This document shows, in pieces, positions 1 to 64,000 of a DNA stretch of 64,000 nt. This DNA comes from Winogradskyella arenosi. Lineage in GTDB: Bacteria > Bacteroidota > Bacteroidia > Flavobacteriales > Flavobacteriaceae. The position numbers and the translations under genes were made by a program. The stretch is taken from contig NZ_QPJO01000001.1 of assembly GCF_003337305.1 (NCBI RefSeq), positions 1,017,203 through 1,081,202 on the forward strand, written 5' to 3'. A model generated the notes under the pieces. That model did no database searches. It was not told where the DNA came from and saw only the letters and a list, made by a program, of their open reading frames with translations. How positions within the stretch are numbered: position 1 is the first letter of the stretch; each line of letters begins with the position of its first letter.

Positions 1-54
1 TATATCTGTAATGTTGGGATGTATTATGCGACATTTAAAATCAGGGATTTCACT

Positions 55-852
55 ATGGATATAAACTTAGTTAACGTTATCAATCAGCACAAGGCTTCTA
101 TAAAAGTGTCCTTGACCTTAAAAGAAGAATCACAACAGTTCACCAAACTCTTGTTTAAAGCATTTTATGATTGCGATACGGATGCCCATAAGGCTTTACA
201 AGACTTAGAGCATCTTTTTGTTAAGATTAGAAATAGGGCTTGTCCTGAGATTAAAGACAAACCTTGTAAGCGCTGGGAGGATTTTAAAGATAAGATTCCG
301 GACTTGTATGCCAGCTTAAAAATGGATGCTGAAGCAATTTATAACAACGACCCCGCATCGCAGTCTATTGAAGAAATTTACTTGGCCTATCCTGGTTTTT
401 TTGCAATTTCTATCTATCGTATGGCCCGCGTGTTTTATCAACTTAACTTGCCTTTAATTCCAAGATTAATGACGGAATATGCGCATTCCGTTACAGGGAT
501 TGATATTCACCCAGGCGCGCAGATAGGCGCTTCATTTTTTATTGATCATGGAACCGGTGTTGTTATTGGTGAGACGACCACTATTAAGGATAGTGTAAAA
601 ATTTATCAAGGGGTTACTTTAGGAGCTTTAACGGTTAAAAAACAATATCAAAATACCAAACGTCACCCTACCATTGAAGACCATGTGACCATCTACGCCA
701 ATGCTACCATTTTAGGAGGCGATACTGTGATTGGTACAGGGAGTGTAATTGGTGGTAATACTTGGCTTACCAAATCGGTACCAAGTCATTCCGTAGTGAC
801 ACACAACCATCAGATTGAAATTTTTTCAAAAATTAAAAAAGCAGATGAATAA
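55..852 (+). CDS. cysE: Serine O-acetyltransferase
   Basis: Transfers acetyl from acetyl-CoA to serine, giving O-acetylserine, the carbon skeleton for cysteine. A helical N-terminal part (about residues 1-145) is followed by a left-handed beta-helix of hexapeptide repeats. The catalytic pattern is present: Asp150 in DIHPG, His165 in DHGTG and His204 in KRHP, matching the Asp/His pair and second His of E. coli CysE. An in-frame ATG at 19 would add 12 residues; 55 is preferred but not certain, because the upstream region is cut by the window edge. The stop overlaps the start of cysM by 8 bases, so the two are probably translationally coupled and form a cysteine synthase pair. Confidence 0.93.
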   Translation: MDINLVNVINQHKASIKVSLTLKEESQQFTKLLFKAFYDCDTDAHKALQDLEHLFVKIRNRACPEIKDKPCKRWEDFKDKIPDLYASLKMDAEAIYNNDPASQSIEEIYLAYPGFFAISIYRMARVFYQLNLPLIPRLMTEYAHSVTGIDIHPGAQIGASFFIDHGTGVVIGETTTIKDSVKIYQGVTLGALTVKKQYQNTKRHPTIEDHVTIYANATILGGDTVIGTGSVIGGNTWLTKSVPSHSVVTHNHQIEIFSKIKKADE

Positions 853-1723
853 GACACTTATAGATCAAATAGGAAATACACCTTTGGTAAAGTCAATGGC
901 TTTAAATACCAATCCGAATGTTAATTTATACTTTAAATTAGAAGGTAATAATCCCGGCGGAAGTGTTAAGGATCGAGCGGCTTATAATATGATTAAAACA
1001 GCGCTAGAGACCAATCAGATTGATAAGGATTCTAAATTAATTGAAGCCACAAGTGGTAATACAGGGATTGCTTTAGCCATGATTGCAAGTTTATATAAGC
1101 TGAATATAGAACTGGTAATGCCTGATACGGCGACTAAAGAACGTGTGCAAACCATGCGCGCTTATGGGGCGAAAGTGACCTTGCATCCCGATGGTATTGA
1201 AGGCGCTAGAGATTACGCCATTCAAAAAGTTGAAGTGGAAGGTTATTTTTCATTCAATCAATTTTCTAATCCTTATAACTGGCAAGCACACTATAAAACC
1301 ACAGGTCCTGAAATTTGGAGAGATACTGAAGGGACGATTACCCATTTTGTATCTTCGATGGGAACAACCGGAACCATTATGGGAACGTCAACCTTCTTAA
1401 AGGAACAAAGTGAAGATGTCCAAATTGTAGGCGTACAGCCCACAGATGGTTCTAAAATACCAGGAATTAGAAAATGGCCTGAGGCTTATTTGCCAAAAAT
1501 ATTTGATGCGTCTAAAGTAGACCAAACCATAGAAGTGAGCAGAGAAGAAGCTGTAGAAATGACGCGCCGATTAGCAAAAGAAGAAGGCATCTTAGCCGGA
1601 ATGAGTAGTGGTGGGGCAACGACGGCAGCTTTAAAATTAGCGCAAACTTTAGAGCATGGAACTATTGTTTGTATTATTTGCGATCGCGGCGATCGGTATT
1701 TATCGTCAGATTTATTTGCGTAA
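845..1723 (+). CDS. cysM: O-acetylserine sulfhydrylase (cysteine synthase B type)
   Basis: Pyridoxal-phosphate enzyme that makes cysteine from O-acetylserine and sulfide. Lys42 in SVKDRAA is the expected Schiff-base lysine, SGNTG at 70-74 is the phosphate/substrate loop, and GMSSGGAT is the C-terminal PLP phosphate cradle. The length (292 residues) suits CysM. The ATG at 845 lies inside the end of cysE; an in-frame ATG at 815 would add ten residues encoded within cysE and is unlikely. The Lys-Trp-Pro segment in the middle is as in CysM rather than CysK. Cytoplasmic. Confidence 0.93.
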   Translation: MNKTLIDQIGNTPLVKSMALNTNPNVNLYFKLEGNNPGGSVKDRAAYNMIKTALETNQIDKDSKLIEATSGNTGIALAMIASLYKLNIELVMPDTATKERVQTMRAYGAKVTLHPDGIEGARDYAIQKVEVEGYFSFNQFSNPYNWQAHYKTTGPEIWRDTEGTITHFVSSMGTTGTIMGTSTFLKEQSEDVQIVGVQPTDGSKIPGIRKWPEAYLPKIFDASKVDQTIEVSREEAVEMTRRLAKEEGILAGMSSGGATTAALKLAQTLEHGTIVCIICDRGDRYLSSDLFA

Positions 1724-1744
1724 TAGACGAAGTTTATAAGACAT

Positions 1745-1781
1745 AAAAAAAGCGATTTACAGACTGTAAATCGCTTTTTTT
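1745..1781. terminator. Bidirectional intrinsic terminator
   Basis: Near-perfect palindrome AGCGATTTACAG-A-CTGTAAATCGCT (1751-1775) flanked by an A-run on the left and a T-run on the right. It lies between the convergent genes cysM and the DUF5686 gene and can end both transcripts. Confidence 0.9.
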
Positions 1782-1801
1782 ATGAAATGTGTTTTATCGA
1801 A

Positions 1802-4312
1802 TTAGAAATAAAATCCGAAACTACCGGTAATTCCGAATGGTCTTGCATCTGGACGGTCTAGATAATTTCCTCTAAAATTAAAATCGAGACGTAAGATTTT
1901 AAAGATATTAGCCACACCAAAACTATATTCGTAATACATTCTTGTATTGGGTGCAATCAGTGGGATTTCCATTGGGTTCCCTGTTTGGTTTAAAATTTTG
2001 TTTTCATCCGATAACTCACCCCAAACACCTCTTAACCCTAAAATGGCTCTTAAGTTATATTTTTTTAAGAACGGAATTCTTGAAAAAATACGACCGTTAA
2101 AGTTGTGTTCTAAATGCACTGAACTATAGGTGTCGGTTACAAATTCATAATAATCTAATTGCGTAAACGTGTTATAGATTGAAAAATAGGATTGGTTTCC
2201 GGGTACTACGCTAAGTAATGCTAAAGGTACTTCTCCATAAGTTTTACCAACTTCTACTGAAGTGACTAATCTTCCAAAACCACCAACTTGCCACGGTTGA
2301 ATGTAGGAGAGTTGTAATTTGGTATAATCGAAATCACTCTCAAACCAGTTTTGATCTCCACGACTCACTTGTGCAAAAAGGCGTGCAAAGTTATCATTCT
2401 TATTTTTGCGCTCTACTCCAAAACCGGTCATTTGTCGTTTAGGGAAATACCCTAAAGATAATCGGGTTTCAAATTGTTGTACTTCAGAAGCCACACCAGA
2501 AGGCTCATCAGGATCGTTATAGTCTAAACTGAAGGTCGGCGAGGCAGAGCTTAAAGTTCTAAAACTTCCATCAATGCGGACTTCAAAGTTCCGTAACGGT
2601 TCTATAGAAGCTCCAAAATTGGTAAGTGTAATATTTGAGAGCTTATCATTAGTCCCTGTTCCAATAACGGCAGAAGAGGCTAAGCTACGGCCTAAAACAT
2701 CGGAAGAGCTAGTTAAACTAGCGCCAATTTGTTCAATATCGCGTCTGTTTCCACCAAAAACGGTAAGTCGGCTGCGCTTATCTAAGAGCCATTTTCCGGA
2801 GATCCCATATTTAAATTTATCATCATTAAAGCCATAAGCTAAAAAGCCTTCTAAACGCCATAAATCGTTAGGTCCGAAATAAGTTCTTCCACCGGTTCGT
2901 ATACGTACACCTTCAACTTCGTTATATCCAAAGGTTGAAAAAATAGGTCCATAATCTAAATTCACACTCGGAAATTCTATATAACCAGAGGCTAAAATGC
3001 TTCCTAAATTGTAAAGACGTTTAAATTTCTTGACCGTTTTTAGGGTGTCTAACATTTTATAAACCCCTTTTTCATCTTTGTTTAGAGCTTCTAAGCGGTT
3101 GTTTGTCCAAAACTCATCTTCACGGTTGTACACATCTTGATCATAATTATAAACCACCTCGTCGTAAGATTTTGGATCCTTTGGGATGTTAAATTTATAA
3201 TTATCATAGATAGTGGTTCGTTTGCCGTAAACCCCTCGAGATTTTTCTTTTTTATTGACCGCAAAATCTGATAAGAAGTAATCGCGCTTAATAAGAAATA
3301 CCGAATCGTTTAAGACCTCAAATTCTTGTTCAATATAAATTTCTTTAACCCAGTTGATATTGGCACTTTTGGAAGCTTGAAGGTTAATCTCTTTAATAGC
3401 ATAGGTAGAGTCATTCACCCAAAAGTCGCCTTTAAACGTGAGCTCATTTTTTCGTCTGGGATAGTAGATGATGTTATAACACCATTTATCGTCAATATAA
3501 GCACTATCAGATAAGACATAATTATAGGTCTGAACACCGGTTCGACTTAAAGGACTGACAAAACTTTTGTCAAAAAATTTCAGATAGTTATTGTATACGT
3601 TATATTCAGAATATAAATCATCTATAAAATCTATAATGATTTGATTGTTACTAAAGCCTGAATTTTTATTTCCAACGAGTTCTTCATGGCGTTTATCAAT
3701 AAGATTATCACCAGAGATTTTCTTTACCGATTCATTTAGAAATATCGGGAGGTAAGTTTTACCGGTCACATTAGAGGTGTCCACTTCATTAAAAACAAAT
3801 TCCATACCCTTAAAGAGCTTGCTTTTAATTAAAGCGCTGTCTATGGTATTGAGATCAAATTCAACCTTTTCGTACTGATCGTATTGGTATTGGTTAAATT
3901 GGCTAAGACCGTTTTCTCTTTTGCGTTCCCATATTTTTTGAAGAATTCTAATTGCCGGATTTTCAGAGGCCTTTTTAGATTGTTTTCCGGTAACAATTAC
4001 AACTTCATCTAAAGAGGAGGCTTCTTCTTTTAAAGTAAAAGAAAGGTCGTAGTTAACACGTTTAGGTAATTGAACCTCTAAGGCTTCGAACCCTACAAAA
4101 GAAACAATTAACGTTGACCAGTTATTATCAGATTCTAAATAAAACCGACCATCTTCATTGGTAATGGTGCCTTCTGTTGAACCTTTAAATAAGACATTGG
4201 CAAAGGGAACAGGAACTTTATTTTCATCGTAAACATAGCCACTGACTTTAGTCTGTGCTAAAGCCGATAAAAATCCGAAAACAACGAAGGTAATAAATAA
4301 TTTTAGTCTCAT
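1802..4312 (-). CDS. DUF5686 outer-membrane protein with carboxypeptidase-like regulatory domain
   Basis: Signal peptide (residues 1-20, ending ALAQ), then a carboxypeptidase-regulatory-like beta-sandwich (about 22-105, with the VSGYVYDENKVPVPFANV repeat start usual in TonB-linked proteins), then a long DUF5686 region ending in antiparallel strands and a C-terminal aromatic (GFYF) typical of outer-membrane barrels. The function of the family is not established. Start: an in-frame ATG at 4333 would add seven residues, but it lies inside the stem of the pdhB terminator, so the ATG at 4312 is the better choice. The gene stands alone, head-to-tail after pdhB with the terminator between them, and needs its own promoter. 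Confidence 0.8.
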   Translation of the reverse strand: MRLKLFITFVVFGFLSALAQTKVSGYVYDENKVPVPFANVLFKGSTEGTITNEDGRFYLESDNNWSTLIVSFVGFEALEVQLPKRVNYDLSFTLKEEASSLDEVVIVTGKQSKKASENPAIRILQKIWERKRENGLSQFNQYQYDQYEKVEFDLNTIDSALIKSKLFKGMEFVFNEVDTSNVTGKTYLPIFLNESVKKISGDNLIDKRHEELVGNKNSGFSNNQIIIDFIDDLYSEYNVYNNYLKFFDKSFVSPLSRTGVQTYNYVLSDSAYIDDKWCYNIIYYPRRKNELTFKGDFWVNDSTYAIKEINLQASKSANINWVKEIYIEQEFEVLNDSVFLIKRDYFLSDFAVNKKEKSRGVYGKRTTIYDNYKFNIPKDPKSYDEVVYNYDQDVYNREDEFWTNNRLEALNKDEKGVYKMLDTLKTVKKFKRLYNLGSILASGYIEFPSVNLDYGPIFSTFGYNEVEGVRIRTGGRTYFGPNDLWRLEGFLAYGFNDDKFKYGISGKWLLDKRSRLTVFGGNRRDIEQIGASLTSSSDVLGRSLASSAVIGTGTNDKLSNITLTNFGASIEPLRNFEVRIDGSFRTLSSASPTFSLDYNDPDEPSGVASEVQQFETRLSLGYFPKRQMTGFGVERKNKNDNFARLFAQVSRGDQNWFESDFDYTKLQLSYIQPWQVGGFGRLVTSVEVGKTYGEVPLALLSVVPGNQSYFSIYNTFTQLDYYEFVTDTYSSVHLEHNFNGRIFSRIPFLKKYNLRAILGLRGVWGELSDENKILNQTGNPMEIPLIAPNTRMYYEYSFGVANIFKILRLDFNFRGNYLDRPDARPFGITGSFGFYF

Positions 4313-4324
4313 ATTTAAATAAAA

Positions 4325-4378
4325 AAACTTCATTAATGCTCCTACTAAACAAAAGTTTGAGGGTCACTAATGAAGTTT
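4325..4378 (-). terminator. Intrinsic terminator of pdhB
   Basis: Read on the minus strand: AAACTTCATTA, 32-base loop, TAATGAAGTTT, then a T-run. The 11-bp stem is perfect. The loop is long, so efficiency is uncertain, but the position right after pdhB fits. Confidence 0.6.
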
Positions 4379-4400
4379 ATTAAACGCAGAAATCTGCAAT

Positions 4401-5378
4401 TTATTTGTACATAACCTTTTTTACTGCTTTTACGACATCGTTACTGTTAGGTAACCACTCTTCTAGTAAAACAGGAGAATATGGTGCAGGAGTATCTGCA
4501 GTGTTTATTTTTACAATTGGAGCATCTAAATAATCAAAGGCTTCCGATTGTACTAAATATGTAATTTCTGTTGCAACGTTTCCAAAAGGCCAAGCTTCTT
4601 CTAAGATAACAAGACGATTTGTTTTCTTAACAGATTTTAAAATTGCAGCTCTATCCATAGGGCGTACAGTTCTTAAATCTATAATTTCACAAGAAATACC
4701 TTCTTCAGCTAAAGTGTCTGCAGCCTTGTAAGCTTCTTTTATAATTTTTCCGAAAGAAACAATTGTAACATCAGTTCCTTCACGTTTAATATCAGCAACT
4801 CCAATAGGCACAGTGTATTCACCTTCTGGCACTTCACCTTTATCACCATACATTTGCTCACTTTCCATAAAAATAACAGGATCGTCATCTCTAATGGCAG
4901 CTTTTAATAAGCCTTTAGCATCGTAAGGGTTAGAAGGAACAATAACTTTTAAACCCGGTGTGTTAGCAAACCAATTTTCTAAAGCTTGTGAGTGTGTAGC
5001 TCCTAATTGACCTGCAGATGCAGTAGGTCCTCTAAAAACTATAGGACATTTAAATTGCCCTCCAGACATTTGTCTAATCTTAGCGGCGTTATTGATAATT
5101 TGGTCAATTCCAACTAAAGAGAAGTTAAACGTCATGTATTCTACAATAGGACGGTTTCCTGTCATTGTAGATCCAATAGCGATACCAGCAAAACCAAGTT
5201 CTGCAATAGGGGTATCAATTACACGTTTTGCTCCAAATTCGTCTAACATCCCTTTTGATGCTTTGTAAGCACCATTATATTCTGCTACTTCTTCGCCCAT
5301 AAGATAAACACTCTCATCTCTGCGCATTTCTTCGCTCATGGCTTCGCAAATAGCTTCTCTAAATTGAATTGTCTTCAT
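4401..5378 (-). CDS. pdhB: Pyruvate dehydrogenase E1 component, beta subunit
   Basis: Beta subunit of the heterotetrameric E1 (thiamine diphosphate) of pyruvate dehydrogenase. It shows the usual pattern: N-terminal REAICEAMSEEMRRD, the MGEEVAEYNGAYK thiamine-binding region with its conserved Glu, the PIAELGFAGIAIG block, and a transketolase C-terminal domain (about 195-315) with DLRTVRPMD and EEAWPFGN. Its length of 325 is normal. No alpha subunit or E2 gene is adjacent, so E1-alpha must be encoded elsewhere, which is common in Flavobacteria. A 118-bp AT-rich gap separates it from a divergent secreted-protein gene. Confidence 0.93.
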   Translation of the reverse strand: MKTIQFREAICEAMSEEMRRDESVYLMGEEVAEYNGAYKASKGMLDEFGAKRVIDTPIAELGFAGIAIGSTMTGNRPIVEYMTFNFSLVGIDQIINNAAKIRQMSGGQFKCPIVFRGPTASAGQLGATHSQALENWFANTPGLKVIVPSNPYDAKGLLKAAIRDDDPVIFMESEQMYGDKGEVPEGEYTVPIGVADIKREGTDVTIVSFGKIIKEAYKAADTLAEEGISCEIIDLRTVRPMDRAAILKSVKKTNRLVILEEAWPFGNVATEITYLVQSEAFDYLDAPIVKINTADTPAPYSPVLLEEWLPNSNDVVKAVKKVMYK

Positions 5379-5496
5379 TTTCTTATTTTTAATCGTGTAG
5401 CAAAAATAATAATTCTTGTCTATATAATACCACTAAATGTGTATCGAATAATGAAAAAAAATGTAACTTTATTTACAAATAAATTATTTAAATTCT

Positions 5497-6579
5497 ATGA
5501 ATGGTAAGAATTGCGTTTTTCTGTGTTTAATAGGACTCATTTCTCATTTTGTTTTGGCTCAAGAAACAATTTTGTGTCCCTTGCAGTCGGACATGGTTAT
5601 AATTGATGATACTAATAATAATCCGACAATCTCCTACAATACTGATGAGACCATTTCTTTAACATTTCCGGATCAATATATAACGGATATTTTTGCCAAT
5701 TATAGTATCTATGATTTTTACCAAACCTTCCCGGAGTCTAATGGGGTTTTATTAAAGTACTATACGATACGTCATGGTAATAAAGATCTGATTAATGAAA
5801 TCCATGAGTCGGTACCACAAGATGTTATTCATATTGAAAATGATTATCCTTCAGCGCCCATCAATAATACTATTATTAGTTTAGTAGATGGTAAAACGTT
5901 TAGGGTTATCAAAACTTGTAGTAATATTCCTGAAGTTGGTCAGTATTGTCCGTCCACGGAAGTTGTCGTACCAGAGTCTCTAGACATCACTATTACGTTT
6001 AGTTATGATGATTTAAATGATTTGATGACTATTGAAACGGCAGATACCACTTCGCCTTGCGGTAATTCTTTTTCGGCGGATTATAAAGGGCTTCAAAACG
6101 GTGTTCAGTTATGGTATTCCAATCCTGGTGTAACTTCATCATCTTATTCCACGCAAGCGTGTCATAGTTTTGAAGAAAAACTATATCAAGTACTAGGGGT
6201 TGAATGTAGTGGTTATAATATTGGTGGTTTAGGAATTTATTCTGAAGTAGATACCGGTCATTTAGTTTTAGAAAGGGAGACAGCGGTGTTTTCTTCAGAT
6301 TTGCTAGTTTTAGAAGAGTATAATCTGTCAATAGCTGAGAATCATTTAGAGGAAATCGATCTTTTTGAAATTAAAGGGAATCCGTATCTGCAAGTCCGCA
6401 ACCTAAATGATCAGTCTTTAAAGGTTTGTGTCTATAACACAGCAGGAAAACAAATTATCACAGCAGATCACTTAGAAGAAAATAGCTTCAATATTTCAAA
6501 TCTATCTACGGGGTTATATTTTATTCAACTAATTAACCTAGATAATCAGCAGAAAATCTTTAAATTTTTGAAAAATTGA
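5497..6579 (+). CDS. Secreted protein with type IX sorting domain
   Basis: Signal peptide (about residues 1-22, ending VLAQ) and a C-terminal T9SS type A sorting domain (about 285-360) with the pattern VCVYNTAGKQI, SFNISNLSTGLYFIQL and a final basic KIFKFLKN. The 260 residues between are not recognised; they contain six or so cysteines and many Asp/Thr/Ser, as in exported adhesive or surface proteins. It should be exported by Sec and then moved over the outer membrane by the type IX system. It appears to be a single-gene transcript between pdhB (divergent) and etfB. Confidence 0.75.
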   Translation: MNGKNCVFLCLIGLISHFVLAQETILCPLQSDMVIIDDTNNNPTISYNTDETISLTFPDQYITDIFANYSIYDFYQTFPESNGVLLKYYTIRHGNKDLINEIHESVPQDVIHIENDYPSAPINNTIISLVDGKTFRVIKTCSNIPEVGQYCPSTEVVVPESLDITITFSYDDLNDLMTIETADTTSPCGNSFSADYKGLQNGVQLWYSNPGVTSSSYSTQACHSFEEKLYQVLGVECSGYNIGGLGIYSEVDTGHLVLERETAVFSSDLLVLEEYNLSIAENHLEEIDLFEIKGNPYLQVRNLNDQSLKVCVYNTAGKQIITADHLEENSFNISNLSTGLYFIQLINLDNQQKIFKFLKN

Positions 6580-6699
6580 TAGTTTTAACGAATAAAAATG
6601 ATTTTATGAAAATTTTATTATGCACGCATAATAAAAATTCGAATAATTATTTTTATATTCGTCAGGAATAAATAGACGTTTAAAATAAATCATTTCTAT

Positions 6700-7446
6700 A
6701 TGAAAATATTAGTATGTATTAGCCATGTGCCAGATACAACCTCAAAAATTAACTTTACAGATGGAGATACTAAGTTTGACACTAATGGTGTACAATTTGT
6801 AATTAACCCAAACGACGAATTCGGTCTTACACGTGCCATGTGGTTTAAAGAAAAACAAGGCGCTAGTGTAGATGTAGTGAATGTTGGTGGACCAGAAACA
6901 GAACCGACCTTAAGAAAAGCTTTAGCTATCGGGGCCGATTCAGCCATTAGAGTTAACGCTGAAGCTACAGATGGTTTTGCTGTAGCAAAACAATTGGCAA
7001 AAGTAGTCAATGATGGGGGCTATGACTTGGTTATTGCAGGTAGAGAATCTATCGATTACAATGGCGCTATGGTGCCAGGAATGTTAGCCGCTATGGTTAA
7101 CGCTAATTTTGTAACCAACTGTATTAGTTTAGAGGTTGAGGGCTCTGATGCCACAGCAGTAAGAGAAATTGACGGAGGTAAGGAAACTGTAAAAACGGCA
7201 TTACCTTTAGTTATTGGAGGACAAAAAGGATTGGTTGAAGAAAGTGACCTGCGTATTCCTAATATGAGAGGGATTATGATGGCGCGTAAAAAACCTTTAA
7301 ATGTGGTTGAACCAACGGATGTAACTGCAGAAACTAAAGCTGTACGTTTTGAAAAACCAGCTCCAAAAGGAGCCGTGAAATTAGTAGACGCGGATAATTT
7401 AGATGCCTTAGTGACTTTACTTCATACCGAAGCTAAAGTGATTTAG
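6700..7446 (+). CDS. etfB: Electron transfer flavoprotein, beta subunit
   Basis: Small subunit of the soluble heterodimeric flavoprotein that takes electrons from acyl-CoA dehydrogenases and passes them to the quinone pool. The N-terminal MKILVCISHVPDT, the NPNDEFGLTRA region and the signature VIAGRESIDYNGAMVPGMLA (about residues 111-130) are typical of EtfB, and 248 residues is the normal length. etfA follows 103 bases downstream in the same direction. It may serve fatty acid beta-oxidation and the phenylacetate pathway encoded at the other end of the window, though that link is inference. Confidence 0.93.
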   Translation: MKILVCISHVPDTTSKINFTDGDTKFDTNGVQFVINPNDEFGLTRAMWFKEKQGASVDVVNVGGPETEPTLRKALAIGADSAIRVNAEATDGFAVAKQLAKVVNDGGYDLVIAGRESIDYNGAMVPGMLAAMVNANFVTNCISLEVEGSDATAVREIDGGKETVKTALPLVIGGQKGLVEESDLRIPNMRGIMMARKKPLNVVEPTDVTAETKAVRFEKPAPKGAVKLVDADNLDALVTLLHTEAKVI

Positions 7447-7458
7447 TGAAATTACAGG

Positions 7459-7528
7459 GTTCCGAACTTATCTCGGGATCTCATGAGTTAAAGGAAGTAG
7501 TAATAAGTTCCTGAATTAGGTTCAGGAA
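7459..7528. repeat. Short palindromic repeats in the etfB-etfA spacer
   Basis: Two small hairpins: TTCCGAAC...TCTCGGGA near 7460-7480, and TTCCTGAA-TTAGG-TTCAGGAA at 7508-7528. The wording resembles short dispersed intergenic palindromes of Flavobacteria. Not followed by T-runs, so not an obvious terminator. Confidence 0.5.
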
Positions 7529-7549
7529 GAATTTTATAATTAAAAATTT

Positions 7550-8512
7550 ATGTCAATTCTAGTATATACAGAATCCGAAAACGGAAAATTAAAAAAAGCA
7601 GCATTAGAAGTGGTGTCTTACGCAAAAGCTATTGCAGACCAAATGGGGACGTCAGTTACCGCCCTTGCTGTTAATGCAGAAAACGTTGAAACGCTTGGAA
7701 ATTACGGCGCTTCTAAAGTTCTTCTAGTGAATAACGAGGCTTTAAAAGAATTTAATGCCAAAACATATAGTGCCACTTTACAACAAGCGGCAAAAAAGGA
7801 AGGCGCCCAAGTGGTGGTCTTAAGTTCTAGTGCAAACAGTAAATATTTGGCACCTCTTTTAGCCGTAGGTTTAGAAGCGGGCTATGTGTCAAATGTGGTT
7901 GAAGCACCATCTAGCGTATCACCATTTACCGTAAAGCACTCTGCGTTTACCAATAAAGCCTTTGCGAACACTGAAATTAATACTGAGGTTAAGATTGTAG
8001 GGCTTTCCAACAATTCTTTTGGACTTGTAGAAGCTGATGGTAGTGCTACAGTAGAAGATTTTTCTCCTAGTTTACCTGATTCTGGAGTCACTGTAACTTC
8101 TGTAGATAAAGCCACAGATAAAGTAAGTATTGCTGATGCAGAAATTGTAGTTTCAGGAGGAAGAGGGCTTAAAGGCCCAGAAAATTGGGGTATGATTGAA
8201 GACTTAGCTGAAGTGTTAGGAGCGGCAACAGCATGTTCTAAACCGGTTTCAGATTTAGGTTGGAGGCCCCATAGCGAGCACGTTGGGCAAACCGGAAAAC
8301 CAGTAGCCTCTAACCTTTATATTGCAATAGGGATTTCAGGAGCTATTCAGCATTTAGCCGGAATTAATGCTTCTAAAGTAAAAGTGGTAATTAACACGGA
8401 TCCGGAAGCGCCATTTTTTAAAGCGGCAGACTACGGTGTTGTAGGAGATGCGTTTGAGGTTGTACCTAAATTGGTTGAAAAATTAAAAGCTTTTAAAGCT
8501 GCAAACGCATAA
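7550..8512 (+). CDS. etfA: Electron transfer flavoprotein, alpha subunit
   Basis: Large, FAD-binding subunit of ETF. An N-terminal adenine-nucleotide-hydrolase-like domain (about 1-180) is followed by the FAD domain (about 190-320) with GGRGLKGPENW, GWRPHSEHVGQTGKPVASNLYIA (signature split here as GWRPHSEHVGQTGK and PVASNLYIAIGISGA) and NTDPEAPFFKAADYGVVGD. Its length of 320 is normal. It pairs with etfB directly upstream. Confidence 0.94.
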   Translation: MSILVYTESENGKLKKAALEVVSYAKAIADQMGTSVTALAVNAENVETLGNYGASKVLLVNNEALKEFNAKTYSATLQQAAKKEGAQVVVLSSSANSKYLAPLLAVGLEAGYVSNVVEAPSSVSPFTVKHSAFTNKAFANTEINTEVKIVGLSNNSFGLVEADGSATVEDFSPSLPDSGVTVTSVDKATDKVSIADAEIVVSGGRGLKGPENWGMIEDLAEVLGAATACSKPVSDLGWRPHSEHVGQTGKPVASNLYIAIGISGAIQHLAGINASKVKVVINTDPEAPFFKAADYGVVGDAFEVVPKLVEKLKAFKAANA

Positions 8513-8573
8513 TTTTATTACCTTGTAATATGCAATACCTTGCGTAAATGATTAAGGAGGTATTAATTAAGGG

Positions 8574-8678
8574 CTGTTTAAATTTAGATTTCTCTGCTTT
8601 AGGTGCATTTTACTTAAAGGATCGGGAAAATTTATCCAAATGTGTAAAAAGCAGTTGGTAAAGTCCAAATTTAAACAG
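8574..8678. repeat. 105-nt nested imperfect palindrome
   Basis: Outer arms CTGTTTAAATTT (8574-8585) and AAATTTAAACAG (8667-8678) pair perfectly over 12 bp. Inside them pair CTGCTTT/AAAGCAG (8594-8600/8648-8654), CATTT/AAATG (8606-8610/8638-8642) and GGAT/ATCC (8619-8622/8634-8637). Together they form one long imperfect hairpin in the spacer between etfA and the nuclease gene. It could be a MITE/REP-like element or a transcribed structured RNA; there is no T-run on either side close enough for a simple terminator. Confidence 0.6.
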
Positions 8679-8698
8679 TTCTTTGTGTTTTATAAATT

Positions 8699-9316
8699 AT
8701 GAGTTTAGTTCGTTTAAATATCAAAGGCATTTCATACAGTCAAACCCAGAATGGTGCCTACGCTTTAATTCTTAATGAGGTTGATGGTGACCGAAAATTG
8801 CCAATAGTAATCGGTGCTTTTGAAGCCCAATCTATCGCTATTGCTTTAGAAAAAGAAATCCGTCCGCCACGTCCTCTTACTCACGATTTATTTAAAAATT
8901 TTGCAGACCGTTTTGATATTACGGTCAAACAAGTCATTATACATAAATTGGTGGATGGCGTTTTTTACTCGAGTCTTATTTGCGAACGCGATAAAATTGA
9001 AGAAATTATCGATGCCAGAACAAGCGATGCCATTGCCTTAGCATTACGTTTTCAAGCCCCAATATTTACTTATAAAAATATTTTAGACAAAGCCGGAATC
9101 TATCTTAAAGTCAATCCTAAAAAGGAAGACGAACAAGATCAAGATAGCATTCTTGTAGATGATCTTATTGTAGAAGAAATTGAAACCGCATCTGTTGAGC
9201 AAGAAGGTTTTAAAAATAAATCTCTTGAAGAGTTAAATCAACTCTTAGAAGAAGCCGTAAATAATGAAGATTACGAAAAGGCTGCCCATATTAGAGACGA
9301 AATATCTAAACGCTAA
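8699..9316 (+). CDS. Bifunctional nuclease family protein (DUF151) with UVR motif
   Basis: The N-terminal 135 residues carry the bifunctional nuclease/DUF151 fold, with DRKLPIVIGAFEAQSIAIALE and the DARTSDAIALALRF block (DARpSDAIALA in the family). After an acidic linker, residues about 172-205 form a UvrB/UvrC-type helical hairpin (LEELNQLLEEAVNNEDYEKAA, shown in part). Family members have DNase/RNase activity in plants and bacteria; the cellular substrate is unknown. The UVR motif suggests a protein partner, as in UvrC or ClpC adaptors. The nupC-like transporter starts 17 bases after its stop, so the two are probably co-transcribed. Confidence 0.85.
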   Translation: MSLVRLNIKGISYSQTQNGAYALILNEVDGDRKLPIVIGAFEAQSIAIALEKEIRPPRPLTHDLFKNFADRFDITVKQVIIHKLVDGVFYSSLICERDKIEEIIDARTSDAIALALRFQAPIFTYKNILDKAGIYLKVNPKKEDEQDQDSILVDDLIVEEIETASVEQEGFKNKSLEELNQLLEEAVNNEDYEKAAHIRDEISKR

Positions 9317-9333
9317 TTAACATCTTATTATTT

Positions 9334-11049
9334 ATGAATTATTTTTTCAAGGCATTTATTGCTTTATTTCTTGGACTTTCATCAATAACAGCACAAGAAC
9401 TTGAAAAAACATGGGAGTTGAACCCTACGGAAAGTGAGTATCACACGTTAGAATTTCTGGAAGGTGAATTTAAATTTTCTTCTCACGAGGGGGCAAATCT
9501 AGATGGCGATTACATGTTTCAAAATAACCTTTTGGTACTCTACCAAAACGATTCTCTGAATTCCATTCAGCGTTATAAAATCACAGAGTTAACCGATTCT
9601 ACCTTAGTTTTAAAAGGTAAAGCCAAAAGTTTTAACCTCGTTTCTAATGTTGAAGACAACGCCGAGGAAAATGCGCTAGTGACACAAACAGAAATTATAC
9701 CCAATCAAGGGTTTTCTTTTACAAGCTTATGGCGTGGGGCATTAGGGATGGTATCTCTAATTTTTATCGCCTTCTTATTCAGTAGTAATCGTAAAGCTAT
9801 CAATTGGAAAACCGTAGGCTTAGGCTTATTATTTCAACTTATTATAGCAGTAGGGGTATTAAAAATAGCCTTTATAAAAACAGCTTTTGAATTCATAGGT
9901 CAAGGCTTTATTGAAGTGCTTAAGTTCACCCAAGCAGGAAGTGAATTCCTTTTTGGAGGGATGTTAGATATTGAGTCTTTCGGCTTTATTTTTGCATTTC
10001 AAGTCTTACCAACCATTATATTCTTTTCAGCCTTAACCTCAGTATTATTTTATTTAGGTTTAATTCAGAAGGTTGTAAAAGGTATGGGATGGCTACTGTC
10101 TAAAGTACTAGGAATTTCTGGTGCTGAAAGTTTAAGTGTGGCGGGAAATATCTTCTTAGGGCAAACTGAAGCACCTTTATTGATAAAAGCGTATTTAGAA
10201 CGCATGAATAAGTCTGAAATCCTTCTCGTTATGATTGGAGGGATGGCCACAGTTGCTGGAGCCGTATTAGCTGCTTATATCGGGTTTTTAGGTGGTGATG
10301 ATATCGAATTGCAATTATTTTATGCAAAACACTTATTAGCCGCTTCTGTTATGGCAGCTCCGGGAGCCATTGTAATTTCAAAAATCTTATTTCCTCAAAC
10401 CGAAGACGTCAATACAGATGTTACAGTATCACAAGAAAAAATTGGCTCTAATATTTTAGAAGCTATAGCTAACGGAACTACTGAAGGTTTAAAATTAGCC
10501 GTTAATGTAGGGGCGATGTTATTAGTCTTTGTCGCTTTTATTGCAATGATTAATGGAATCTTAGGAGGTATAGCAGGATTTGATGGCATTACAAGTGAGG
10601 CTTTAAATCTTGATTGGAAATTTACCTCTCTAAATACTATAATTGCTGAAAACACACCATACGAAAGTCTTTCTTTAGAATTTCTTTTAGGCTATTTATT
10701 TGCACCCTTAATGTGGCTTATTGGTGTCGCTTCAGAGGATATGGCCTTAATGGGACAATTATTAGGTATTAAGTTAGCCGCGAGTGAGTTTATTGGCTAT
10801 ATTCAGTTAGCAGATTTAAAAAATGCAGCGAGCGCTACACATCTAACTTATGAGAAGTCAATTATCATGGCAACATACATGCTTTGTGGTTTTGCTAATT
10901 TTGCCTCTATTGGTATTCAAATTGGAGGTATTGGTTCTTTAGCTCCAGGACAGCGTACACAACTATCTAAATTTGGAATGAAAGCCTTAATAGGAGGGAC
11001 AATTGCCTCTTTAATTTCAGCAACTATTGCTGGGATGATTATTGGCTAG
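9334..11049 (+). CDS. Concentrative nucleoside transporter with extra N-terminal domain
   Basis: Residues about 125-571 are a CNT/NupC transporter: an N-terminal helix pair (about 130-200), the gate region, the GNIFLGQTEAPLLIKAYL motif (Q-T-E-A-P is the nucleoside-binding signature of the family), and a C-terminal CGFANFASIGIQIGGIG motif. Ahead of this sits a signal-peptide-like stretch (1-20, ending ITAQ) and about 100 soluble residues resembling a lipocalin-type strand set (KTWELNPTES, GDYMFQNNLLVL, DSTLVLKGK). CNT proteins are usually about 400 residues, so this one has a roughly 150-residue extension that probably lies in the periplasm. A terminator follows. Confidence 0.87.
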   Translation: MNYFFKAFIALFLGLSSITAQELEKTWELNPTESEYHTLEFLEGEFKFSSHEGANLDGDYMFQNNLLVLYQNDSLNSIQRYKITELTDSTLVLKGKAKSFNLVSNVEDNAEENALVTQTEIIPNQGFSFTSLWRGALGMVSLIFIAFLFSSNRKAINWKTVGLGLLFQLIIAVGVLKIAFIKTAFEFIGQGFIEVLKFTQAGSEFLFGGMLDIESFGFIFAFQVLPTIIFFSALTSVLFYLGLIQKVVKGMGWLLSKVLGISGAESLSVAGNIFLGQTEAPLLIKAYLERMNKSEILLVMIGGMATVAGAVLAAYIGFLGGDDIELQLFYAKHLLAASVMAAPGAIVISKILFPQTEDVNTDVTVSQEKIGSNILEAIANGTTEGLKLAVNVGAMLLVFVAFIAMINGILGGIAGFDGITSEALNLDWKFTSLNTIIAENTPYESLSLEFLLGYLFAPLMWLIGVASEDMALMGQLLGIKLAASEFIGYIQLADLKNAASATHLTYEKSIIMATYMLCGFANFASIGIQIGGIGSLAPGQRTQLSKFGMKALIGGTIASLISATIAGMIIG

Positions 11050-11109
11050 TCAATTCCTGAGAAATCCAAAATTTGAAATTATATAGTTAATAACTACTCA
11101 TAGATACTC

Positions 11110-11147
11110 AAGCATCAAAAAATATAATATTTGATGCTTTTTTTTTT
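11110..11147 (+). terminator. Intrinsic terminator after the nucleoside transporter
   Basis: AAGCATCAAA and TTTGATGCTT form a 10-bp stem with an AT-rich loop, followed by a run of ten T. Confidence 0.9.
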
Positions 11148-11160
11148 ATTTTCGCTTAAC

Positions 11161-11193
11161 GTCATGCTGAAGTTATTTTCAGTATCCAATGAC
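11161..11193. repeat. Dispersed palindromic repeat
   Basis: GTCATGCTGAAG-TTATTTT-CAGTATCCAATGAC: the outer GTCAT/ATGAC and inner CTGAA/TTCAG can pair. The wording matches a short intergenic repeat type often seen in Flavobacteria (GTCATGCTGAA...TTCAGCAT). Confidence 0.5.
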
Positions 11194-11221
11194 ATCGATA
11201 TTTTAGTTTAACTTAAAGAAA

Positions 11222-11239
11222 TTCCCACTGTTGTGGGAA
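11222..11239. promoter_or_regulatory. Hairpin just upstream of the thyA start
   Basis: TTCCCAC-TGTT-GTGGGAA, a perfect 7-bp stem ending five bases before the ATG at 11245. Similar hairpins lie before several phenylacetate genes and before the aromatic leader peptide in this window. Confidence 0.5.
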
Positions 11240-11244
11240 ATATT

Positions 11245-12069
11245 ATGAAACAATACCACGACTTAGTAAAACACGTTTTAGAAGAAGGGAATGAAAAAGG
11301 AGACCGTACAGGAACCGGAACAAAAAGTGTTTTTGGGTATCAGATGCGTTTCGATTTAAGTGAAGGTTTCCCTATGGTAACCACTAAAAAACTGCATCTT
11401 AAATCCATTATTTATGAGCTGCTTTGGTTTCTAAAAGGCGACACAAATATTAATTACCTTAATGAAAACGGGGTACGCATATGGAATGAATGGGCAGATG
11501 AAAATGGCGATTTAGGTCCGGTGTATGGCCATCAATGGCGCAATTGGGCGAATGAAGAAATTGACCAAATAAAAGAGGTTATTGAGGCTTTAAAAAACAA
11601 TCCGAACAGTCGTAGAATGTTAGTTTCGGCTTGGAATCCTTCAGTACTTCCAGACACCTCAAAATCGTTCTCTGAAAATGTGGCAAACGGAAAAGCAGCG
11701 TTACCACCATGCCATGCCTTCTTTCAGTTTTATGTGGCTAATGGTAAATTATCTTGCCAATTATACCAGCGTAGTGCCGATATCTTTTTAGGAGTCCCTT
11801 TTAATATAGCCTCTTATGCTTTATTTACCATGATGATGGCTCAAGTTTGTGGTTACGAAGCCGGAGATTTTATTCATACGTTTGGTGATGCTCATATTTA
11901 TATCAATCATAAGGAGCAATTAGAATTACAGTTATCCAGAGATCTAAGACCTTTGCCAAAAATGATTTTAAATCCTGAAATTAAAGATATTTTCGATTTT
12001 AAATTTGAGGACTTTACCTTGGTCGATTACAATCCGCACCCACACATTAAAGGGAAAGTAGCAATCTAA
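11245..12069 (+). CDS. thyA: Thymidylate synthase
   Basis: Makes dTMP from dUMP with methylene-tetrahydrofolate, yielding dihydrofolate. The nucleophile Cys156 sits in [12 protein letters not shown], followed by the dUMP phosphate/base motif [18 protein letters not shown], and by HIYINHKEQ. Residues [11 protein letters not shown] near the N terminus are the usual phosphate-binding Arg loop. Start: an in-frame GTG at 11233 lies in the right arm of the upstream hairpin; the ATG at 11245 gives a protein beginning [11 protein letters not shown], as expected for the family (274 residues). DHFR, which recycles the dihydrofolate, is encoded 0.9 kb downstream. Confidence 0.95.
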
Positions 12070-12377
12070 TATCTTGAGGAAAAGCTAAGCTTTGGGTGTT
12101 CTGAAGTAGGGGTTCTGAAGTAGGGGTTCTGAAGTTGTAATTTTGAAGTCATACGAGATGCCCTTCAGACAAAATAAGAGAAAGCTTCTGGACAAAAGCA
12201 CAGCATAGCGATTACTACATGTTGAGTTTAGGTTGAAGCCTAAAAGGGCTGTGACTTAAAACAAAAAAAACAGTTCCATCAGGAGATAATAGCCTCATGA
12301 CGGTACGGTATTTAAGCTAAATAAAAAGCATCTTGATAAAGCATCAAGATGCTTTTTATTTGTTTTATAATCGGGTT
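12070..12377. other. 308-bp spacer with short tandem repeat and hairpins
   Basis: No gene seen. It contains two and a half tandem copies of a 14-bp unit TTCTGAAGTAGGGG (12099-12135), a region with complementary CACAGC (12199-12204) and GCTGTG (12248-12253) enclosing the small hairpin TAGG-TTGAAG-CCTA, and the terminator at its right end. Confidence 0.6.
12323..12357. terminator. Bidirectional intrinsic terminator
   Basis: AAAAAGCATCTTGAT-AAAGC-ATCAAGATGCTTTTT: a perfect 15-bp stem between convergent thyA and the CBM48 gene, usable from both sides. Confidence 0.92.
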
Positions 12378-12677
12378 TTAGACGTTAAGAACGCCATTTT
12401 CTGCATCGGCATAGGCATTCCAAGCAAATCCATCGGCCTCTTCATCATTGATGTAAGCCTGGCCGTCCACAAGATATCTAAATTCATAAGAAGCGTCACT
12501 CGGTAAATTTACGGTGCCTTTAAAAGATCCGTTTTTTAATTTCTTTAAAGTTGTAGCTTCACTATCCCACGCGTTAAAGCTTCCTACAACGGCGATACTT
12601 TGAGCGTCTTCTGCAGGAACAGAAAATGTGACCTTACAAACTGGTTTCGATTTTAAATATTGCTTCTTGATGGCCAT
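12378..12677 (-). CDS. Small isoamylase-type (CBM48 / AMPK glycogen-binding) domain protein
   Basis: A free-standing early-set beta-sandwich of 99 residues. The pattern FSVPAEDAQSIAVVGSFNAW, then LKKLKNGSFKGTVNLP and YEFRYLVDG, matches the N-terminal domain of branching enzymes and AMPK beta subunits, which contact alpha-glucans. No catalytic domain is present. Start: the upstream in-frame ATG at 12710 would add eleven residues (MFIINYSKSNI) unlike the family; the ATG at 12677 gives MAIKKQYLKSK. It might bind glycogen or regulate a partner, but neither can be shown from sequence. Confidence 0.82.
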   Translation of the reverse strand: MAIKKQYLKSKPVCKVTFSVPAEDAQSIAVVGSFNAWDSEATTLKKLKNGSFKGTVNLPSDASYEFRYLVDGQAYINDEEADGFAWNAYADAENGVLNV

Positions 12678-12966
12678 AATATTAGATTTTGAATAATTAA
12701 TTATAAACAAAAATATAAAAGTGGCATCGATATTAATATCTTTAAGTGTCTAAAAACTAAAGATTTATTGTTTTGTTAATATTGTAATCCTTTTAATTTC
12801 AAGGCTGTAAAATAAAGGTCTATATTTTGCTAATAAGTAAATTTAGTGGGTCTTATTTGTTTGATAATCAATCTGATGTTGGTTGTTGTTGAAAAACTTT
12901 AAAATTTTGGGTTGGCCTAATCATATTAATCAAAATAAAGTATCTTTATCTTATTAAATTACAATT

Positions 12967-13899
12967 ATGTTTGGCAGTAAAAAACAAGTTTCTACAATAG
13001 ATAAAGAGCAATTAGAACTCATTGAGAATGCTCAAAAACGAATAAAACAAAAAAAGCGTTTGTATATTCACTTCGTGATTTTTGTAATCGGTGCGGTATT
13101 TCTAATCGTAGCGAATACCGTTTTAGGTATCGGGGAGACTTTTGCTCCGGCAGGTATAGATTGGTTTGTCTATGCTATTTTTGCCTGGTTGTTTTTCTTC
13201 GTATATCATTTTATAAGTGTTTTTATTACTCATAAATTTATGGGGAAAGATTGGGAAAAGCAGCAATTAGAAAAGTTGGTACATCAGCAAGAAGCCCGAA
13301 TTACAAAACTAAAAGAAGGTTTAGCTAAAGAGGAACAGAAAATTGCGAAGGCTCAGGTTAAAGATGAAGCCAAAGCCATCGTCGGAACTAAAGCTGCAAA
13401 AAAGACTTCAGAATTAACCATTATTGTCGCGGAAGGTGAGGATAATGCCATTGGTAAGGACAATGACCTTATTTGGCATTTAAGTGACGATCTTAAACGG
13501 TTTAAGGCCTTAACAAACGGGCATCATATTATTATGGGACGAAAAACGTTTGAAAGTTTTCCGAAGCCACTACCTAATAGAACCCATATTGTTATTACAA
13601 GACAAAAAGATTATAAAGCGCCGGTAGGTGTTATTATTGTAAATTCTCTAGAAGATGCTTTAGATGCGGCGCGCTATGATAAGCAACCCTTTGTTATTGG
13701 TGGCGGAGAAATTTATAAACAAGCATTGCCTTTAGTAGATAAACTAGAAATTACAAGAGTTCATGCCACTTTTGATAATGCCGATACTTTCTTTCCTCAG
13801 ATTAATCTTTCTCAATGGAAAGAAGTGAATAGAACACGTCATGAGGCCGATGAAAAACATGCTTATGCCTTTTCATTTATTACCTATGCGCGTCAATAA
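12967..13899 (+). CDS. 2TM-domain / dihydrofolate reductase fusion
   Basis: Residues about 149-310 are dihydrofolate reductase, which reduces dihydrofolate to tetrahydrofolate with NADPH. The family pattern is present: IVAEGEDNAIGKDNDLIWHL, Asp175 (equivalent to E. coli Asp27) in SDDLKRFK, HHIIMGRKTFESF, and FVIGGGEIYKQAL. Before it lie two transmembrane segments (about 31-51 and 66-88) of the 2TM domain type, then a charged, probably coiled-coil linker (95-145). DHFR is normally about 160 residues and soluble; here it would be anchored on the inner face of the cytoplasmic membrane. It may be the only DHFR serving thyA nearby, but this window alone cannot show that. Confidence 0.88.
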   Translation: MFGSKKQVSTIDKEQLELIENAQKRIKQKKRLYIHFVIFVIGAVFLIVANTVLGIGETFAPAGIDWFVYAIFAWLFFFVYHFISVFITHKFMGKDWEKQQLEKLVHQQEARITKLKEGLAKEEQKIAKAQVKDEAKAIVGTKAAKKTSELTIIVAEGEDNAIGKDNDLIWHLSDDLKRFKALTNGHHIIMGRKTFESFPKPLPNRTHIVITRQKDYKAPVGVIIVNSLEDALDAARYDKQPFVIGGGEIYKQALPLVDKLEITRVHATFDNADTFFPQINLSQWKEVNRTRHEADEKHAYAFSFITYARQ

Positions 13900-13922
13900 A
13901 AGATCTTCTATTGAAGACTAAA

Positions 13923-13961
13923 AAAAATCCCCTAATCAATTAAAGTGATTAGGGGATTTTT
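13923..13961. terminator. Bidirectional intrinsic terminator
   Basis: AAAAATCCCCTAATCA and TGATTAGGGGATTTTT pair over 16 bp around a 7-base loop, between the convergent DHFR fusion gene and metK. Confidence 0.93.
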
Positions 13962-13982
13962 AGGTCTATGGTCATTTAATGT

Positions 13983-15239
13983 TTAGATGCCAAAGGCTTC
14001 TTTAACTTGGTCTACATAATTTAAAAGTTCCCAAGTAAATAATTCTACCTCTACAGTTTTAGGTTCACCGTTAGGTTGGTGAAACGTTTTGGTTACGCTT
14101 TGTGGTTGTCTTCCCATATGACCATAAGCTGCTGTTTCGCTGTACATAGGCTGACGTAATTTTAGACGTTCTTCTATAGCTGCAGGACGCATATCAAAAA
14201 GTTTTTCAACCTTTTTGGCGATAGCCCCATCGGTTAAATCTGGAAGTTTACAAGTTCCGTAGGTATCTATAAAAATTCCCATAGGTTTAGCAACACCAAT
14301 AGCGTAAGAGACTTGTACTAGGACTTGATCACATAATCCCGCTGCTACTAAATTTTTAGCAATATGGCGGGTCGCATAAGCGGCACTACGGTCTACCTTA
14401 CTTGGATCTTTTCCCGAAAATGCACCACCACCATGAGCACCCTTTCCACCGTAAGTATCTACAATAATCTTACGTCCGGTTAAACCGGTATCTCCATGAG
14501 GACCTCCAATAACAAATTTCCCTGTAGGGTTAATATGGTAAGTAATATCGTCGTTAAATAAGGCTTGGATATGTGCTGGTAATTTAGCAATAACTCTTGG
14601 GATTAAAATCTCTTTGATATCGCTATAAATCTTAGCTAACATAGCATCGTCAGCATCAAATTCATCATGCTGTGTAGAGACTACAATGGCATCAATACGT
14701 TGTGGCACATTATCATCGCTATATTCAATAGTTACCTGACTTTTAGAATCGGGCCTTAAATAGGTGATGTCTGCATTCTCACGACGTAGTTCAGCCAATT
14801 CCTTTAAGATACGATGCGATAAATCTAAAGCCAACGGCATAAAGTTTTCCGTTTCGTTTGTGGCATAACCAAACATCATTCCTTGGTCACCAGCACCTTG
14901 TTCTTCTTTAGAAGCTCTATCAACACCTTGGTTAATTTCTTCAGATTGCTCATGTATCGCTGAAAGAACACCACAAGAATTGCCATCAAACATATAAGCA
15001 CTTTTGGTGTATCCTATTTTGTTAATGGTATCTCTTGCAATTTTCTGTACATCTAGATAGGTCTTAGACTTTACTTCACCTGCAAGTATAACTTGGCCTG
15101 TAGTGACTAAAGTTTCGCAGGCCACCTTAGATTCAGGGTCAAAGGCTAAAAAATGGTCTATTAAAGCGTCACTTATTTGGTCAGCAACTTTATCGGGGTG
15201 TCCTTCAGAAACACTTTCTGAAGTGAATAAATATGGCAT
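13983..15239 (-). CDS. metK: S-adenosylmethionine synthetase
   Basis: Makes S-adenosylmethionine from methionine and ATP. The N terminus has [20 protein letters not shown] (methionine/ATP site, His in GHPDK), the middle has [10 protein letters not shown], and the C-terminal third has [20 protein letters not shown], the phosphate-binding loop. The length of 418 is normal. The leader on the minus strand (15240-15440) is long and structured, and holds a candidate SAM-II-like riboswitch, which would allow feedback by the enzyme's own product. The gene is monocistronic and bounded by a shared terminator. Confidence 0.96.
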
Positions 15240-15314
15240 AAATCTAATGATTAAAATATAATAATTCAGTTATGAAAAACCGTTCGATTACAGGGTCGCT
15301 AGAGAAGTAGAAAA

Positions 15315-15417
15315 CTTACTGCTTTAGCATTTTTTATTCTGAAGTGATTTCAGAATCTGTTCTTAATGAACAGGTACTGAAAAGGTTTCAGTACTAGAGG
15401 TTGCAATCAGACAAATT
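15315..15417 (-). ncRNA. Candidate SAM-II-like riboswitch in the metK leader
   Basis: Read on the minus strand, the leader carries GTCTGATTGCAACCTC, then three perfect hairpins (GTACTGAAA/TTTCAGTAC, CTGTTC/GAACAG, ATTCTGAA/TTCAGAAT), then AAAAAATGCTAAAGCAG. The pieces TGATT..ATTGCAA and AAATG..CTAAA recall the conserved core of SAM-II, in which a 3' A-rich strand forms a pseudoknot in the loop; long inserted loops are known for variants of this class. It lies in front of metK, a natural SAM-controlled gene. The identification is by eye, and the pairing of the pseudoknot was not fully resolved. Confidence 0.5.
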
Positions 15418-15555
15418 TTTCCTCTTTTAATTTCATGGCAAAAGTACGTATTAAAATTTATACAGAAGACCTTATTATCTAAAGAAAACCTTAAAAATTG
15501 AAATTGAGAAGGCTTTAACTTTTTATGATGATTAAAATTGTCTTAGATTTACACT

Positions 15556-15981
15556 ATGCTTTCAAAGAAAACAAAATACGGAATTAAAGCCTTAGTGCAC
15601 TTAGCTAGGCAGGAAGATCGGATGCCGGTGCAGATCTCTACGATCTCGAAATCGGAAAATATTTCGCAAAAATTTTTAGAAAGTATCTTGTTAACCTTGA
15701 AAAAAAACGGACTCTTAGGCTCTAAAAAAGGTAAAGGAGGTGGGTATTACCTTCTTAAAAACCCTAAAGAGATTCCTATGACTACCGTTATGCGACTGCT
15801 TGAAGGTCCCATTGCTATGGTGCCTTGTGTAAGCCTTAATTTTTATGAAAAGTGTGCCGATTGTCCGGATGAAGATACCTGCGCCGTAAATAAAATTATG
15901 CTTAAAGTTCGTGATAATACCCTAGAAATCTTTAGAAATACAAGCTTAGCAGATTTATCCAATTCTAAAGTGACATTGTAA
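15556..15981 (+). CDS. Rrf2-family transcriptional regulator
   Basis: A winged-helix regulator of the IscR/CymR/NsrR family (141 residues). The DNA-binding domain spans about 1-75 (MLSKKTKYGIKALVHLA, ISQKFLESILLTLKKNGLLGS, KGKGGGYYL). Four cysteines (91, 100, 103, 109), with CVSLNFYEKCADCPDEDTC, lie where IscR and NsrR hold an iron-sulfur cluster, so it may sense Fe-S status, redox or sulfur supply. It sits just upstream of, and in line with, the sulfate assimilation genes, whose promoter region has a 10-bp inverted repeat. CymR-type members control cysteine genes in Firmicutes. The target here is inference. Confidence 0.88.
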   Translation: MLSKKTKYGIKALVHLARQEDRMPVQISTISKSENISQKFLESILLTLKKNGLLGSKKGKGGGYYLLKNPKEIPMTTVMRLLEGPIAMVPCVSLNFYEKCADCPDEDTCAVNKIMLKVRDNTLEIFRNTSLADLSNSKVTL

Positions 15982-16087
15982 GCATAGCCTAGGCTAAATG
16001 CGGCTAACCTTATGGGAGTTAGGGCATTTCTAAAACCTTCATTTATATTTTTTTCTTAAAAGAACGACCTAAGTAAAAAATAATATC

Positions 16088-16124
16088 TATGTTTGTATTA
16101 TCCTAGTAAGTCTATAGGATAATA
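16088..16124 (+). promoter_or_regulatory. Promoter -7 box with adjacent inverted repeat (candidate Rrf2 operator)
   Basis: TATGTTTG (16088-16095) fits the Bacteroidota -7 consensus TAnnTTTG. Immediately after it, TATTATCCTA (16096-16105) and TAGGATAATA (16115-16124) form a perfect 10-bp inverted repeat with a 9-base centre. The repeat would cover the transcription start of the sulfate reduction operon, an ideal place for a repressor such as the Rrf2 protein encoded just upstream. Confidence 0.6.
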
Positions 16125-16147
16125 GATTTTTGAATTAATTAGATATT

Positions 16148-16408
16148 ATGAACAGTATATTTCATGCTCATTCTCACTTAAAAAAGGTTGAAAATGAGTC
16201 CGATACAAGTCAAGAGAAAATGAAGCGAAGTGTGGCTAAAACCATCAGTTGGCGCATTGTAGGAACCTTAGATACCGTTATTATTTCATATTTAATAACC
16301 GGAACTCTAGCCTTGGCCGTTTCTATAGGAGGAGTGGAATTAGTAACTAAAATGTTGCTTTACTTTTTTCATGAACGCACTTGGAATAACATAAAATGGG
16401 GAAAATGA
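16148..16408 (+). CDS. DUF2061 small membrane protein
   Basis: 86 residues with two hydrophobic segments (about 35-53 and 56-72) and the family pattern KRSVAKTISWRIVGTLDT and VTKMLLYFFHERTWNNIKWG. Proteins with this domain often lie beside cysteine/sulfate genes in Bacteroidota, and here it opens the sulfate reduction operon; it overlaps cysH by four bases (ATGA) if cysH starts at 16405. No biochemical role is established. A downstream in-frame ATG (MKRSVAKT, about residue 21) would give only the conserved part. Confidence 0.85.
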   Translation: MNSIFHAHSHLKKVENESDTSQEKMKRSVAKTISWRIVGTLDTVIISYLITGTLALAVSIGGVELVTKMLLYFFHERTWNNIKWGK

Positions 16409-17025
16409 TAGATATAGATATTAACGTTTGGAATAAAAAATTACGCGATAAAACGCCAATAGAAATCGCAAAATGGGCTTTAGCCTTGTCTGAAAATAGA
16501 ATTGTAACCACTAGTTTTGGAATTTACTCTTCCGTTTTATTAAGCACCATGTCTAAACTAGATAAGGACATTAGAGTGGTGTGGTGCGATACACTTTATA
16601 ACCAACCGAGCACCTATGCACATGCTTCAGAATTAATTGATACCTATACACTAAATATCAAAAGGTACCAGAGTTTATATACTAAGGAAGAAATTGATAA
16701 CACTATTGGTTTGCCAAGTCTTGAAGATGATAATCACGAATTATTTTCTGAAGCCGTAAAATTAGAACCCTTCAGGCGAGCGCTAAAAGAACAAAATCCA
16801 GAGGTATGGTTTACTAATATCAGAATTAGACAAACCGAGTTTAGAGACAAAAAAGATATTTTAAGTTATAGTAAAGACGGTATTTTAAAAGTGAGTCCGT
16901 TTTACTATTGGAGTGATGCCGACTTAGATCAATATATCGCCGAAAACAATTTGGCGAAAAACGACCAGTATTTTGATCCAATAAAAGCACTCCTTAACCG
17001 AGAATGTGGCATACATTTTCAGTAA
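16405..17025 (+). CDS. cysH: Phosphoadenosine phosphosulfate reductase
   Basis: Reduces activated sulfate to sulfite with thioredoxin. The catalytic cysteine Cys201 is in the C-terminal ECGIHF motif. The paired cysteines (CC...CxxC) that bind 4Fe-4S in APS reductases are absent, with only two Cys in the whole protein, so it belongs to the PAPS-type by residue content. TNIRIRQTEFRDK is the usual substrate-binding region. Start: ATG 16405 overlaps the DUF2061 stop as ATGA; ATG 16396, nine bases upstream, is possible. No cysC, cysD or cysN is present in this window, so sulfate activation must be encoded elsewhere. Confidence 0.88.
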   Translation: MIDIDINVWNKKLRDKTPIEIAKWALALSENRIVTTSFGIYSSVLLSTMSKLDKDIRVVWCDTLYNQPSTYAHASELIDTYTLNIKRYQSLYTKEEIDNTIGLPSLEDDNHELFSEAVKLEPFRRALKEQNPEVWFTNIRIRQTEFRDKKDILSYSKDGILKVSPFYYWSDADLDQYIAENNLAKNDQYFDPIKALLNRECGIHFQ

Positions 17026-17036
17026 ACCTAACACCG

Positions 17037-19130
17037 ATGCAAAGTTTTAGAACCGAATTAGAAAATCCTGTAGTTGAAAAGGATATCCTTGAATTAGCAA
17101 GAAAAATTGAGCTATTTAAAGAGGGTAAGATAGACGAAGAAAAGTTTCGTAGCCTGCGTTTAGCACGTGGTGTTTACGGACAACGACAAGAAGGCGTACA
17201 GATGATAAGAATTAAACTGCCTTACGGTAAAGTGCGCAGTCATCAATTGCGTCGTATTGCAGAAGTTTCTGATGAGTATTCTAGAAGCCGTTTGCATATT
17301 ACGACGCGTCAAGACATTCAAATTCATTATGTAGATCTAAACAGAACACCAGAACTTTGGGCGGAGTTAGAGCGCGATAATGTGACCTTAAGAGAAGCTT
17401 GTGGAAATACGGTAAGAAATGTGACAGCGAGTGAAACCGCTGGGATTGATGTTAATGAACCTTTCGATGTGTCCCCATATGCCGATGCCTTGTTTAAATT
17501 CTTTCTAAGAAACCCAATCTGCCAAGAAATGGGTCGGAAATTTAAAGTGTCTTTTTCCGCTTCCGATGAAGATACCGGCTTGTCTTACATGCACGATTTA
17601 GGGTTTATTGCCAAAATTGAAAATGGTGTAAAAGGTTTTAAAGTGATGTTAGGTGGAGGCTTAGGATCGCAACCAAGATATGCAGATTTGTTTTACGAGT
17701 TTTTAGCGGCCGATAAAATTATTCCTTTAATGGAAGGGGTTTTACGTGTTTTTGACCGCTATGGTGAACGAAAAAGTAGAGCCAAAGCCCGTATGAAATT
17801 CTTATTAAAAGATATCGGTTTAGAGGCCTTCAAAGGTTTGGTAGAAGAAGAACAAACGGCCATTGAGTTTAAAACAGTGCCTATTGATACGTCTAATTAT
17901 GAGACGTCACAACCTGTAGATACTGATTTTCCAGCGGTCAACATTACAAATGAAGCGGCTTACAAATTATGGAAGTCGACCAACGTTATTCCGCAAAAAC
18001 AAAACGGGTATGTGGCTATTGGTATTAAAGTTCTTTTAGGAGATTTCTATACGGATAAGGCCCGATTATTAGCCGATTTGGTAGAACAGTATGCGGCAGG
18101 GGAAATAAGATTAAGCTTGCGTCAGAATATTTTAATTCCTTTTGTAAAAGAAGAAGGACTTCCCTTTTTCTATTCAGAATTAGAGAAACTTGGTTTTGTA
18201 GAAGCGGGTTATAATAAAGCCGTAGATATCACAGCTTGCCCCGGAACCGATACGTGTAACTTGGGGATAGCAAGTAGCACAGGAATTGCAGAAGAGTTAG
18301 AGCGCGTTATTAAGGCGGAATATCCTCAATATTTAGAAAACGGGGACTTAGTAATTAAAATTAGTGGCTGTATGAATGCCTGTGGTCAACATAATATGGC
18401 CAATATTGGTTTTCAAGGGATGTCTATAAGAACTAAAGATAAATTAGTGGCACCAGCATTACAGGTGCTTTTAGGAGGAGGAAATTTAGGTGATGGTAAG
18501 GCCTTTTTTGCAGATAAAGTGGTTAAAATTCCAAGCCGAAGAGGTCCTGAAGCCCTACGTAGAATCTTAGATGATTATGAAGCGCATGCCAATGGAGCTC
18601 CATTTGTAGACTATTATAAAGCGCAAGGAGAAAAATACTTTTACCAACTCTTAACTGATCTTTCGCGTATAGATAATCTTACCCAAGACGATTTTATTGA
18701 TTGGGGAACCGAGGAAGCTTATGTTAAAGCGATAGGAATTGGAGAATGTGCCGGAGTGGTTATCGATTTAATAGCGACTTTATTCTTAGAAAGCGACGAA
18801 AAAATTGAAGAGGCCGAAGCCGCTTATGCTAATAAGGTGTATTCGGGAGCTATTTATGAGGCCTATCGTTCTATGGTGAATTCAGCAAAAGCCATTTTAC
18901 TTTCAGAAAATATAAAGACCAATACACAAGCGGGAATCATCAAACAGTTTGATGAGTATTTTGTAGAAACCAAGCAGATTGATTTAGGAACTTCGTTTTC
19001 AGATCTGATTTATCAAATAAAGGCTTATCCGCCTTCAGAAGCATTTGCGAGTAATTATATTAAAACAGCACAACAGTTCTTAGAAACTGTGAGAGCGTTT
19101 AGAGCGCGTCAGGTGGCTGAAAAAAACTAA
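17037..19130 (+). CDS. Siroheme sulfite reductase with C-terminal HEPN domain
   Basis: Reduces sulfite to sulfide by six electrons. Two ferredoxin-like half domains and two nitrite/sulfite reductase domains fill about residues 1-580. The four cysteines that hold the coupled 4Fe-4S/siroheme are present: Cys401 and Cys407 (ACPGTDTC) and Cys445 and Cys449 (GCMNAC). Residues about 590-690 form an all-helical HEPN-type domain (IYEAYRSMVNSAKAILL), not part of the classical enzyme. Start at 17037 (MQSFRTEL); a TTG/ATG further upstream lies within cysH. CysJ is missing, so electrons probably come from ferredoxin via the reductase encoded three genes on. Nitrite reduction is an alternative activity, but the context favours sulfite. 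Confidence 0.87.
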   Translation: MQSFRTELENPVVEKDILELARKIELFKEGKIDEEKFRSLRLARGVYGQRQEGVQMIRIKLPYGKVRSHQLRRIAEVSDEYSRSRLHITTRQDIQIHYVDLNRTPELWAELERDNVTLREACGNTVRNVTASETAGIDVNEPFDVSPYADALFKFFLRNPICQEMGRKFKVSFSASDEDTGLSYMHDLGFIAKIENGVKGFKVMLGGGLGSQPRYADLFYEFLAADKIIPLMEGVLRVFDRYGERKSRAKARMKFLLKDIGLEAFKGLVEEEQTAIEFKTVPIDTSNYETSQPVDTDFPAVNITNEAAYKLWKSTNVIPQKQNGYVAIGIKVLLGDFYTDKARLLADLVEQYAAGEIRLSLRQNILIPFVKEEGLPFFYSELEKLGFVEAGYNKAVDITACPGTDTCNLGIASSTGIAEELERVIKAEYPQYLENGDLVIKISGCMNACGQHNMANIGFQGMSIRTKDKLVAPALQVLLGGGNLGDGKAFFADKVVKIPSRRGPEALRRILDDYEAHANGAPFVDYYKAQGEKYFYQLLTDLSRIDNLTQDDFIDWGTEEAYVKAIGIGECAGVVIDLIATLFLESDEKIEEAEAAYANKVYSGAIYEAYRSMVNSAKAILLSENIKTNTQAGIIKQFDEYFVETKQIDLGTSFSDLIYQIKAYPPSEAFASNYIKTAQQFLETVRAFRARQVAEKN

Positions 19131-19134
19131 AACT

Positions 19135-19917
19135 ATGACACCAAAATTAACCATAGTCGGAGCAGGACCGGGAGATGTAGATCTTATTACCGTTAAGGCT
19201 ATTAAAGCCATAAAGGCTGCTGATGTTATTTTATATGACGCCCTTGTTAATAACGAGTTGTTAAGCTATGCGTCTCCAAATGCAGAATTAATTTTTGTGG
19301 GGAAACGTCGCGGATGTTACGCCTATCAGCAAAATCAAATTAACGAGCTTATCATTGAGCGCGCGTTACGCTGCGGTCATGTGGTGCGTTTAAAGGGAGG
19401 CGATCCTTTTATTTTTGGTCGTGGTGCCGAAGAATTAGAGTTTGCTAAAGATTATGCTATTGAGGTCGCTGTAGTGCCAGGAATTTCATCTTGTGCTGCT
19501 GTGCCGGCGTACCAAGGTATTCCGTTAACCAAAAGGCATGCTTCCGAAAGTTTTTGGGTGATAACAGGAACCACAAAGTCGCATCAAATCTCGGGAGATA
19601 TCGTTTTAGCAGCAAAGTCTACCGCTACGGTGGTGATCTTAATGGGGATGAGTAAACTCTCTGAAATTGTTCAAATATTTACGGCGGAAGGGAAATCTGA
19701 AACCGCGATTGCGATTATTCAAAATGGGACACGGGTTAATGAAAAAGTGGGCATAGGGAAAATAGCAACAATTGAATCGATAGTTGAAGAAAAGCATTTG
19801 GCTAATCCGGCAATCATCATAATTGGTGAAGTGGTGAATCAACGGGTGGATCTCTCAGGGATTTATAAGGAAGCAGATGTTATAAAACACACCGCTCAAA
19901 ATAGAATAGCCTCATAA
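19135..19917 (+). CDS. cobA: Uroporphyrinogen-III C-methyltransferase
   Basis: Adds two methyl groups from SAM to uroporphyrinogen III to form precorrin-2, the first step to siroheme. The N-terminal IVGAGPGDVDLITVKA, the LKGGDPFIFGRGAEEL motif and VVPGISSCAAVPAYQGIPLT are the classical SUMT signatures; its length of 260 is normal for the single-domain enzyme. It starts four bases after the sulfite reductase stop, and its own stop overlaps the next start as TAATG. The operon thus makes the cofactor for its own reductase. Confidence 0.94.
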   Translation: MTPKLTIVGAGPGDVDLITVKAIKAIKAADVILYDALVNNELLSYASPNAELIFVGKRRGCYAYQQNQINELIIERALRCGHVVRLKGGDPFIFGRGAEELEFAKDYAIEVAVVPGISSCAAVPAYQGIPLTKRHASESFWVITGTTKSHQISGDIVLAAKSTATVVILMGMSKLSEIVQIFTAEGKSETAIAIIQNGTRVNEKVGIGKIATIESIVEEKHLANPAIIIIGEVVNQRVDLSGIYKEADVIKHTAQNRIAS

Positions 19918-20495
19918 TGGAACGTAACAATTTATATCCCATTTTTTTAAAAGCAAGTCAACTTAAGGTCCTCATTATAGGTGGTGGCTATGTGGCAGAA
20001 GAAAAACTCACTTTTTTATTAAAGTCAAGTCCTGATGCTTCGGTAACCATGGTGGCGCCTATGTTTAGAGAAGGAACCCTTGCTATTGCGCGTACAGGAG
20101 ATGTTCAGACCATCACAGATAGCTATAACAGTCATTATTTAAAAGGGCACCAAATTGTTATTGCGACTACTGATGTACCAGAAGTTAATATCGAAATTTA
20201 TAAAGATTGTAGAGCGCAAGATAAATTAATCAATGTAGCGGATAACCCACCCTACTGCGATTTCTATATGGGAGGAATTGTCACTAAAGGCCATGTTAAA
20301 GTGGCAATTTCGACCAATGGAAAATCCCCAACTACCGCAAAGCGATTACGTCAATTTTTTGAAGACGTTATCCCTGAAAATATTGACGATTTGGTAAAGA
20401 ATCTCAATATATATAGAAAAACAATTAAAGGTGACTTTGAGCAGAAAGTCGAAAAATTAAATGAATTCACTAAAGGTTTAGTAGAGAAATTATAG
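19917..20495 (+). CDS. Precorrin-2 dehydrogenase / sirohydrochlorin ferrochelatase (CysG N-terminal type)
   Basis: NAD-dependent oxidation of precorrin-2 and iron insertion, completing siroheme. The NAD fold begins with LKVLIIGGGYVAEEKL, and the dimerisation segment NVADNPPYCDFYMGGIV with AISTNGKSPTTAKRLR is typical of CysG/Met8 N-terminal domains. At 192 residues it is a stand-alone version of the N-terminal half of E. coli CysG, the other half being the preceding gene. One-base overlap with cobA. Confidence 0.92.
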   Translation: MERNNLYPIFLKASQLKVLIIGGGYVAEEKLTFLLKSSPDASVTMVAPMFREGTLAIARTGDVQTITDSYNSHYLKGHQIVIATTDVPEVNIEIYKDCRAQDKLINVADNPPYCDFYMGGIVTKGHVKVAISTNGKSPTTAKRLRQFFEDVIPENIDDLVKNLNIYRKTIKGDFEQKVEKLNEFTKGLVEKL

Positions 20496-20498
20496 ATT

Positions 20499-21548
20499 AT
20501 GATTAAAACAGATATACTTATCATAGGCGCAGGACCAACAGGTTTATTTACCGTATTTGAAGCGGGATTATTAAAAATGAAATGTCATTTAATTGATGCA
20601 CTGCCACAAGCTGGTGGTCAATGTTCAGAATTGTATCCTAAAAAACCCATTTATGATATTCCAGGATTTCCAGAAATATTAGCAGGAGACCTTACCTCTA
20701 ATTTATTAGAACAAGGAAAGCAGTTTCAACCCGGATTTACTTTAGGAGAACGTGCTGAAACGATTGAAAAATTAGAAGACGGTAGCTTTATTGTAACCAC
20801 TAATAAAGGGACTCAACACCACGCGCCGGTCATTGCTATTGCCGGTGGTTTAGGAAGTTTTGAGCCACGGAAACCGGTCTTAGAGGCTATTGAAAATTAC
20901 GAGGATAAAGGCTTAGCGTATTTTATTAAAGACCCTGAAGTGTATCGCGATAAAAAAGTGGTTATTGCGGGAGGAGGAGATTCTGCATTAGATTGGAGTA
21001 TTTTCTTAGCCGATGTGGCGTCAGAAGTCACTTTGGTACACCGACGTAATGAGTTTAGAGGCGCTTTAGATTCTGTAGAACGTGTACAGGAACTTAAATT
21101 GCTGAATAAAATAAATATCATCACGCCAGCTGAAATTACAGCCTTGCATGGCGAAAACCAATTAGAAGGAGTTTCTGTGACTAAAGATGGTGAAACGCAA
21201 ATCCTAGAAGCCGATGCTTTTATTCCGTTATTTGGACTGTCTCCAAAATTAGGACCTATTGGTAATTGGGGATTAGAGATTGAAAAAAATGCTATTAAAG
21301 TCGATACTTTAGATTACCAAACTAATATTCCTGGCATTTACGCCATTGGTGATGTAAATACCTATGAAGGGAAATTAAAACTCATACTTTGTGGTTTTCA
21401 TGAAGCTACCCTGATGTGTCAATCGGCTTATAAAAGATTGAACCCAGGGAAGAAATTTGTTTTAAAATATACCACTGTGAGTGGAATTAATGGCTTTGAT
21501 GGGTCTAGAAAAGAATCGCCTAAAGCCGTAGTGAAAGCCATTATGTAA
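20499..21548 (+). CDS. Ferredoxin--NADP(+) reductase, thioredoxin-reductase-like type
   Basis: FAD/NADPH enzyme of the YumC type: the FAD site begins ILIIGAGPTGLFTVFEAG, followed by LPQAGGQCSELYPKKPIYD, a second Rossmann motif VVIAGGGDSALDWSIFLA for NADPH, and GIYAIGDVNTYEGKLKLI near the C terminus. It lacks the CxxC of thioredoxin reductases, as expected. It begins three bases after the siroheme gene, so it belongs to the sulfate reduction operon and probably supplies reduced ferredoxin to the sulfite reductase (inference). A terminator follows. Confidence 0.9.
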   Translation: MIKTDILIIGAGPTGLFTVFEAGLLKMKCHLIDALPQAGGQCSELYPKKPIYDIPGFPEILAGDLTSNLLEQGKQFQPGFTLGERAETIEKLEDGSFIVTTNKGTQHHAPVIAIAGGLGSFEPRKPVLEAIENYEDKGLAYFIKDPEVYRDKKVVIAGGGDSALDWSIFLADVASEVTLVHRRNEFRGALDSVERVQELKLLNKINIITPAEITALHGENQLEGVSVTKDGETQILEADAFIPLFGLSPKLGPIGNWGLEIEKNAIKVDTLDYQTNIPGIYAIGDVNTYEGKLKLILCGFHEATLMCQSAYKRLNPGKKFVLKYTTVSGINGFDGSRKESPKAVVKAIM

Positions 21549-21590
21549 GGTTTTGTAATGGAGGTAGCTTTTTATCGCCTTAATTTTTAG

Positions 21591-21637
21591 ACGAGGGTAA
21601 TATTGCGCAATTTTTTGCCAATGTTACCCTCGTTTTA
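21591..21637 (+). terminator. Intrinsic terminator of the sulfate reduction operon
   Basis: ACGAGGGTAA (21591-21600) and TTACCCTCGT (21624-21633) form a 10-bp stem, extended by ATTG/CAAT, followed by TTTT. Confidence 0.85.
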
Positions 21638-21751
21638 ATTAGATAACTATTTCTTAGATTTTAATTAACAAAGGGCTGTTTTTTTAATTCGATATTTGTA
21701 ATGTATTAATACCAATAGAGACTATAGCACTTTATTTTGGTAAAACTTAAA

Positions 21752-21850
21752 ATGATGAAATTGATAAATAAATATAAGTCAGATTTTAGATTTGTGTTAC
21801 AGCTTTTGTTGTTAACGGCTATTTCACTGCTTGCTACACTATTTGTATAG
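21752..21850 (+). CDS. Possible 32-residue membrane peptide
   Basis: An ORF starting ATGATG in an otherwise empty 369-bp spacer: a basic N terminus (MMKLINKYKSDFR) followed by about 18 hydrophobic residues rich in leucine (LQLLLLTAISLLATLFV). This is the composition of a single-pass small membrane protein. There is no recognised family, and nothing downstream suggests a leader peptide for leucine genes. It may be a chance ORF. Confidence 0.3.
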   Translation: MMKLINKYKSDFRFVLQLLLLTAISLLATLFV

Positions 21851-21917
21851 CAGACTTTGTGTGGTCTACAGGTCAAAATTGTAATTATTGATTACTTTAG
21901 CGGCTTAATCCTTAGCA

Positions 21918-23009
21918 ATGCGAAATTTTTTTAGTGCCGTTTTAATAGTCTTGTCCCTAGCGATTTTTGGACAAGAAAAAAAACAGTACAGTTATGTCGA
22001 CTTTAATTATTTCGGCGGAAATATAGCACTGCACAACAACGACATTCTTCACCTTATTACTGGGCATCCTGAAGGGGTTTTGCTAAGTTATAACCAACAA
22101 ACTTTTGGTGAGAAAGTTTGGCAACAGCGCTATAATTATCCAGATTATGGGGCGTCATTTATGTATCAGGATTTTAAGAACAATACCTTAGGTAAAAGTT
22201 ATGGCCTTTACGCGCACTATAATTTTTACTTTTTTAAACGGCATATGATGCTGCGTTTGGCTCAAGGATTAGCCTACAATACCAATCCTTACGATAAGAT
22301 TAGTAATCCTAAGAATATAGCCTTCGGTTCTGATGTTTTAAGCTCTACCTACCTGATGCTTAATTATAAAAAAGACCGCATTTTTAAACTCTTTGGTTTA
22401 CAAGCCGGCCTTTCTCTTATTCATTATTCCAACGCTAATGTAAGAGCACCTAATACAAGTGTGAATACTATAGCCTTCAATGTGGGGATGACTTACCAGA
22501 TGCATCAAAATACGCCTGATTATATAAAAAATGAAGACGAAGAGAAATTTACAGAATCGGTAAAGTATAATGTGGTCTTTCGTTCAGGTATTAATGAGAG
22601 TGATGTTATTGGTAGCGGACAATTTCCCTTCTATGTTGTCTCTGCTTATGCCGATAAACGTTTAAGTGCTTTGAGTGCAATTCAGTTTGGTGCCGATGTG
22701 TTTTTCTCTCAATTTCTGAAAGAATTGATCTACTACCAATCGGTATCGTTCCCTGAAGAAAATGTTCAAGGAGATGAAGATTATAAGCGCGTCGGACTTT
22801 TTTTAGGACATGAGTTGTTTATTAATAAAATGTCAGTCATTACCCAATTGGGATATTACGTATACTACCCTTATGATTTTGAAGGCCGAACCTATTTTAG
22901 AGTGGGCTTAAAACGTTATTTTGGTCAACGTGTTTTTGGCGCTATTACTTTAAAATCTCATGGAGCAAAAGCAGAAGCTGTAGAATTTGGAATCGGTTTA
23001 AGATTATGA
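21918..23009 (+). CDS. PagL-like acyloxyacyl hydrolase (lipid A deacylase family)
   Basis: Signal peptide (about 1-18, ending IFGQ) and an outer-membrane beta-barrel. The segment LSLIHYSNANVRAPNTSVN with His169 and Ser171 resembles the PagL active-site motif (HxSNA), where His and Ser remove the 3-O acyl chain of lipid A. At 363 residues it is longer than Pseudomonas PagL (about 150) because of an added N-terminal part and extra C-terminal strands, which is usual in Flavobacteria. It overlaps the next gene by four bases (ATGA). Confidence 0.75.
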   Translation: MRNFFSAVLIVLSLAIFGQEKKQYSYVDFNYFGGNIALHNNDILHLITGHPEGVLLSYNQQTFGEKVWQQRYNYPDYGASFMYQDFKNNTLGKSYGLYAHYNFYFFKRHMMLRLAQGLAYNTNPYDKISNPKNIAFGSDVLSSTYLMLNYKKDRIFKLFGLQAGLSLIHYSNANVRAPNTSVNTIAFNVGMTYQMHQNTPDYIKNEDEEKFTESVKYNVVFRSGINESDVIGSGQFPFYVVSAYADKRLSALSAIQFGADVFFSQFLKELIYYQSVSFPEENVQGDEDYKRVGLFLGHELFINKMSVITQLGYYVYYPYDFEGRTYFRVGLKRYFGQRVFGAITLKSHGAKAEAVEFGIGLRL

Positions 23010-23752
23010 AAAAACTAATCTACATATTAGGAATTGTGTTGTGCTTTGCTTGTAATAGTGAGGAGGTAAACGACTGCTTTCAAACTTCAGGAGATTTGGT
23101 ACAACAGGAAATTACAGTACCGAGTTTTGAAGGTATTATAGTGCATAGAGATGTTGAAGTTGTTATAAAACATGCCGAAAATTACAAAGTTACTGTAGAA
23201 ACAGGTGAGAATTTAATGGCCGATATTAATGTTGAGGTGGTGGATAATCAATTGATCTTAACAGATAATAATACCTGTAATTACTTTAGGACTTACGGTT
23301 TAACAAAAGTGTTTGTTGAAGCTCCAGATTTGAAAACCATAAGATCTTCAACACAGTATGATATTTCTTCAGATGGTCTATTGCAATATGAAGAATTGAA
23401 TTTGATCTCTGAAAGTTATAACGTTGAAAGTGAATTTACAATAGGCGATTTTAGATTGGAAATTAATTCAGAACAACTCAATATTATCTCCAATAATTTA
23501 GCCTTTTTTTATATGGAAGGAACTGTTGAAAATTTGGATATCGGTTTTTTTTCCGGCGCAGGTCGTTTTGAAGGGGCTAATTTAGTAGCACAGCATGTTA
23601 ACGTTTACCATCGTGGAAGTAATGATATGATTGTAAATTCGCAGTTGTCCTTAACAGGTCAATTAAAAGGAACCGGGCATTTAATTGCTGTAAACGAACC
23701 TTTAGAGGTTGATGTAGAACGTTTTTACACCGGTCAGTTATTTATAGAGTAG
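23006..23752 (+). CDS. Lipoprotein with head-GIN (DUF2807) domain
   Basis: Lipoprotein signal with lipobox LCFAC (Cys16), then a right-handed beta-helix-like DUF2807 domain (about 30-245), recognised by FEGIIVHRDVEVVIKHAENYKVTVETGENL and VEAPDLKTIRSS (each shown in part: FEGIIVHRDVEVVIKH; VEAPDLKTIRSS). Members are thought to be surface or periplasmic proteins; the function is unknown. Its translation is coupled to the upstream PagL-like gene. It converges on gldA with only 16 bases between the stops and no visible terminator. Confidence 0.8.
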   Translation: MKKLIYILGIVLCFACNSEEVNDCFQTSGDLVQQEITVPSFEGIIVHRDVEVVIKHAENYKVTVETGENLMADINVEVVDNQLILTDNNTCNYFRTYGLTKVFVEAPDLKTIRSSTQYDISSDGLLQYEELNLISESYNVESEFTIGDFRLEINSEQLNIISNNLAFFYMEGTVENLDIGFFSGAGRFEGANLVAQHVNVYHRGSNDMIVNSQLSLTGQLKGTGHLIAVNEPLEVDVERFYTGQLFIE

Positions 23753-23768
23753 GGCCTAATCCTTAGTG

Positions 23769-24665
23769 TTATGACTTCGTTAAATCTTGAAATAAGCTTT
23801 CTAAAGTGGCATTCTTCTGATTCAGTTGTAATATTTTCAACTCATTATCATGGGCAAAATCAAAGACATGAGAACGCATGTCTTCTTTTGTGTTAAAGGT
23901 AATTTCATAAACAAAGCCATAGGTGTTGGTTACAGACTTTACCTTTGGTAATCTTAATAAAAAAGCATCTTCCACTCTAAAATCAAACTCCACAATGACC
24001 ACTTGTTCTTGACCATCTCTAAGATCTTTTAAGTATTTGTCGGCAACAACTTCACCTTTATTTATAATAATCACACGGTCGCACATAGCTTCCACCTCTT
24101 GCATAATATGCGTAGATAAGAAAACCGTTTTCTCTTTCCCAATCGTTCTAATTAAGTTTCTAATGTCTATAAGTTGGTTAGGATCTAACCCTGTTGTGGG
24201 TTCATCTAAAATTAAAACTTCAGGGTCGTGCAATAAGGCATTGGCCAAACCAACCCGTTGTCGATAACCTTTAGAAAGCTGGGCAATTTTTTTATGAGCT
24301 TCTGGTTCTAATCCTGTTAATTTAATAACCTCGTCTATTCTAGATTTCGGAGCACCATACACATTGGCGTTAAAGTTTAAATACTCCTTAACGTAAAGTT
24401 CGGTGTAAAGCGGATTGTGTTCTGGGAGATAACCAACGCTTGCCTGAACCTCTTTTTTAGCCGTGTTAACATCAAAACCATTAACCTTAGCAGTACCTTC
24501 AGAGGCCTGTATATAGGTGGTTAAGATTTTCATCATGGTCGATTTTCCAGCACCATTTGGTCCTAAAAAACCAACAATTTCAGCATCTTTTACCTTGAAA
24601 GAGACTTCGTTAAGTGCTTTCTGATCTTTGTAGAATTTCGTGATGTTTGAGACTTCAATAGACAT
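23769..24665 (-). CDS. gldA: Gliding-motility ABC transporter ATP-binding protein GldA
   Basis: ABC ATPase of 298 residues. Walker A GPNGAGKST (about 36-44), signature LSKGYRQRVGLANALL, Walker B VLILDEPTTGLDPN, and a C-terminal extension typical of GldA (QLNQKNATLESLFQDLT). In Flavobacterium johnsoniae GldA acts with GldF and GldG in a membrane transporter needed for gliding. gldF and gldG are not in this window, which is normal because gldA is usually separate. Confidence 0.88.
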   Translation of the reverse strand: MSIEVSNITKFYKDQKALNEVSFKVKDAEIVGFLGPNGAGKSTMMKILTTYIQASEGTAKVNGFDVNTAKKEVQASVGYLPEHNPLYTELYVKEYLNFNANVYGAPKSRIDEVIKLTGLEPEAHKKIAQLSKGYRQRVGLANALLHDPEVLILDEPTTGLDPNQLIDIRNLIRTIGKEKTVFLSTHIMQEVEAMCDRVIIINKGEVVADKYLKDLRDGQEQVVIVEFDFRVEDAFLLRLPKVKSVTNTYGFVYEITFNTKEDMRSHVFDFAHDNELKILQLNQKNATLESLFQDLTKS

Positions 24666-24770
24666 AGAAATAGAATTTATTCAAAAGTAGTTATTTCCGA
24701 ATATTGTAATGCAATTATTGTTAAATCTTTAAAATATTAAATTTATTCAGAAAAAAACAATACAACAATT

Positions 24771-24799
24771 TTGATTTGTAAAAATAATAATTACATTAG
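24771..24799 (+). promoter_or_regulatory. Candidate promoter of the aromatic operon leader
   Basis: TTG (24771-24773), an 18-base spacer and TACATTAG (24792-24799) approximate the Bacteroidota TTG/TAnnTTTG pattern, with two mismatches in the -7 half. It would start a transcript a few bases before the hairpin at 24816. Confidence 0.35.
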
Positions 24800-24815
24800 C
24801 CTTATAATTAAAATT

Positions 24816-24831
24816 GTCCACCTAAGTGGAC
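24816..24831 (+). promoter_or_regulatory. Hairpin ahead of the aromatic leader peptide
   Basis: GTCCAC-CTAA-GTGGAC, a perfect 6-bp stem, followed by CCTTAAG and the leader ATG. The same layout, hairpin then ATTAAG then ATG, occurs before paaC and before the last gene of the window. Confidence 0.55.
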
Positions 24832-24838
24832 CCTTAAG

Positions 24839-24889
24839 ATGAACATATCTAGAGCATATTATAACTGGTTTTATTTCTTTTTTAGCTAA
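24839..24889 (+). CDS. Aromatic amino acid leader peptide (attenuator)
   Basis: A 16-residue ORF, MNISRAYYNWFYFFFS, with three Tyr, one Trp and four Phe codons, seven of these eight falling within residues 7-15 as Tyr-Tyr-Asn-Trp-Phe-Tyr-Phe-Phe-Phe. It lies 137 bases before prephenate dehydratase and is followed at once by an antiterminator segment and an intrinsic terminator. Stalling on aromatic codons when charged tRNA is scarce would leave the antiterminator segment free. The composition is far from random and fits the products of the operon exactly (Phe, Tyr and the common pathway). Confidence 0.88.
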   Translation: MNISRAYYNWFYFFFS

Positions 24890-24890
24890 A

Positions 24891-24959
24891 GGAACGAGAC
24901 TGAGTATGTTTTATTTAAAATATAGTATTTAAAGTCTCGATCTAATCGAGACTTTTTTT
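24891..24959 (+). terminator. Attenuator: antiterminator and intrinsic terminator
   Basis: The terminator is AAAGTCTCGAT-CTA-ATCGAGACTTT (24931-24955) with a T-run to 24959. The alternative fold pairs GGAaCGAGACT (24891-24901), which begins one base after the leader stop codon, with AGTCTCGaTCT (24933-24943): about ten pairs with one mismatch. The two folds share 24933-24941 and exclude each other. A ribosome resting at the leader stop (24887-24889) would cover 24891-24901 and favour termination; a ribosome stalled upstream would leave it free and favour read-through. Confidence 0.85.
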
Positions 24960-25026
24960 GTTTAAAACCTTTTTGAAGTGAAAGCCTCCTAAATTTTTTA
25001 AGCCTGTAGAATTAAAAAAAATAATT

Positions 25027-25854
25027 GTGAAAAAACCAATCGCCATACAAGGAGTAAAAGGATCATTTCATCATGAAGTGGTTTGTAACTATTTTGATAA
25101 TCAGTCTGATGTTGTGGAGTGTATGACCTTTGATACGGTGATTAAAACTTTATTAGATGAGGATTCAGATGAAATTGTAATGGCTTTAGAAAACTCTATA
25201 GCAGGATCTATTATTCCAAATTATGCTTTAATTGATAACAACCATTTAAGTATTGTTGGTGAGTATTATTTAGATATTCAGCATCAGCTAATGGCGCTTA
25301 ATAATCAGGCTATCGAAGATATTAAAGAAGTGCATTCGCACCCAATGGCCTTATTACAATGTAAGGCTTTTTTTAAAGCGCATTCGCATATAAAATTGGT
25401 AGAAGCTAAAGATACGGCAGAGGTTGCAAGACAAATTTCAGAGCAACAATTAAAAGGAATTGCCGCTATAGCAAGTAAAACGGCGGCAGCGCTTTACGGC
25501 TTAAATATTTTAGCGCAGAGTATCCAAACCATAAAAGAAAATGAAACACGCTTTGTTATTGTAAAGCGGGTTCAGGATAATAACAACCAAGCGCTTATTA
25601 ATAAAGCGTCTTTTAAGTTTGAATTAGAACACAAACGTGGCAGTTTGGCGAGCTTACTCAATGTATTAAGTGATTGCCAACTGAACCTTACTAAAATTCA
25701 ATCTTTACCAAAAATTGATACACCATGGAAGTATGCGTTTTTTGTAGATGTGACTTTTGACGCGTATAAAAATTACGAAAAAGCAAAGTCCATAATGACC
25801 ATTATGGCTGAGAATTTTAAAGTACTAGGAGAATATAAAAATGCAAAACGATGA
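25027..25854 (+). CDS. pheA: Prephenate dehydratase
   Basis: Converts prephenate to phenylpyruvate for phenylalanine. The dehydratase domain (about 1-180) starts IAIQGVKGSFHHEV and includes VMALENSIAGSI and the ETRFVIV end motif (the T of TRF is catalytic). A C-terminal ACT domain (about 195-275), with FKFELEHKRGSLASLLNVLSD, should give allosteric control by phenylalanine. There is no fused chorismate mutase; that activity is on the DAHP synthase three genes on. The start is GTG. First gene behind the attenuator; it overlaps the next gene by four bases. Confidence 0.93.
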   Translation: MKKPIAIQGVKGSFHHEVVCNYFDNQSDVVECMTFDTVIKTLLDEDSDEIVMALENSIAGSIIPNYALIDNNHLSIVGEYYLDIQHQLMALNNQAIEDIKEVHSHPMALLQCKAFFKAHSHIKLVEAKDTAEVARQISEQQLKGIAAIASKTAAALYGLNILAQSIQTIKENETRFVIVKRVQDNNNQALINKASFKFELEHKRGSLASLLNVLSDCQLNLTKIQSLPKIDTPWKYAFFVDVTFDAYKNYEKAKSIMTIMAENFKVLGEYKNAKR

Positions 25855-26993
25855 TTGAAGTTGCAAAACGTTTACAAAAAGTTGAAGAATACTACTTTTC
25901 TAAAAAGCTAAAAGAAGTTGCATTTTTAAAATCACAAGGGAAGCCTATAATTAATTTAGGAATTGGAAGTCCAGATTTAGAACCTCCATTTAAAGCTTCA
26001 ATGATGCTTCAAGATAGTTTAATGGAGCCTGAAGCGCATCAGTATCAGAGTTATCAGGGCTTGCCAGAATTAAGAGATGCTATTGCTAGTTTTTATAATA
26101 AGCACTTTCAAGTGCACTTAAGTGGGCAAACAGAGGTATTACCTTTAATGGGAAGCAAAGAGGGGATTATGCATATCTCTATGGCGTTTTTAAACAAAGG
26201 AGATAAGGTTTTAATTCCTAATCCAGGCTACCCAACTTATGCGGCAGTAACAAAATTGTTAGAAGCAAAACCGGTCATGTATGATTTAAAAGCCGATCGT
26301 AATTGGGAACCCGACTTTGGTGCTTTAGAACGTTTAGACCTTAGCCGTGTTAAAATTATGTGGATCAATTATCCGCATATGCCAACTGGAGCTAATGCAA
26401 CTAATAAGTTTTATGATAAGGTGATTGCCTTTGGTAAACGTCACGATATTTTAATTGTAAATGATAATCCTTACAGCTTTATACTTAATGACAAACCCAA
26501 TAGCATTATGAGGTACAGAGATGCTAAAGACGTTTGTTTAGAGTTAAACTCCTTAAGTAAAACCTTTAATATGGCCGGATGGCGTGTTGGAATGTTAGTG
26601 GGGAAATACGATTTTGTAAATGCCGTATTACGAGTAAAAAGTAATATGGATTCTGGAATGTTCTTCGGAATACAAAAAGGGGCTATTGAAGCTTTAAAAT
26701 GTTCTGATATCTGGTTTAAAAGTTTAAATAGTGTCTATCAAAGACGAAGAGCTTTAGTCTATAAATTGGCACAAGCTTTAAATTGTACCTATGATGACCA
26801 AGCCACAGGGATGTTTGTGTGGGCAAAATTGCCACCTCATATAAAATCTGAAGAATTTACAGATTTAGTCTTAAAAGAACATTCTTTATTTATAACACCA
26901 GGAACCGTCTTTGGAAGCAATGGAGAAGGTTATGTGCGGTTTTCATTATGTGCGGAAGAAGACCTTATTGAAGAGGCTATTTCAAGAGTATAA
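25851..26993 (+). CDS. Class I/II aminotransferase (probably aromatic)
   Basis: PLP-dependent aminotransferase of 380 residues. NLGIGSPDLEPP and YQSYQGLPELRDAIA are N-terminal family blocks; the PLP lysine is in LNSLSKTFNMAGWRVGM, and the C-terminal Arg that binds the carboxylate is in GYVRFSLC. Its place between prephenate dehydratase and prephenate dehydrogenase suggests it aminates phenylpyruvate and hydroxyphenylpyruvate, the last step to Phe and Tyr. An aspartate or LL-diaminopimelate preference cannot be excluded by sequence alone. Confidence 0.88.
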   Translation: MIEVAKRLQKVEEYYFSKKLKEVAFLKSQGKPIINLGIGSPDLEPPFKASMMLQDSLMEPEAHQYQSYQGLPELRDAIASFYNKHFQVHLSGQTEVLPLMGSKEGIMHISMAFLNKGDKVLIPNPGYPTYAAVTKLLEAKPVMYDLKADRNWEPDFGALERLDLSRVKIMWINYPHMPTGANATNKFYDKVIAFGKRHDILIVNDNPYSFILNDKPNSIMRYRDAKDVCLELNSLSKTFNMAGWRVGMLVGKYDFVNAVLRVKSNMDSGMFFGIQKGAIEALKCSDIWFKSLNSVYQRRRALVYKLAQALNCTYDDQATGMFVWAKLPPHIKSEEFTDLVLKEHSLFITPGTVFGSNGEGYVRFSLCAEEDLIEEAISRV

Positions 26994-27038
26994 GGATCTA
27001 AAGGTCATGTGACCTTAGGACGAAACAAAGAAAAAAAA

Positions 27039-27890
27039 GTGAAAAATATATTTATAATAGGAACCGGTTTAATTGGAGGAAGTTTTGCTTTAGATATAAA
27101 AGCATTACACCCTGATTGTAAGGTTTTCGGAATTGATACAACTGAAGCACATCTTGATGAAGCTTTAGCTTTAGGAATCATCGATGAGAAAGCAGATTTT
27201 GAGGCGCTACATAAAGCAGATGTCGTTATTATTGCTATTCCTGTAGATGCAACCTTAAAAGTTTTACCAGAGGTTTTAGATCAGGTTTCAGATGATGCCA
27301 TCGTTTTTGATGCGGGCTCTACCAAAGAAGATATTTGTGCGGTGGTAAAATCGCATCCTAAACGTCGTAATTATTTAGCGGTGCATCCTATTGCAGGTAC
27401 GGAGCATTCTGGCCCTAAAGCGGCCATAAAAGACTTGTATAAAAACAAGACCAATATTATTTGTGAAGTAGAAGTGACGGCCTTTAAGTTGCAAGAAAAA
27501 GCCTTAAAGTTGTTTTCAGATTTGGGTATGCGTATTCGTTATATGAATCCCAAGGCTCACGATAAGCATATAGCTTATGTGTCGCATTTATCGCATATAA
27601 GTGCGTTTATGTTAGGTAAAACGGTTATTGATAAAGAGCGTAATGAACGCGATATTTTTGATATGGCCGGTAGTGGATTTGCAAGTACGGTGCGTTTAGC
27701 AAAAAGTTCGCCCGCGATGTGGTCGCCAATTTTTAACCAAAATAAAACCAATGTGATTGAAGCTTTAGATGAATATATTAATAATTTAAAGCATTTTAAA
27801 GAACTTATGGAAGCCCAAGATTTTAACGAGGTTTTTAATGAGATGGAAAAAACAAATTATATTAAAGAGATATTAAAAGGAATTCAATAG
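27039..27890 (+). CDS. tyrA: Prephenate dehydrogenase
   Basis: Oxidative decarboxylation of prephenate to hydroxyphenylpyruvate for tyrosine. NAD fold IFIIGTGLIGGSFALDI at the N terminus, then DAGSTKED, the substrate motif HPIAGTEHSGPKAA, and the helical dimer domain with YVSHLSHISAF. Start: GTG 27039 puts the protein directly on the NAD fold; an in-frame GTG at 27009 would add ten residues (charged, low complexity) and is less likely. 283 residues, no ACT domain. Confidence 0.92.
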   Translation: MKNIFIIGTGLIGGSFALDIKALHPDCKVFGIDTTEAHLDEALALGIIDEKADFEALHKADVVIIAIPVDATLKVLPEVLDQVSDDAIVFDAGSTKEDICAVVKSHPKRRNYLAVHPIAGTEHSGPKAAIKDLYKNKTNIICEVEVTAFKLQEKALKLFSDLGMRIRYMNPKAHDKHIAYVSHLSHISAFMLGKTVIDKERNERDIFDMAGSGFASTVRLAKSSPAMWSPIFNQNKTNVIEALDEYINNLKHFKELMEAQDFNEVFNEMEKTNYIKEILKGIQ

Positions 27891-27913
27891 TAATTAGATT
27901 AAAAAAAGCAAAA

Positions 27914-28996
27914 ATGGAAAACACGAAAGAAATGAGAACATGGTTAGATGATATGAAGTTAAATCATCCCTTGGTTATTGCCGGGCCATGCAGTGCGGAA
28001 ACAGAAGAGCAAGTCTTAAAAATAGCTCATGAGCTAAAAGATACAGATGTTAATTACTATAGAGCAGGAATTTGGAAACCAAGAACGCGTCCAGGAAACT
28101 TTGAAGGTGTTGGAGCCTTAGGTTTAAAATGGTTGCAAAAGGTAAAGGCAGAAACAGGATTAAAAACAGCAACGGAAGTGGCTAATAGAAATCATGTAGA
28201 GCTTGCTTTAGAACACGATGTAGATTTATTGTGGATTGGTGCCCGTTCTACTGTAAGTCCTTTTATTATGCAAGAAATTGCTGATGCTTTAAAAGGAACT
28301 GATAAGGTGGTTTTAGTTAAAAATCCTGTAAATCCAGACTTAGCCTTATGGTTAGGAGGTATTGAAAGATTACATAGTGCCGGAATCAAAAATTTAGGTG
28401 CTATTCACAGAGGGTTTTCAACCTATGAAAAATCAAAATATAGAAATATTCCAGAATGGCAGTTGGCTATTGAATTTCAGAATAGGTTCCCAGACTTACC
28501 TTTAATTAATGACCCATCGCATATTACAGGAAAGCGAGATATGATTTTAGATGTTTCTCAAACGGCCTTAGATCTTAATTTTGATGGCTTAATGATAGAA
28601 ACGCATTTCGACCCGGATAACGCTTGGAGTGATGCTGCACAGCAAGTAACGCCTAAGAGCCTCGTGCAGATTATGAACGACTTAAAGATTAGAAAAGAGT
28701 CAGATCCGGAAGCTGAGTATAATTCAGAATTAAATAATCTTAGAGCACAAATTGATGTGGTTGATAATCAGATTATTGATTTGTTAGGAAAACGTATGAA
28801 AGTTGCTGATGGTATTGGGAAACTTAAAAAGCAGAAAAACGTGGCGGTTTTACAAAATAAGCGTTGGAATGAAATTTTAGGAAATATGGTTCTAGAAGGC
28901 GAATCTAGAGGCTTAAGCGAAGAATTTGTTTTACGTATGTTTAAAGCCATTCACCAAGAATCAATAAACCACCAAGAGAAAATCGTAAAAGATTAA
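27914..28996 (+). CDS. DAHP synthase - chorismate mutase fusion
   Basis: Residues about 1-255 are a type I-beta (KDO8P-like) DAHP synthase, the entry enzyme of the shikimate pathway: VIAGPCSAETEEQV, YRAGIWKPRTRPGNFEG, NLGAIHRGFS and DPSHITGKRD supply substrate and metal ligands. Residues about 270-355 are an AroQ-type chorismate mutase (LRAQIDVVDNQIIDLLGKRM with the usual Arg/Lys/Glu). The fusion puts the entry step and the branch step in one protein and lets prephenate or chorismate act as a feedback signal. Common in Bacteroidota. Last gene of the operon; a terminator follows. Confidence 0.93.
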   Translation: MENTKEMRTWLDDMKLNHPLVIAGPCSAETEEQVLKIAHELKDTDVNYYRAGIWKPRTRPGNFEGVGALGLKWLQKVKAETGLKTATEVANRNHVELALEHDVDLLWIGARSTVSPFIMQEIADALKGTDKVVLVKNPVNPDLALWLGGIERLHSAGIKNLGAIHRGFSTYEKSKYRNIPEWQLAIEFQNRFPDLPLINDPSHITGKRDMILDVSQTALDLNFDGLMIETHFDPDNAWSDAAQQVTPKSLVQIMNDLKIRKESDPEAEYNSELNNLRAQIDVVDNQIIDLLGKRMKVADGIGKLKKQKNVAVLQNKRWNEILGNMVLEGESRGLSEEFVLRMFKAIHQESINHQEKIVKD

Positions 28997-29021
28997 TTCA
29001 AAATTTTTTAATTTAAAGAAG

Positions 29022-29050
29022 GGTTCGCAAATTTTGCGAGCCTTTTTTTT
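29022..29050 (+). terminator. Intrinsic terminator of the aromatic operon
   Basis: GGTTCGCAA (29022-29030) and TTGCGAGCC (29034-29042) pair with one G-T wobble, followed by eight T. Confidence 0.92.
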
Positions 29051-29085
29051 ACGATATTAAAACAATATTATTCATCTTTGTAGTA

Positions 29086-30036
29086 ATGACAGGAACAGTA
29101 TATAAATCTACGGGCAGTTGGTACACTGTAAAAACTTTAAATGGTAAATTCTATGAATGTAGAATTAAAGGCCGTTTCAGATTGGAGGGTATTAAAAGTA
29201 CCAACCCAATTGCTGTTGGTGATAAAGTCGCCTTTACTCTAGAGACTAAGAATAATACAGAAACAGGAGTCATTAATCGTATTGAAGAACGTAAAAACTA
29301 TATTGTTCGTAAGTCGGTTAACCTCTCTAAGCAAACCCATATTATTGCCTCTAATATTGATCAAGTATTTTTATTAGTTACTATAGATAGTCCACCAACA
29401 TCGACCAGTTTTATAGATCGTTTTTTGGTTACTGCAGAAGCGTATTCTATTAAAACCGTTTTGTTGTTTAATAAAGTAGATACCTACTCTGAGGAGACAT
29501 TATTCGAAGTGAAATACTTGGCGAGTATATACCGTGCTATTGGCTACGAGTGCATTGGTATTTCTGCAGCCACAGGGAAAAATATAGATAAGGTAAAAAC
29601 CTTGATGGAAGGTAAGGTCAGTATGTTTGCTGGGCATTCTGGCGTTGGGAAATCAACCTTAGTTAATGCTATAGAGCCCACTTTAGATTTAAAAACCAAA
29701 GCCATTTCAGAACAACATAAGCAAGGGCAGCATACCACGACCTTTGCAGAGATGTTCGATTTAGGCTTCGATGCCAAAATTATAGATACTCCGGGGATTA
29801 AAGGTTTTGGTGTTGTAGATATGGAGAAAGAAGAGGTTGGGGATTATTTTCCTGAGTTTTTCGCCCTTAAACAAGACTGTAAGTTCAATAATTGTATCCA
29901 TCTTAATGAACCTAAATGTGCCGTAAAGGATGCTTTAGAAAACGATGTAATCTCCTATTCAAGATACCGTAGTTACCTTCAAATTTTAGAAGGTGAAGAT
30001 GAGCATTACCGAACCGATAATTGGGACGAGGCCTAG
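29086..30036 (+). CDS. rsgA: Small ribosomal subunit biogenesis GTPase RsgA
   Basis: Circularly permuted GTPase that checks late 30S assembly. N-terminal OB fold (about 1-75); G4 NKVD near residue 127; G1 GHSGVGKSTLVN near 183-194; G3 DTPGIKGFG; and a C-terminal zinc knuckle CKFNNCIHLNEPKCAV with three Cys and one His. Its length of 316 is normal. dtd follows after 45 bases. Confidence 0.95.
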   Translation: MTGTVYKSTGSWYTVKTLNGKFYECRIKGRFRLEGIKSTNPIAVGDKVAFTLETKNNTETGVINRIEERKNYIVRKSVNLSKQTHIIASNIDQVFLLVTIDSPPTSTSFIDRFLVTAEAYSIKTVLLFNKVDTYSEETLFEVKYLASIYRAIGYECIGISAATGKNIDKVKTLMEGKVSMFAGHSGVGKSTLVNAIEPTLDLKTKAISEQHKQGQHTTTFAEMFDLGFDAKIIDTPGIKGFGVVDMEKEEVGDYFPEFFALKQDCKFNNCIHLNEPKCAVKDALENDVISYSRYRSYLQILEGEDEHYRTDNWDEA

Positions 30037-30081
30037 TATAGCCTAAAACAGTGTTCCCCGTAAGAAAAACTTGTTTTATTT

Positions 30082-30534
30082 ATGAAAATAGTGATACAGA
30101 GAGTTTCTGAAGCTTCAGTAGTTATCAATACAAAAGAAGTAGCGGCCATACAAAACGGACTTTTGGTGCTTCTAGGTATTGAAAATGAAGATACACAGGA
30201 GGATATCGATTGGCTGTGTAATAAAATTATTAATCTTCGTGTTTTTCCAGATGAGAATGCTGTGATGAATAAATCGCTTAAAGCAGTCGATGGCGATGTT
30301 ATTGTGGTGAGTCAGTTCACACTGCATGCTAGCACCAAAAAAGGCAACCGTCCAAGTTATATAAAAGCAGCCAAACCCGATGTTGCCATTCCTTTATACC
30401 AGGCTTTTGTTAAAACACTTCAGAATGGATTAGAAAAAACTGTGCAAACCGGAGCGTTTGGTGCCGATATGAAGGTGTATTTGGTTAATGATGGTCCGGT
30501 AACACTTATTATAGATTCTAAGCATAGAGTATAG
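30082..30534 (+). CDS. dtd: D-aminoacyl-tRNA deacylase
   Basis: Removes D-amino acids (and glycine mischarged on tRNA-Ala) from tRNA. MKIVIQRVSEASV at the N terminus, the SQFTLHA motif (SQ-T) and the cross-subunit NDGPVTLIID (GP dipeptide of the active site) are diagnostic. 150 residues, cytoplasmic dimer. Probably co-transcribed with rsgA. Confidence 0.95.
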   Translation: MKIVIQRVSEASVVINTKEVAAIQNGLLVLLGIENEDTQEDIDWLCNKIINLRVFPDENAVMNKSLKAVDGDVIVVSQFTLHASTKKGNRPSYIKAAKPDVAIPLYQAFVKTLQNGLEKTVQTGAFGADMKVYLVNDGPVTLIIDSKHRV

Positions 30535-30690
30535 CTAAACTATTTCGGAACTTTAGTGACAAGGCAGAATAGGTAAGATTTATTAAGACTCTTTTTAGAT
30601 TACCTCATGTATATTTAAATTTTCTATGGATAATTTGAGAGTTGTAATAACATTCTTATATTGTGCTTCTAAATACTTCAAAATCAACTC

Positions 30691-32604
30691 ATGCTTACTA
30701 TCCGCTTAAAGTCCCAATCGCTTTTCTTATTTTTAATATTTACATCTTATTTCGCTTTTTCGCAGTCCGAGAGTGTTTATAACGCCTCAGCTGTGTCATT
30801 AGACTTAATTGAAGACGCTAATGCTATAGTGCGTTATGATAAGCAATTAATAGAAATTAATGCCATTGATGAAATGGTGGTTCACACCAAACGTATTGTC
30901 ACAGTTTTTAATAAATACGGTGATTCTCATGCAAATTCTTTGGAGTTTTATAGCGATAATGCAAGTATTAAAAGTATTGAAGCTAGAATTTATGACAGTA
31001 GAGGAGAAGAAATTAAGAAAATTAAAAAAAGTGATTTTATAGATCATAGTGCCGTAAGTGGTGGAACCTTGTATTCTGATAGTCGTATAAAATATTATGA
31101 TTATACGCCGGTAAGTTACCCGTATACTATTGAGTATAGTTCTGAAGTTAAGCATTCAAGTACTGCTTTTATTCCCCAATGGCGCCCAATTGATGGTTAT
31201 TATTTAGGGATTGAATATGCCGAATATCAGATTGAGAATAATTCACAAATTCCACTACGCTTAAAGAAGCAAAATTTTGAAGGTAATAAAGTGAATGAGG
31301 TGTCTGAATTTCATTTTAAAATAGAAGATTTGCCAGCAATTGACTACGAAGCTTATAGTCCGTCTTTAGTCACATTTACACCCAACATAAAACCAGCCCT
31401 TACAAAGTTTAATATGAATGGCGTAGAAGGGGTGAATAATAACTGGAAAGATTTTGGAAAATGGGTTTATGGAGCGCTTTTAACCGGAACGGATGAGTTA
31501 CCTCAAGAAGCTATTGATGATGTTAAAAAACTTACGGAAGGTGTAGAAGATAAAGTAGAACGCGCCAAATTGGTCTATAAATATATGCAAGACAGAACCC
31601 GTTATATCAGTGTTCAGATTGGTATTGGAGGGTGGAAACCAATGATGGCCGATGATGTTAATGACCTTGGTTATGGCGATTGTAAAGGGTTAACCAATTA
31701 TACCAAAGCCTTATTAGAAGCTGTAGATGTACCGGCCTATTATACCTTAGTATACGGGAGTCGTGATATCTTAAACATTGACCGTGAATTTTCATCAGCT
31801 CAAGGAAACCATGCGATACTTTGTGTGCCTAATGGCGAAGAAAATATCTTTTTAGAATGTACCAGCCAAACTAATCCTTTCGGATTTTCAGCAGGATGGA
31901 CCGATGATAGAGATGTGCTATTGGTAAAGCCTGAAGGTGGAGAAATTGTACGAACTAAAGCCTACGATGCGGATGATAGTGTACAGCATACCGCTGCAAC
32001 CATAGACTTAGATGGCCAAGGCGGATTTACAGCGCAGGTGGCTATTACTTCTACCGGTTATCAATACGGTAGACACGAGGGTATAGGAGAAAAATCAGTG
32101 AGAGATCAGCACATCTATTATAAAGAATATTGGGGCGATATTAACAACCTTAGTATAGATGCAATTAATATCAGTAATGATAAAACCAACGTGGTATATA
32201 CTGAAGACTTAAATCTATCGGCTAGTAATTATGCCTCTATAAGTGGAACGCGCCTTATTTTACAACCTAATTTTTTTAATAAAGTTACGGGGATTCCACC
32301 GCGCTATAGAGAACGCACTTTAGAATTTGAAATTGATCGCTCATTTAAAGATACGGACGAGTTTATTATTCAATTGCCAGAAGGGTTAAAAGTAGAAGCC
32401 ATGACGGACTCTAAAGAAGTAACAAGCAAATTTGGGACCTACAGTTTTAAACTTGAAATTTTAGATGCCAATAGACTAAAGTACACAAGAACCTTCTCTT
32501 TATTAAAAGGAAAGTACCAAAAAGACGATTATAAAGCCTTTAGAGATTTCAGGAAACAGATCGTGAAACTCGATAAAAGTAAAATAGTGCTGACTAAAGC
32601 CTAA
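30691..32604 (+). CDS. Exported DUF3857 / transglutaminase-like protein
   Basis: Signal peptide (about 1-25, ending AFSQ), DUF3857 domain (about 55-225) and a transglutaminase-like core (about 270-400). Cys331 in YGDCKGLTN and His374 in GNHAIL are in the expected catalytic positions. The C-terminal part is a beta-rich DUF3858-like region. Members are periplasmic or surface proteins of Bacteroidota of unknown function. The next gene is a paralogue, 45 bases on, with a damaged active site, so the two may act as a pair. Confidence 0.82.
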   Translation: MLTIRLKSQSLFLFLIFTSYFAFSQSESVYNASAVSLDLIEDANAIVRYDKQLIEINAIDEMVVHTKRIVTVFNKYGDSHANSLEFYSDNASIKSIEARIYDSRGEEIKKIKKSDFIDHSAVSGGTLYSDSRIKYYDYTPVSYPYTIEYSSEVKHSSTAFIPQWRPIDGYYLGIEYAEYQIENNSQIPLRLKKQNFEGNKVNEVSEFHFKIEDLPAIDYEAYSPSLVTFTPNIKPALTKFNMNGVEGVNNNWKDFGKWVYGALLTGTDELPQEAIDDVKKLTEGVEDKVERAKLVYKYMQDRTRYISVQIGIGGWKPMMADDVNDLGYGDCKGLTNYTKALLEAVDVPAYYTLVYGSRDILNIDREFSSAQGNHAILCVPNGEENIFLECTSQTNPFGFSAGWTDDRDVLLVKPEGGEIVRTKAYDADDSVQHTAATIDLDGQGGFTAQVAITSTGYQYGRHEGIGEKSVRDQHIYYKEYWGDINNLSIDAINISNDKTNVVYTEDLNLSASNYASISGTRLILQPNFFNKVTGIPPRYRERTLEFEIDRSFKDTDEFIIQLPEGLKVEAMTDSKEVTSKFGTYSFKLEILDANRLKYTRTFSLLKGKYQKDDYKAFRDFRKQIVKLDKSKIVLTKA

Positions 32605-32649
32605 ACCCAAACAAAACACAAACTCCAAAAACCAACCAAACTAAACAAC

Positions 32650-34602
32650 ATGAAGCAAGTATTAACGGCCCTGATATTTATAATGAGCTTAACCTATAGC
32701 AATGCTCAAGATTATGATTTTGGCGAAATTTCTAAAGCAGAACTACAAGAAAAATTTCATCCTAAAGATTCAGCGGCACCTGCAGCTATTTTATATCGTA
32801 AAGAAGAGATTCGCTTTTTTTATTCCAATAATGAAGGGTTTATACAAGAGCGTGAGATGCATATGCGTATTAAGGTTTATAATAAAGATGGATTTGATTG
32901 GGCCACTAAAAAAGTCTATTTGTATCAAGGGACAAATCAGCGTGAACAAATTACAGGGATAAAAGGTGTTAGTTATAACCTTGTTAATGGAAAAATTGAA
33001 AAGGAAAAGCTAAAAAGTGATGGTAAATTTGAAGAAGATTATAATGACTACACAAAAATAAGTTCTTTTACTATGCCTAGCGTTAAGGAAGGGACTGTTA
33101 TAGAATATAAGTATAAAGTGTCATCGCCAAGAATTAGTATTGATGATATTCTTTTTCAGTTTTCAGTACCTGTTAACAAATTAGAAGTAACTGTGGGTAC
33201 ACCAGAATATTATGTGTATAACAAGCAGCTTAATCTAAGAGCTAAGTTTGTGCCTCAAATAGAGGAGACCTTTAAAAATACGAAAGTACCATTTGAATAC
33301 AGGATTAATATTTTAGCTATAAATGAAGACAATATTCCGGCTATTAGAGAAGAGGCTTTTTCGGGGAGCATCAGCAATTATAGAAGTAAAATGGCTTTAG
33401 AGCTTACGGCGACTTTAAATAATATGAAACAATTAACCCGATCTTATACGACGAGCTGGGAAGATGTATCTAAAACCATTTATGAAAGCGATCATTTTGG
33501 GGGACAATTGGGGAAATTCAGCATTTATAAAGAGGACTTAGATAAGGCACTTGCAGGGATAGAAGGTGATTTTGAAAAGGCTTTTGCTGTGGAGAAATTA
33601 GTAAAATCTAAAGTGAAATGGAATGAAGGCTATGGTAAATACACTTCAAAAGGGGTAAGAGTCGCATATAAAGAAGGTGAAGGTAATAGTGCCGATATTA
33701 ACCTTATGATGGTCTCTATGTTACGATCTCAAGGTGTAAATGCCAATCCGGTATTAGTAAGTACAAGAAATAATGGTATTCCGCTATTTCCAACGCGAGA
33801 AGGTTTTAATTATGTCATTTGTAGTGTGCAAAGTGGTGACGCGCAATTATTGTTAGATGCTACTGAAGAGTACAGCACGGAAAACGTGTTACCAACACGT
33901 GTATTAAATTGGCAAGGACGCTTAATTGAAAACAATAAAGTGTCTCGTTGGATTCCTTTACAGCCTAAAAAAATGTCGGTAATGGCAGCGATGCTTAATG
34001 TTTCTATTAACGACGATTTTTCTATTTCAGGAAAACTATCTAAGCAACTTACAAATTACAACGCGTATTTCTACAGAAATAGATATGCGAAAATTACGAG
34101 TGAAGACCATATGAAGTCTTTAGAAAAAGATAAAGGAGATATTGAGATTAATGCACTTACTTTTAATAATGCCGATGACGTATCAAAGCCGGTTAAAATA
34201 GGTTATGAATACGAACTTTCTGATGGTATTGATGAAGTAGGTAATAAGCTATATTTTTCACCATTATTCTTCTTAGCCACCAAAGAGAATCCGTTTAAAT
34301 TAGATGAACGTGAGTATCCTGTAGATTTCGTGATTCCTAATTCAGATAAATACTTGGTCAACATTATGTTGCCAAAAGGTTATAATGTAGAGTCTTTACC
34401 AAATTCTGAAGTTATTGCGTTTAAAGATGCTAATGTTAAGTTTTCTTACCTCGTAAAACAAAATGGAAATTTTATTCAGCTTAAAGCCCAATTAGATATC
34501 GTTAATCCTTTAATTTTGCCTTCAGACTACAAAGATTTTAAAGCCTTTTATGGTAAAATTGTAGAAAAGCAAACAGAACAAATTGTATTAACTAAAGTTT
34601 AA
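32650..34602 (+). CDS. Exported DUF3857 protein, transglutaminase site degenerate
   Basis: Paralogue of the preceding gene: signal peptide (1-20, ending SNAQ), DUF3857 (about 50-215), transglutaminase-like fold (about 295-420) and a beta-rich C-terminal part. In the stretch that should hold the nucleophile, EGEGNSADIN has Ser347 where the partner has Cys331, and the His region reads GFNYVIC with Asn instead of His. It is therefore probably not an active transglutaminase or protease and may be a binding or regulatory partner of the upstream protein. mazG begins one base after the stop. Confidence 0.8.
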   Translation: MKQVLTALIFIMSLTYSNAQDYDFGEISKAELQEKFHPKDSAAPAAILYRKEEIRFFYSNNEGFIQEREMHMRIKVYNKDGFDWATKKVYLYQGTNQREQITGIKGVSYNLVNGKIEKEKLKSDGKFEEDYNDYTKISSFTMPSVKEGTVIEYKYKVSSPRISIDDILFQFSVPVNKLEVTVGTPEYYVYNKQLNLRAKFVPQIEETFKNTKVPFEYRINILAINEDNIPAIREEAFSGSISNYRSKMALELTATLNNMKQLTRSYTTSWEDVSKTIYESDHFGGQLGKFSIYKEDLDKALAGIEGDFEKAFAVEKLVKSKVKWNEGYGKYTSKGVRVAYKEGEGNSADINLMMVSMLRSQGVNANPVLVSTRNNGIPLFPTREGFNYVICSVQSGDAQLLLDATEEYSTENVLPTRVLNWQGRLIENNKVSRWIPLQPKKMSVMAAMLNVSINDDFSISGKLSKQLTNYNAYFYRNRYAKITSEDHMKSLEKDKGDIEINALTFNNADDVSKPVKIGYEYELSDGIDEVGNKLYFSPLFFLATKENPFKLDEREYPVDFVIPNSDKYLVNIMLPKGYNVESLPNSEVIAFKDANVKFSYLVKQNGNFIQLKAQLDIVNPLILPSDYKDFKAFYGKIVEKQTEQIVLTKV

Positions 34603-34603
34603 A

Positions 34604-34930
34604 ATGGATATAAAAAACGCACAAAAGGAAGTTGATGATTGGATTAAGGCTCATGGAGTAAGGTACTTTAATGAGCTTACCAATATGGCACAACTCACAG
34701 AAGAAGTTGGGGAAGTGGCTAGGATTATTGCGAGACGTTACGGTGAGCAAAGCGAAAAAGAAAGCGATAAAAATAAAGATCTAGGAGAGGAACTTTCCGA
34801 TGTTTTATTTGTGGTTTTATGCTTAGCCAACCAAACCGGAATTGATTTACAAGCAGCTTTTGATAAAAAATTAGATTTAAAAACCAAACGAGATCATAAC
34901 AGACACCATAATAATGATAAATTAAAGTAG
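34604..34930 (+). CDS. MazG-family nucleotide pyrophosphohydrolase
   Basis: Single MazG domain of 108 residues. The metal-binding pattern is visible: EEVGEVARIIARRYGEQ (ExxE) and LGEELSDVLFVVLCLAN (ExxD), the four acidic residues that hold Mg in all-alpha NTP pyrophosphatases. It removes pyrophosphate from NTPs or dNTPs, possibly as house-cleaning; the exact substrate is unknown. Translationally close to the DUF3857 pair; aroA follows 33 bases later but may have its own promoter. Confidence 0.88.
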   Translation: MDIKNAQKEVDDWIKAHGVRYFNELTNMAQLTEEVGEVARIIARRYGEQSEKESDKNKDLGEELSDVLFVVLCLANQTGIDLQAAFDKKLDLKTKRDHNRHHNNDKLK

Positions 34931-34935
34931 TTTTG
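34928..34935 (+). promoter_or_regulatory. Possible -7 box upstream of aroA
   Basis: TAGTTTTG fits TAnnTTTG and begins in the mazG stop codon, 28 bases before the aroA ATG. No clear -33 TTG at the right spacing. Confidence 0.35.
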
Positions 34936-34963
34936 TAGCTTCAATTTATTATTACAATTTACT

Positions 34964-36190
34964 ATGGACATCAGTATCCAAAAATCAAAGCTAAAGAACC
35001 ATCAAACCGTTCAAATTACAGGATCTAAAAGCGAGTCTAATCGTCTTTTATTGCTTCAAGCCTTATATCCTCAAATTCGTATTGAAAATTTATCGAATTC
35101 AGATGACTCTGAGGTCATGCAAAAAGCTTTGGTTTCTGAAGACACATGTATTGATATTCATCATGCCGGAACCGCAATGCGATTTTTAACAGCTTACTTT
35201 TCAATTCAGAAGGGAAGAGAAACCGTTATTACAGGATCTCAAAGGATGAAAGAACGTCCAATACAAATATTAGTCGAGGCTTTAAAAACCTTAGGTGCTG
35301 ATATAAGTTATCTTGAAAATGAAGGTGTGCCGCCATTAAAAATTATTGGTAAAGAACTGACAAAAAGTAAGGTGGCCTTAGAAGCTAATGTAAGTAGTCA
35401 GTACATTTCGGCTTTAATGCTTATTGCTTCAAAATTAGAAAATGGTTTAGAGTTAACTTTAAATGGTAAGATTACTTCTGTACCTTATATTAATATGACG
35501 TTGAGCTTACTAAATAGTATAGGAATACAGACAACCTTTAAAGATCAGGTAATAACCGTGCAACCGGCACCAAAAACCATTGCAGAACAAACCTTAACGG
35601 TAGAGTCAGATTGGTCTTCGGCATCATATTTTTATAGCCTTATTGCCTTAAGTGATGTGGGGACAGAAATTACAATAGCCTCTTATACGCAAGAAAGTTT
35701 ACAAGGCGATTCAGTCTTAGCAGATATTTATACTAGTTTTGGGGTAAGCACGCAATTTAAAGGGCATGCTATAACGTTAAAGAAGGAAAGCGTTGTAGAG
35801 GCTAGCGTTAAAATAGAACGTGATCTTAAAAATGCACCAGATATTGCGCAAACTATTGCCGTTACAGCCTTTGGCTTAGGTTTAGAATGTTTTATGGAAG
35901 GCTTACATACTTTAAAAATTAAAGAAACCGATCGTTTAGTGGCGCTTAAAACAGAATTAGAAAAGTTAGGTGCGGAGATCAATATTACGGATAAAACCTT
36001 GCATCTAAAAGCTTCTGAGAGCATCAATGCTAATGTGAAAATACCAACCTATAACGATCATAGAATGGCTATGGCTTTTGCGCCTTTAGGATTAAAAGTA
36101 CCATTAGTTATTGAGGATGCCAATGTAGTGAGTAAATCCTATCCAGAATTTTGGAAAGATTTAGAAACTATTGGCTTTCAATGGGCCTAA
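34964..36190 (+). CDS. aroA: 3-Phosphoshikimate 1-carboxyvinyltransferase (EPSP synthase)
   Basis: Joins shikimate-3-phosphate and phosphoenolpyruvate in the shikimate pathway. QITGSKSESNRLLLLQAL contains the conserved Lys and Ser of the substrate site, HHAGTAMRFLTAYF the PEP-binding stretch (LDAGTAMRF in most species), SQYISALML, and KETDRLVALKTEL and YNDHRMAMAFA near the C terminus. Length 408, slightly short of the usual 425-430. It is outside the attenuated aromatic operon, 6 kb away. Confidence 0.93.
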   Translation: MDISIQKSKLKNHQTVQITGSKSESNRLLLLQALYPQIRIENLSNSDDSEVMQKALVSEDTCIDIHHAGTAMRFLTAYFSIQKGRETVITGSQRMKERPIQILVEALKTLGADISYLENEGVPPLKIIGKELTKSKVALEANVSSQYISALMLIASKLENGLELTLNGKITSVPYINMTLSLLNSIGIQTTFKDQVITVQPAPKTIAEQTLTVESDWSSASYFYSLIALSDVGTEITIASYTQESLQGDSVLADIYTSFGVSTQFKGHAITLKKESVVEASVKIERDLKNAPDIAQTIAVTAFGLGLECFMEGLHTLKIKETDRLVALKTELEKLGAEINITDKTLHLKASESINANVKIPTYNDHRMAMAFAPLGLKVPLVIEDANVVSKSYPEFWKDLETIGFQWA

Positions 36191-36273
36191 AAAAGCATAA
36201 GAATTTAGGCTGCTTTTAGACGTTGCTATAGCAGTAAGACTCTTGTTGTAAAGTAAAATAAACCTTTATTTAC

Positions 36274-36305
36274 TTGACAAGGCCTATGTTGAGATTGTAT
36301 ATTTG
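36274..36305 (+). promoter_or_regulatory. Promoter of queA
   Basis: TTG (36274-36276), 21-base spacer, TATATTTG (36298-36305): a full match to the Bacteroidota -33/-7 consensus. It predicts a 5' leader of about 105 bases, in which no known riboswitch was recognised. Confidence 0.65.
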
Positions 36306-36415
36306 CAGTTCGAGATAAAATTACAGATTTGAAACCTAAAGCAGGGGAGAAGCAAAGTCTTCTTATATGCCTATCTAAGTTTCATTTTATTCAATTAATC
36401 TATTAAAACTAATAC

Positions 36416-37465
36416 ATGAAATTATCCCACTTTAATTTTGAGCTTCCAGATGAATTATTAGCAGAACACCCTGCAGAACACAGAGATGAAGCAAGATTGA
36501 TGGTGTTAAATAGAGCAGAACAAACTATTGAACACAAACAATTTAAAGATATTATAGATTATTTTGATGAAGGTGATGTAATGATCATGAATGATACCAA
36601 GGTGTTTCCAGCACGTTTATTTGGTAACAAAGAAAAAACTGGTGCGCGTATTGAGGTTTTCTTATTGCGTGAGCTTAACCAAGAACAACGTCTTTGGGAT
36701 GTGTTAGTAGATCCAGCACGTAAAATTAGAATAGGAAATAAGCTTTACTTTGGTGATGACGAAACTTTAGTTGCTGAGGTCATAGATAACACAACCTCTA
36801 GAGGTAGAACTTTACGTTTCTTATACGATGGATCTTATGCTGATTTTAGAGCGAAATTAACGGAACTTGGAGAAACACCATTACCTAAGTATATTAACAG
36901 GGAAGTAGAGCCGGAAGACGAAGAGCGCTACCAAACAATATATGCTAAAAATGAAGGTGCAGTAGCCGCGCCAACCGCAGGAATGCACTTTTCTAAACAT
37001 TTATTAAAGCGTTTAGAAATTAAAGGTATAAAAACTGCAGAGGTGACTTTACATGTGGGGTTAGGAACGTTTAATCCTGTTGAAGTAGAAGATTTGTCTA
37101 AACATAAAATGGACAGTGAAGAAATAATTATTAACAAGCAAGCTGCAGAGATTGTTAATGATGCTATTGAAAATAAAAAACGCGTGTGTGCCGTGGGTAC
37201 AACATCGATGCGAACCATAGAAAGTTCGGTATCTTCTAACGGGCGCTTAAATGAGTTTGAAGGCTGGACCAACAAGTTTATCTTCCCGCCTTACGACTTT
37301 AGCATTGCCAATTGTATGATCACCAATTTTCATACGCCAAAATCTACTTTATTGATGATGACTTCAGCCTTTGCGGGTCACGATTTTATAAAGAGAGCCT
37401 ATGAAGAAGCGGTAAAAGAAAAATATAAGTTCTACTCTTACGGTGATGCCATGTTAATCATCTAA
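36416..37465 (+). CDS. queA: tRNA preQ1(34) S-adenosylmethionine ribosyltransferase-isomerase
   Basis: Transfers the ribosyl part of SAM to preQ1 in tRNA, giving epoxyqueuosine. [46 protein letters not shown] and HVGLGTF-PVE are the family blocks, and the C-terminal [12 protein letters not shown] and FYSYGDAM finish it. 349 residues. rlmN follows after a terminator. Confidence 0.96.
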
Positions 37466-37484
37466 TCGTAGTTATTAGAATCAT

Positions 37485-37513
37485 AAAAAAGTCTCTTCAT
37501 TGAGGCTTTTTTT
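37485..37513 (+). terminator. Intrinsic terminator of queA
   Basis: AAAAAAGTCTC-TTCATT-GAGGCTTTTTTT, 10-bp stem with one G-T wobble. Confidence 0.88.
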
Positions 37514-37542
37514 ATTTATAACAAAATCAAAATTCATTTAAG

Positions 37543-37550
37543 TACTTTTG
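37543..37550 (+). promoter_or_regulatory. -7 box of rlmN
   Basis: TACTTTTG fits TAnnTTTG and ends six bases before the rlmN ATG, which would make the rlmN transcript leaderless or nearly so. It also argues against a TTG start at 37548, which lies inside the box. Confidence 0.5.
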
Positions 37551-37556
37551 CATAAG

Positions 37557-38597
37557 ATGGAAGTAAAAAAGAAAGATATACGCGCCTTAACAAAAGAACA
37601 ACTCAGAGAATTCTTTGTAAAACAAGGAGATAAGGCTTTTAGAGGCAATCAGGTTTACGAGTGGCTATGGCAAAAATCGGCTTATAGTTTTGAAGATATG
37701 ACTAACATATCTTTAGAAACACGGCAAATGCTAGAAGCTAATTTTGTAATTAATCATATTAAGGTAGATCAGATGCAACGTAGCGCTGATGGTACTATTA
37801 AGAACGCTGTAAGACTTCACGATGATTTAATTGTAGAATCTGTGCTTATACCAACAGCAACCCGGACAACAGCTTGTGTGTCGTCTCAAGTAGGTTGTAG
37901 TTTAGATTGCAGGTTTTGTGCAACCTCGCGTTTAAAACGTATGCGCAATCTGAATCCAGATGAGATTTACGACCAAGTCGTTGCTATAGACAACGAAAGT
38001 AGATTATACCATAACAGGTCATTAAGTAATATCGTTTTTATGGGAATGGGTGAGCCGCTTATGAACTATAATAACGTTCTTAAAGCCATCGATAAAATTA
38101 CGTCTCCTGAAGGTTTAGGCATGTCTCCAAAACGAATTGTGGTCTCAACCTCTGGAGTGCCAAAAATGATTAAGAAAATGGCAGATGATAAGGTGAAATT
38201 TAAGTTAGCCGTTTCACTGCATTCTGCGATAGACGAGATTCGTACATCTATAATGCCATTTAACGCTACGTTTCCATTAAATGATTTAAGAGAGGCTTTG
38301 CAATACTGGTACGCTGCAACAAAAAATAGAATTACGTACGAGTATGTGGTTTGGGATGCTATTAACGATAAACGTAAAGATGCAGAAGCTTTAGTGGAGT
38401 TTTGCAAATTTGCACCAAGTAAAGTGAATCTCATTGAATATAATCCAATAGATGATGGTGAATTTCAACAAGCCAGTTCAAAAGCTATTGACATGTATGT
38501 TTCGGTACTAGAAGCTAATAACATTACAGTTACAGTAAGACGTAGTAGAGGTAAGGATATTGATGCTGCTTGTGGGCAATTGGCTAATAAAAGTTAA
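37557..38597 (+). CDS. rlmN: 23S rRNA (adenine-2503-C2) methyltransferase
   Basis: Radical-SAM enzyme that methylates A2503 of 23S rRNA and A37 of some tRNAs. The cluster cysteines are Cys114, Cys118 and Cys121 (CSLDCRFC, CxxxCxxC); a conserved C-terminal Cys339 in AACGQL is the methyl-relay cysteine. FMGMGEPLMNYNNVL and VSLHSAIDEIRTSIMP are the SAM-binding blocks. The start at ATG 37557 (MEVKKKDIRALT) is preferred over the TTG nine bases earlier. 346 residues. Confidence 0.95.
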   Translation: MEVKKKDIRALTKEQLREFFVKQGDKAFRGNQVYEWLWQKSAYSFEDMTNISLETRQMLEANFVINHIKVDQMQRSADGTIKNAVRLHDDLIVESVLIPTATRTTACVSSQVGCSLDCRFCATSRLKRMRNLNPDEIYDQVVAIDNESRLYHNRSLSNIVFMGMGEPLMNYNNVLKAIDKITSPEGLGMSPKRIVVSTSGVPKMIKKMADDKVKFKLAVSLHSAIDEIRTSIMPFNATFPLNDLREALQYWYAATKNRITYEYVVWDAINDKRKDAEALVEFCKFAPSKVNLIEYNPIDDGEFQQASSKAIDMYVSVLEANNITVTVRRSRGKDIDAACGQLANKS

Positions 38598-38673
38598 AGT
38601 TGTAGTATTTTTATTGCATATTATAAATTTATTTTACCTTTAGTTCTAATTTTAAAAAAAACACACATATATT

Positions 38674-39708
38674 ATGAGAACAAAATTACTTTATTTATTA
38701 TTTATCGTTCCATTTCTTTCATTTGGGCAAACTATTGAATCTGAAGATTTTGATGGATTAGCTTTAGGGAGTATTTCAGGACAAGGTAGTTGGCAAAGCC
38801 TAATTAGCAATGGTGATGGCTCGACGACCAACATGACCGAAGCTAATTTAGCTGTAACAACAGGAGGTGTTGCTTCCACTAACGGTTTTACTATTACAGG
38901 ACCAAATGGTGATTCTGGATCAGCATTTGTCTGGAATGATGGATTTGCAGGCGCTTGGGCGTCAAGAACAATAGGTAACGATATAGTTGAAGTGGAAGTT
39001 TCAGTTAATCCTGGAGCGATTGGAGGAACTTCAAAAAATACTTTTGGTGTTTATATTTATAACGCTGACTATACTAAAGTATTAGCTGGTTTTATTGTCG
39101 ACGCTGATACTAATACTTTATCAGTTATAGCATATAGTCTCCCTACAGGTGAGCTATCGCCAGCTAATTTTACCTATAGTTTGGCAGCAGCTCCAGGTTT
39201 GGCGTTAGCATCTAATACTTGGTCTAAAGTTGGTGTTAGTTATAACACAATTACTGGACAGGTTTTAATTGATAGCGATGCAATAACGGATGGTCCTTTA
39301 GGTCTTTCAACGAATGTTGCGGTTGACACACCGGCAGAAGTAGATTTTGTTGTTTCCCCAGGAGGTTCTACAGCTGGAGGTGCAAACACAGCTTCTACCA
39401 CTATGATTTTTGATAATTATGAGGCTAGAGCAACAGCAAGTAATACTTTATTGAATACGGAAGAGTTTGAATTGAATTCAGTTGGTCTTTATCCAAATCC
39501 AGCAAAAGAGTCAATTACTCTAGCTTCAGATATTTCAATTAAAAATGTTGAAATTTTTAATAGCCTAGGTCAAGTGGTTCTTACTAAAAATTCTGATTTT
39601 AGTAATACGAATGTATTTGATATTTCTAATCTAACTTCAGGGGTTTATATTATGACTATCAACTCAATTGATGGTGCTTCACAAACAAAGAAATTTATTA
39701 AAGAATAA
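38674..39708 (+). CDS. Secreted protein with type IX sorting domain
   Basis: Signal peptide (about 1-18, ending SFGQ), a beta-rich domain with many Gly/Ser/Thr (about 20-250) that begins TIESEDFDGLALGS as in laminin-G-like or carbohydrate-binding modules, and a T9SS type A C-terminal domain (about 268-344: VGLYPNPAKESITL, VEIFNSLGQVV, GVYIMTI, KKFIKE). Exported through the outer membrane by the type IX system. Ligand unknown. Single gene with a strong hairpin downstream. Confidence 0.78.
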   Translation: MRTKLLYLLFIVPFLSFGQTIESEDFDGLALGSISGQGSWQSLISNGDGSTTNMTEANLAVTTGGVASTNGFTITGPNGDSGSAFVWNDGFAGAWASRTIGNDIVEVEVSVNPGAIGGTSKNTFGVYIYNADYTKVLAGFIVDADTNTLSVIAYSLPTGELSPANFTYSLAAAPGLALASNTWSKVGVSYNTITGQVLIDSDAITDGPLGLSTNVAVDTPAEVDFVVSPGGSTAGGANTASTTMIFDNYEARATASNTLLNTEEFELNSVGLYPNPAKESITLASDISIKNVEIFNSLGQVVLTKNSDFSNTNVFDISNLTSGVYIMTINSIDGASQTKKFIKE

Positions 39709-40076
39709 CATTATTACTATTTTTTCTTATTAATTATATATCAGAGGACTTAATTTATTAAGTCCTCTGTGGTTTTAAAGAATGCATAGATTATAATTAA
39801 AAGAAACAGTCGTTTTTAAAACTAGTTATAGTTTTTTATAAATTTAATTGTCTTGAAGTTTACTTTAAAATAATATCCGTTTTTGTTAAGTGGATATCAT
39901 CATTTGGAGAAGAAACATCTATGTGTTTCTTTTAATTTTTCGAAATATTATGATTAATATGTTTGAAATCAGATGTTTTGTAATAAAATTCAGATAGATT
40001 TAGTATTATTTTTTTATTGATAATATTCAAGCATTATTCTTTGTAATATTGCAACAGTAGCGTTTATCATATTTTA
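39709..40076. other. 368-bp AT-rich spacer
   Basis: Contains the hairpin at 39742-39769 near its left end. The rest is AT-rich with no gene or clear element seen. Confidence 0.6.
39742..39769 (+). terminator. Hairpin, probable terminator
   Basis: CAGAGGACTTAA-TTTA-TTAAGTCCTCTG, a perfect 12-bp stem 33 bases after the stop, followed by a short GGTTTT tail; no long T-run. Confidence 0.65.
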
Positions 40077-41054
40077 ATGAAAATAACCGAACAAATAAAA
40101 CTTCCTATTGCCTACGAGATGGATCTTTTTGAACAAAAGTTTCAACTTTCTATGGCGAGTAAGGTGGCGCTTCTTAATCGTATTACGCATTATATTGTAA
40201 ACCGTAAAGGGAAACAAATGCGACCTATGTTTGTGTTTTTGGTCGCTAAAATGATGAATAATGGTGAGGTAAGCGAACGGACTTACAGAGGGGCTTCCGT
40301 TATTGAGCTTATTCATACGGCAACTTTGGTTCACGATGATGTGGTGGATGATAGTAACCGCAGGCGGGGTTTCTTTTCTATTAATGCGCTTTGGAAAAAT
40401 AAAATTGCCGTTCTTATCGGTGATTTTTTATTGTCTAAAGGACTGCTGCTCTCCATTGATAATAATGATTTTGATCTCTTAAAAATTATTTCTGTTGCGG
40501 TAAGAGAAATGAGTGAAGGCGAATTACTTCAAATCGAAAAAGCTAGACAACTAGATATCACTGAAGCTGTTTATTACGAAATTATCCGACAAAAAACAGC
40601 CACCTTAATTGCCGCTTGCTGTAGTTTGGGTGCCGCTTCTGTAAAGCCTAATTCACCAGAAGTAGAAACCATGCGAAAGTTTGGTGAATTGATAGGGATG
40701 GCATTTCAGATTAAAGATGACCTATTTGATTACGGAGATGATGCCATAGGAAAACCTACCGGAATAGATATTAAAGAACAGAAAATGACCTTGCCGCTGA
40801 TCTATGTGCTTAATCATTGCACAAAAAAGGAAAAGTCTTGGCTAATTAACTCCGTTAAAAACCATAATATGGATAAGAAGCGGGTTAAAGAAGTCATTGC
40901 TTTTGTAAAAGAAAAAGGAGGCTTAGAATATGCCGTTGCAAAAATGAAAGCATTTCAGAAAGAGGCTTTAGATATCTTGGCCGCCTATCCAAATTCAGCT
41001 TATAAAGCGTCACTAAAACTTATGGTGGACTACGTAATTGATAGAAAAAAATAA
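40077..41054 (+). CDS. Trans-isoprenyl (polyprenyl) diphosphate synthase
   Basis: Condenses isopentenyl diphosphate with allylic diphosphates; probably makes the long side chain of menaquinone. First aspartate-rich motif at 87-92 (DDVVDD), followed by RRR; second motif KDDLFDYGDD around residue 212; GKQMRPMFVFLVAKM and KTATLIAACC are also typical. At 325 residues it fits long-chain synthases rather than IspA; product length cannot be read from sequence with certainty. Confidence 0.92.
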   Translation: MKITEQIKLPIAYEMDLFEQKFQLSMASKVALLNRITHYIVNRKGKQMRPMFVFLVAKMMNNGEVSERTYRGASVIELIHTATLVHDDVVDDSNRRRGFFSINALWKNKIAVLIGDFLLSKGLLLSIDNNDFDLLKIISVAVREMSEGELLQIEKARQLDITEAVYYEIIRQKTATLIAACCSLGAASVKPNSPEVETMRKFGELIGMAFQIKDDLFDYGDDAIGKPTGIDIKEQKMTLPLIYVLNHCTKKEKSWLINSVKNHNMDKKRVKEVIAFVKEKGGLEYAVAKMKAFQKEALDILAAYPNSAYKASLKLMVDYVIDRKK

Positions 41055-41175
41055 ACTTTATATTTCTGTATTACAGGGTTTTGCTTTTTATTTTGATCTT
41101 TTTTTTATACCCTAGGCAACCTTTGATCCTTAAATTGCGTCTTTATAAATAGAAGCGTAATTGTACTGACAGAAA

Positions 41176-41742
41176 ATGAAAGTTATTCAACTTTATAAAG
41201 ATGAAACTCAACTCTTAAAAAGGGCAGCGAAAAACAATCGTGAAGCGCAACATCTGCTTTTTGAGTTGCATGCTCCTAAAATGCTTAGTGTCTGTCGGTA
41301 TTATATTAAAGACGTACATCAGGCGGAAGAGGTCATGTTAAATGGTTTTTTTAAAGTGTTTCAATCTTTAAAAAAGTTTAAGAATACTGGGAGCTTTGAA
41401 GGTTGGGTAAGACGTATTATGGTCAGAGAAGCCATTTCGTACTTAAGGCAGAAAAAAAATCTTGAGTTTCCTGTAGAGGCTGATTATTTAGAAACAGATC
41501 AAACTTCAAATAATATAAATACACGTATTGAGTTGGCTGAAATTCAACAACTCATTGATAATTTACCTGAAGGGTATCGGATTGTGTTTGTAATGTACGC
41601 TATAGAGGGGTATAAGCATCAAGAAATTGCCAGCCTATTAGAAATTTCTTTAGGAACCTCTAAGTCGCAATTATTTAAAGCGCGACAAATGCTTCAAAAA
41701 CGAATTATTGAATTAAATAACCCAAATTATGGCACCCCTTAA
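41176..41742 (+). CDS. ECF-type RNA polymerase sigma factor
   Basis: 188 residues with sigma region 2 (about 25-90, HQAEEVMLNGFFKVFQSLKKF and FEGWVRRIMVREAISYLR; each shown as fragments) and region 4 (about 125-180, LPEGYRIVFVMYAIEGYKH and EISLGTSKSQLFKARQML). The gene overlaps the next by 14 bases; that gene has the layout of an anti-sigma factor. The third gene of the set encodes an outer-membrane barrel. Together they look like a surface-sensing regulatory module, but the signal is unknown. Confidence 0.92.
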   Translation: MKVIQLYKDETQLLKRAAKNNREAQHLLFELHAPKMLSVCRYYIKDVHQAEEVMLNGFFKVFQSLKKFKNTGSFEGWVRRIMVREAISYLRQKKNLEFPVEADYLETDQTSNNINTRIELAEIQQLIDNLPEGYRIVFVMYAIEGYKHQEIASLLEISLGTSKSQLFKARQMLQKRIIELNNPNYGTP

Positions 41743-42496
41743 GTTTGAAGATACTATAAAATCTAAGCTTGAAGAGCGTAGCTTAAGTCCTTCGGCTGAA
41801 GCATGGACAAAATTGTCTGATCGGCTCGATGCGGAAACGCAGTCCACTAAAAAATCGAAGTATTGGTGGTGGAGTATCGCTGCAAGTTTACTTATAATGC
41901 TTGCTGTTTCTGTGCAGTGGTTGCAAAAAGAGGAAACTAAGCAATTGGCTCCGGTGGTTGTGCAAGAAACAATAGCGATACCAACACAAGAGACGCCTAA
42001 GGCTTTAAGTTTTGAGCAAATTCCAGTAGATGTCACAGAGGATGCTAAACTAAAGCAGGCTAAAAAAGTGCGTATCAACCGTGAGCAACCTTCAAATTTA
42101 GAAAGGAAGACTCCGGCAGCTCTAAAAGCGTCTTCGTCTTTAGAATTGACCTCCGAAACTCAAACGTCTCCCGTTGACGATAGCTTACTTTACGATGAAA
42201 CAGAAGCTTTGTTAAGAGCAGCGCAAATAGAAATGGCTATAGGAAGCGCTAAGGAGGCTATAAAGTTAGAGCATAGTGCGGTTTCAGATGCTGAAATAGA
42301 TGCTTTGTTAAGTCTAGCCAGTCAAGAACTCTTTAAGGAGCAATTGGAACCTGAAAGGATTCAAACTGCAGATGCCACGCGTTTGTTAGAGCTTGTAGAA
42401 GCTGAAATGGGACAGTCGTTTAGAACCAAGGTTTTTGAAGCTTTAAAGGAAAGTTTTGAAACGGTACGTACAGCGGTGGCACAACGTAATCACTAA
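41729..42496 (+). CDS. Probable anti-sigma factor (single-pass membrane protein)
   Basis: No family recognised with certainty. Residues 1-45 are a short cytoplasmic part (KSKLEERSLSPSAEAWTKLSDRL, here in part) similar to the N terminus of flavobacterial anti-sigma-like proteins, followed by one transmembrane segment (about 46-64, WWWSIAASLLIMLAVSVQWL) and an acidic, Glu/Lys/Ala-rich periplasmic part without Cys. The 14-base overlap with the ECF sigma gene and the topology support an anti-sigma role (inference). Confidence 0.6.
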   Translation: MAPLKFEDTIKSKLEERSLSPSAEAWTKLSDRLDAETQSTKKSKYWWWSIAASLLIMLAVSVQWLQKEETKQLAPVVVQETIAIPTQETPKALSFEQIPVDVTEDAKLKQAKKVRINREQPSNLERKTPAALKASSSLELTSETQTSPVDDSLLYDETEALLRAAQIEMAIGSAKEAIKLEHSAVSDAEIDALLSLASQELFKEQLEPERIQTADATRLLELVEAEMGQSFRTKVFEALKESFETVRTAVAQRNH

Positions 42497-42602
42497 TAAG
42501 CTTTTTCTTAAGGATTATAATATGGAACTCGGACTGTAGTTCGATAAGCAATTCAATCAAAATTCATCATAATCATCATCATTAATCAAAAAACGAACAT
42601 TT

Positions 42603-43703
42603 ATGAACACCATTACAAAAGTTGTAGCCTACGTCATCTTAATAACCCTTTTTGGAAAATTACAGGCGCAAACGATCCCGTTAGATAGTATTAGATCGGC
42701 AGAAGTTTCAGTTAAAATTCAACATTTAAAACAGCAAAAATCGACGATAGAAGAAGAAGAACGGGAGATTTTAAAAGGCAAAATTGCTAAAATAAATAAG
42801 CAATTAGATCTTAAAGAAATTACGGCTGAAACAGCAGAAACATTAAAGAAAGAGGCAGCCAAGGTCGCAGTCTTAAATATTGAAAATCGCATTGATATTT
42901 TAAATAAAAGAATAGCCTTATTAGAACGCAATGGATACGGAGGAGATCACTCGGTTGAGACTATAGATGAAGGCTATACCCTGAGAATAGGAGGCAATGA
43001 GGAAATAAGTGATAGTTTTATTTATCTTGGCAAACCTTCAGGCGATGAAAATAGAAAATACGACAAGCGGACTTCTACAGATATTGTCTTTGCATTCGGA
43101 TTTAATAATACCTTAATTGAAGGCGAATCACTTAGCGATTCTCCTTACAAAATTGGTGGGTCTGGTTTTATAGAACTCGGCTATGCATGGAAAACAAGAA
43201 TTTTTGAGAATACTAATTTTTGGCGATTAAAGTATGGATTTTCATTTCAGTGGAATAAATTAAATATTAAAAACAATAAGTATTTAGTGAACACGGATGG
43301 TGTTATTGCCTTACAAGAGTATCCAACTGATGTTAATAAAGTGAAATTTAGAACTACAAACTTAGTGTTCCCAATGCACTTAGAATTTGGGCCTTCTACT
43401 AAGATTGAAAAAGAAAATTACTTTAGATATTCTACCCGTGAACACTTGAAAATAGGTTTAGGAGGTTATGCCGGAGTTAATTTAGGGAACATGCAAAAAG
43501 TAAAATATAAGGATAATGGTAAGCGTGAGAAAGATAAGCAACGTAATAAATTTGAAGTGAATGAATTTGTCTACGGGGTCAGTGGCTACATCTCATTAGG
43601 CGGGGTTGCTTTATATGCTAAATACGATCTTAATCCGTTATTTAATAATCAAACTGTAGATCAGAATAATATTTCTGTGGGTTTGCGTTTTGATATGGAT
43701 TAA
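42603..43703 (+). CDS. Outer-membrane beta-barrel protein with N-terminal coiled coil
   Basis: Signal peptide (about 1-23, ending LQAQ), a Glu/Lys-rich coiled coil (about 30-105, with QQKSTIEEEEREIL and IENRIDILNKRIALLER), then a beta-strand-rich barrel (about 140-366) ending in FDMD. It resembles no named family that can be assigned. It is the third gene behind an ECF sigma factor and may be its target or sensor. A tetranucleotide repeat begins six bases after the stop. Confidence 0.6.
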   Translation: MNTITKVVAYVILITLFGKLQAQTIPLDSIRSAEVSVKIQHLKQQKSTIEEEEREILKGKIAKINKQLDLKEITAETAETLKKEAAKVAVLNIENRIDILNKRIALLERNGYGGDHSVETIDEGYTLRIGGNEEISDSFIYLGKPSGDENRKYDKRTSTDIVFAFGFNNTLIEGESLSDSPYKIGGSGFIELGYAWKTRIFENTNFWRLKYGFSFQWNKLNIKNNKYLVNTDGVIALQEYPTDVNKVKFRTTNLVFPMHLEFGPSTKIEKENYFRYSTREHLKIGLGGYAGVNLGNMQKVKYKDNGKREKDKQRNKFEVNEFVYGVSGYISLGGVALYAKYDLNPLFNNQTVDQNNISVGLRFDMD

Positions 43704-43707
43704 GCTC

Positions 43708-43753
<46 letters not shown>

Positions 43754-43764
43754 TTTTGAGTAGG

Positions 43765-43802
43765 AAAAGGCCTTTATCTATTATAGATAAAGGCCTTTTT
43801 TG
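43765..43802. terminator. Bidirectional intrinsic terminator
   Basis: GGCCTTTATCTA-TTA-TAGATAAAGGCC with A and T flanks: perfect 12-bp stem between convergent genes. Confidence 0.93.
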
Positions 43803-43804
43803 TT

Positions 43805-44131
43805 TTAAGACGTTACTAATTTTAATCCCACTATTGAAATAATAAGGGTAGACATAAAGAAAAGGCGCCAAAATGTGGCAGGCTCTTTAAATATAAAAAT
43901 ACCCACAAGCACGGTGCCTACAGCGCCAATACCAGTCCAAACAGCATAAGCAGTTCCTATAGGAAGTTGTTGCGTCGCTTTTACTAAGAGAAGTATACTC
44001 ATGGTTAAACAGGCTAAAAATCCAAGATACCAATAGGTTGTCTCTAGGCCTGTAGAGCCTTTGGCTTTTCCGAGGCAGGTGGCGAAGGCTACCTCAAACA
44101 GTCCTGCGATAATTAGTAAAATCCAACTCAT
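43805..44131 (-). CDS. SMR-family exporter of the SugE/Gdx type
   Basis: Four-helix small multidrug resistance protein (108 residues) with the essential Glu13 in helix 1. LPIGTAYAVWTGIGAVGTVL follows the SugE/Gdx pattern, whose characterised members export guanidinium in exchange for protons, rather than the EmrE drug exporters. No guanidine riboswitch was seen upstream on the minus strand. Single gene, dual-topology dimer likely. Confidence 0.87.
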   Translation of the reverse strand: MSWILLIIAGLFEVAFATCLGKAKGSTGLETTYWYLGFLACLTMSILLLVKATQQLPIGTAYAVWTGIGAVGTVLVGIFIFKEPATFWRLFFMSTLIISIVGLKLVTS

Positions 44132-44230
44132 AAAATTTAGAGGTTTTAAAATAAAGGTTCTAATTTATGCCTTTAAGATAAAAATACGTGTTTATTAAGA
44201 GTATAAATTTTTAAAACAATTTCTTTAGCT

Positions 44231-44238
44231 TAAATTTG
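44231..44238 (+). promoter_or_regulatory. -7 box of dnaG
   Basis: TAAATTTG, 80 bases before the dnaG ATG, matches TAnnTTTG. No TTG at the expected distance. Confidence 0.35.
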
Positions 44239-44318
44239 TTTTTTACGAGTCTTTTAGGGGTTAAAAATCCCCACAAAGACGCCGTTAAATTTCTGCTTCT
44301 AAAGGAATAACCAAACCT

Positions 44319-46295
44319 ATGATATCACAAAATTCTATAGCAAAAGTATTTGAAACCGCTCGTGTGGAAGAGGTGATAGGCGATTTTGTTCAGCTTAAAA
44401 AAGCCGGGACAAATTTTAAAGGCTTAAGTCCGTTTAGTGAGGAACGTTCTCCGAGTTTTGTGGTTTCTCCTGTAAAGCAAATTTGGAAGGATTTCTCTAG
44501 TGGAAAAGGCGGGAATGCGGTGACATTTTTAATGGAGCACGAGCATTTTACCTACCCAGAGGCCATAAAATACCTCGCCAAAAAATACAATATTGAGATT
44601 GAAGAAACGGAGCGTACAGACCAAGAGAAAGCTCAAGCAGATACTCGCGAAAGTTTGTATTTGGTCAGTGAGTATGCCAGTAGTTATTTTCAAAATGTAT
44701 TACATAAAACAAACCCTGGTAAAGCCATAGGTTTAAGCTATTTTAAAGAGCGTGGTTTTACTGAAGAGACCATAAAAAAGTTTGATCTTGGTTATGCCTT
44801 AGATGAGTGGCAAGGCTTTACAGATGATGCTTTGGGTAAAGGTTATAAGCTTAAGTTTTTAGAGCAAACAGGTTTAACGATTGTTAAAGGCGAAAAGCGT
44901 TTTGATCGTTTTAAAGGCCGTGTCATGTTTCCTATTCATAGTATGAGTGGGCGTGTTCTTGGTTTTGGAGGACGAATTTTAACCAATGATAAAAAAGCAG
45001 CTAAATACCTTAACTCACCTGAGAGTGAAATTTACCATAAAAGTAAAATTCTGTATGGGTTGTACCATGCCAAACAAAGCATAGCAAAAGAAGATAATTG
45101 TTATTTGGTTGAAGGCTATACGGATGTTATTCAGTTTTCTCAAACCGGAATTACCAATGTGGTTTCTTCTTCTGGGACGGCTTTGTCTCCTGATCAAATA
45201 CGATTAATCAATAGGTTAACCAACAATATTACCGTGCTTTTTGATGGAGATGCCGCTGGAATTAGAGCCTCAATTCGTGGAATTGACTTGATCCTAGAGC
45301 AAGGGGTTAATGTGAAGATTTGTACATTTCCTGATGGTGAAGATCCTGATAGCTTTTCAAAATCTAATACCTTAGAAGAACTCAAAGCCTATTTAGAGGA
45401 GAACGCTAAAGATTTTATTCAGTTTAAAGCGTCTTTATTGGTGCGAGAAGCCAATAACGATCCTATTAAAAAAGCGGAGACTATTCGCGAAATTGTTAAT
45501 AGCATTGCTAAAATTCCAGATCAAATAAAACGTGAAATCTACATTCAAGAATGTGCACGTATTATGGATATTAGTGAGAACGTACTGTTCACCACTTTAG
45601 CGCAAATTAATAATAAAGGTGCGCAAGTGAATTCTGGAAAATCAAGGTCTTTTAATGCTGAACAGCCACCACCATTTGAAGTGGTTAAAAACGAGCCTAC
45701 TCATAAACCAAAAATAGATGTTCAGTATGAACTTGAACGCAAAATAATTGAGATCCTGATGCTTTACGGCGATCGAGTAGAGCAGTTTGAAGATGTGGTC
45801 TTGCAGGTCGATGAAGCCACTGGCGATTTGGTGTCTAAACCGACCCAACATGAGGCTAGAGTTTTTGAAAAAATATACTTAGACCTTCAAGAGGATGAAA
45901 TGCAATTTTCTAACCCACAGTTTAAGGCCCTTTATTACGCGATTATTGATAAATTAAATCAAGATGAAAATTTTTCAACTAAAAACTTTATCAATCAACT
46001 CGATCAAGATTCGGCCAGTGCTGTAACCAGTATTTTAATGGAAGACGAGCGCTATTACCTCCATGATTGGGAACGCAATCTAATTATTCCTAAGAATAAA
46101 AAAGATTCCGTAGCACAACTGGTGAGTCAGACTATTTTGAGTTTACGTTGTCATCTTATTGACAAGAAGGTGATAGAGTATAAAAATGAGACCTTAAAAG
46201 AAAATGTAGACACACGGGCTATTATAGAAGATGTAAAAGACTACGTAGGTCTTAAAATGTTATTATCGCGTAAATTGGGGAAAGTAGTAGGTTAA
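44319..46295 (+). CDS. dnaG: DNA primase with degenerate zinc-binding domain
   Basis: Makes RNA primers at the replication fork. The N-terminal domain keeps its fold (GLSPFSEERSPSFVVSP, IWKDFSSGKGGNAVTFL), but the four zinc ligands of E. coli DnaG (CHCC) are replaced by Ser37, Ser40, Asp58 and Ser61. The TOPRIM core follows with EGYTDVIQFSQ (Glu), LFDGDAAG (DxD) and RFKGRVMFPI. The C-terminal part that contacts the DnaB helicase runs from about 480 to 658. Zinc-free DnaG has, as far as I recall, been a feature of the flavobacterial lineage rather than a defect. Confidence 0.94.
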   Translation: MISQNSIAKVFETARVEEVIGDFVQLKKAGTNFKGLSPFSEERSPSFVVSPVKQIWKDFSSGKGGNAVTFLMEHEHFTYPEAIKYLAKKYNIEIEETERTDQEKAQADTRESLYLVSEYASSYFQNVLHKTNPGKAIGLSYFKERGFTEETIKKFDLGYALDEWQGFTDDALGKGYKLKFLEQTGLTIVKGEKRFDRFKGRVMFPIHSMSGRVLGFGGRILTNDKKAAKYLNSPESEIYHKSKILYGLYHAKQSIAKEDNCYLVEGYTDVIQFSQTGITNVVSSSGTALSPDQIRLINRLTNNITVLFDGDAAGIRASIRGIDLILEQGVNVKICTFPDGEDPDSFSKSNTLEELKAYLEENAKDFIQFKASLLVREANNDPIKKAETIREIVNSIAKIPDQIKREIYIQECARIMDISENVLFTTLAQINNKGAQVNSGKSRSFNAEQPPPFEVVKNEPTHKPKIDVQYELERKIIEILMLYGDRVEQFEDVVLQVDEATGDLVSKPTQHEARVFEKIYLDLQEDEMQFSNPQFKALYYAIIDKLNQDENFSTKNFINQLDQDSASAVTSILMEDERYYLHDWERNLIIPKNKKDSVAQLVSQTILSLRCHLIDKKVIEYKNETLKENVDTRAIIEDVKDYVGLKMLLSRKLGKVVG

Positions 46296-46309
46296 ATAGG
46301 TGATTAGGG

Positions 46310-46939
46310 TTAAGCTAAATTATGATGTTTAGCTTGGTGTATTAAATCGACAACATTAGTGACATTTAATTTTTTGAATAAGCGCGCTTTATAGGTGCTT
46401 ACCGTTTTTTCATTAATGTCTAGTTCCTCGGCAATCTCTTTGTTTTTTCTACCAATAGAAAGTAGTTTTAAAACTTCAACTTCTCTCGTAGATAGTTTTT
46501 TAAACATACGGCTTCGGCTTTTCCTGGTGTCTTCATAACGGAAATGTTTATCCATTTTCTCGCTAAGTGACGTTTCACCGTTGCTAATTTTTCGGATAGC
46601 CGCTTCAATGTCTTCTACGCTGGCTTCCTTATTTAAGTAGCCTGAAGCTCCCGCTTTTATAGTACTTATAGCATAAATTTCTTCAGGTTGATGACTGAAC
46701 ATCAAAACCTGGACGGATTTGTTCTCCTTTTTTATGGCTCTAAGAGCGGTTATTCCGTTAAGTTCTGGTAAATCTATTTCAGAAATAATAACGTCTACAT
46801 TGTGGCGGCGTACAAATTCGAAAATTTCTATTCCACTACTTAGACTACCAATAACCTTGAGGTCTGGCTTACTATTTAAAAATAATTCTAATCCGGTTCT
46901 GACAATGGGGTGGTTGTCAACAATCAAAATCTGTATCAT
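46310..46939 (-). CDS. LuxR-type response regulator with atypical receiver
   Basis: Receiver domain (1-120) joined to a LuxR/GerE helix-turn-helix (about 145-205, LSTREVEVLKLLSIGRKNKEIAEEL with NEKTVSTYKARLF). Asp8 (VDNHP) and the conserved Lys in YLNKEAS are present, but the residue at the phosphoacceptor position is Glu54 (ISEIDLPELNG), where Asp is expected; this often mimics the phosphorylated state. No histidine kinase is adjacent. Targets unknown. Confidence 0.88.
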   Translation of the reverse strand: MIQILIVDNHPIVRTGLELFLNSKPDLKVIGSLSSGIEIFEFVRRHNVDVIISEIDLPELNGITALRAIKKENKSVQVLMFSHQPEEIYAISTIKAGASGYLNKEASVEDIEAAIRKISNGETSLSEKMDKHFRYEDTRKSRSRMFKKLSTREVEVLKLLSIGRKNKEIAEELDINEKTVSTYKARLFKKLNVTNVVDLIHQAKHHNLA

Positions 46940-47072
46940 GACAATTGTATTATGGGTTTAAATGCTTAGGGTAATTTATAATCTCAATACAATGCAAGGG
47001 GATATGTATAAAAATAGTAATAAATTAACTAATTTTATTAAATTTACTCTTTTTATTAATAAAAAGCAATAA

Positions 47073-47861
47073 TTATTTTAAATTTTTAGGAATATCGCAA
47101 ACGGGGATCGCGATCATCTTGTGTTTATTAGCGGTATTGTAGCGTTTGAAAATCTCAAAAACCTCACGTTGACGTCCTTCAAAGTCGTTGGCAGTTTTAC
47201 CTTCGTCTTTCATTTGCATAGCCCATTCTAACTCTGGGTAGGTCGCTCCAATTTGATCTTCGTCCGTTCTGTCATCACCCCACAACCCATCGGTAGGGGC
47301 AGCGTCTATAATTTCTTGGTTAATTCCTAAGAACTTAGCGATTTCGTAAACTTCACTTTTTAGTAAATCGGCAATAGGACTTAAATCTACACCGCCATCG
47401 CCATATTTAGTGTAAAAACCAACACCGAAATCTTCAACTTTATTTCCGGTACCAGCAACAAGATATTTTTTTAACGCAGCAAAATAATAGAGTGTGGTCA
47501 TTCGTAATCGTGCTCTAGTATTCGCTAAGGCCATAAAACGACTCTCTTCATTGTCTACACCTGGTAATTCAGAAATTAATTGATCAAATACTGGAGTAAG
47601 ATTTACGGGAGTCATGCTAACAGCAGGGTATTTGGCTTTTAACCATTCAATATGATTTAAGGCACGGTTAACCTGACTTGGAGCTTGGTGAATAGGCATT
47701 TCTAAACACAACAAGTCCAAACCTGTCATAGCACACAAAGCAGATGTTACAGCAGAATCTATTCCGCCAGATACGCCTATTACAAATCCATTCATTTTTG
47801 CACTGTTTGCATAATCTTTTAGCCAATCTACAATATGTTCTACAACCTTTTCTGTCTGCAT
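47073..47861 (-). CDS. nadE: NH3-dependent NAD+ synthase
   Basis: Amidates nicotinate adenine dinucleotide to NAD+. The ATP pyrophosphatase loop is VIGVSGGIDSAVTSALC, with GTGNKVEDFGVGFYTKYGDGGVDLSPI (in fragments GTGNKVEDFGVGF and GDGGVDLSPI) and DGLWGDDRTDEDQIG following. At 262 residues it lacks the N-terminal glutaminase domain of the larger enzymes and would use ammonia. It is divergent from gldB, an arrangement I recall as conserved in Flavobacteria. Confidence 0.93.
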   Translation of the reverse strand: MQTEKVVEHIVDWLKDYANSAKMNGFVIGVSGGIDSAVTSALCAMTGLDLLCLEMPIHQAPSQVNRALNHIEWLKAKYPAVSMTPVNLTPVFDQLISELPGVDNEESRFMALANTRARLRMTTLYYFAALKKYLVAGTGNKVEDFGVGFYTKYGDGGVDLSPIADLLKSEVYEIAKFLGINQEIIDAAPTDGLWGDDRTDEDQIGATYPELEWAMQMKDEGKTANDFEGRQREVFEIFKRYNTANKHKMIAIPVCDIPKNLK

Positions 47862-47889
47862 AATTTTTAATTTTTAATACAAAGAAGTG

Positions 47890-47897
47890 TACCTTTG
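47890..47897 (+). promoter_or_regulatory. -7 box of gldB
   Basis: TACCTTTG matches TAnnTTTG. Its place excludes the in-frame TTG at 47895 as a start and supports a start at 47946 with a leader of about 40 bases. Confidence 0.5.
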
Positions 47898-47945
47898 CGT
47901 AACAAAAATAGCGGAAACGTATTAAGTTTAAAAATGTTTTACCAA

Positions 47946-48914
47946 ATGAAAGTAAGAATTTATATTATTTTATGCCTGGCGTTTACTTTTATGGCTTGTG
48001 AAGAGGAATCTAAAGTAGAAGCCGCGATTGCCAACATTGAGGTTGATTTTAAGGTGGAGCGTTTTGATACTGATTTCTATAAGGCTAAAGCCGAGGATTT
48101 ACCACAATTGAAAACCGACTATCCGTTTCTGTTTTCTAAACGTATTCCAGATTCTGTTTGGGTAGAGCAGTTAAATGATACGCTACATGATGAAATTTTA
48201 ACGGAGGTGAACCGTAAGTATGCTAACTTTGATAAAACGAGTTCAGAGCTTAAAAGTTTATTTCAGCATTTGAAGTACTATGACCCTGTATTCTCTGTGC
48301 CTCGAGTAGTCACCTTAACCAATTATGTACAATATAGAGATAAGGTTGTTGTAACGGATACCATAGCGCTTATTGCATTGGATAATTATTTAGGAGAAGA
48401 TCACCGATTTTATCGCGATGGTAACATCCCCTTATATTTATCTAAGAATTTTAGACAAGAACAGATTGTGGTGGATTTGGCAGAAGCTTATGCTGAAAAA
48501 TACACCTTTCAGCAACAAAGAAAGTTTTTGCTAGATGAAATGATCTACTATGGTAAATTACTCTACTTTAAAGATAAAATGATTCCTTTTAAATCTGATG
48601 CTGAAAAAATAGGTTATACTAATGATCAGCTGGGTTGGGCAGAAGCTAATGAAAGTCCTATGTGGAGTTATTTTATAGAGAAAGAATTATTGTACAATAC
48701 CGATAATAAACTTCTAAGTCGTTTTATAACGGATGCACCTTTTTCTAAATTTTATTTAGAATTAGATAACGAATCTCCTGGTCAAGTGGGGCAATATATA
48801 GGCTGGCAAATTGTAAGAGCTTATGCCGATGCCACAGGTGAAGATCTCATGACCATTTTACAAAAAGAACCTGAAGAAATTTTTACAAAATCTAAATTTA
48901 AACCAAAGAAATAA
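47946..48914 (+). CDS. gldB: Gliding-motility lipoprotein GldB
   Basis: Lipoprotein signal MKVRIYIILCLAFTFMAC with the lipid-carrying Cys at residue 18, then a mostly helical domain of about 300 residues that matches GldB of gliding Flavobacteria (VERFDTDFYKA, KTDYPFLFS, YLSKNFRQEQIVVDLAEAYA). GldB is required for gliding and chitin use in F. johnsoniae; its molecular role is unclear. Start chosen at the ATG that puts the signal at the very N terminus. It overlaps gldC by one base (TAATG). Confidence 0.9.
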   Translation: MKVRIYIILCLAFTFMACEEESKVEAAIANIEVDFKVERFDTDFYKAKAEDLPQLKTDYPFLFSKRIPDSVWVEQLNDTLHDEILTEVNRKYANFDKTSSELKSLFQHLKYYDPVFSVPRVVTLTNYVQYRDKVVVTDTIALIALDNYLGEDHRFYRDGNIPLYLSKNFRQEQIVVDLAEAYAEKYTFQQQRKFLLDEMIYYGKLLYFKDKMIPFKSDAEKIGYTNDQLGWAEANESPMWSYFIEKELLYNTDNKLLSRFITDAPFSKFYLELDNESPGQVGQYIGWQIVRAYADATGEDLMTILQKEPEEIFTKSKFKPKK

Positions 48915-49252
48915 TGTCTAAAGTTATAAAATCTAAAATCGTACTCAACGTGGAACTTGATGAAAACCGAGTGCCAGAAAAATTAAATTGGTCGGCTCAA
49001 GATGGAGGCGTCAATAACGAAGAGGCAAAGGCCGTTATGTTATCCGTATGGGATAGTAAGGCTCAAGAGACCTTAAAGATTGACTTGTGGACTAAAGATA
49101 TGCCCGTAGATGAAATGAAATTATTTTTTCATCAAACCTTAGTAACCATGAGTGATTCGTTTTTTAGAGCGACTCAAGATCAGAAAATGACCGATACTAT
49201 GAAGGATTTTTGTGATTATTTCGCGGAAAAATTAGAGCTTAAAAAGCAATAA
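48914..49252 (+). CDS. gldC: Gliding-motility protein GldC
   Basis: Small soluble protein of 112 residues with the family pattern IVLNVELDENRVPEKLNWSA and DLWTKDMPVDEMKLFFHQTL. It accompanies gldB in gliding Bacteroidota and improves motility. Translationally coupled to gldB. Its stop directly abuts the stop of a convergent gene. Confidence 0.9.
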   Translation: MSKVIKSKIVLNVELDENRVPEKLNWSAQDGGVNNEEAKAVMLSVWDSKAQETLKIDLWTKDMPVDEMKLFFHQTLVTMSDSFFRATQDQKMTDTMKDFCDYFAEKLELKKQ

Positions 49253-50125
49253 TTACTCTAAGTCTTTACGCAACGCATTAGTCACCTTGTAATAAGGTTG
49301 AATATCAAAACTATCTGAATTTACATTCAAATAGTTTTTTTTATGCCTTCTTTTATGGATGAAAAAATTAGTAGGGTCGTAAATTTGCCAAACGGTTAGT
49401 TCATTATTGCGCCCTGTGGTCGTTTTCATGTCCGTTTCTATTTTCAGGATTAAACGATCTACCGTCTTTTGGTCTGCCATTTTTAATAAGGTCTCCGAGC
49501 TAGAACCATTGTTCACTTTATAAAGAATCCAATATTTAACAGCGGATACTTTTGGTTTAGCAGGCGTCGCCAAGTGTTTTGAATTTAGAACATTGGCTTT
49601 TTTTCCAGCTAACCTTAAATCGCTGGTATATGTCGCGTTTTCAGAACCATAAGCCTTGGTTTTAGGAGCTGTAAGATCATTAGGTAAGGCTGTTGTTGTC
49701 TTTTGTTTATGAGAGGTATTAGGTTTATTCGGTTTAAAGGAGCTATTGCTAGCTAAGAGATCCGGATTTTCTATTTGTAACTCTGGAGCTGGAGGAATAT
49801 TAGAGAAAATCTCGTGTCTTAGTAAAGTGATAACAATCAGTTTGTCTCTTAAAACGGCTTCTATAGCATAACGTCCCACAGGAATATCTCCAATAAGTAG
49901 CTTTGCTTTAGAGTCTTTAACTTTAATAATACGCTCAAAATCATCATTAAAAATCATGACCTCGTAAATAGTGCGTTCGCCTTCAAAAACAATACTGTCT
50001 TGTGAGATATTTAAATAATGTTTTAATTCTAATGCTCTTGAATTGGTGTTTTTAAGCAATACCGATTTTTGACCATACAAAAATGTGGTCAAAAGTAGGA
50101 ACACCGATGTATATAATAGTTTCAT
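49253..50125 (-). CDS. Exported protein of unknown function, paralogue of the next gene
   Basis: Signal peptide (1-18, ending LYGQ) and two conserved regions: an N-terminal stretch (KSVLLKNTNSRALELKHYL to about residue 110) and a C-terminal one (about 190-275: VKYWILYKVNNGSSSETLLK, TVDRLILKIETDM, NELTVWQIYDPTNFFIHKR). Between lies a Pro/Ser/Thr/Lys-rich linker. No named domain recognised. The gene at 50415-51182 has the same two regions in the same order, so they arose by duplication. Probably periplasmic. Confidence 0.65.
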   Translation of the reverse strand: MKLLYTSVFLLLTTFLYGQKSVLLKNTNSRALELKHYLNISQDSIVFEGERTIYEVMIFNDDFERIIKVKDSKAKLLIGDIPVGRYAIEAVLRDKLIVITLLRHEIFSNIPPAPELQIENPDLLASNSSFKPNKPNTSHKQKTTTALPNDLTAPKTKAYGSENATYTSDLRLAGKKANVLNSKHLATPAKPKVSAVKYWILYKVNNGSSSETLLKMADQKTVDRLILKIETDMKTTTGRNNELTVWQIYDPTNFFIHKRRHKKNYLNVNSDSFDIQPYYKVTNALRKDLE

Positions 50126-50414
50126 GAGTAGGATTTTAAGTGTTTGGTTAACAAATGAATACTATGCCGTTATCTTTTGTAATTTTAATAGGTTACAAAA
50201 GTAGGGGGTAAAGGGTTAAGCGCATTGTAAATCAGATGTGTAACCCCTTTTTATGGTTAAGTTGTTGGGGCTATCGATGTAACTCAAAAATCTAGGCAGA
50301 AATGTAAGCCGTCTGTTGACATTAAGTATTATCGTTTATAAAGCCGTTGCGATGATAAGGGCATTACCGCCTACAAGAACAAGATTACATTCTGGATACT
50401 TGGGTTTTCTAAAA

Positions 50415-51182
50415 TTATAAATTAATAGATTTTGTACGCGTTTTGTAATATGGCGTAGGGTTAAATACTTCAGTAGATTGTGAATACACAAAATTTGAAT
50501 TAGTCATTTGATGCTCTATAAATTTTCTAGTATTGTAAACTTCCCATACCGTTAGTGTATTTTGTTTCCCGGTATAACATTTTATTTCTAGTTGATGCTT
50601 TAAAATCAATTTGTCTACGAGTTGTTGATCGGCGAGTTTCATGGTTTTGCTCGAGCCCACTTCATTTACCGTTAGGCTTTCAATCCAAAAATATTTTTTT
50701 GCTTTTGGCGCCTGAGGCGATTTTTTAGTCCGTGTTAGCAGAAACTCTATACTTTTATGGGGAGAGGCTTTAACGATTTTCAAATTCTCGTCAAGCATCA
50801 TGCCCATGCCTTCTGCTATAGGTTCAGATTTGAAGGCTGATAAAGGGCCTTCATTACCCCGATTTACCAGATTCATGCTAATAATTTTATCCGGAAGTTG
50901 TACTTCAATTACAAATTTCCCAGAAGGAAGATCATTTAGGGGAACTTTAGTATTCATGGTGTTTACTATAATACTGCTATCGTATTCTTCATTGAAAATA
51001 TCCACTTTTGTTAAGGCGCTCGAGCAGCGTAATATTAAACTATCTTTAGTCGCATTTAAAGCATGATGCAACTCTTTAGCTTTAGGATTTGTGTTTTTTA
51101 ATAAAATGGCGTTCTGGCTAAAGCTAAATACAGAACATAACAGAATAAGTAGCGTGCTTATGTTTTTAATCATAACGTTCAC
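50415..51182 (-). CDS. Exported protein of unknown function, paralogue of the previous gene
   Basis: Signal peptide (about 1-23, ending FSFSQ); N-terminal region NAILLKNTNPKAKELHHALN and C-terminal region KYFWIESLTVNEVGSSKTMK, LVDKLILKHQLE and NTLTVWEVYNTRKFIEHQM correspond to the neighbour at 49253. The central linker is shorter. The 289 bases between the two genes include a candidate -7 box for the left gene (TACTTTTG on the minus strand at 50203-50196). Function unknown. Confidence 0.65.
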   Translation of the reverse strand: MNVMIKNISTLLILLCSVFSFSQNAILLKNTNPKAKELHHALNATKDSLILRCSSALTKVDIFNEEYDSSIIVNTMNTKVPLNDLPSGKFVIEVQLPDKIISMNLVNRGNEGPLSAFKSEPIAEGMGMMLDENLKIVKASPHKSIEFLLTRTKKSPQAPKAKKYFWIESLTVNEVGSSKTMKLADQQLVDKLILKHQLEIKCYTGKQNTLTVWEVYNTRKFIEHQMTNSNFVYSQSTEVFNPTPYYKTRTKSINL

Positions 51183-51399
51183 TTTTAGGGGTTAGAGAAT
51201 AGAGGTATGAAACGCCCACTGTAGGGGTTTATATTAGTTTATATCCTAAGTTACAAAACAATAGGCTAAATGTTAAATTTTAAAGATGTTCGGTTTATTT
51301 AATAGATAACCGACTGTTTATGACCTAATAATGACTAAAAAAGAGGGGTGTTTAGACGATTTTAAGATAATTTCACTCCTAATTTTAGTACATTCGCTT

Positions 51400-52023
51400 A
51401 TGCGAAAAATACTACTAGGTGTTATTATTAGTCTCGTTGTTGTATTCACATTTAGATATTGTGAAAACAAACAAGAAGATAAAATTATGCTCAAAGAAAG
51501 CAGTGCGCTCATTCAAGAGCAAATAAAAAATGTTGGTAAATTGGTGGTTACAGAAGGTCACTTCAGTGAGGTGTTTACCTATAAGAATTCTAAAGGTGTT
51601 TTTGGAGATTTAATTTCAGCAGAAAAGAAAGCCGTTGTCATTGTCAATGCAGAGGTGACTATAGGTTACGATTTAAGTAAAATTGAATACCATATTGATG
51701 AGGTGAATAAAACACTTCAAATTCTAAGGATTCCTGAAGAAGAAATAAAAATTAGTCCAGATTTTGAATATTACGATATGCAGGCCGATTACCTTAATCC
51801 GTTTGAAGCTAAAGACTACAATAGTATTAAGAAGACCGTCCGAGAGTCTTTAATGAAAAAGGTCGTAGCGTCCGAGTTAAAATCTAACGCTCAAAATCGG
51901 CTTATCAGTGAACTTTCCAAGTTTTTTATAGTAACGCGTTCGCTGGGTTGGACGCTAGAATACAACCAAAAACCGATTTCTAATTTAACTGAACTTAATA
52001 ATATAGACGCTATACTTCAGTAA
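51400..52023 (+). CDS. DUF4230 membrane-anchored protein
   Basis: N-terminal signal anchor (about 1-20, MRKILLGVIISLVVVFTFRY) and a DUF4230 domain (about 30-207) with LVVTEGHFSEVFTYKNSKG, KAVVIVNAEVTIGYDLSKIE and ILRIPEEEIKISPDFEYYD. Function not known. Start: an in-frame ATG at 51331 would add 23 residues, before the membrane segment; ATG 51400 gives a standard anchor. Stop lies three bases from the stop of a convergent rhodanese gene. Confidence 0.8.
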   Translation: MRKILLGVIISLVVVFTFRYCENKQEDKIMLKESSALIQEQIKNVGKLVVTEGHFSEVFTYKNSKGVFGDLISAEKKAVVIVNAEVTIGYDLSKIEYHIDEVNKTLQILRIPEEEIKISPDFEYYDMQADYLNPFEAKDYNSIKKTVRESLMKKVVASELKSNAQNRLISELSKFFIVTRSLGWTLEYNQKPISNLTELNNIDAILQ

Positions 52024-52026
52024 GGG

Positions 52027-52335
52027 TTAGGCTAATTTTCTCTGTAAGCTACCAATTCCTCCTCCGTTTATAGCATCAACAGCTTTAGATTTTAATAAAC
52101 TAGCTGCACTAGCAGAACGCATACCACTGGCACAATAGGTAATCACGGGTTTGTTTAATTTTTTCACTTCGTTAATGCGCTGTCCTAACTCCTGAACCGG
52201 AATATGAATGGCATTCTTTATATGGCCACCTTGGTATTCACTTGCCGTTCTTACATCTAACAGCACTGCACCTTTTGCAACATATTCCGCAACGTTATTT
52301 GTCGATTTTCCAAATAGAGCATTTAATAATCCCAT
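52027..52335 (-). CDS. Rhodanese-like domain protein
   Basis: Single rhodanese domain of 102 residues with the active-site loop YCASGMRSASAA (catalytic Cys), preceded by LLDVRTASEYQGGHIKNAIHIP. Sulfur or phosphate transfer; substrate unknown. Start at 52335 (MGLLNALFGKST); an in-frame start at 52413 would add 26 residues unlike the family. Confidence 0.9.
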   Translation of the reverse strand: MGLLNALFGKSTNNVAEYVAKGAVLLDVRTASEYQGGHIKNAIHIPVQELGQRINEVKKLNKPVITYCASGMRSASAASLLKSKAVDAINGGGIGSLQRKLA

Positions 52336-52448
52336 AGTATTTATTTTTTGGCAAACTTCTGAAAAGTTCACGGAAGCATTGGTAACCAAAGTTACATTAT
52401 TATAACGTGGCACATAAATTTCTTGCTATTTTAGTGGTTTAAATAGTT

Positions 52449-53024
52449 ATGGAAAACGAAACACGACAAGAGGAGATTATAAGAGTTGCTGCGAAGCTTT
52501 TTAAGGAAAAAGGCTATAGTGCGGTGACCATGCGCGATTTAGCGACGACCATGAATATGAAAGCCGCGAGTCTTTATAATCATATCAACTCTAAGCAAGA
52601 GATTTTAGAAAAGATTATCATGAGGATTGCTCGCAAATTTTCAGTCGGAATGACCACTGTAAAATCTAGTAATGATTCGTGTATCGTAAAATTAAAAAAA
52701 ATCATAGCACTTCATGTTGAGGTGTCGAGTCAGAATATCTATGGTATGGCAGCTCTAAATCATGATTGGGTGCATCTAGAGGCGCAATTGGGGCCTTATA
52801 AAAAGTTGCGTAGTGATTACGAAAATGATTTTAAAGAGATTTTAAAGGAAGGCATAGCGGCAGGAGAAATTAGCCCTATTAAACCTGATGTTATGATGTT
52901 CTCCATACTCACAACCCTACGTTCCTTATACCTATGGATTCCTAAAAAGGAGGTGATTCATCTTGAAGAATTAACAAATAACCTGAGTGAAATTCTCATA
53001 AACGGCATCATAAAGGAGAATTAA
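52449..53024 (+). CDS. TetR-family regulator of the phenylacetate cluster
   Basis: Helix-turn-helix at the N terminus (about 5-50: ETRQEEIIRVAAKLFKEKGY, MRDLATTMNMKAASLYNHIN) and a helical ligand domain. It lies 62 bases upstream of paaE in the same direction, and the spacer has a perfect palindrome that overlaps the paa promoter, so it probably represses the pathway and responds to a CoA thioester such as phenylacetyl-CoA, as PaaR does elsewhere. The name of the regulator in this lineage is not assured. Confidence 0.85.
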   Translation: MENETRQEEIIRVAAKLFKEKGYSAVTMRDLATTMNMKAASLYNHINSKQEILEKIIMRIARKFSVGMTTVKSSNDSCIVKLKKIIALHVEVSSQNIYGMAALNHDWVHLEAQLGPYKKLRSDYENDFKEILKEGIAAGEISPIKPDVMMFSILTTLRSLYLWIPKKEVIHLEELTNNLSEILINGIIKEN

Positions 53025-53034
53025 ATTTATTTCT

Positions 53035-53066
53035 TAACTTTGTCTAATAGACTAACAAGTGTTAGT
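53035..53066 (+). promoter_or_regulatory. paa promoter with candidate TetR operator
   Basis: TAACTTTG (53035-53042) fits the -7 consensus TAnnTTTG. ACTAACA-AG-TGTTAGT (53051-53066), a 7-bp-arm palindrome, starts eight bases after it and would cover the transcription start. Confidence 0.65.
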
Positions 53067-53086
53067 TTTATGTTTTAAACATTCGT

Positions 53087-54160
53087 ATGGCAGAGTTCTA
53101 TAAACTAAAGATTAAAGAAATATATAAGGAAACCAAAGACACTTCGGTGATTACTTTTGATGTTCCTCAAGCATTATATGAGACTTTTAAGTTTCGTCAA
53201 GGGCAACATTTAACCTTAAAGGCAGACCTTAATGGACAAGATGTTCGTCGTTCGTACTCGCTTTGTTCAAGCCCTTATGAACAAGAATGGAAAGTCGCAG
53301 TAAAGGCAATTCCAGAGGGTAAATTTTCAACCTATATTAATGAAAGCTTAACGGCAGGAGATGAACTAGAAGTGATGTCGCCAAGCGGAACTTTTGGTGT
53401 GGAATGCAATCCTAATAAAGCAAAAAACTATCTCTTTTTTGCAGCAGGAAGTGGTATTACACCTGTTTTATCCATGTTAAAAGCGCATTTACAAGCCGAA
53501 CCGAATGCAACTTGTAAGTTGTTTTATGTCAATAAAACCGCAAAATCCATTATCTTTAAAGAAGAACTAGAGCAATTGCGTAATACCTTTTTTGGTCGAT
53601 TAGAAATCTATTATTTCTTAACCAAAGAGCGTAGAGATATCGAGTTGTTTAACGGAAGATTTGACGACGATAAAATGCAAGTCCTCACAAAAACCTTTAT
53701 CGATATTCCAGATACAAGTGAAGTGTTTTTATGTGGACCAGAAAAGATGGTCAACTACGTGAGCGAGTATCTTATAAATGCAGGATTGCCAAAAGAATTA
53801 GTGCATTTTGAACTCTTTATAACTGGGCTTTCAGAAGAAGACATTAAAAGAGCTGAGCGCTTATCGCAGCAAAATGTAGAAGGAACAGAAGTTGTCATTG
53901 TAGATGGTGGAAAAGAATTTGCGTTCACCATGACCACAGCATATGATAATATTCTCGACGCAGCCTTAGGCGCAGGAGCGGACTTGCCATTTGCCTGTAA
54001 AGGCGGTGTGTGTAGCACCTGTAAATGTGAAGTCAAAGAAGGTAGCGTTGAAATGAAAATAAATTACGCACTAGATGATAAAGAAGTATCACAAAACCTA
54101 GTGCTCAGCTGTCAGGCTGTACCAACATCAGATAAAGTCGTTGTTGATTTTGATGTATAA
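53087..54160 (+). CDS. paaE: Phenylacetyl-CoA epoxidase reductase subunit
   Basis: Passes electrons from NADPH to the diiron oxygenase PaaA. FAD domain (about 1-100) with RRSYSLCSSP, NAD domain (about 105-235) with FFAAGSGITPVLSMLKA and FLCGPEKMV, and a plant-type 2Fe-2S domain (about 265-357) with Cys304, Cys309, Cys312 and Cys342 (CKGGVCSTC plus LSCQ). First structural gene of the cluster, ahead of paaABCD; in E. coli it is last of that group. 357 residues, normal. Confidence 0.94.
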   Translation: MAEFYKLKIKEIYKETKDTSVITFDVPQALYETFKFRQGQHLTLKADLNGQDVRRSYSLCSSPYEQEWKVAVKAIPEGKFSTYINESLTAGDELEVMSPSGTFGVECNPNKAKNYLFFAAGSGITPVLSMLKAHLQAEPNATCKLFYVNKTAKSIIFKEELEQLRNTFFGRLEIYYFLTKERRDIELFNGRFDDDKMQVLTKTFIDIPDTSEVFLCGPEKMVNYVSEYLINAGLPKELVHFELFITGLSEEDIKRAERLSQQNVEGTEVVIVDGGKEFAFTMTTAYDNILDAALGAGADLPFACKGGVCSTCKCEVKEGSVEMKINYALDDKEVSQNLVLSCQAVPTSDKVVVDFDV

Positions 54161-54194
54161 TAAATTCTTTAGAAACAAGGAGTTTCAACAATTT

Positions 54195-54219
54195 GTCATT
54201 TCTGTGTAAGCAGGAATCC
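54195..54219. repeat. Dispersed palindrome, 'CAGGAATC' type
   Basis: GTCATTTCTGTGTAAGCAGGAATCC: TTTCTG/CAGGAA can pair with one G-T. First of a set of similar elements in the paa spacers. Confidence 0.55.
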
Positions 54220-54257
54220 ACTAATCATGAAATACGATTCACTAACAACTATATATT

Positions 54258-55214
54258 ATGAGTGAAGAACAAATAAAAAATCTAGAAGCGCAATTCGAAG
54301 CACGTATTGCTAGAGACGAGAAGATCGAACCAAAAGATTGGATGCCAGAAAAATATCGTAAAACGCACATTAGGCAAATGTCGCAACACGCACATTCCGA
54401 AATTGTAGGGATGCTTCCAGAAGGCAATTGGATTACAAGAGCACCTTCCTTACGTCGTAAAGTAGCTTTATTGGCAAAAGTACAAGACGAAGCAGGACAT
54501 GGCTTGTATCTCTATTCTGCATGCGAAACCTTAGGGGTTTCTCGTGAAGAACTTTATGAACAATTACATTCTGGTAAAGCTAAATATTCTTCTATTTTCA
54601 ATTATCCAACAGTAACTTGGGCAGATATGGGAGCTATAGGTTGGTTAGTAGATGGTGCAGCAATTATCAACCAAGTGCCTTTGTGTAATACCTCTTACGG
54701 ACCTTACGCTAGAGCCATGGTGCGTGTGTGCAAAGAAGAAAGCTTTCACCAACGTCAAGGTTATGAAATCATGATAAAATTGGCAAACGGAACAGCAGAA
54801 CAAAAGGAAATGGCGCAAGACGCTTTAAACCGTTGGTGGTGGCCAAGTCTTATGATGTTAGGCCCAACAGATGCCGAGTCTATTCATACTGAACAATCCA
54901 TGAAATGGAAATTAAAACGTAAGTCAAATGACGATTTACGTCAGCAATTTATAGATCAAACCGTACCACAAGCCGAGTTAATCGGTCTTACCATTCCAGA
55001 TCCAGATTTAAAATGGAACGAAGAAAAAGGCGTTTACGATTTTGGTGAAATCAATTGGGATGAGTTTTGGCAAGTGGTAAAAGGGCATGGCCCAATGAAT
55101 AAAGAACGTATGAAAGCAAGAGTTGATGCCTGGGAAGAAGGGCAATGGGTACGTGATGCCGCTATGGCTTATGCCGAAAAGAAACAAGAACGAAAAGAAA
55201 AACGAGTAGTTTAA
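54258..55214 (+). CDS. paaA: Phenylacetyl-CoA epoxidase catalytic subunit
   Basis: Diiron subunit that epoxidises the aromatic ring of phenylacetyl-CoA. It keeps the ferritin-like helix bundle with [16 protein letters not shown] (Glu, His) and [15 protein letters not shown] (EEx2H), plus [12 protein letters not shown] and [11 protein letters not shown]. 318 residues, as in other PaaA. paaB follows after an 80-base spacer containing a dispersed repeat. Confidence 0.96.
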
Positions 55215-55219
55215 AAGTG

Positions 55220-55267
55220 TTGTCAGTTCGAGTGAAATTGCCTTTTAGCAATTTTATATCGAGAACA
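55220..55267. repeat. Dispersed imperfect hairpin, 'TTCGAG/ATCGAGAA' long type, copy 1
   Basis: About 48 bases: GTTCGAGTGAAATTGC ... GCAATTTTATATCGAGAAC, with the arms pairing imperfectly around a short loop. Same element as at 57101, 58071, 60708, 62261 and 63821. Confidence 0.8.
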
Positions 55268-55293
55268 ATATCTTATCAAATAACAATAATATT

Positions 55294-55584
55294 ATGTCAA
55301 ACAAAAAAAACTGGCCACTTTGGGAAGTCTTCGTAAGAAGTAAAAACGGATTAGAACACAGGCACTGCGGAAGTTTACATGCCGCAGATGAAGAAATGGC
55401 ATTAGAAAATGCTCGAGATGTTTACACAAGACGTAGTGAAGGCGTCAGTATTTGGGTGGTAGAATCTAAACACATCACAGCATCTAATCCAGAACATAAC
55501 GGCGAACTATTTGAGCCCGCTCAAGACAAAGTCTATCGTCATCCCACGTTTTACGATTTACCAGATGAGGTAAAACACATGTAA
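55294..55584 (+). CDS. paaB: Phenylacetyl-CoA epoxidase subunit PaaB
   Basis: Small structural subunit of the epoxidase complex (96 residues). WPLWEVFVRSKNGLEHRHCG, LHAADEEMALENARDVYTRR and GVSIWVVES follow the PaaB pattern. Not catalytic itself, but needed for complex assembly. Confidence 0.95.
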   Translation: MSNKKNWPLWEVFVRSKNGLEHRHCGSLHAADEEMALENARDVYTRRSEGVSIWVVESKHITASNPEHNGELFEPAQDKVYRHPTFYDLPDEVKHM

Positions 55585-55585
55585 A

Positions 55586-55671
55586 ATTCCTGCGAACGCA
55601 GAAATCTCATAAATTGAAACTAAACGTCACTTCGAGTGATTTGTGAGAAACGAACAAATCGTATCGAGAAG
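55586..55671. repeat. Two adjacent dispersed palindromes
   Basis: ATTCCTGCGAACGCAGAAAT (55586-55605) is of the 'CAGGAATC' type; CGTCACTTCGAGTGATTTGT to ATCGAGAAG (55626-55671) is the short form of the 'TTCGAG/ATCGAGAA' type. They fill the paaB-paaC spacer. Confidence 0.7.
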
Positions 55672-55686
55672 TAATTAAAAAGATAT

Positions 55687-55698
55687 CCACTTTCGTGG
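55687..55698. promoter_or_regulatory. Hairpin ahead of paaC
   Basis: CCAC-TTTC-GTGG followed by GCCATTAAG and ATG (55708). Same layout as at 24816 and 63944. Confidence 0.5.
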
Positions 55699-55707
55699 GC
55701 CATTAAG

Positions 55708-56460
55708 ATGAATAACAATTTATACAAATACATCCTTGGCATTGCCGATAATTCTCTAATCCTAGGACAAAGATTAGGAGAACTAACAGGTCATGAACCA
55801 AGCCTAGAAACAGATATTGCTTGTACCAATATATCATTAGATTTATTTGGTCAAGTACGAAGCTATTTTCAATACGCAGCAAAAATTGCAGGAGACCAGA
55901 GAACCGAAGATGATATCGCTATGCTTCGTAAAGAAAGAGAATACGTCAACGTTTTATTGGTAGAACAACCCAATAGAAATTTTGCCTATACCATGGCACG
56001 TCAGTTTTTATTTGATGTATATCACTTGCTTTTTTTACAAGAATTACAGAAAAGCAAAGATTTAACATTGGCAGCAATAGCTAATAAATCTATAAAAGAA
56101 GTGAGTTATCATTTGCGTTTTTCTACCGATTGGATCAAACGATTAGGTGATGGTACCGAAGAAAGCAAAGCAAAAATGCAAGACGCTATAGATAGTTTAT
56201 GGACCTATACCGACGAGCTATTTCATCAAACCGAAGCCGATAAAGTTATGGTTCAAGAAGGGATAGGTGTAGATGTTACGGTATTAAAGAAAGCTTATTA
56301 TGAAAAAGTAAATGCTGTTTTAGAAGAGGCAACACTTGAAATACCAGAATCTAAATGGTTTCAAAAAGGTGGGAAACAAGGGATTCATACCGAACATTTA
56401 GGGTATTTGCTAGCAGAATTACAATACATGCAACGTGCATATCCTAATATGGAATGGTAG
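55708..56460 (+). CDS. paaC: Phenylacetyl-CoA epoxidase subunit PaaC
   Basis: Structural partner of PaaA with the same ferritin-like fold but without the full iron-ligand set. NNNLYKYILGIADNSLILGQRLGEL starts it (fragments NNNLYKYILGI and LILGQRLGEL), with SYHLRFSTDWIKRLGDGTEES and HTEHLGYLLAELQYMQRAYP near the C terminus. 250 residues. Confidence 0.95.
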   Translation: MNNNLYKYILGIADNSLILGQRLGELTGHEPSLETDIACTNISLDLFGQVRSYFQYAAKIAGDQRTEDDIAMLRKEREYVNVLLVEQPNRNFAYTMARQFLFDVYHLLFLQELQKSKDLTLAAIANKSIKEVSYHLRFSTDWIKRLGDGTEESKAKMQDAIDSLWTYTDELFHQTEADKVMVQEGIGVDVTVLKKAYYEKVNAVLEEATLEIPESKWFQKGGKQGIHTEHLGYLLAELQYMQRAYPNMEW

Positions 56461-56474
56461 AAATCGACTTTTTT

Positions 56475-56562
56475 GTCGTTTCCGCGAAAGCGGAAATCTC
56501 ATAATTGAAGCTAAACGTCACTTCGAGTGATTTGTGAAGCATGAGCAAATTGTATCGAGAAG
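56475..56562. repeat. Two adjacent dispersed palindromes
   Basis: TTTCCGC-GAAA-GCGGAAA (56479-56496), then CGTCACTTCGAGTGATTTGT to ATCGAGAAG (about 56516-56562). Same pair and same order as in the paaB-paaC spacer. Confidence 0.75.
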
Positions 56563-56575
56563 CAATAAAACAAGA

Positions 56576-56593
56576 TTCCCGTTTTCACGGGAA
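56576..56593. promoter_or_regulatory. Hairpin directly ahead of paaD
   Basis: TTCCCG-TTTTCA-CGGGAA; the ATG of paaD (56594) follows immediately. Confidence 0.5.
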
Positions 56594-57097
56594 ATGAATA
56601 TGACAACAGAACAAAACATAGACGATATCTTAATTCCAATCTTGGAAAAAGTTTCAGATCCCGAAATTCCAGTATTATCCATTATGGATATGGGCGTTGT
56701 TCGTACAGCTGTTATAGAAAATGAGTTGGTAAAGGTGCAAATCACACCCACTTATAGTGGTTGTCCTGCAATGGATGTTATTGGGGATGATATCAAAGCA
56801 GCATTAAAACAAGCAGGATATGATGCTGAAATAGAATTAATTCTCGCACCAGCATGGACAACCGATTGGATAACACCAAGAGGTAGAAAAGCTTTAGAGG
56901 AATACGGTATTGCAGCACCTTTAGATGCCGAAGCAGATAAAAGTGTATTGTTAGAAGGAAAAAAAATGGTAAAGTGTCCACAATGCGGATCCACAAATAC
57001 CAGATTAGTAAGTCAGTTTGGTTCTACAGCATGTAAAGCACAATTTCAGTGCGACGATTGCCAGGAGCCTTTTGATTATTTTAAATGTTTAAAATAA
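56594..57097 (+). CDS. paaD: Phenylacetyl-CoA epoxidase maturation protein PaaD
   Basis: DUF59/MIP18-type protein thought to help iron-sulfur or diiron assembly. N-terminal DUF59 domain (about 5-100: VSDPEIPVLSIMDMGVV, TPTYSGCPAMDVI) and a C-terminal zinc-ribbon-like part with CPQCGSTNTRL and CDDCQEPFDYFKC (four Cys in two CxxC pairs). An upstream in-frame ATG at 56534 would add 20 residues encoded within the repeats; 56594 is preferred. Confidence 0.94.
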   Translation: MNMTTEQNIDDILIPILEKVSDPEIPVLSIMDMGVVRTAVIENELVKVQITPTYSGCPAMDVIGDDIKAALKQAGYDAEIELILAPAWTTDWITPRGRKALEEYGIAAPLDAEADKSVLLEGKKMVKCPQCGSTNTRLVSQFGSTACKAQFQCDDCQEPFDYFKCLK

Positions 57098-57100
57098 ATT

Positions 57101-57148
57101 AACGTCAGTTCGAGTGAAATTGCCTTTTGCAATTTTGTATCGAGAACA
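57101..57148. repeat. Dispersed imperfect hairpin, long type, copy 2
   Basis: AACGTCAGTTCGAGTGAAAT ... GCAATTTTGTATCGAGAACA, almost the same sequence as copies 3 to 6. Confidence 0.85.
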
Positions 57149-57158
57149 TATCAAAGCA

Positions 57159-57230
57159 TTGTCATTCCTACGAAAGCAGGAATCTTATAAATAGAAATAA
57201 AATGTCACCTTGAGCGCAGTCGAAAGGTCT
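57159..57230. repeat. Two further dispersed repeats before paaG
   Basis: CATTCCTACGAAAGCAGGAAT (57163-57183, hairpin TTCCT/AGGAA) and CACCTTGAGCGCAGTCGAAA (57206-57225, followed by GGTCT). Confidence 0.65.
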
Positions 57231-57244
57231 CAATATAAAGAAAT

Positions 57245-58027
57245 ATGAACAAAAGTATTCAGCTTAAAATTGAAAACAAAATAGCAACCATATCGCTAAA
57301 CCGACCAGAAGTATTCAATAGTTTCAATCGTGAAATGGCATTTTTACTGCAAGACACTTTAGATGCCTGTGAGAAAAATGAAGACATAAGAGCGATTGTG
57401 CTTACAGGAAATGGAAAAGCATTTTGCGCTGGTCAAGATTTAAAAGAAGTTACAGACCCAGAATTAAACCCTGGATTCAAAAAAATACTAGAAGAACATT
57501 ACAACCCAATTATCACCAGAATTCGTGCTATTAAAAAACCCGTTATTGCAGCAGTCAACGGAGTGGCTGCAGGAGCAGGAGCCAATATTGCTTTAGCTTG
57601 TGATATTGTGGTAGCGCACGAAAAAGTGAGCTTTATTCAAGCCTTTAGTTTAATAGGTTTAGTTCCAGATAGCGCTGGAACCTTCTTTTTACCTAGACTT
57701 ATCGGATTTCAAAAAGCATTAGCATTAGCCATGCTCGGCGATAAGATTTCTGCAGAAGAGGCCGAGAACATGGGCATGATTTATAAATGTGTACCAACTG
57801 AAGAATTTGAAGAAACAATTACTATGCTTGCTGTAAAAATGGCAAATATGCCTACTAAGGCTTTAGGTTTAATCAAAGAATTGTTTAATAAGTCCATGAC
57901 TAACGATTTAGAATCGCAATTAGCCTTAGAATCTAAATTACAAATCGAAGCAGCACAAAGCAATGATTATGCAGAAGGTGTTGCAGCCTTTATAGAAAAA
58001 CGCAAACCAAATTTTAAAGGAAATTGA
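57245..58027 (+). CDS. paaG: Enoyl-CoA hydratase/isomerase of the phenylacetate pathway
   Basis: Crotonase fold, 260 residues: FCAGQDLKEV, KPVIAAVNGVAAGAGANIALACD (oxyanion hole; fragments KPVIAAVNGVAAGAGAN) and LIGLVPDSAGTFFLPRLIG. In the pathway PaaG isomerises the ring epoxide to an oxepin and later shifts double bonds. PaaF-type hydratase is a possible alternative, but the Asp in LVPDSAGT is as in PaaG. Confidence 0.88.
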   Translation: MNKSIQLKIENKIATISLNRPEVFNSFNREMAFLLQDTLDACEKNEDIRAIVLTGNGKAFCAGQDLKEVTDPELNPGFKKILEEHYNPIITRIRAIKKPVIAAVNGVAAGAGANIALACDIVVAHEKVSFIQAFSLIGLVPDSAGTFFLPRLIGFQKALALAMLGDKISAEEAENMGMIYKCVPTEEFEETITMLAVKMANMPTKALGLIKELFNKSMTNDLESQLALESKLQIEAAQSNDYAEGVAAFIEKRKPNFKGN

Positions 58028-58070
58028 TTATCATTCAGAACGAAGCGTAAATTCTGATTACATTTAAATG

Positions 58071-58119
58071 AACGTCAGTTCGAGTGAAATTGCTTTTTTG
58101 CAATTTTGTATCGAGAACA
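58071..58119. repeat. Dispersed imperfect hairpin, long type, copy 3
   Basis: AACGTCAGTTCGAGTGAAAT ... ATCGAGAACA. It ends two bases before the start of the dehydratase gene. Confidence 0.85.
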
Positions 58120-58121
58120 AT

Positions 58122-59057
58122 ATGAACAAACAAACCCTCATACAAACCCACAACCGAATAAAACCCTTTATTCACAAAACACCCGTCTTAAGTTCAAGCT
58201 TAATAAATAAAATGATAGGAGCTACTATCGTGTTTAAATGCGAAAACTTTCAAAAAATGGGCGCCTTCAAAATGCGAGGCGCAGCAAACGCCATTCTATC
58301 GCTTTCTGAAGAGGAACGCCAACGAGGAGTCGTAACCCATTCTTCAGGGAATTTCGCACAAGCAGTATCATTAGCGGCTCAGACCTTAGGTGTGAAGGCA
58401 TATATTGTGATGCCAGAAAATGCACCACAAGTCAAAAAAAATGCCGTGAAAACCTATGGTGGTGAAATTATTGAATGCGAGGCGACCCCTCAAGCAAGAG
58501 AAGCTACAGCCAATCAAATAAAAGAAGATAAAGGCGCAACATTTTTACATCCCTCGAACCAAAAGGAGGTTATTTATGGCAACAGTACAGCAGCCATAGA
58601 ATTCCTAGAAGAACAACCGAATTTAGAGGTGATGATAACACCAGTTGGTGGTGGTGGACTCATTGCCGGAACAGCATTAGCGGCGCATCATTTTGCTAAA
58701 AACTGTAAGGTTATCGGAGCCGAACCCAAAGCGGTTGATGATGCCTATCGGTCGTTGATTTCGGGTCATATTGAAATGAATAGCAGCTTTAACACCGTTG
58801 CAGATGGTCTAAGAACGCATTTAGGAGATTGTAATTTTCCCATCATTCAAAAACACGTTGAGAAGATTATTTGTGTTGAAGAAGATGAAATTATAACGGC
58901 AATGCAATTAATCTGGGAACGCATGAAGATTATTGTGGAACCCTCAAGTGCCGTGGCTTTAGCAGCCGTATTAAAACATAAAGAAGAATTTAAAAATCAG
59001 AATGTCGGCATTATAGTCTCTGGCGGCAATGTAGATGTTAGAAATTTACCATTTTGA
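58122..59057 (+). CDS. Threonine/serine dehydratase-like PLP enzyme
   Basis: Fold type II PLP enzyme of 311 residues: FKCENFQKMGAFKMRGAANA (PLP Lys), SSGNFAQAVSLAA, and PVGGGGLIAGTALA for the phosphate. Similar to threonine dehydratase and serine racemase of the small, ACT-less type. It has no known step in phenylacetate breakdown, so its place between paaG and paaH is odd. Start: ATG 58122 is used because the in-frame ATG at 58068 lies at the edge of the repeat that runs into the gene. Confidence 0.87.
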   Translation: MNKQTLIQTHNRIKPFIHKTPVLSSSLINKMIGATIVFKCENFQKMGAFKMRGAANAILSLSEEERQRGVVTHSSGNFAQAVSLAAQTLGVKAYIVMPENAPQVKKNAVKTYGGEIIECEATPQAREATANQIKEDKGATFLHPSNQKEVIYGNSTAAIEFLEEQPNLEVMITPVGGGGLIAGTALAAHHFAKNCKVIGAEPKAVDDAYRSLISGHIEMNSSFNTVADGLRTHLGDCNFPIIQKHVEKIICVEEDEIITAMQLIWERMKIIVEPSSAVALAAVLKHKEEFKNQNVGIIVSGGNVDVRNLPF

Positions 59058-59102
59058 TTAACGATTGAAGATTTATGATTATTGAACTTAAACAGAATAA
59101 AG

Positions 59103-59465
59103 ATGAAACCTAATCAATTAGAAGAACGATTGATTCAATTGTCAATTGAGATTATTCTGTTGTGTAAAACAATAGATAAATCTTTTGCATCAGAACATTT
59201 AGCTAAACAATTAATACGTTCGGCAACGTCTTCAGCTTTAAATTATGGAGAAGCTAGAAGTGGAGAATCTACAAGAGATTTTCTTCATAAAATGAAAATT
59301 TGCTTAAAAGAATTAAGAGAGTCTTTTATAAACTTAAGAATATTAAAAGGAGCTAATCTTATCAAAGACTTTGAATTTTTAGAAAAAATATTAAAAGAAA
59401 ATGATGAATTAATTTCAATTTTTGTTGTTAGTATTAAAACAGCTTCAAACAAGTCGAAATCATAA
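59103..59465 (+). CDS. Four-helix-bundle protein (23S rRNA intervening-sequence family)
   Basis: 120 residues, strongly helical, with the pattern LIQLSIEIILLCKTI, LAKQLIRSATSSALNYGEA and FLHKMKICLKELRES typical of the S23/four-helix-bundle family. First found in insertions in 23S rRNA genes, these proteins are now met in many bacterial genomes at unrelated loci; the function is not clear. Start ATG 59103; the upstream TTG at 59082 is less likely. Lower G+C than neighbours and no link with the pathway suggest a later insertion into the cluster. Confidence 0.85.
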   Translation: MKPNQLEERLIQLSIEIILLCKTIDKSFASEHLAKQLIRSATSSALNYGEARSGESTRDFLHKMKICLKELRESFINLRILKGANLIKDFEFLEKILKENDELISIFVVSIKTASNKSKS

Positions 59466-59486
59466 AATATAGATGGAATATCAGGT

Positions 59487-60704
59487 ATGAGTAAAAATCA
59501 AAGATCAGAAATCGTTAATCCACAATCTCAAATCAATAGAGTTGGAATAATAGGCTCAGGAACCATGGGGAGCGGCATTGCACAAGTTGCTGCAACTTCG
59601 GGTTGCCTAGTGAAATTATACGATACCAATCAAGCAGCTTTAGATAAAGCAAAAAGCGGTTTAGAGAAAATATTAAATCGTTTAATCGAAAAAGGACGCA
59701 TAGATGCTACTGAAAAAGATAGAATTCAATCTAACATTTCATACGTCAGCAACTTAAAAGATTTAGCAGACTCTAACTTGACTATTGAAGCTATTGTTGA
59801 AAATTTAGAGATTAAAAAGAAAGTATTTTCAGAATTAGAAAGTTATGTTGCTGAGGATTGTATTATCGCCTCAAACACGTCTAGTTTATCTATAGCATCT
59901 ATTGCAGCATCGCTAAAAAAACCAGAACGATGTGTAGGGATTCATTTTTTCAATCCAGCACCTTTAATGAAATTGGTTGAGGTTATTCCTGCCATTCAAA
60001 CTTCCAAAGCAGTATTAGAAAAGTCGATTCAAACCATCAAGGATTGGAAAAAAGTAGTCGCAGTCGCTAAAGACACACCTGGTTTTATTGTTAACCGTGT
60101 AGCAAGACCTTTTTATGGGGAAGCATTACGTATTTACGAAGAAGGAATAGCCGATTTTGCGACCATCGATAACAGTTTAAAAAGCTTAGGTGGTTTCCGA
60201 ATGGGACCATTTGAATTGATGGATTTTATAGGAAACGATGTCAATTACACCGTAACAGAAACCGTCTTTACCGCTTTTTATTTCGACCCAAGATACAAAC
60301 CAAGCTTTACTCAGAAACGATTAAGTGAAGCAGGTTATTTAGGACGAAAATCAGGTAAAGGCTTTTATGATTATGATGAAAATGGAAAGCGTGTCATTCA
60401 GAACGATAGTGTAGAATCTCATGATGAAAAGTTATTAGAAACCATTTTCAATCGTGTCCTCGTCATGCTCATCAACGAAGCAGCAGATGCCTTATTTTTA
60501 AATATCGCTTCCGCGGAAGACATAGACAATGCCATGACCAAAGGCGTTAACTATCCAAAAGGCTTATTAGCTTGGGCAGACGAAAAAGGTATCGATTGGT
60601 GTGTGTCTACATTAGATGCATTATATAACGAATATCATGAAGATAGATACCGTTGTAGTCCTTTGTTACGTAAAATGAATAAAGAAAATAAAACGTTTTT
60701 TTAA
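59487..60704 (+). CDS. paaH: 3-Hydroxyacyl-CoA dehydrogenase of the phenylacetate pathway
   Basis: Oxidises 3-hydroxyadipyl-CoA to 3-oxoadipyl-CoA with NAD+. NAD fold VGIIGSGTMGSGIAQVAA (about 19-36), SNTSSLSIASIA, CVGIHFFNPAPLMKLVEV (His/Glu/Asn catalytic region) and two C-terminal helical domains (SGKGFYDYDENG). 405 residues, as expected for a one-enzyme (not fused) form. Confidence 0.93.
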   Translation: MSKNQRSEIVNPQSQINRVGIIGSGTMGSGIAQVAATSGCLVKLYDTNQAALDKAKSGLEKILNRLIEKGRIDATEKDRIQSNISYVSNLKDLADSNLTIEAIVENLEIKKKVFSELESYVAEDCIIASNTSSLSIASIAASLKKPERCVGIHFFNPAPLMKLVEVIPAIQTSKAVLEKSIQTIKDWKKVVAVAKDTPGFIVNRVARPFYGEALRIYEEGIADFATIDNSLKSLGGFRMGPFELMDFIGNDVNYTVTETVFTAFYFDPRYKPSFTQKRLSEAGYLGRKSGKGFYDYDENGKRVIQNDSVESHDEKLLETIFNRVLVMLINEAADALFLNIASAEDIDNAMTKGVNYPKGLLAWADEKGIDWCVSTLDALYNEYHEDRYRCSPLLRKMNKENKTFF

Positions 60705-60707
60705 TAT

Positions 60708-60811
60708 AACGTCAGTTCGAGTGAAATTGCTTTTTCTGCAATTTTGTATCGAGAACAAGTGAGGCTTCTCGATACAATTTGCTCGAAACTCACAAATCAC
60801 TCGAAGTGACG
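60708..60811. repeat. Pair of oppositely oriented dispersed repeats (long type copy 4 and short type inverted)
   Basis: 60708-60758 is the long element (GTTCGAGTGAAATTGC ... ATCGAGAACA). 60763-60811 is the short element in reverse: GCTTCTCGATACAATTTGCT ... ACTCGAAGTGACG. Head-to-head, the two could form one large stem. Confidence 0.8.
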
Positions 60812-60822
60812 AAAGAATACAT

Positions 60823-61227
60823 ATGACAGGAGAACAAATCCCACATAAAATGTTAAGGCAAGACGCCTACAGCACCTGGCTAGGCATAGAAATTCTAGAA
60901 TGTGAAATCGGACGCTGTAAAGTCGGAATGACCATTAGAAAGGAAATGCTAAACAGTATGGGAAAAGCACATGGTGGTATCAGTTATTCATTAGCAGATA
61001 CAGCTTTCGGATTTGCAGCAAATACACATGGTAAATATGCCGTGTCTATAGAAACAAGTATTAATCATATCGAAGCTTTGGATGAAGGTGATTATATAGT
61101 TGCAGAATCTGTAATAGAATCTGTAAAAAATAGATTAGGCTTTAATATTATTGAAGTAAAACGAGGAGAAGAATTAGTGGCACTTTTTAAGGGTGTCGTT
61201 TATAGAACTCAAAAAGATTGGGAATAA
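60823..61227 (+). CDS. paaI: Hotdog-fold thioesterase PaaI
   Basis: 134 residues, PaaI-type thioesterase: NSMGKAHGGISYSLADTAFGFAAN (in fragments NSMGKAHGGISYSLAD and TAFGFAAN) carries the Gly-Gly and the catalytic Asp; GKYAVSIETSINHIE follows. It removes dead-end ring-hydroxylated CoA esters and so frees CoA. Confidence 0.93.
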   Translation: MTGEQIPHKMLRQDAYSTWLGIEILECEIGRCKVGMTIRKEMLNSMGKAHGGISYSLADTAFGFAANTHGKYAVSIETSINHIEALDEGDYIVAESVIESVKNRLGFNIIEVKRGEELVALFKGVVYRTQKDWE

Positions 61228-61244
61228 AATAAAAATATTAAATT

Positions 61245-62105
61245 ATGAAATGGCAAGGTAGAAGAAAAAGCGGGAATCTTGAAGATCAACGTGGAATGGG
61301 AAACAAGGGCAAGTTAGCTGCAGGTGGAGGAGTCATTGCTGTTGTCGTTATTCTATTGCAACTTTTTGGAGGTGAAACAGGACAACAATTAGCGCCAATT
61401 ATAGAGCAAGTAGCCAATAGTCAAACGACACAACAAGTTGAGCAACGAGATCTAACGAGTCAAGAAGTTGAAATGGGTAATTTTATGAACGCAGTCTTGG
61501 TAGATACAGAAGATGTTTGGAATCGACTTTTTAGGGAATATAACCTAGGTGATTATAAAGAACCAAAACTTGTTTTATTTACAGATGCCGTAAGTACAGG
61601 TTGTGGAAATGCAAGTGCAGCTTCAGGTCCTTTTTATTGTCCAGCAGATCAAAAATTATATATGGATATGTCTTTCTTTGATGAACTAAAAACACGTTTC
61701 GGAGCAAAAGGTGGCGATTTTGCCATCGCTTATGTAACAGCGCATGAGGTCGGACATCATATTCAAACCATTCTTGGTACATCTAATAAAGTGAGACAAT
61801 TACAAAGTCAGACCAACCAAACAGGAGCCAATAAATTATCGGTAGCTCAAGAGTTGCAAGCCGATTTCTATGCTGGTGTTTGGGCACACCACAATAAAGA
61901 ATATTTACAAGAAGGCGATATAGAAGAAGCGTTAAGTGCAGCCAATGCAGTGGGAGACGATGCCATTCAAAAACGAATGAGCGGAAGTGTCAATTCAGAC
62001 AGTTTCACACACGGAACATCAGAGCAGCGTATGGAGTGGTTTATGAAAGGCTACAACACTGGCGATATTAGAAATGGAGATACATTTTCGGCCTTATTAA
62101 ACTAA
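61245..62105 (+). CDS. YpfJ-family neutral zinc metallopeptidase
   Basis: 286 residues: basic N terminus, one membrane segment (about 24-42), a low-complexity linker, then a peptidase domain with HEVGHH at His167-Glu168 to His171 (HExxH zincin motif) and QELQADFYAGVWAHH providing the third metal ligand (Glu). Substrate unknown. Starts 17 bases after paaI although not part of the pathway. Confidence 0.88.
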   Translation: MKWQGRRKSGNLEDQRGMGNKGKLAAGGGVIAVVVILLQLFGGETGQQLAPIIEQVANSQTTQQVEQRDLTSQEVEMGNFMNAVLVDTEDVWNRLFREYNLGDYKEPKLVLFTDAVSTGCGNASAASGPFYCPADQKLYMDMSFFDELKTRFGAKGGDFAIAYVTAHEVGHHIQTILGTSNKVRQLQSQTNQTGANKLSVAQELQADFYAGVWAHHNKEYLQEGDIEEALSAANAVGDDAIQKRMSGSVNSDSFTHGTSEQRMEWFMKGYNTGDIRNGDTFSALLN

Positions 62106-62106
62106 A

Positions 62107-62131
62107 AATTTCTGCGAAGGCAGAATTCTCT
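62107..62131. repeat. Dispersed palindrome, 'CAGAATTC' variant
   Basis: ATTTCTGCGAAGGCAGAATT, TTCTGC/GCAGAA stem, directly after the peptidase stop. Confidence 0.5.
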
Positions 62132-62178
62132 TAGCAAATAAAAAATGAGTTTGGAATAAGAAACAAGATTGCAAGCAA

Positions 62179-62349
62179 GTGCGTTAGGGATTACTCATTT
62201 ATTCTATTTTATTAAATAAGAATTCGTGAGTGTTGCACAATTGTAACGGCATCCTTTTTTACGTCAGTTCGAGTGAAATTGCTTTTTGGCAATTTTGTAT
62301 CGAGAACAAGTAAAAAAGATATAGTGGATAGCCCGACCTTTAGGTAACG
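62179..62349. repeat. 171-bp structured repeat element, copy 1
   Basis: Begins GTGCGTTAGGGATTACTC and ends AGCCCGACCTTTAGGTAACG. GCGTTA near the start pairs with TAACGC at the end (one base beyond); ACTCA...TGAGT and a T-run/A-run pair lie inside, and the apex holds long-type dispersed hairpin copy 5 (62261-62308). The same 171 bases recur at 63740-63910 with about seven differences by eye. Confidence 0.85.
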
Positions 62350-62380
62350 CCAAAATAAATAATTAGGAATTAATAAGATA

Positions 62381-62394
62381 CCTGTTTGGGCAGG
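62381..62394. promoter_or_regulatory. Hairpin ahead of paaJ
   Basis: CCTG-TTTGGG-CAGG followed by CATTAATT and ATG (62403). Confidence 0.45.
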
Positions 62395-62402
62395 CATTAA
62401 TT

Positions 62403-63617
62403 ATGAAAGAAGCATATATAATAGACGGCATAAGAACAGCAATAGGAAATTACAAAGGCACCTTATCGGCGGTTCGTACAGACGATTTAGGTGCATTAGT
62501 CATCAAAGAAATTGTAAAACGAAACCCAAACATTCCAAAAGAAGCATATGATGATGTGATAATGGGTTGTGCAAATCAAGCTGGAGAAGACAATCGTAAC
62601 GTAGCGCGTATGTCATCTTTATTAGCAGGATTGCCATTTACCGTTCCTGGAGAAACCGTAAACAGATTGTGTAGTTCAGGACTATCGGCAATTATTCACG
62701 CAAACAGAGCCATAAAAGCTGGCGATGGCGATGTGTTTATTTCTGGTGGAGTAGAAAACATGACTCGCGGACCCTACGTCATGGCAAAACCATCATCGGC
62801 ATTTGGAGGTGATTCTAAACTATACGATTCTACTTTTGGATGGCGATTTGTAAATCCGAAAATGCACGAGATGTATGGTACAGATGGTATGGGAATGACT
62901 GCCGAAAACCTAGTAGAAAAATATAATATCTCTCGCGAAGACCAAGATAAATTTGCGCTTTGGAGTCAGCAAAAGGCAAGCAAAGCACAAGAAAACGGAA
63001 GATTAGCAAAAGAAATTGTAACCGTTGAAATTCCGCAACGTAAAAAAGACCCTATCCTTTTTTCAAAAGATGAGTTTGTAAAACCAACGTCTTCTTTAGA
63101 AGTTTTAGGAAAACTAAGAGCAGCCTTTAAAAAAGAAGGCGGAAGCGTAACCGCAGGGAATTCTTCCGGATTAAACGATGGCGCAGCAGCAACCATTATT
63201 GCTAGTGAAGATGCCGTGAAAAAATACAATTTAAAACCATTAGCAAAAATTGTAAGTTCTGCAGTGGTTGGTGTCGAACCAAGAATCATGGGAATTGGAC
63301 CTGTACAAGCCTCTAATAAAGCCTTAGAAAAAGCAGGTTTAACCATGGACGATATGGATATTATCGAGCTTAACGAAGCTTTTGCAGCACAAGCTTTAGC
63401 GTGCATTCGCGCTTGGGGATTGGCAGACAACGACCCAAGAATTAACCCCAACGGAGGCGCTATTGCTATTGGTCATCCGCTAGGTGTGACAGGAGCAAGA
63501 GTTGCCTATTCAGCAGCTTTAGAATTGCAGACACAGAACAAAAAATACGCTTTAATTACCATGTGTATTGGCGTTGGTCAAGGTTACGCTTGCGTAATAG
63601 AAAATGCGAATAAATAG
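62403..63617 (+). CDS. paaJ: 3-Oxoadipyl-CoA / acyl-CoA thiolase
   Basis: Splits 3-oxoadipyl-CoA to succinyl-CoA and acetyl-CoA, the last step of the pathway. Nucleophile Cys90 in NRLCSSGLSA, His in GHPLGVTGAR, second Cys in TMCIGVGQGYA; NEAFAAQALA also fits. 404 residues. The active-site text matches PaaJ/PcaF, although a general acetyl-CoA acyltransferase cannot be excluded apart from the context. Confidence 0.92.
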   Translation: MKEAYIIDGIRTAIGNYKGTLSAVRTDDLGALVIKEIVKRNPNIPKEAYDDVIMGCANQAGEDNRNVARMSSLLAGLPFTVPGETVNRLCSSGLSAIIHANRAIKAGDGDVFISGGVENMTRGPYVMAKPSSAFGGDSKLYDSTFGWRFVNPKMHEMYGTDGMGMTAENLVEKYNISREDQDKFALWSQQKASKAQENGRLAKEIVTVEIPQRKKDPILFSKDEFVKPTSSLEVLGKLRAAFKKEGGSVTAGNSSGLNDGAAATIIASEDAVKKYNLKPLAKIVSSAVVGVEPRIMGIGPVQASNKALEKAGLTMDDMDIIELNEAFAAQALACIRAWGLADNDPRINPNGGAIAIGHPLGVTGARVAYSAALELQTQNKKYALITMCIGVGQGYACVIENANK

Positions 63618-63739
63618 AAAAACTCGACACGGAGTATTGTCTCCTTGAGGGGACTTTAGGGGTGTAAAGAAAATAGGTTTCCGATGTCTCGGGAACGATA
63701 AGAAAATAGCTTGGGTTAGTTAATAACGATAGCAAATTA

Positions 63740-63910
63740 GTGCGTTAGGGATTACTCATTTATTCTATTTTATTAAATAGGAATTCGTGAGTGTTGCACA
63801 ATTAAAGTGGCATCCTTTTTTACGTCAGTTCGAGTGAAATTGCTTTTTGGCAATTTTGTATCGAGAACAAGTAAAAAAGATATAGCGGAAAGCCCGACCT
63901 TTAGGTAACG
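63740..63910. repeat. 171-bp structured repeat element, copy 2
   Basis: Same ends and inner parts as copy 1, in the same orientation, including long-type dispersed hairpin copy 6 (63821-63869). The closing pair is GCGTTA/TAACGT, a G-T wobble replacing G-C. It fills most of the 347-bp spacer after paaJ. The part before it (63618-63739) has no gene and only small hairpins. Confidence 0.85.
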
Positions 63911-63943
63911 TCATAAAAGAATAGAAGTCTAATTTAACAGATA

Positions 63944-63957
63944 CCCACTTTCGTGGG
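63944..63957. promoter_or_regulatory. Hairpin ahead of the last gene
   Basis: CCCAC-TTTC-GTGGG then CATTAAG and ATG (63965); almost the same as the hairpin before paaC. Confidence 0.55.
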
Positions 63958-63964
63958 CATTAAG

Positions 63965-64000
63965 ATGAAAAAAGTAGAACACATTGTTTCCGTGAAAACG
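63965..64000 (+). CDS. Start of a further gene, cut by the window end
   Basis: Twelve codons only: MKKVEHIVSVKT. Too short to identify. By position it is likely the next phenylacetate gene (for example paaZ, paaK or a partner enzyme), but this is a guess from context. Confidence 0.55.
   Translation, partial: MKKVEHIVSVKT

What the first reader, a model, noticed from the sequence alone, without database searches (positions are those of the whole stretch)
24771..24960. Complete leader-peptide attenuator for Phe/Tyr/Trp ahead of the aromatic operon
Seen: a 16-codon ORF MNISRAYYNWFYFFFS (eight aromatic residues), a segment GGAaCGAGACT starting one base after the leader stop, and an intrinsic terminator whose left arm can pair with either that segment or its own right arm. 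The geometry lets the ribosome itself mask the antiterminator when it reaches the stop codon; no separate 1:2 pause hairpin is needed or visible. Known: this is the logic of the E. coli pheA and trp attenuators. Inference: because Tyr, Trp and Phe codons alternate, shortage of any of the three could trigger read-through of pheA-aminotransferase-tyrA-DAHP synthase. Ribosome-mediated attenuation is, to my knowledge, little described in Bacteroidota.
Basis: partly seen in the sequence, partly recalled or inferred. Interest (0 to 1): 0.88.

Follow-up and report, generated by a model that had tools for sequence, protein, structure and literature searches.

The report
Aromatic leader-peptide attenuator before pheA operon
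Before its genes for making phenylalanine and tyrosine, this marine bacterium carries a tiny gene rich in those very amino acids and an RNA switch that very probably lets the genes be read only when the amino acids run short; many related bacteria share it, and it is a classic kind of switch in a phylum where such switches have been little studied.

Summary
Confirmed. Window 24839-24889 encodes MNISRAYYNWFYFFFS (8 aromatic of 16), followed by GGAACGAGACT and an 11-bp terminator whose left arm can pair with CGAGACT or with its own right arm. The upstream gene (gldA) is divergent, so the terminator can only act on transcripts heading into pheA-aminotransferase-tyrA-DAHP synthase/chorismate mutase. 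The host groups with Winogradskyella. Of 252 distinct PheA upstream regions, 222 have an aromatic ORF plus a terminator after it; controls give 0/252 (reverse strand) and 3/756 (shuffles). Antiterminator 2:3 and terminator 3:4 covary (0/500 shuffles reach either score). The same genome has His, Trp and Ile/Val/Leu leaders with terminators; the Trp one is Rfam Bacteroid-trp. A 2021 Flavobacterium psychrophilum paper already noted a conserved pheA 5' element without an Rfam hit, and clues for leader-peptide attenuation ahead of amino-acid operons. It is a real, deeply conserved, previously glimpsed member of a known kind. No experiment was done.

The parts
24770..24773 (+). possible upstream promoter element TTTG (18 nt before the -7 box)
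   Evidence: sequence; a TTG at comparable spacing in 88 of 117 genus/family representatives, without a shuffled control; that these are promoter elements is recalled knowledge of Bacteroidota promoters
24792..24799 (+). Bacteroidota-type -7 box TACATTAG (TAnnTTnG)
   Evidence: motif within 90 nt upstream of the leader start in 111 of 117 genus/family and 18 of 23 other class representatives; shuffled rate 15% and 18%
24816..24831 (+). inverted repeat GTCCACCTAAGTGGAC between promoter box and leader ATG; clade-specific
   Evidence: CCAC-N4-GTGG in 14 of 89 distinct genus/named rows, none in the other rows
24839..24889 (+). leader ORF MNISRAYYNWFYFFFS with TAA stop
   Evidence: aromatic ORF (>=6 F/Y/W in 10 codons) in 229 of 252 distinct PheA upstream regions
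24850..24880 (+). segment 1: codon region that pairs with segment 2
   Evidence: fold; pair counts on alignment A1
24895..24901 (+). segment 2 core CGAGACT (antiterminator 5' strand); the whole 1:2 partner region is 24888-24913
   Evidence: direct repeat of the terminator right arm; covariation with segment 3
24931..24941 (+). segment 3: left arm of terminator, also antiterminator 3' strand
24945..24955 (+). segment 4: right arm of terminator; the T-run continues to 24959
25027..25854 (+). pheA, prephenate dehydratase (GTG start)
   Evidence: NF008865 E 6e-58, 196 bits, below its curated cut-off of 219
25851..26993 (+). PLP-dependent aminotransferase
   Evidence: best match NF006756 (LL-diaminopimelate aminotransferase), 406 bits, below its cut-off of 507; substrate not established
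27009..27890 (+). tyrA, prephenate dehydrogenase
   Evidence: NF006307 390 bits, over its cut-off of 295
27914..28996 (+). DAHP synthase / chorismate mutase
   Evidence: NF009239 E 2e-56, below its cut-off, plus chorismate mutase-domain matches at about residues 271-358, most below cut-off

Best explanation
A ribosome-mediated transcription attenuator. Transcription starts about 24804-24807 (inferred from the -7 box). A ribosome enters the leader ORF. If Phe-tRNA and Tyr-tRNA (and in this genus probably Trp-tRNA) are charged, the ribosome reaches the stop codon at 24887, where its leading edge covers part of segment 2; segment 3 is then free to pair with segment 4 and RNA polymerase terminates at about 24956-24960. 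If the ribosome stalls on an aromatic codon, segment 2 is exposed, the 2:3 antiterminator forms before segment 4 is made, and polymerase reads on into pheA-aminotransferase-tyrA-DAHP synthase/chorismate mutase. Segment 1 can pair with segment 2 (1:2), probably as a transient pause or protector hairpin. Shown here by computation: the ORF, the mutually exclusive helices, their covariation, conservation and the promoter box. Inferred: start site, translation, termination, stalling, coupling and sensing.
For: ORF (>=5 aromatic in 10 codons) + terminator 25-190 nt downstream in 222 of 252 distinct PheA upstream regions: 85/89 genus and named loci, 114/122 family, 23/41 class members outside the family; nulls 0/252 and 3/756. 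Antiterminator 2:3 on 40 sequences: 86.8% of 280 cells paired, 22 cells changed on both sides against 8.1 in shuffles, 0/500; slid versions 25-48%; on 140 sequences 86.8% of 978 cells. Dokdonia has the segments exchanged as a set. Terminator 3:4: 94.3% of 437 cells, 37 double changes against 3.6, 0/500. Coding: in 1400 core codons 591 Phe, 399 Tyr, 97 Trp against 6 Leu, 4 Ile, 6 Cys; one peptide column is aromatic in 117/117 through four codons. Geometry: the last aromatic codon starts 14 nt before segment 2 in 77/85 genus/named rows, and 10-15 nt before it in 84/85, 107/114 and 15/23. Folding with a ribosome mask: P(2:3) mean 0.95 at the best aromatic codon, 0.04 at the stop, 139 sequences; window leader 0.96 on every aromatic codon, 0.00 at the stop. 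gldA is divergent. The same genome has His, Trp and Ile/Val/Leu leaders with terminators. An RNA model gives 42 hits in 148 order genomes, 32 of them before pheA.
Against: No expression data. Without a ribosome the equilibrium fold still favours 2:3 (mean 0.67; 0.92 in the window leader), so 1:2 does not by itself enforce termination in untranslated RNA; a strict three-state criterion is met in only 33 of 139 sequences. In the mask model a stall on any codon before segment 2 gives antitermination, so it does not show aromatic specificity. Functional coupling of ribosome and polymerase in Bacteroidota is assumed. 30 of 252 rows lack the ORF + terminator combination; some are filter or contig limits, in others pheA follows a long open frame. 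The test with foreign terminator arms was weak.
Confidence: 0.9

Rival explanations
1. A constitutive partial terminator with a structurally constrained U-rich ORF: the aromatic codons are conserved only because U-rich segment 1 must pair with purine-rich segment 2; translation plays no part.
For: Segment 1 does pair with segment 2 and shows some covariation; Phe/Tyr codons are U-rich.
Against: Codon content: 6 Leu, 4 Ile, 6 Cys and 97 Trp in 1400 core codons where position-specific base composition predicts about 83, 90, 113 and 10; Phe/Tyr interchange and third-position T/C change dominate (the core window was chosen for aromatic content, which inflates this). ATG start in 214 of 222. His, Trp and Ile/Val/Leu leaders stand before the matching genes of the same genome.
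Confidence: 0.05
2. A metabolite- or protein-binding riboswitch-like element for an aromatic amino acid that uses the same terminator, with the leader peptide incidental.
For: Alternative structures are also riboswitch-like; the 24816-24831 inverted repeat could bind a protein.
Against: No Rfam match at this locus (L001) even at E <= 1; no conserved aptamer-like block visible, the loop between segments 2 and 3 being A/T-rich and variable; the inverted repeat is confined to 14 of 89 genus/named rows.
Confidence: 0.03
3. A nascent-peptide arrest sensor: the aromatic peptide itself stalls the ribosome in response to free amino acid (TnaC-like, recalled), rather than codon hunger.
For: Strong peptide conservation within the genus.
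Against: Residues at most positions drift between Phe, Tyr and Trp, which suits codon counting better than a specific arrest peptide; the His and Trp leaders of the same genome use runs of their own codon.
Confidence: 0.02

Closest known systems
E. coli pheA (pheL) and trp (trpL) attenuators (mechanism recalled; Rfam Phe_leader RF01859)
   Same: Leader ORF rich in the end-product codons, mutually exclusive 1:2, 2:3 and 3:4 helices, intrinsic terminator ahead of the biosynthetic operon.
   Different: No Rfam match to Phe_leader at this locus. The leader mixes Phe, Tyr and often Trp codons; in 175 of 222 relatives the ORF runs into segment 2 and in 145 past it (in the window it stops just before); Shine-Dalgarno-like motif in only 1 of 140, and a very short inferred 5' UTR in most relatives.
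Bacteroid-trp leader (Rfam RF01692; listed in a table of PMC2864571, passages read)
   Same: Same phylum and layout; the host's own trpE leader scores 67 bits against a cut-off of 49.
   Different: Stands before trpE with a run of Trp codons; the pheA locus does not match it.
pheA 5' element of Flavobacterium psychrophilum
   Same: Structured 5' element upstream of pheA, said to be present in other Flavobacteriaceae genera; the paper reports strong clues for leader-peptide attenuation ahead of amino-acid operons.
   Different: The parts of the main text that I read do not give the peptide, the alternative helices, covariation or spread beyond the family.
Multivalent leaders such as E. coli thrL (Thr/Ile) and ilv leaders (recalled)
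   Same: More than one amino acid represented in one leader.
   Different: Here the mix is Phe + Tyr (+ Trp).

Membership tests
ribosome-mediated transcription attenuator (trp/phe type) | short leader ORF rich in codons for the operon's products | tested here: met
   (translation itself not measured)
ribosome-mediated transcription attenuator (trp/phe type) | intrinsic terminator between leader ORF and first gene, on the operon strand | tested here: met
   (termination itself not measured)
ribosome-mediated transcription attenuator (trp/phe type) | antiterminator competing for the terminator's left arm, with covariation | tested here: met
ribosome-mediated transcription attenuator (trp/phe type) | 1:2 pause/protector hairpin between the codon region and segment 2 | tested here: inconclusive
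   it folds (mean z -3.0 in 140 sequences) and shows covariation on three of five measures beyond all shuffles, but loses to 2:3 at equilibrium in most sequences without a ribosome
ribosome-mediated transcription attenuator (trp/phe type) | ribosome at control codons frees segment 2, ribosome at the stop covers it | tested here: met
   by computation with an assumed footprint only:
ribosome-mediated transcription attenuator (trp/phe type) | read-through rises when the cognate aminoacyl-tRNA is short | not testable with these tools
   needs transcript measurements
Rfam Phe_leader RF01859 | covariance-model match | tested here: not met
   no match on L001 (this locus) at E <= 1
Rfam Bacteroid-trp RF01692 | covariance-model match | tested here: not met
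   matches the host's trpE locus L297, not the pheA locus L001

The most novel reading that the evidence does not exclude
One leader acts as an OR-gate for Phe, Tyr and (in this genus) Trp hunger and is an inherited feature of much of class Bacteroidia, which would require working ribosome-polymerase coupling in a phylum whose leaders here lack Shine-Dalgarno-like sites, on an RNA whose 5' UTR is only about a dozen nucleotides in most relatives; in one relative the unit is tripled in series, which would sharpen the response.
Probability: 0.4. Interest if true: 0.7.

Novelty: new member of a known kind. Interest (0 to 1): 0.5.

Why it matters
Ribosome-mediated attenuation works only if a ribosome follows RNA polymerase closely. 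How far the two are coupled outside Proteobacteria is an open question (recalled). A covarying attenuator found in family after family of the class, with His, Trp and Ile/Val/Leu counterparts in the same genome, makes coupling in Bacteroidota directly testable and offers a ready reporter. The pheA element is also a candidate for a new Rfam family: no family matches it now, and a 40-sequence model recovers it before pheA in 32 of 42 hits, the ten others all being weak, E 1.6e-5 or worse.

Tried and rejected
The E. coli-type promoter scan found one site against a shuffled mean of 2.7, and I set it aside in favour of the Bacteroidota -7 box. The 2:3 helix against shuffled regions: own score 17.3 against 11.0, 3% of shuffles as good; but the 'foreign arm' test was weak because many genomes share one arm: a foreign arm did as well as the own one in 3412 of 8591 draws. 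Column covariation replaced it. The equilibrium test of 1:2 as a sequestering hairpin without a ribosome failed in most sequences: below 0.3 in only 32 of 139. The upstream regions of the aspartokinase/homoserine dehydrogenase gene show a conserved Ile/Thr leader-like peptide in 6 of 7 but no attenuator-like terminator after it. Ile/Val/Leu leaders before ilvD: by a crude test an ORF with at least 8 such residues and a terminator after it is seen in the own genome and in 2 of the 9 other full-length loci.

Model R1: 42 hits in 37 of 148 genomes. 30 gave loci, 29 of these before pheA; L389 is a gene-end terminator. Of the other 12 hits, the G599 hit and two more tandem copies in G618 are before pheA; the remaining nine, fetched, show no pheA. 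Some of these genomes had contributed to the model.

Rows dropped: 22 identical upstream regions. The 30 of 252 rows without ORF + terminator stay in the counts: in L033, L037, L103 and L104 a terminator is visible but missed by the filter, L108 is a truncated contig, L151 and L202 have a terminator further up, and L143, L144, L205-L207, L230 and L244 have a long open frame running up to or near pheA; the rest are unexplained. Alignment A1 is 40 of the 117 genus/family representatives, picked by hand. Not examined: 28 of the 69 class genomes outside the family with a PheA match, and 103 of the 226 family genomes with one. L145-L244 were oriented from the strand in the hit tables. In one search four loci at contig ends were cut at the wrong place; one search repeats them correctly (trpE then shows the leader and terminator in 15 of 15).

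Papers: PMC9723704 passages and section 19; PMC2864571 and PMC4833913 passages; all others search listing only. A 2010 comparative paper on attenuation (PubMed id 20198868) is not held. I therefore do not claim that the element is undescribed.

Full report
WHAT IS THERE. The stretch between gldA (minus strand, start codon at 24665; TIGR03522, 446 bits, over its cut-off) and pheA (25027) holds, in order: a Bacteroidota-type -7 box TACATTAG 24792-24799 with TTTG 18 nt further up; a short inverted repeat 24816-24831; a leader ORF 24839-24889, MNISRAYYNWFYFFFS; GGAACGAGACT 24891-24901; and an intrinsic terminator 24931-24955 with a T-run. Because gldA is divergent, no neighbouring upstream gene is served by this terminator: a transcript from this intergenic region that meets it is heading into pheA. 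The operon is pheA, a PLP aminotransferase, tyrA and DAHP synthase/chorismate mutase. The nearest named relatives are Winogradskyella species.

IS IT MORE THAN CHANCE. I collected 274 PheA upstream regions: 50 of the 58 matching genomes of the genus, 57 named loci that partly overlap these, and 167 from family and class searches (stretches). After dropping 22 duplicates, 252 remained. An ORF with at least 6 aromatic residues in 10 codons is present in 89/89 genus and named rows, 116/122 family rows and 24/41 class rows outside the family. An ORF with at least 5, plus a terminator 25-190 nt downstream, is present in 85/89, 114/122 and 23/41. The same combined test gives 0/252 on the reverse strand and 3/756 on dinucleotide shuffles; the ORF alone (6 or more) arises in 13/252 and 67/756, so it is the combination that carries the significance.

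THE COMPETING HELICES. On 40 sequences the 2:3 antiterminator pairs in 86.8% of 280 cells, with 22 cells changed on both sides (shuffles 8.1, 0/500 as high); sliding the partner by 1-3 columns drops pairing to 25-48%. The 3:4 terminator pairs in 94.3% of 437 cells with 37 double changes (shuffles 3.6, 0/500). An alignment of 140 sequences, counted by script, gives 86.8% of 978 and 92.3% of 1507 cells. The tool warns that relatedness alone can exceed shuffles. In Dokdonia the segments are replaced as a set: ATCAGGA in segments 2 and 4, TCCTGAT in segment 3.

IS THE ORF TRANSLATED. In 140 representatives the ten core codons hold 591 Phe, 399 Tyr and 97 Trp but 6 Leu, 4 Ile and 6 Cys, where position-specific base composition predicts about 83, 90 and 113 of the last three (the window was chosen for aromatic content, which biases this upward, and stops are excluded by definition). 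One aligned column is aromatic in 117/117 genus and family peptides through TTC, TTT, TAC and TAT. Start codons are ATG in 214 of 222. A TAnnTTnG box lies within 90 nt upstream in 111 of 117 genus/family representatives (shuffles 15%), a median of 18 nt before the start codon, and Shine-Dalgarno-like motifs occur in 1 of 140. A 5' UTR of roughly a dozen nucleotides is my inference from the box position; in the window the gap is 39 nt.

HOW IT WORKS. The last aromatic codon starts 14 nt before segment 2 in 77 of 85 genus/named rows, and 10-15 nt before it in 84/85, 107/114 and 15/23 rows of the three groups. With a ribosome footprint masked (edges assumed at -17 and +11 from the A-site), the probability of the 2:3 helix in a transcript ending just after segment 3 averages 0.95 at the best aromatic codon and 0.04 at the stop (139 sequences; 136 above 0.5, 132 below 0.3). 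In the window leader it is 0.96 on every aromatic codon, 0.82 on the following Ser and 0.00 at the stop. Part of this follows from the masking itself, and a stall on an early non-aromatic codon scores equally high; what is not built in is that the aromatic run ends where coverage of segment 2 would begin. With no ribosome the mean is 0.67, and 0.92 in the window, so 1:2 cannot be the whole story for untranslated RNA; it can form earlier in transcription and may act kinetically or as a pause hairpin. In 175 of 222 leaders the ORF continues into segment 2 and in 145 beyond it, so there a translating ribosome sweeps over the antiterminator strand; in the window the ORF stops just before it.

WHICH AMINO ACIDS. 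Phe and Tyr occur in all 222 leaders; Trp in 79/85, 79/114 and 10/23. Phe + Tyr matches the operon's products. Trp sensing is plausible in this genus but is not a general property.

GENERALITY. In the same genome hisG is preceded by MTFIQLHHHFHTSNQAR, trpE by MKTNTTHTWWWNFSNLRS and ilvD by MNRQFLNSIIIIRIEIILRRHGML, each with a terminator after it. A His leader with a terminator is seen in 15 of 15 hisG loci, and a Trp leader with a terminator in 15 of 15 full-domain trpE loci; ilvD leaders were found in few loci by the crude test. The host's trpE leader is Rfam Bacteroid-trp, 67 bits against a cut-off of 49. A covariance model of the pheA leader gave 42 hits in 37 of 148 order genomes; 32 stand before pheA and ten, all at E 1.6e-5 or worse, do not. 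The host genome has a single hit.

WHAT IS KNOWN. PMC9723704 (passages and section 19 read) reports strong clues for leader-peptide attenuation ahead of amino-acid operons in F. psychrophilum and a 5' element of pheA shared with other Flavobacteriaceae genera and without an Rfam hit; its supplements were not open to me. PMC2864571 (passages read) lists Bacteroid-trp. So neither the mechanism in Bacteroidota nor the existence of a pheA element is new. In the papers listed by my ten searches I saw no account of the peptide, the helices and the spread through the class, but subscription papers are not covered. I file it as a new member of a known kind.

Noticed in passing
L370 1189-1622 (genome G618, a relative of the same order, another family): Three Phe-rich leader ORF + terminator units in series before pheA (MKHITENKAFSFEAFFFNRKTQA, MNNLVSTFRFFGFFFFRKEGAMS, MNQNTQQNFSFFGFFFFKWKSEAVD), without Tyr. 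Seen in one genome; the only other genome held of that family has one weak partial hit. The term 'tandem attenuators' is in print for Salmonella mgtCBR (PMC3641672, listing only).
   Followed up: partly
window 15314-15430 (-): SAM-II riboswitch (RF01726, long-loop type), 51 bits against a cut-off of 44.
   Followed up: no
L354-L360, upstream of the aspartokinase/homoserine dehydrogenase gene: A conserved Ile/Thr-rich leader-like peptide (MFFISTIITLWGNL type) in 6 of 7 genomes, about 60-110 nt before the gene, without an attenuator-like terminator after it: possibly another mode of leader control.
   Followed up: partly
window 24816-24831: CCAC-N4-GTGG inverted repeat at a fixed place before the leader ATG in 14 of 89 genus/named rows, with changing loops and outer pairs; not in the other rows. 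Possible operator or 5' RNA hairpin.
   Followed up: partly
L277, L297, L328 (own genome): His, Trp and Ile/Val/Leu leader peptides with terminators before hisG, trpE and ilvD.
   Followed up: partly
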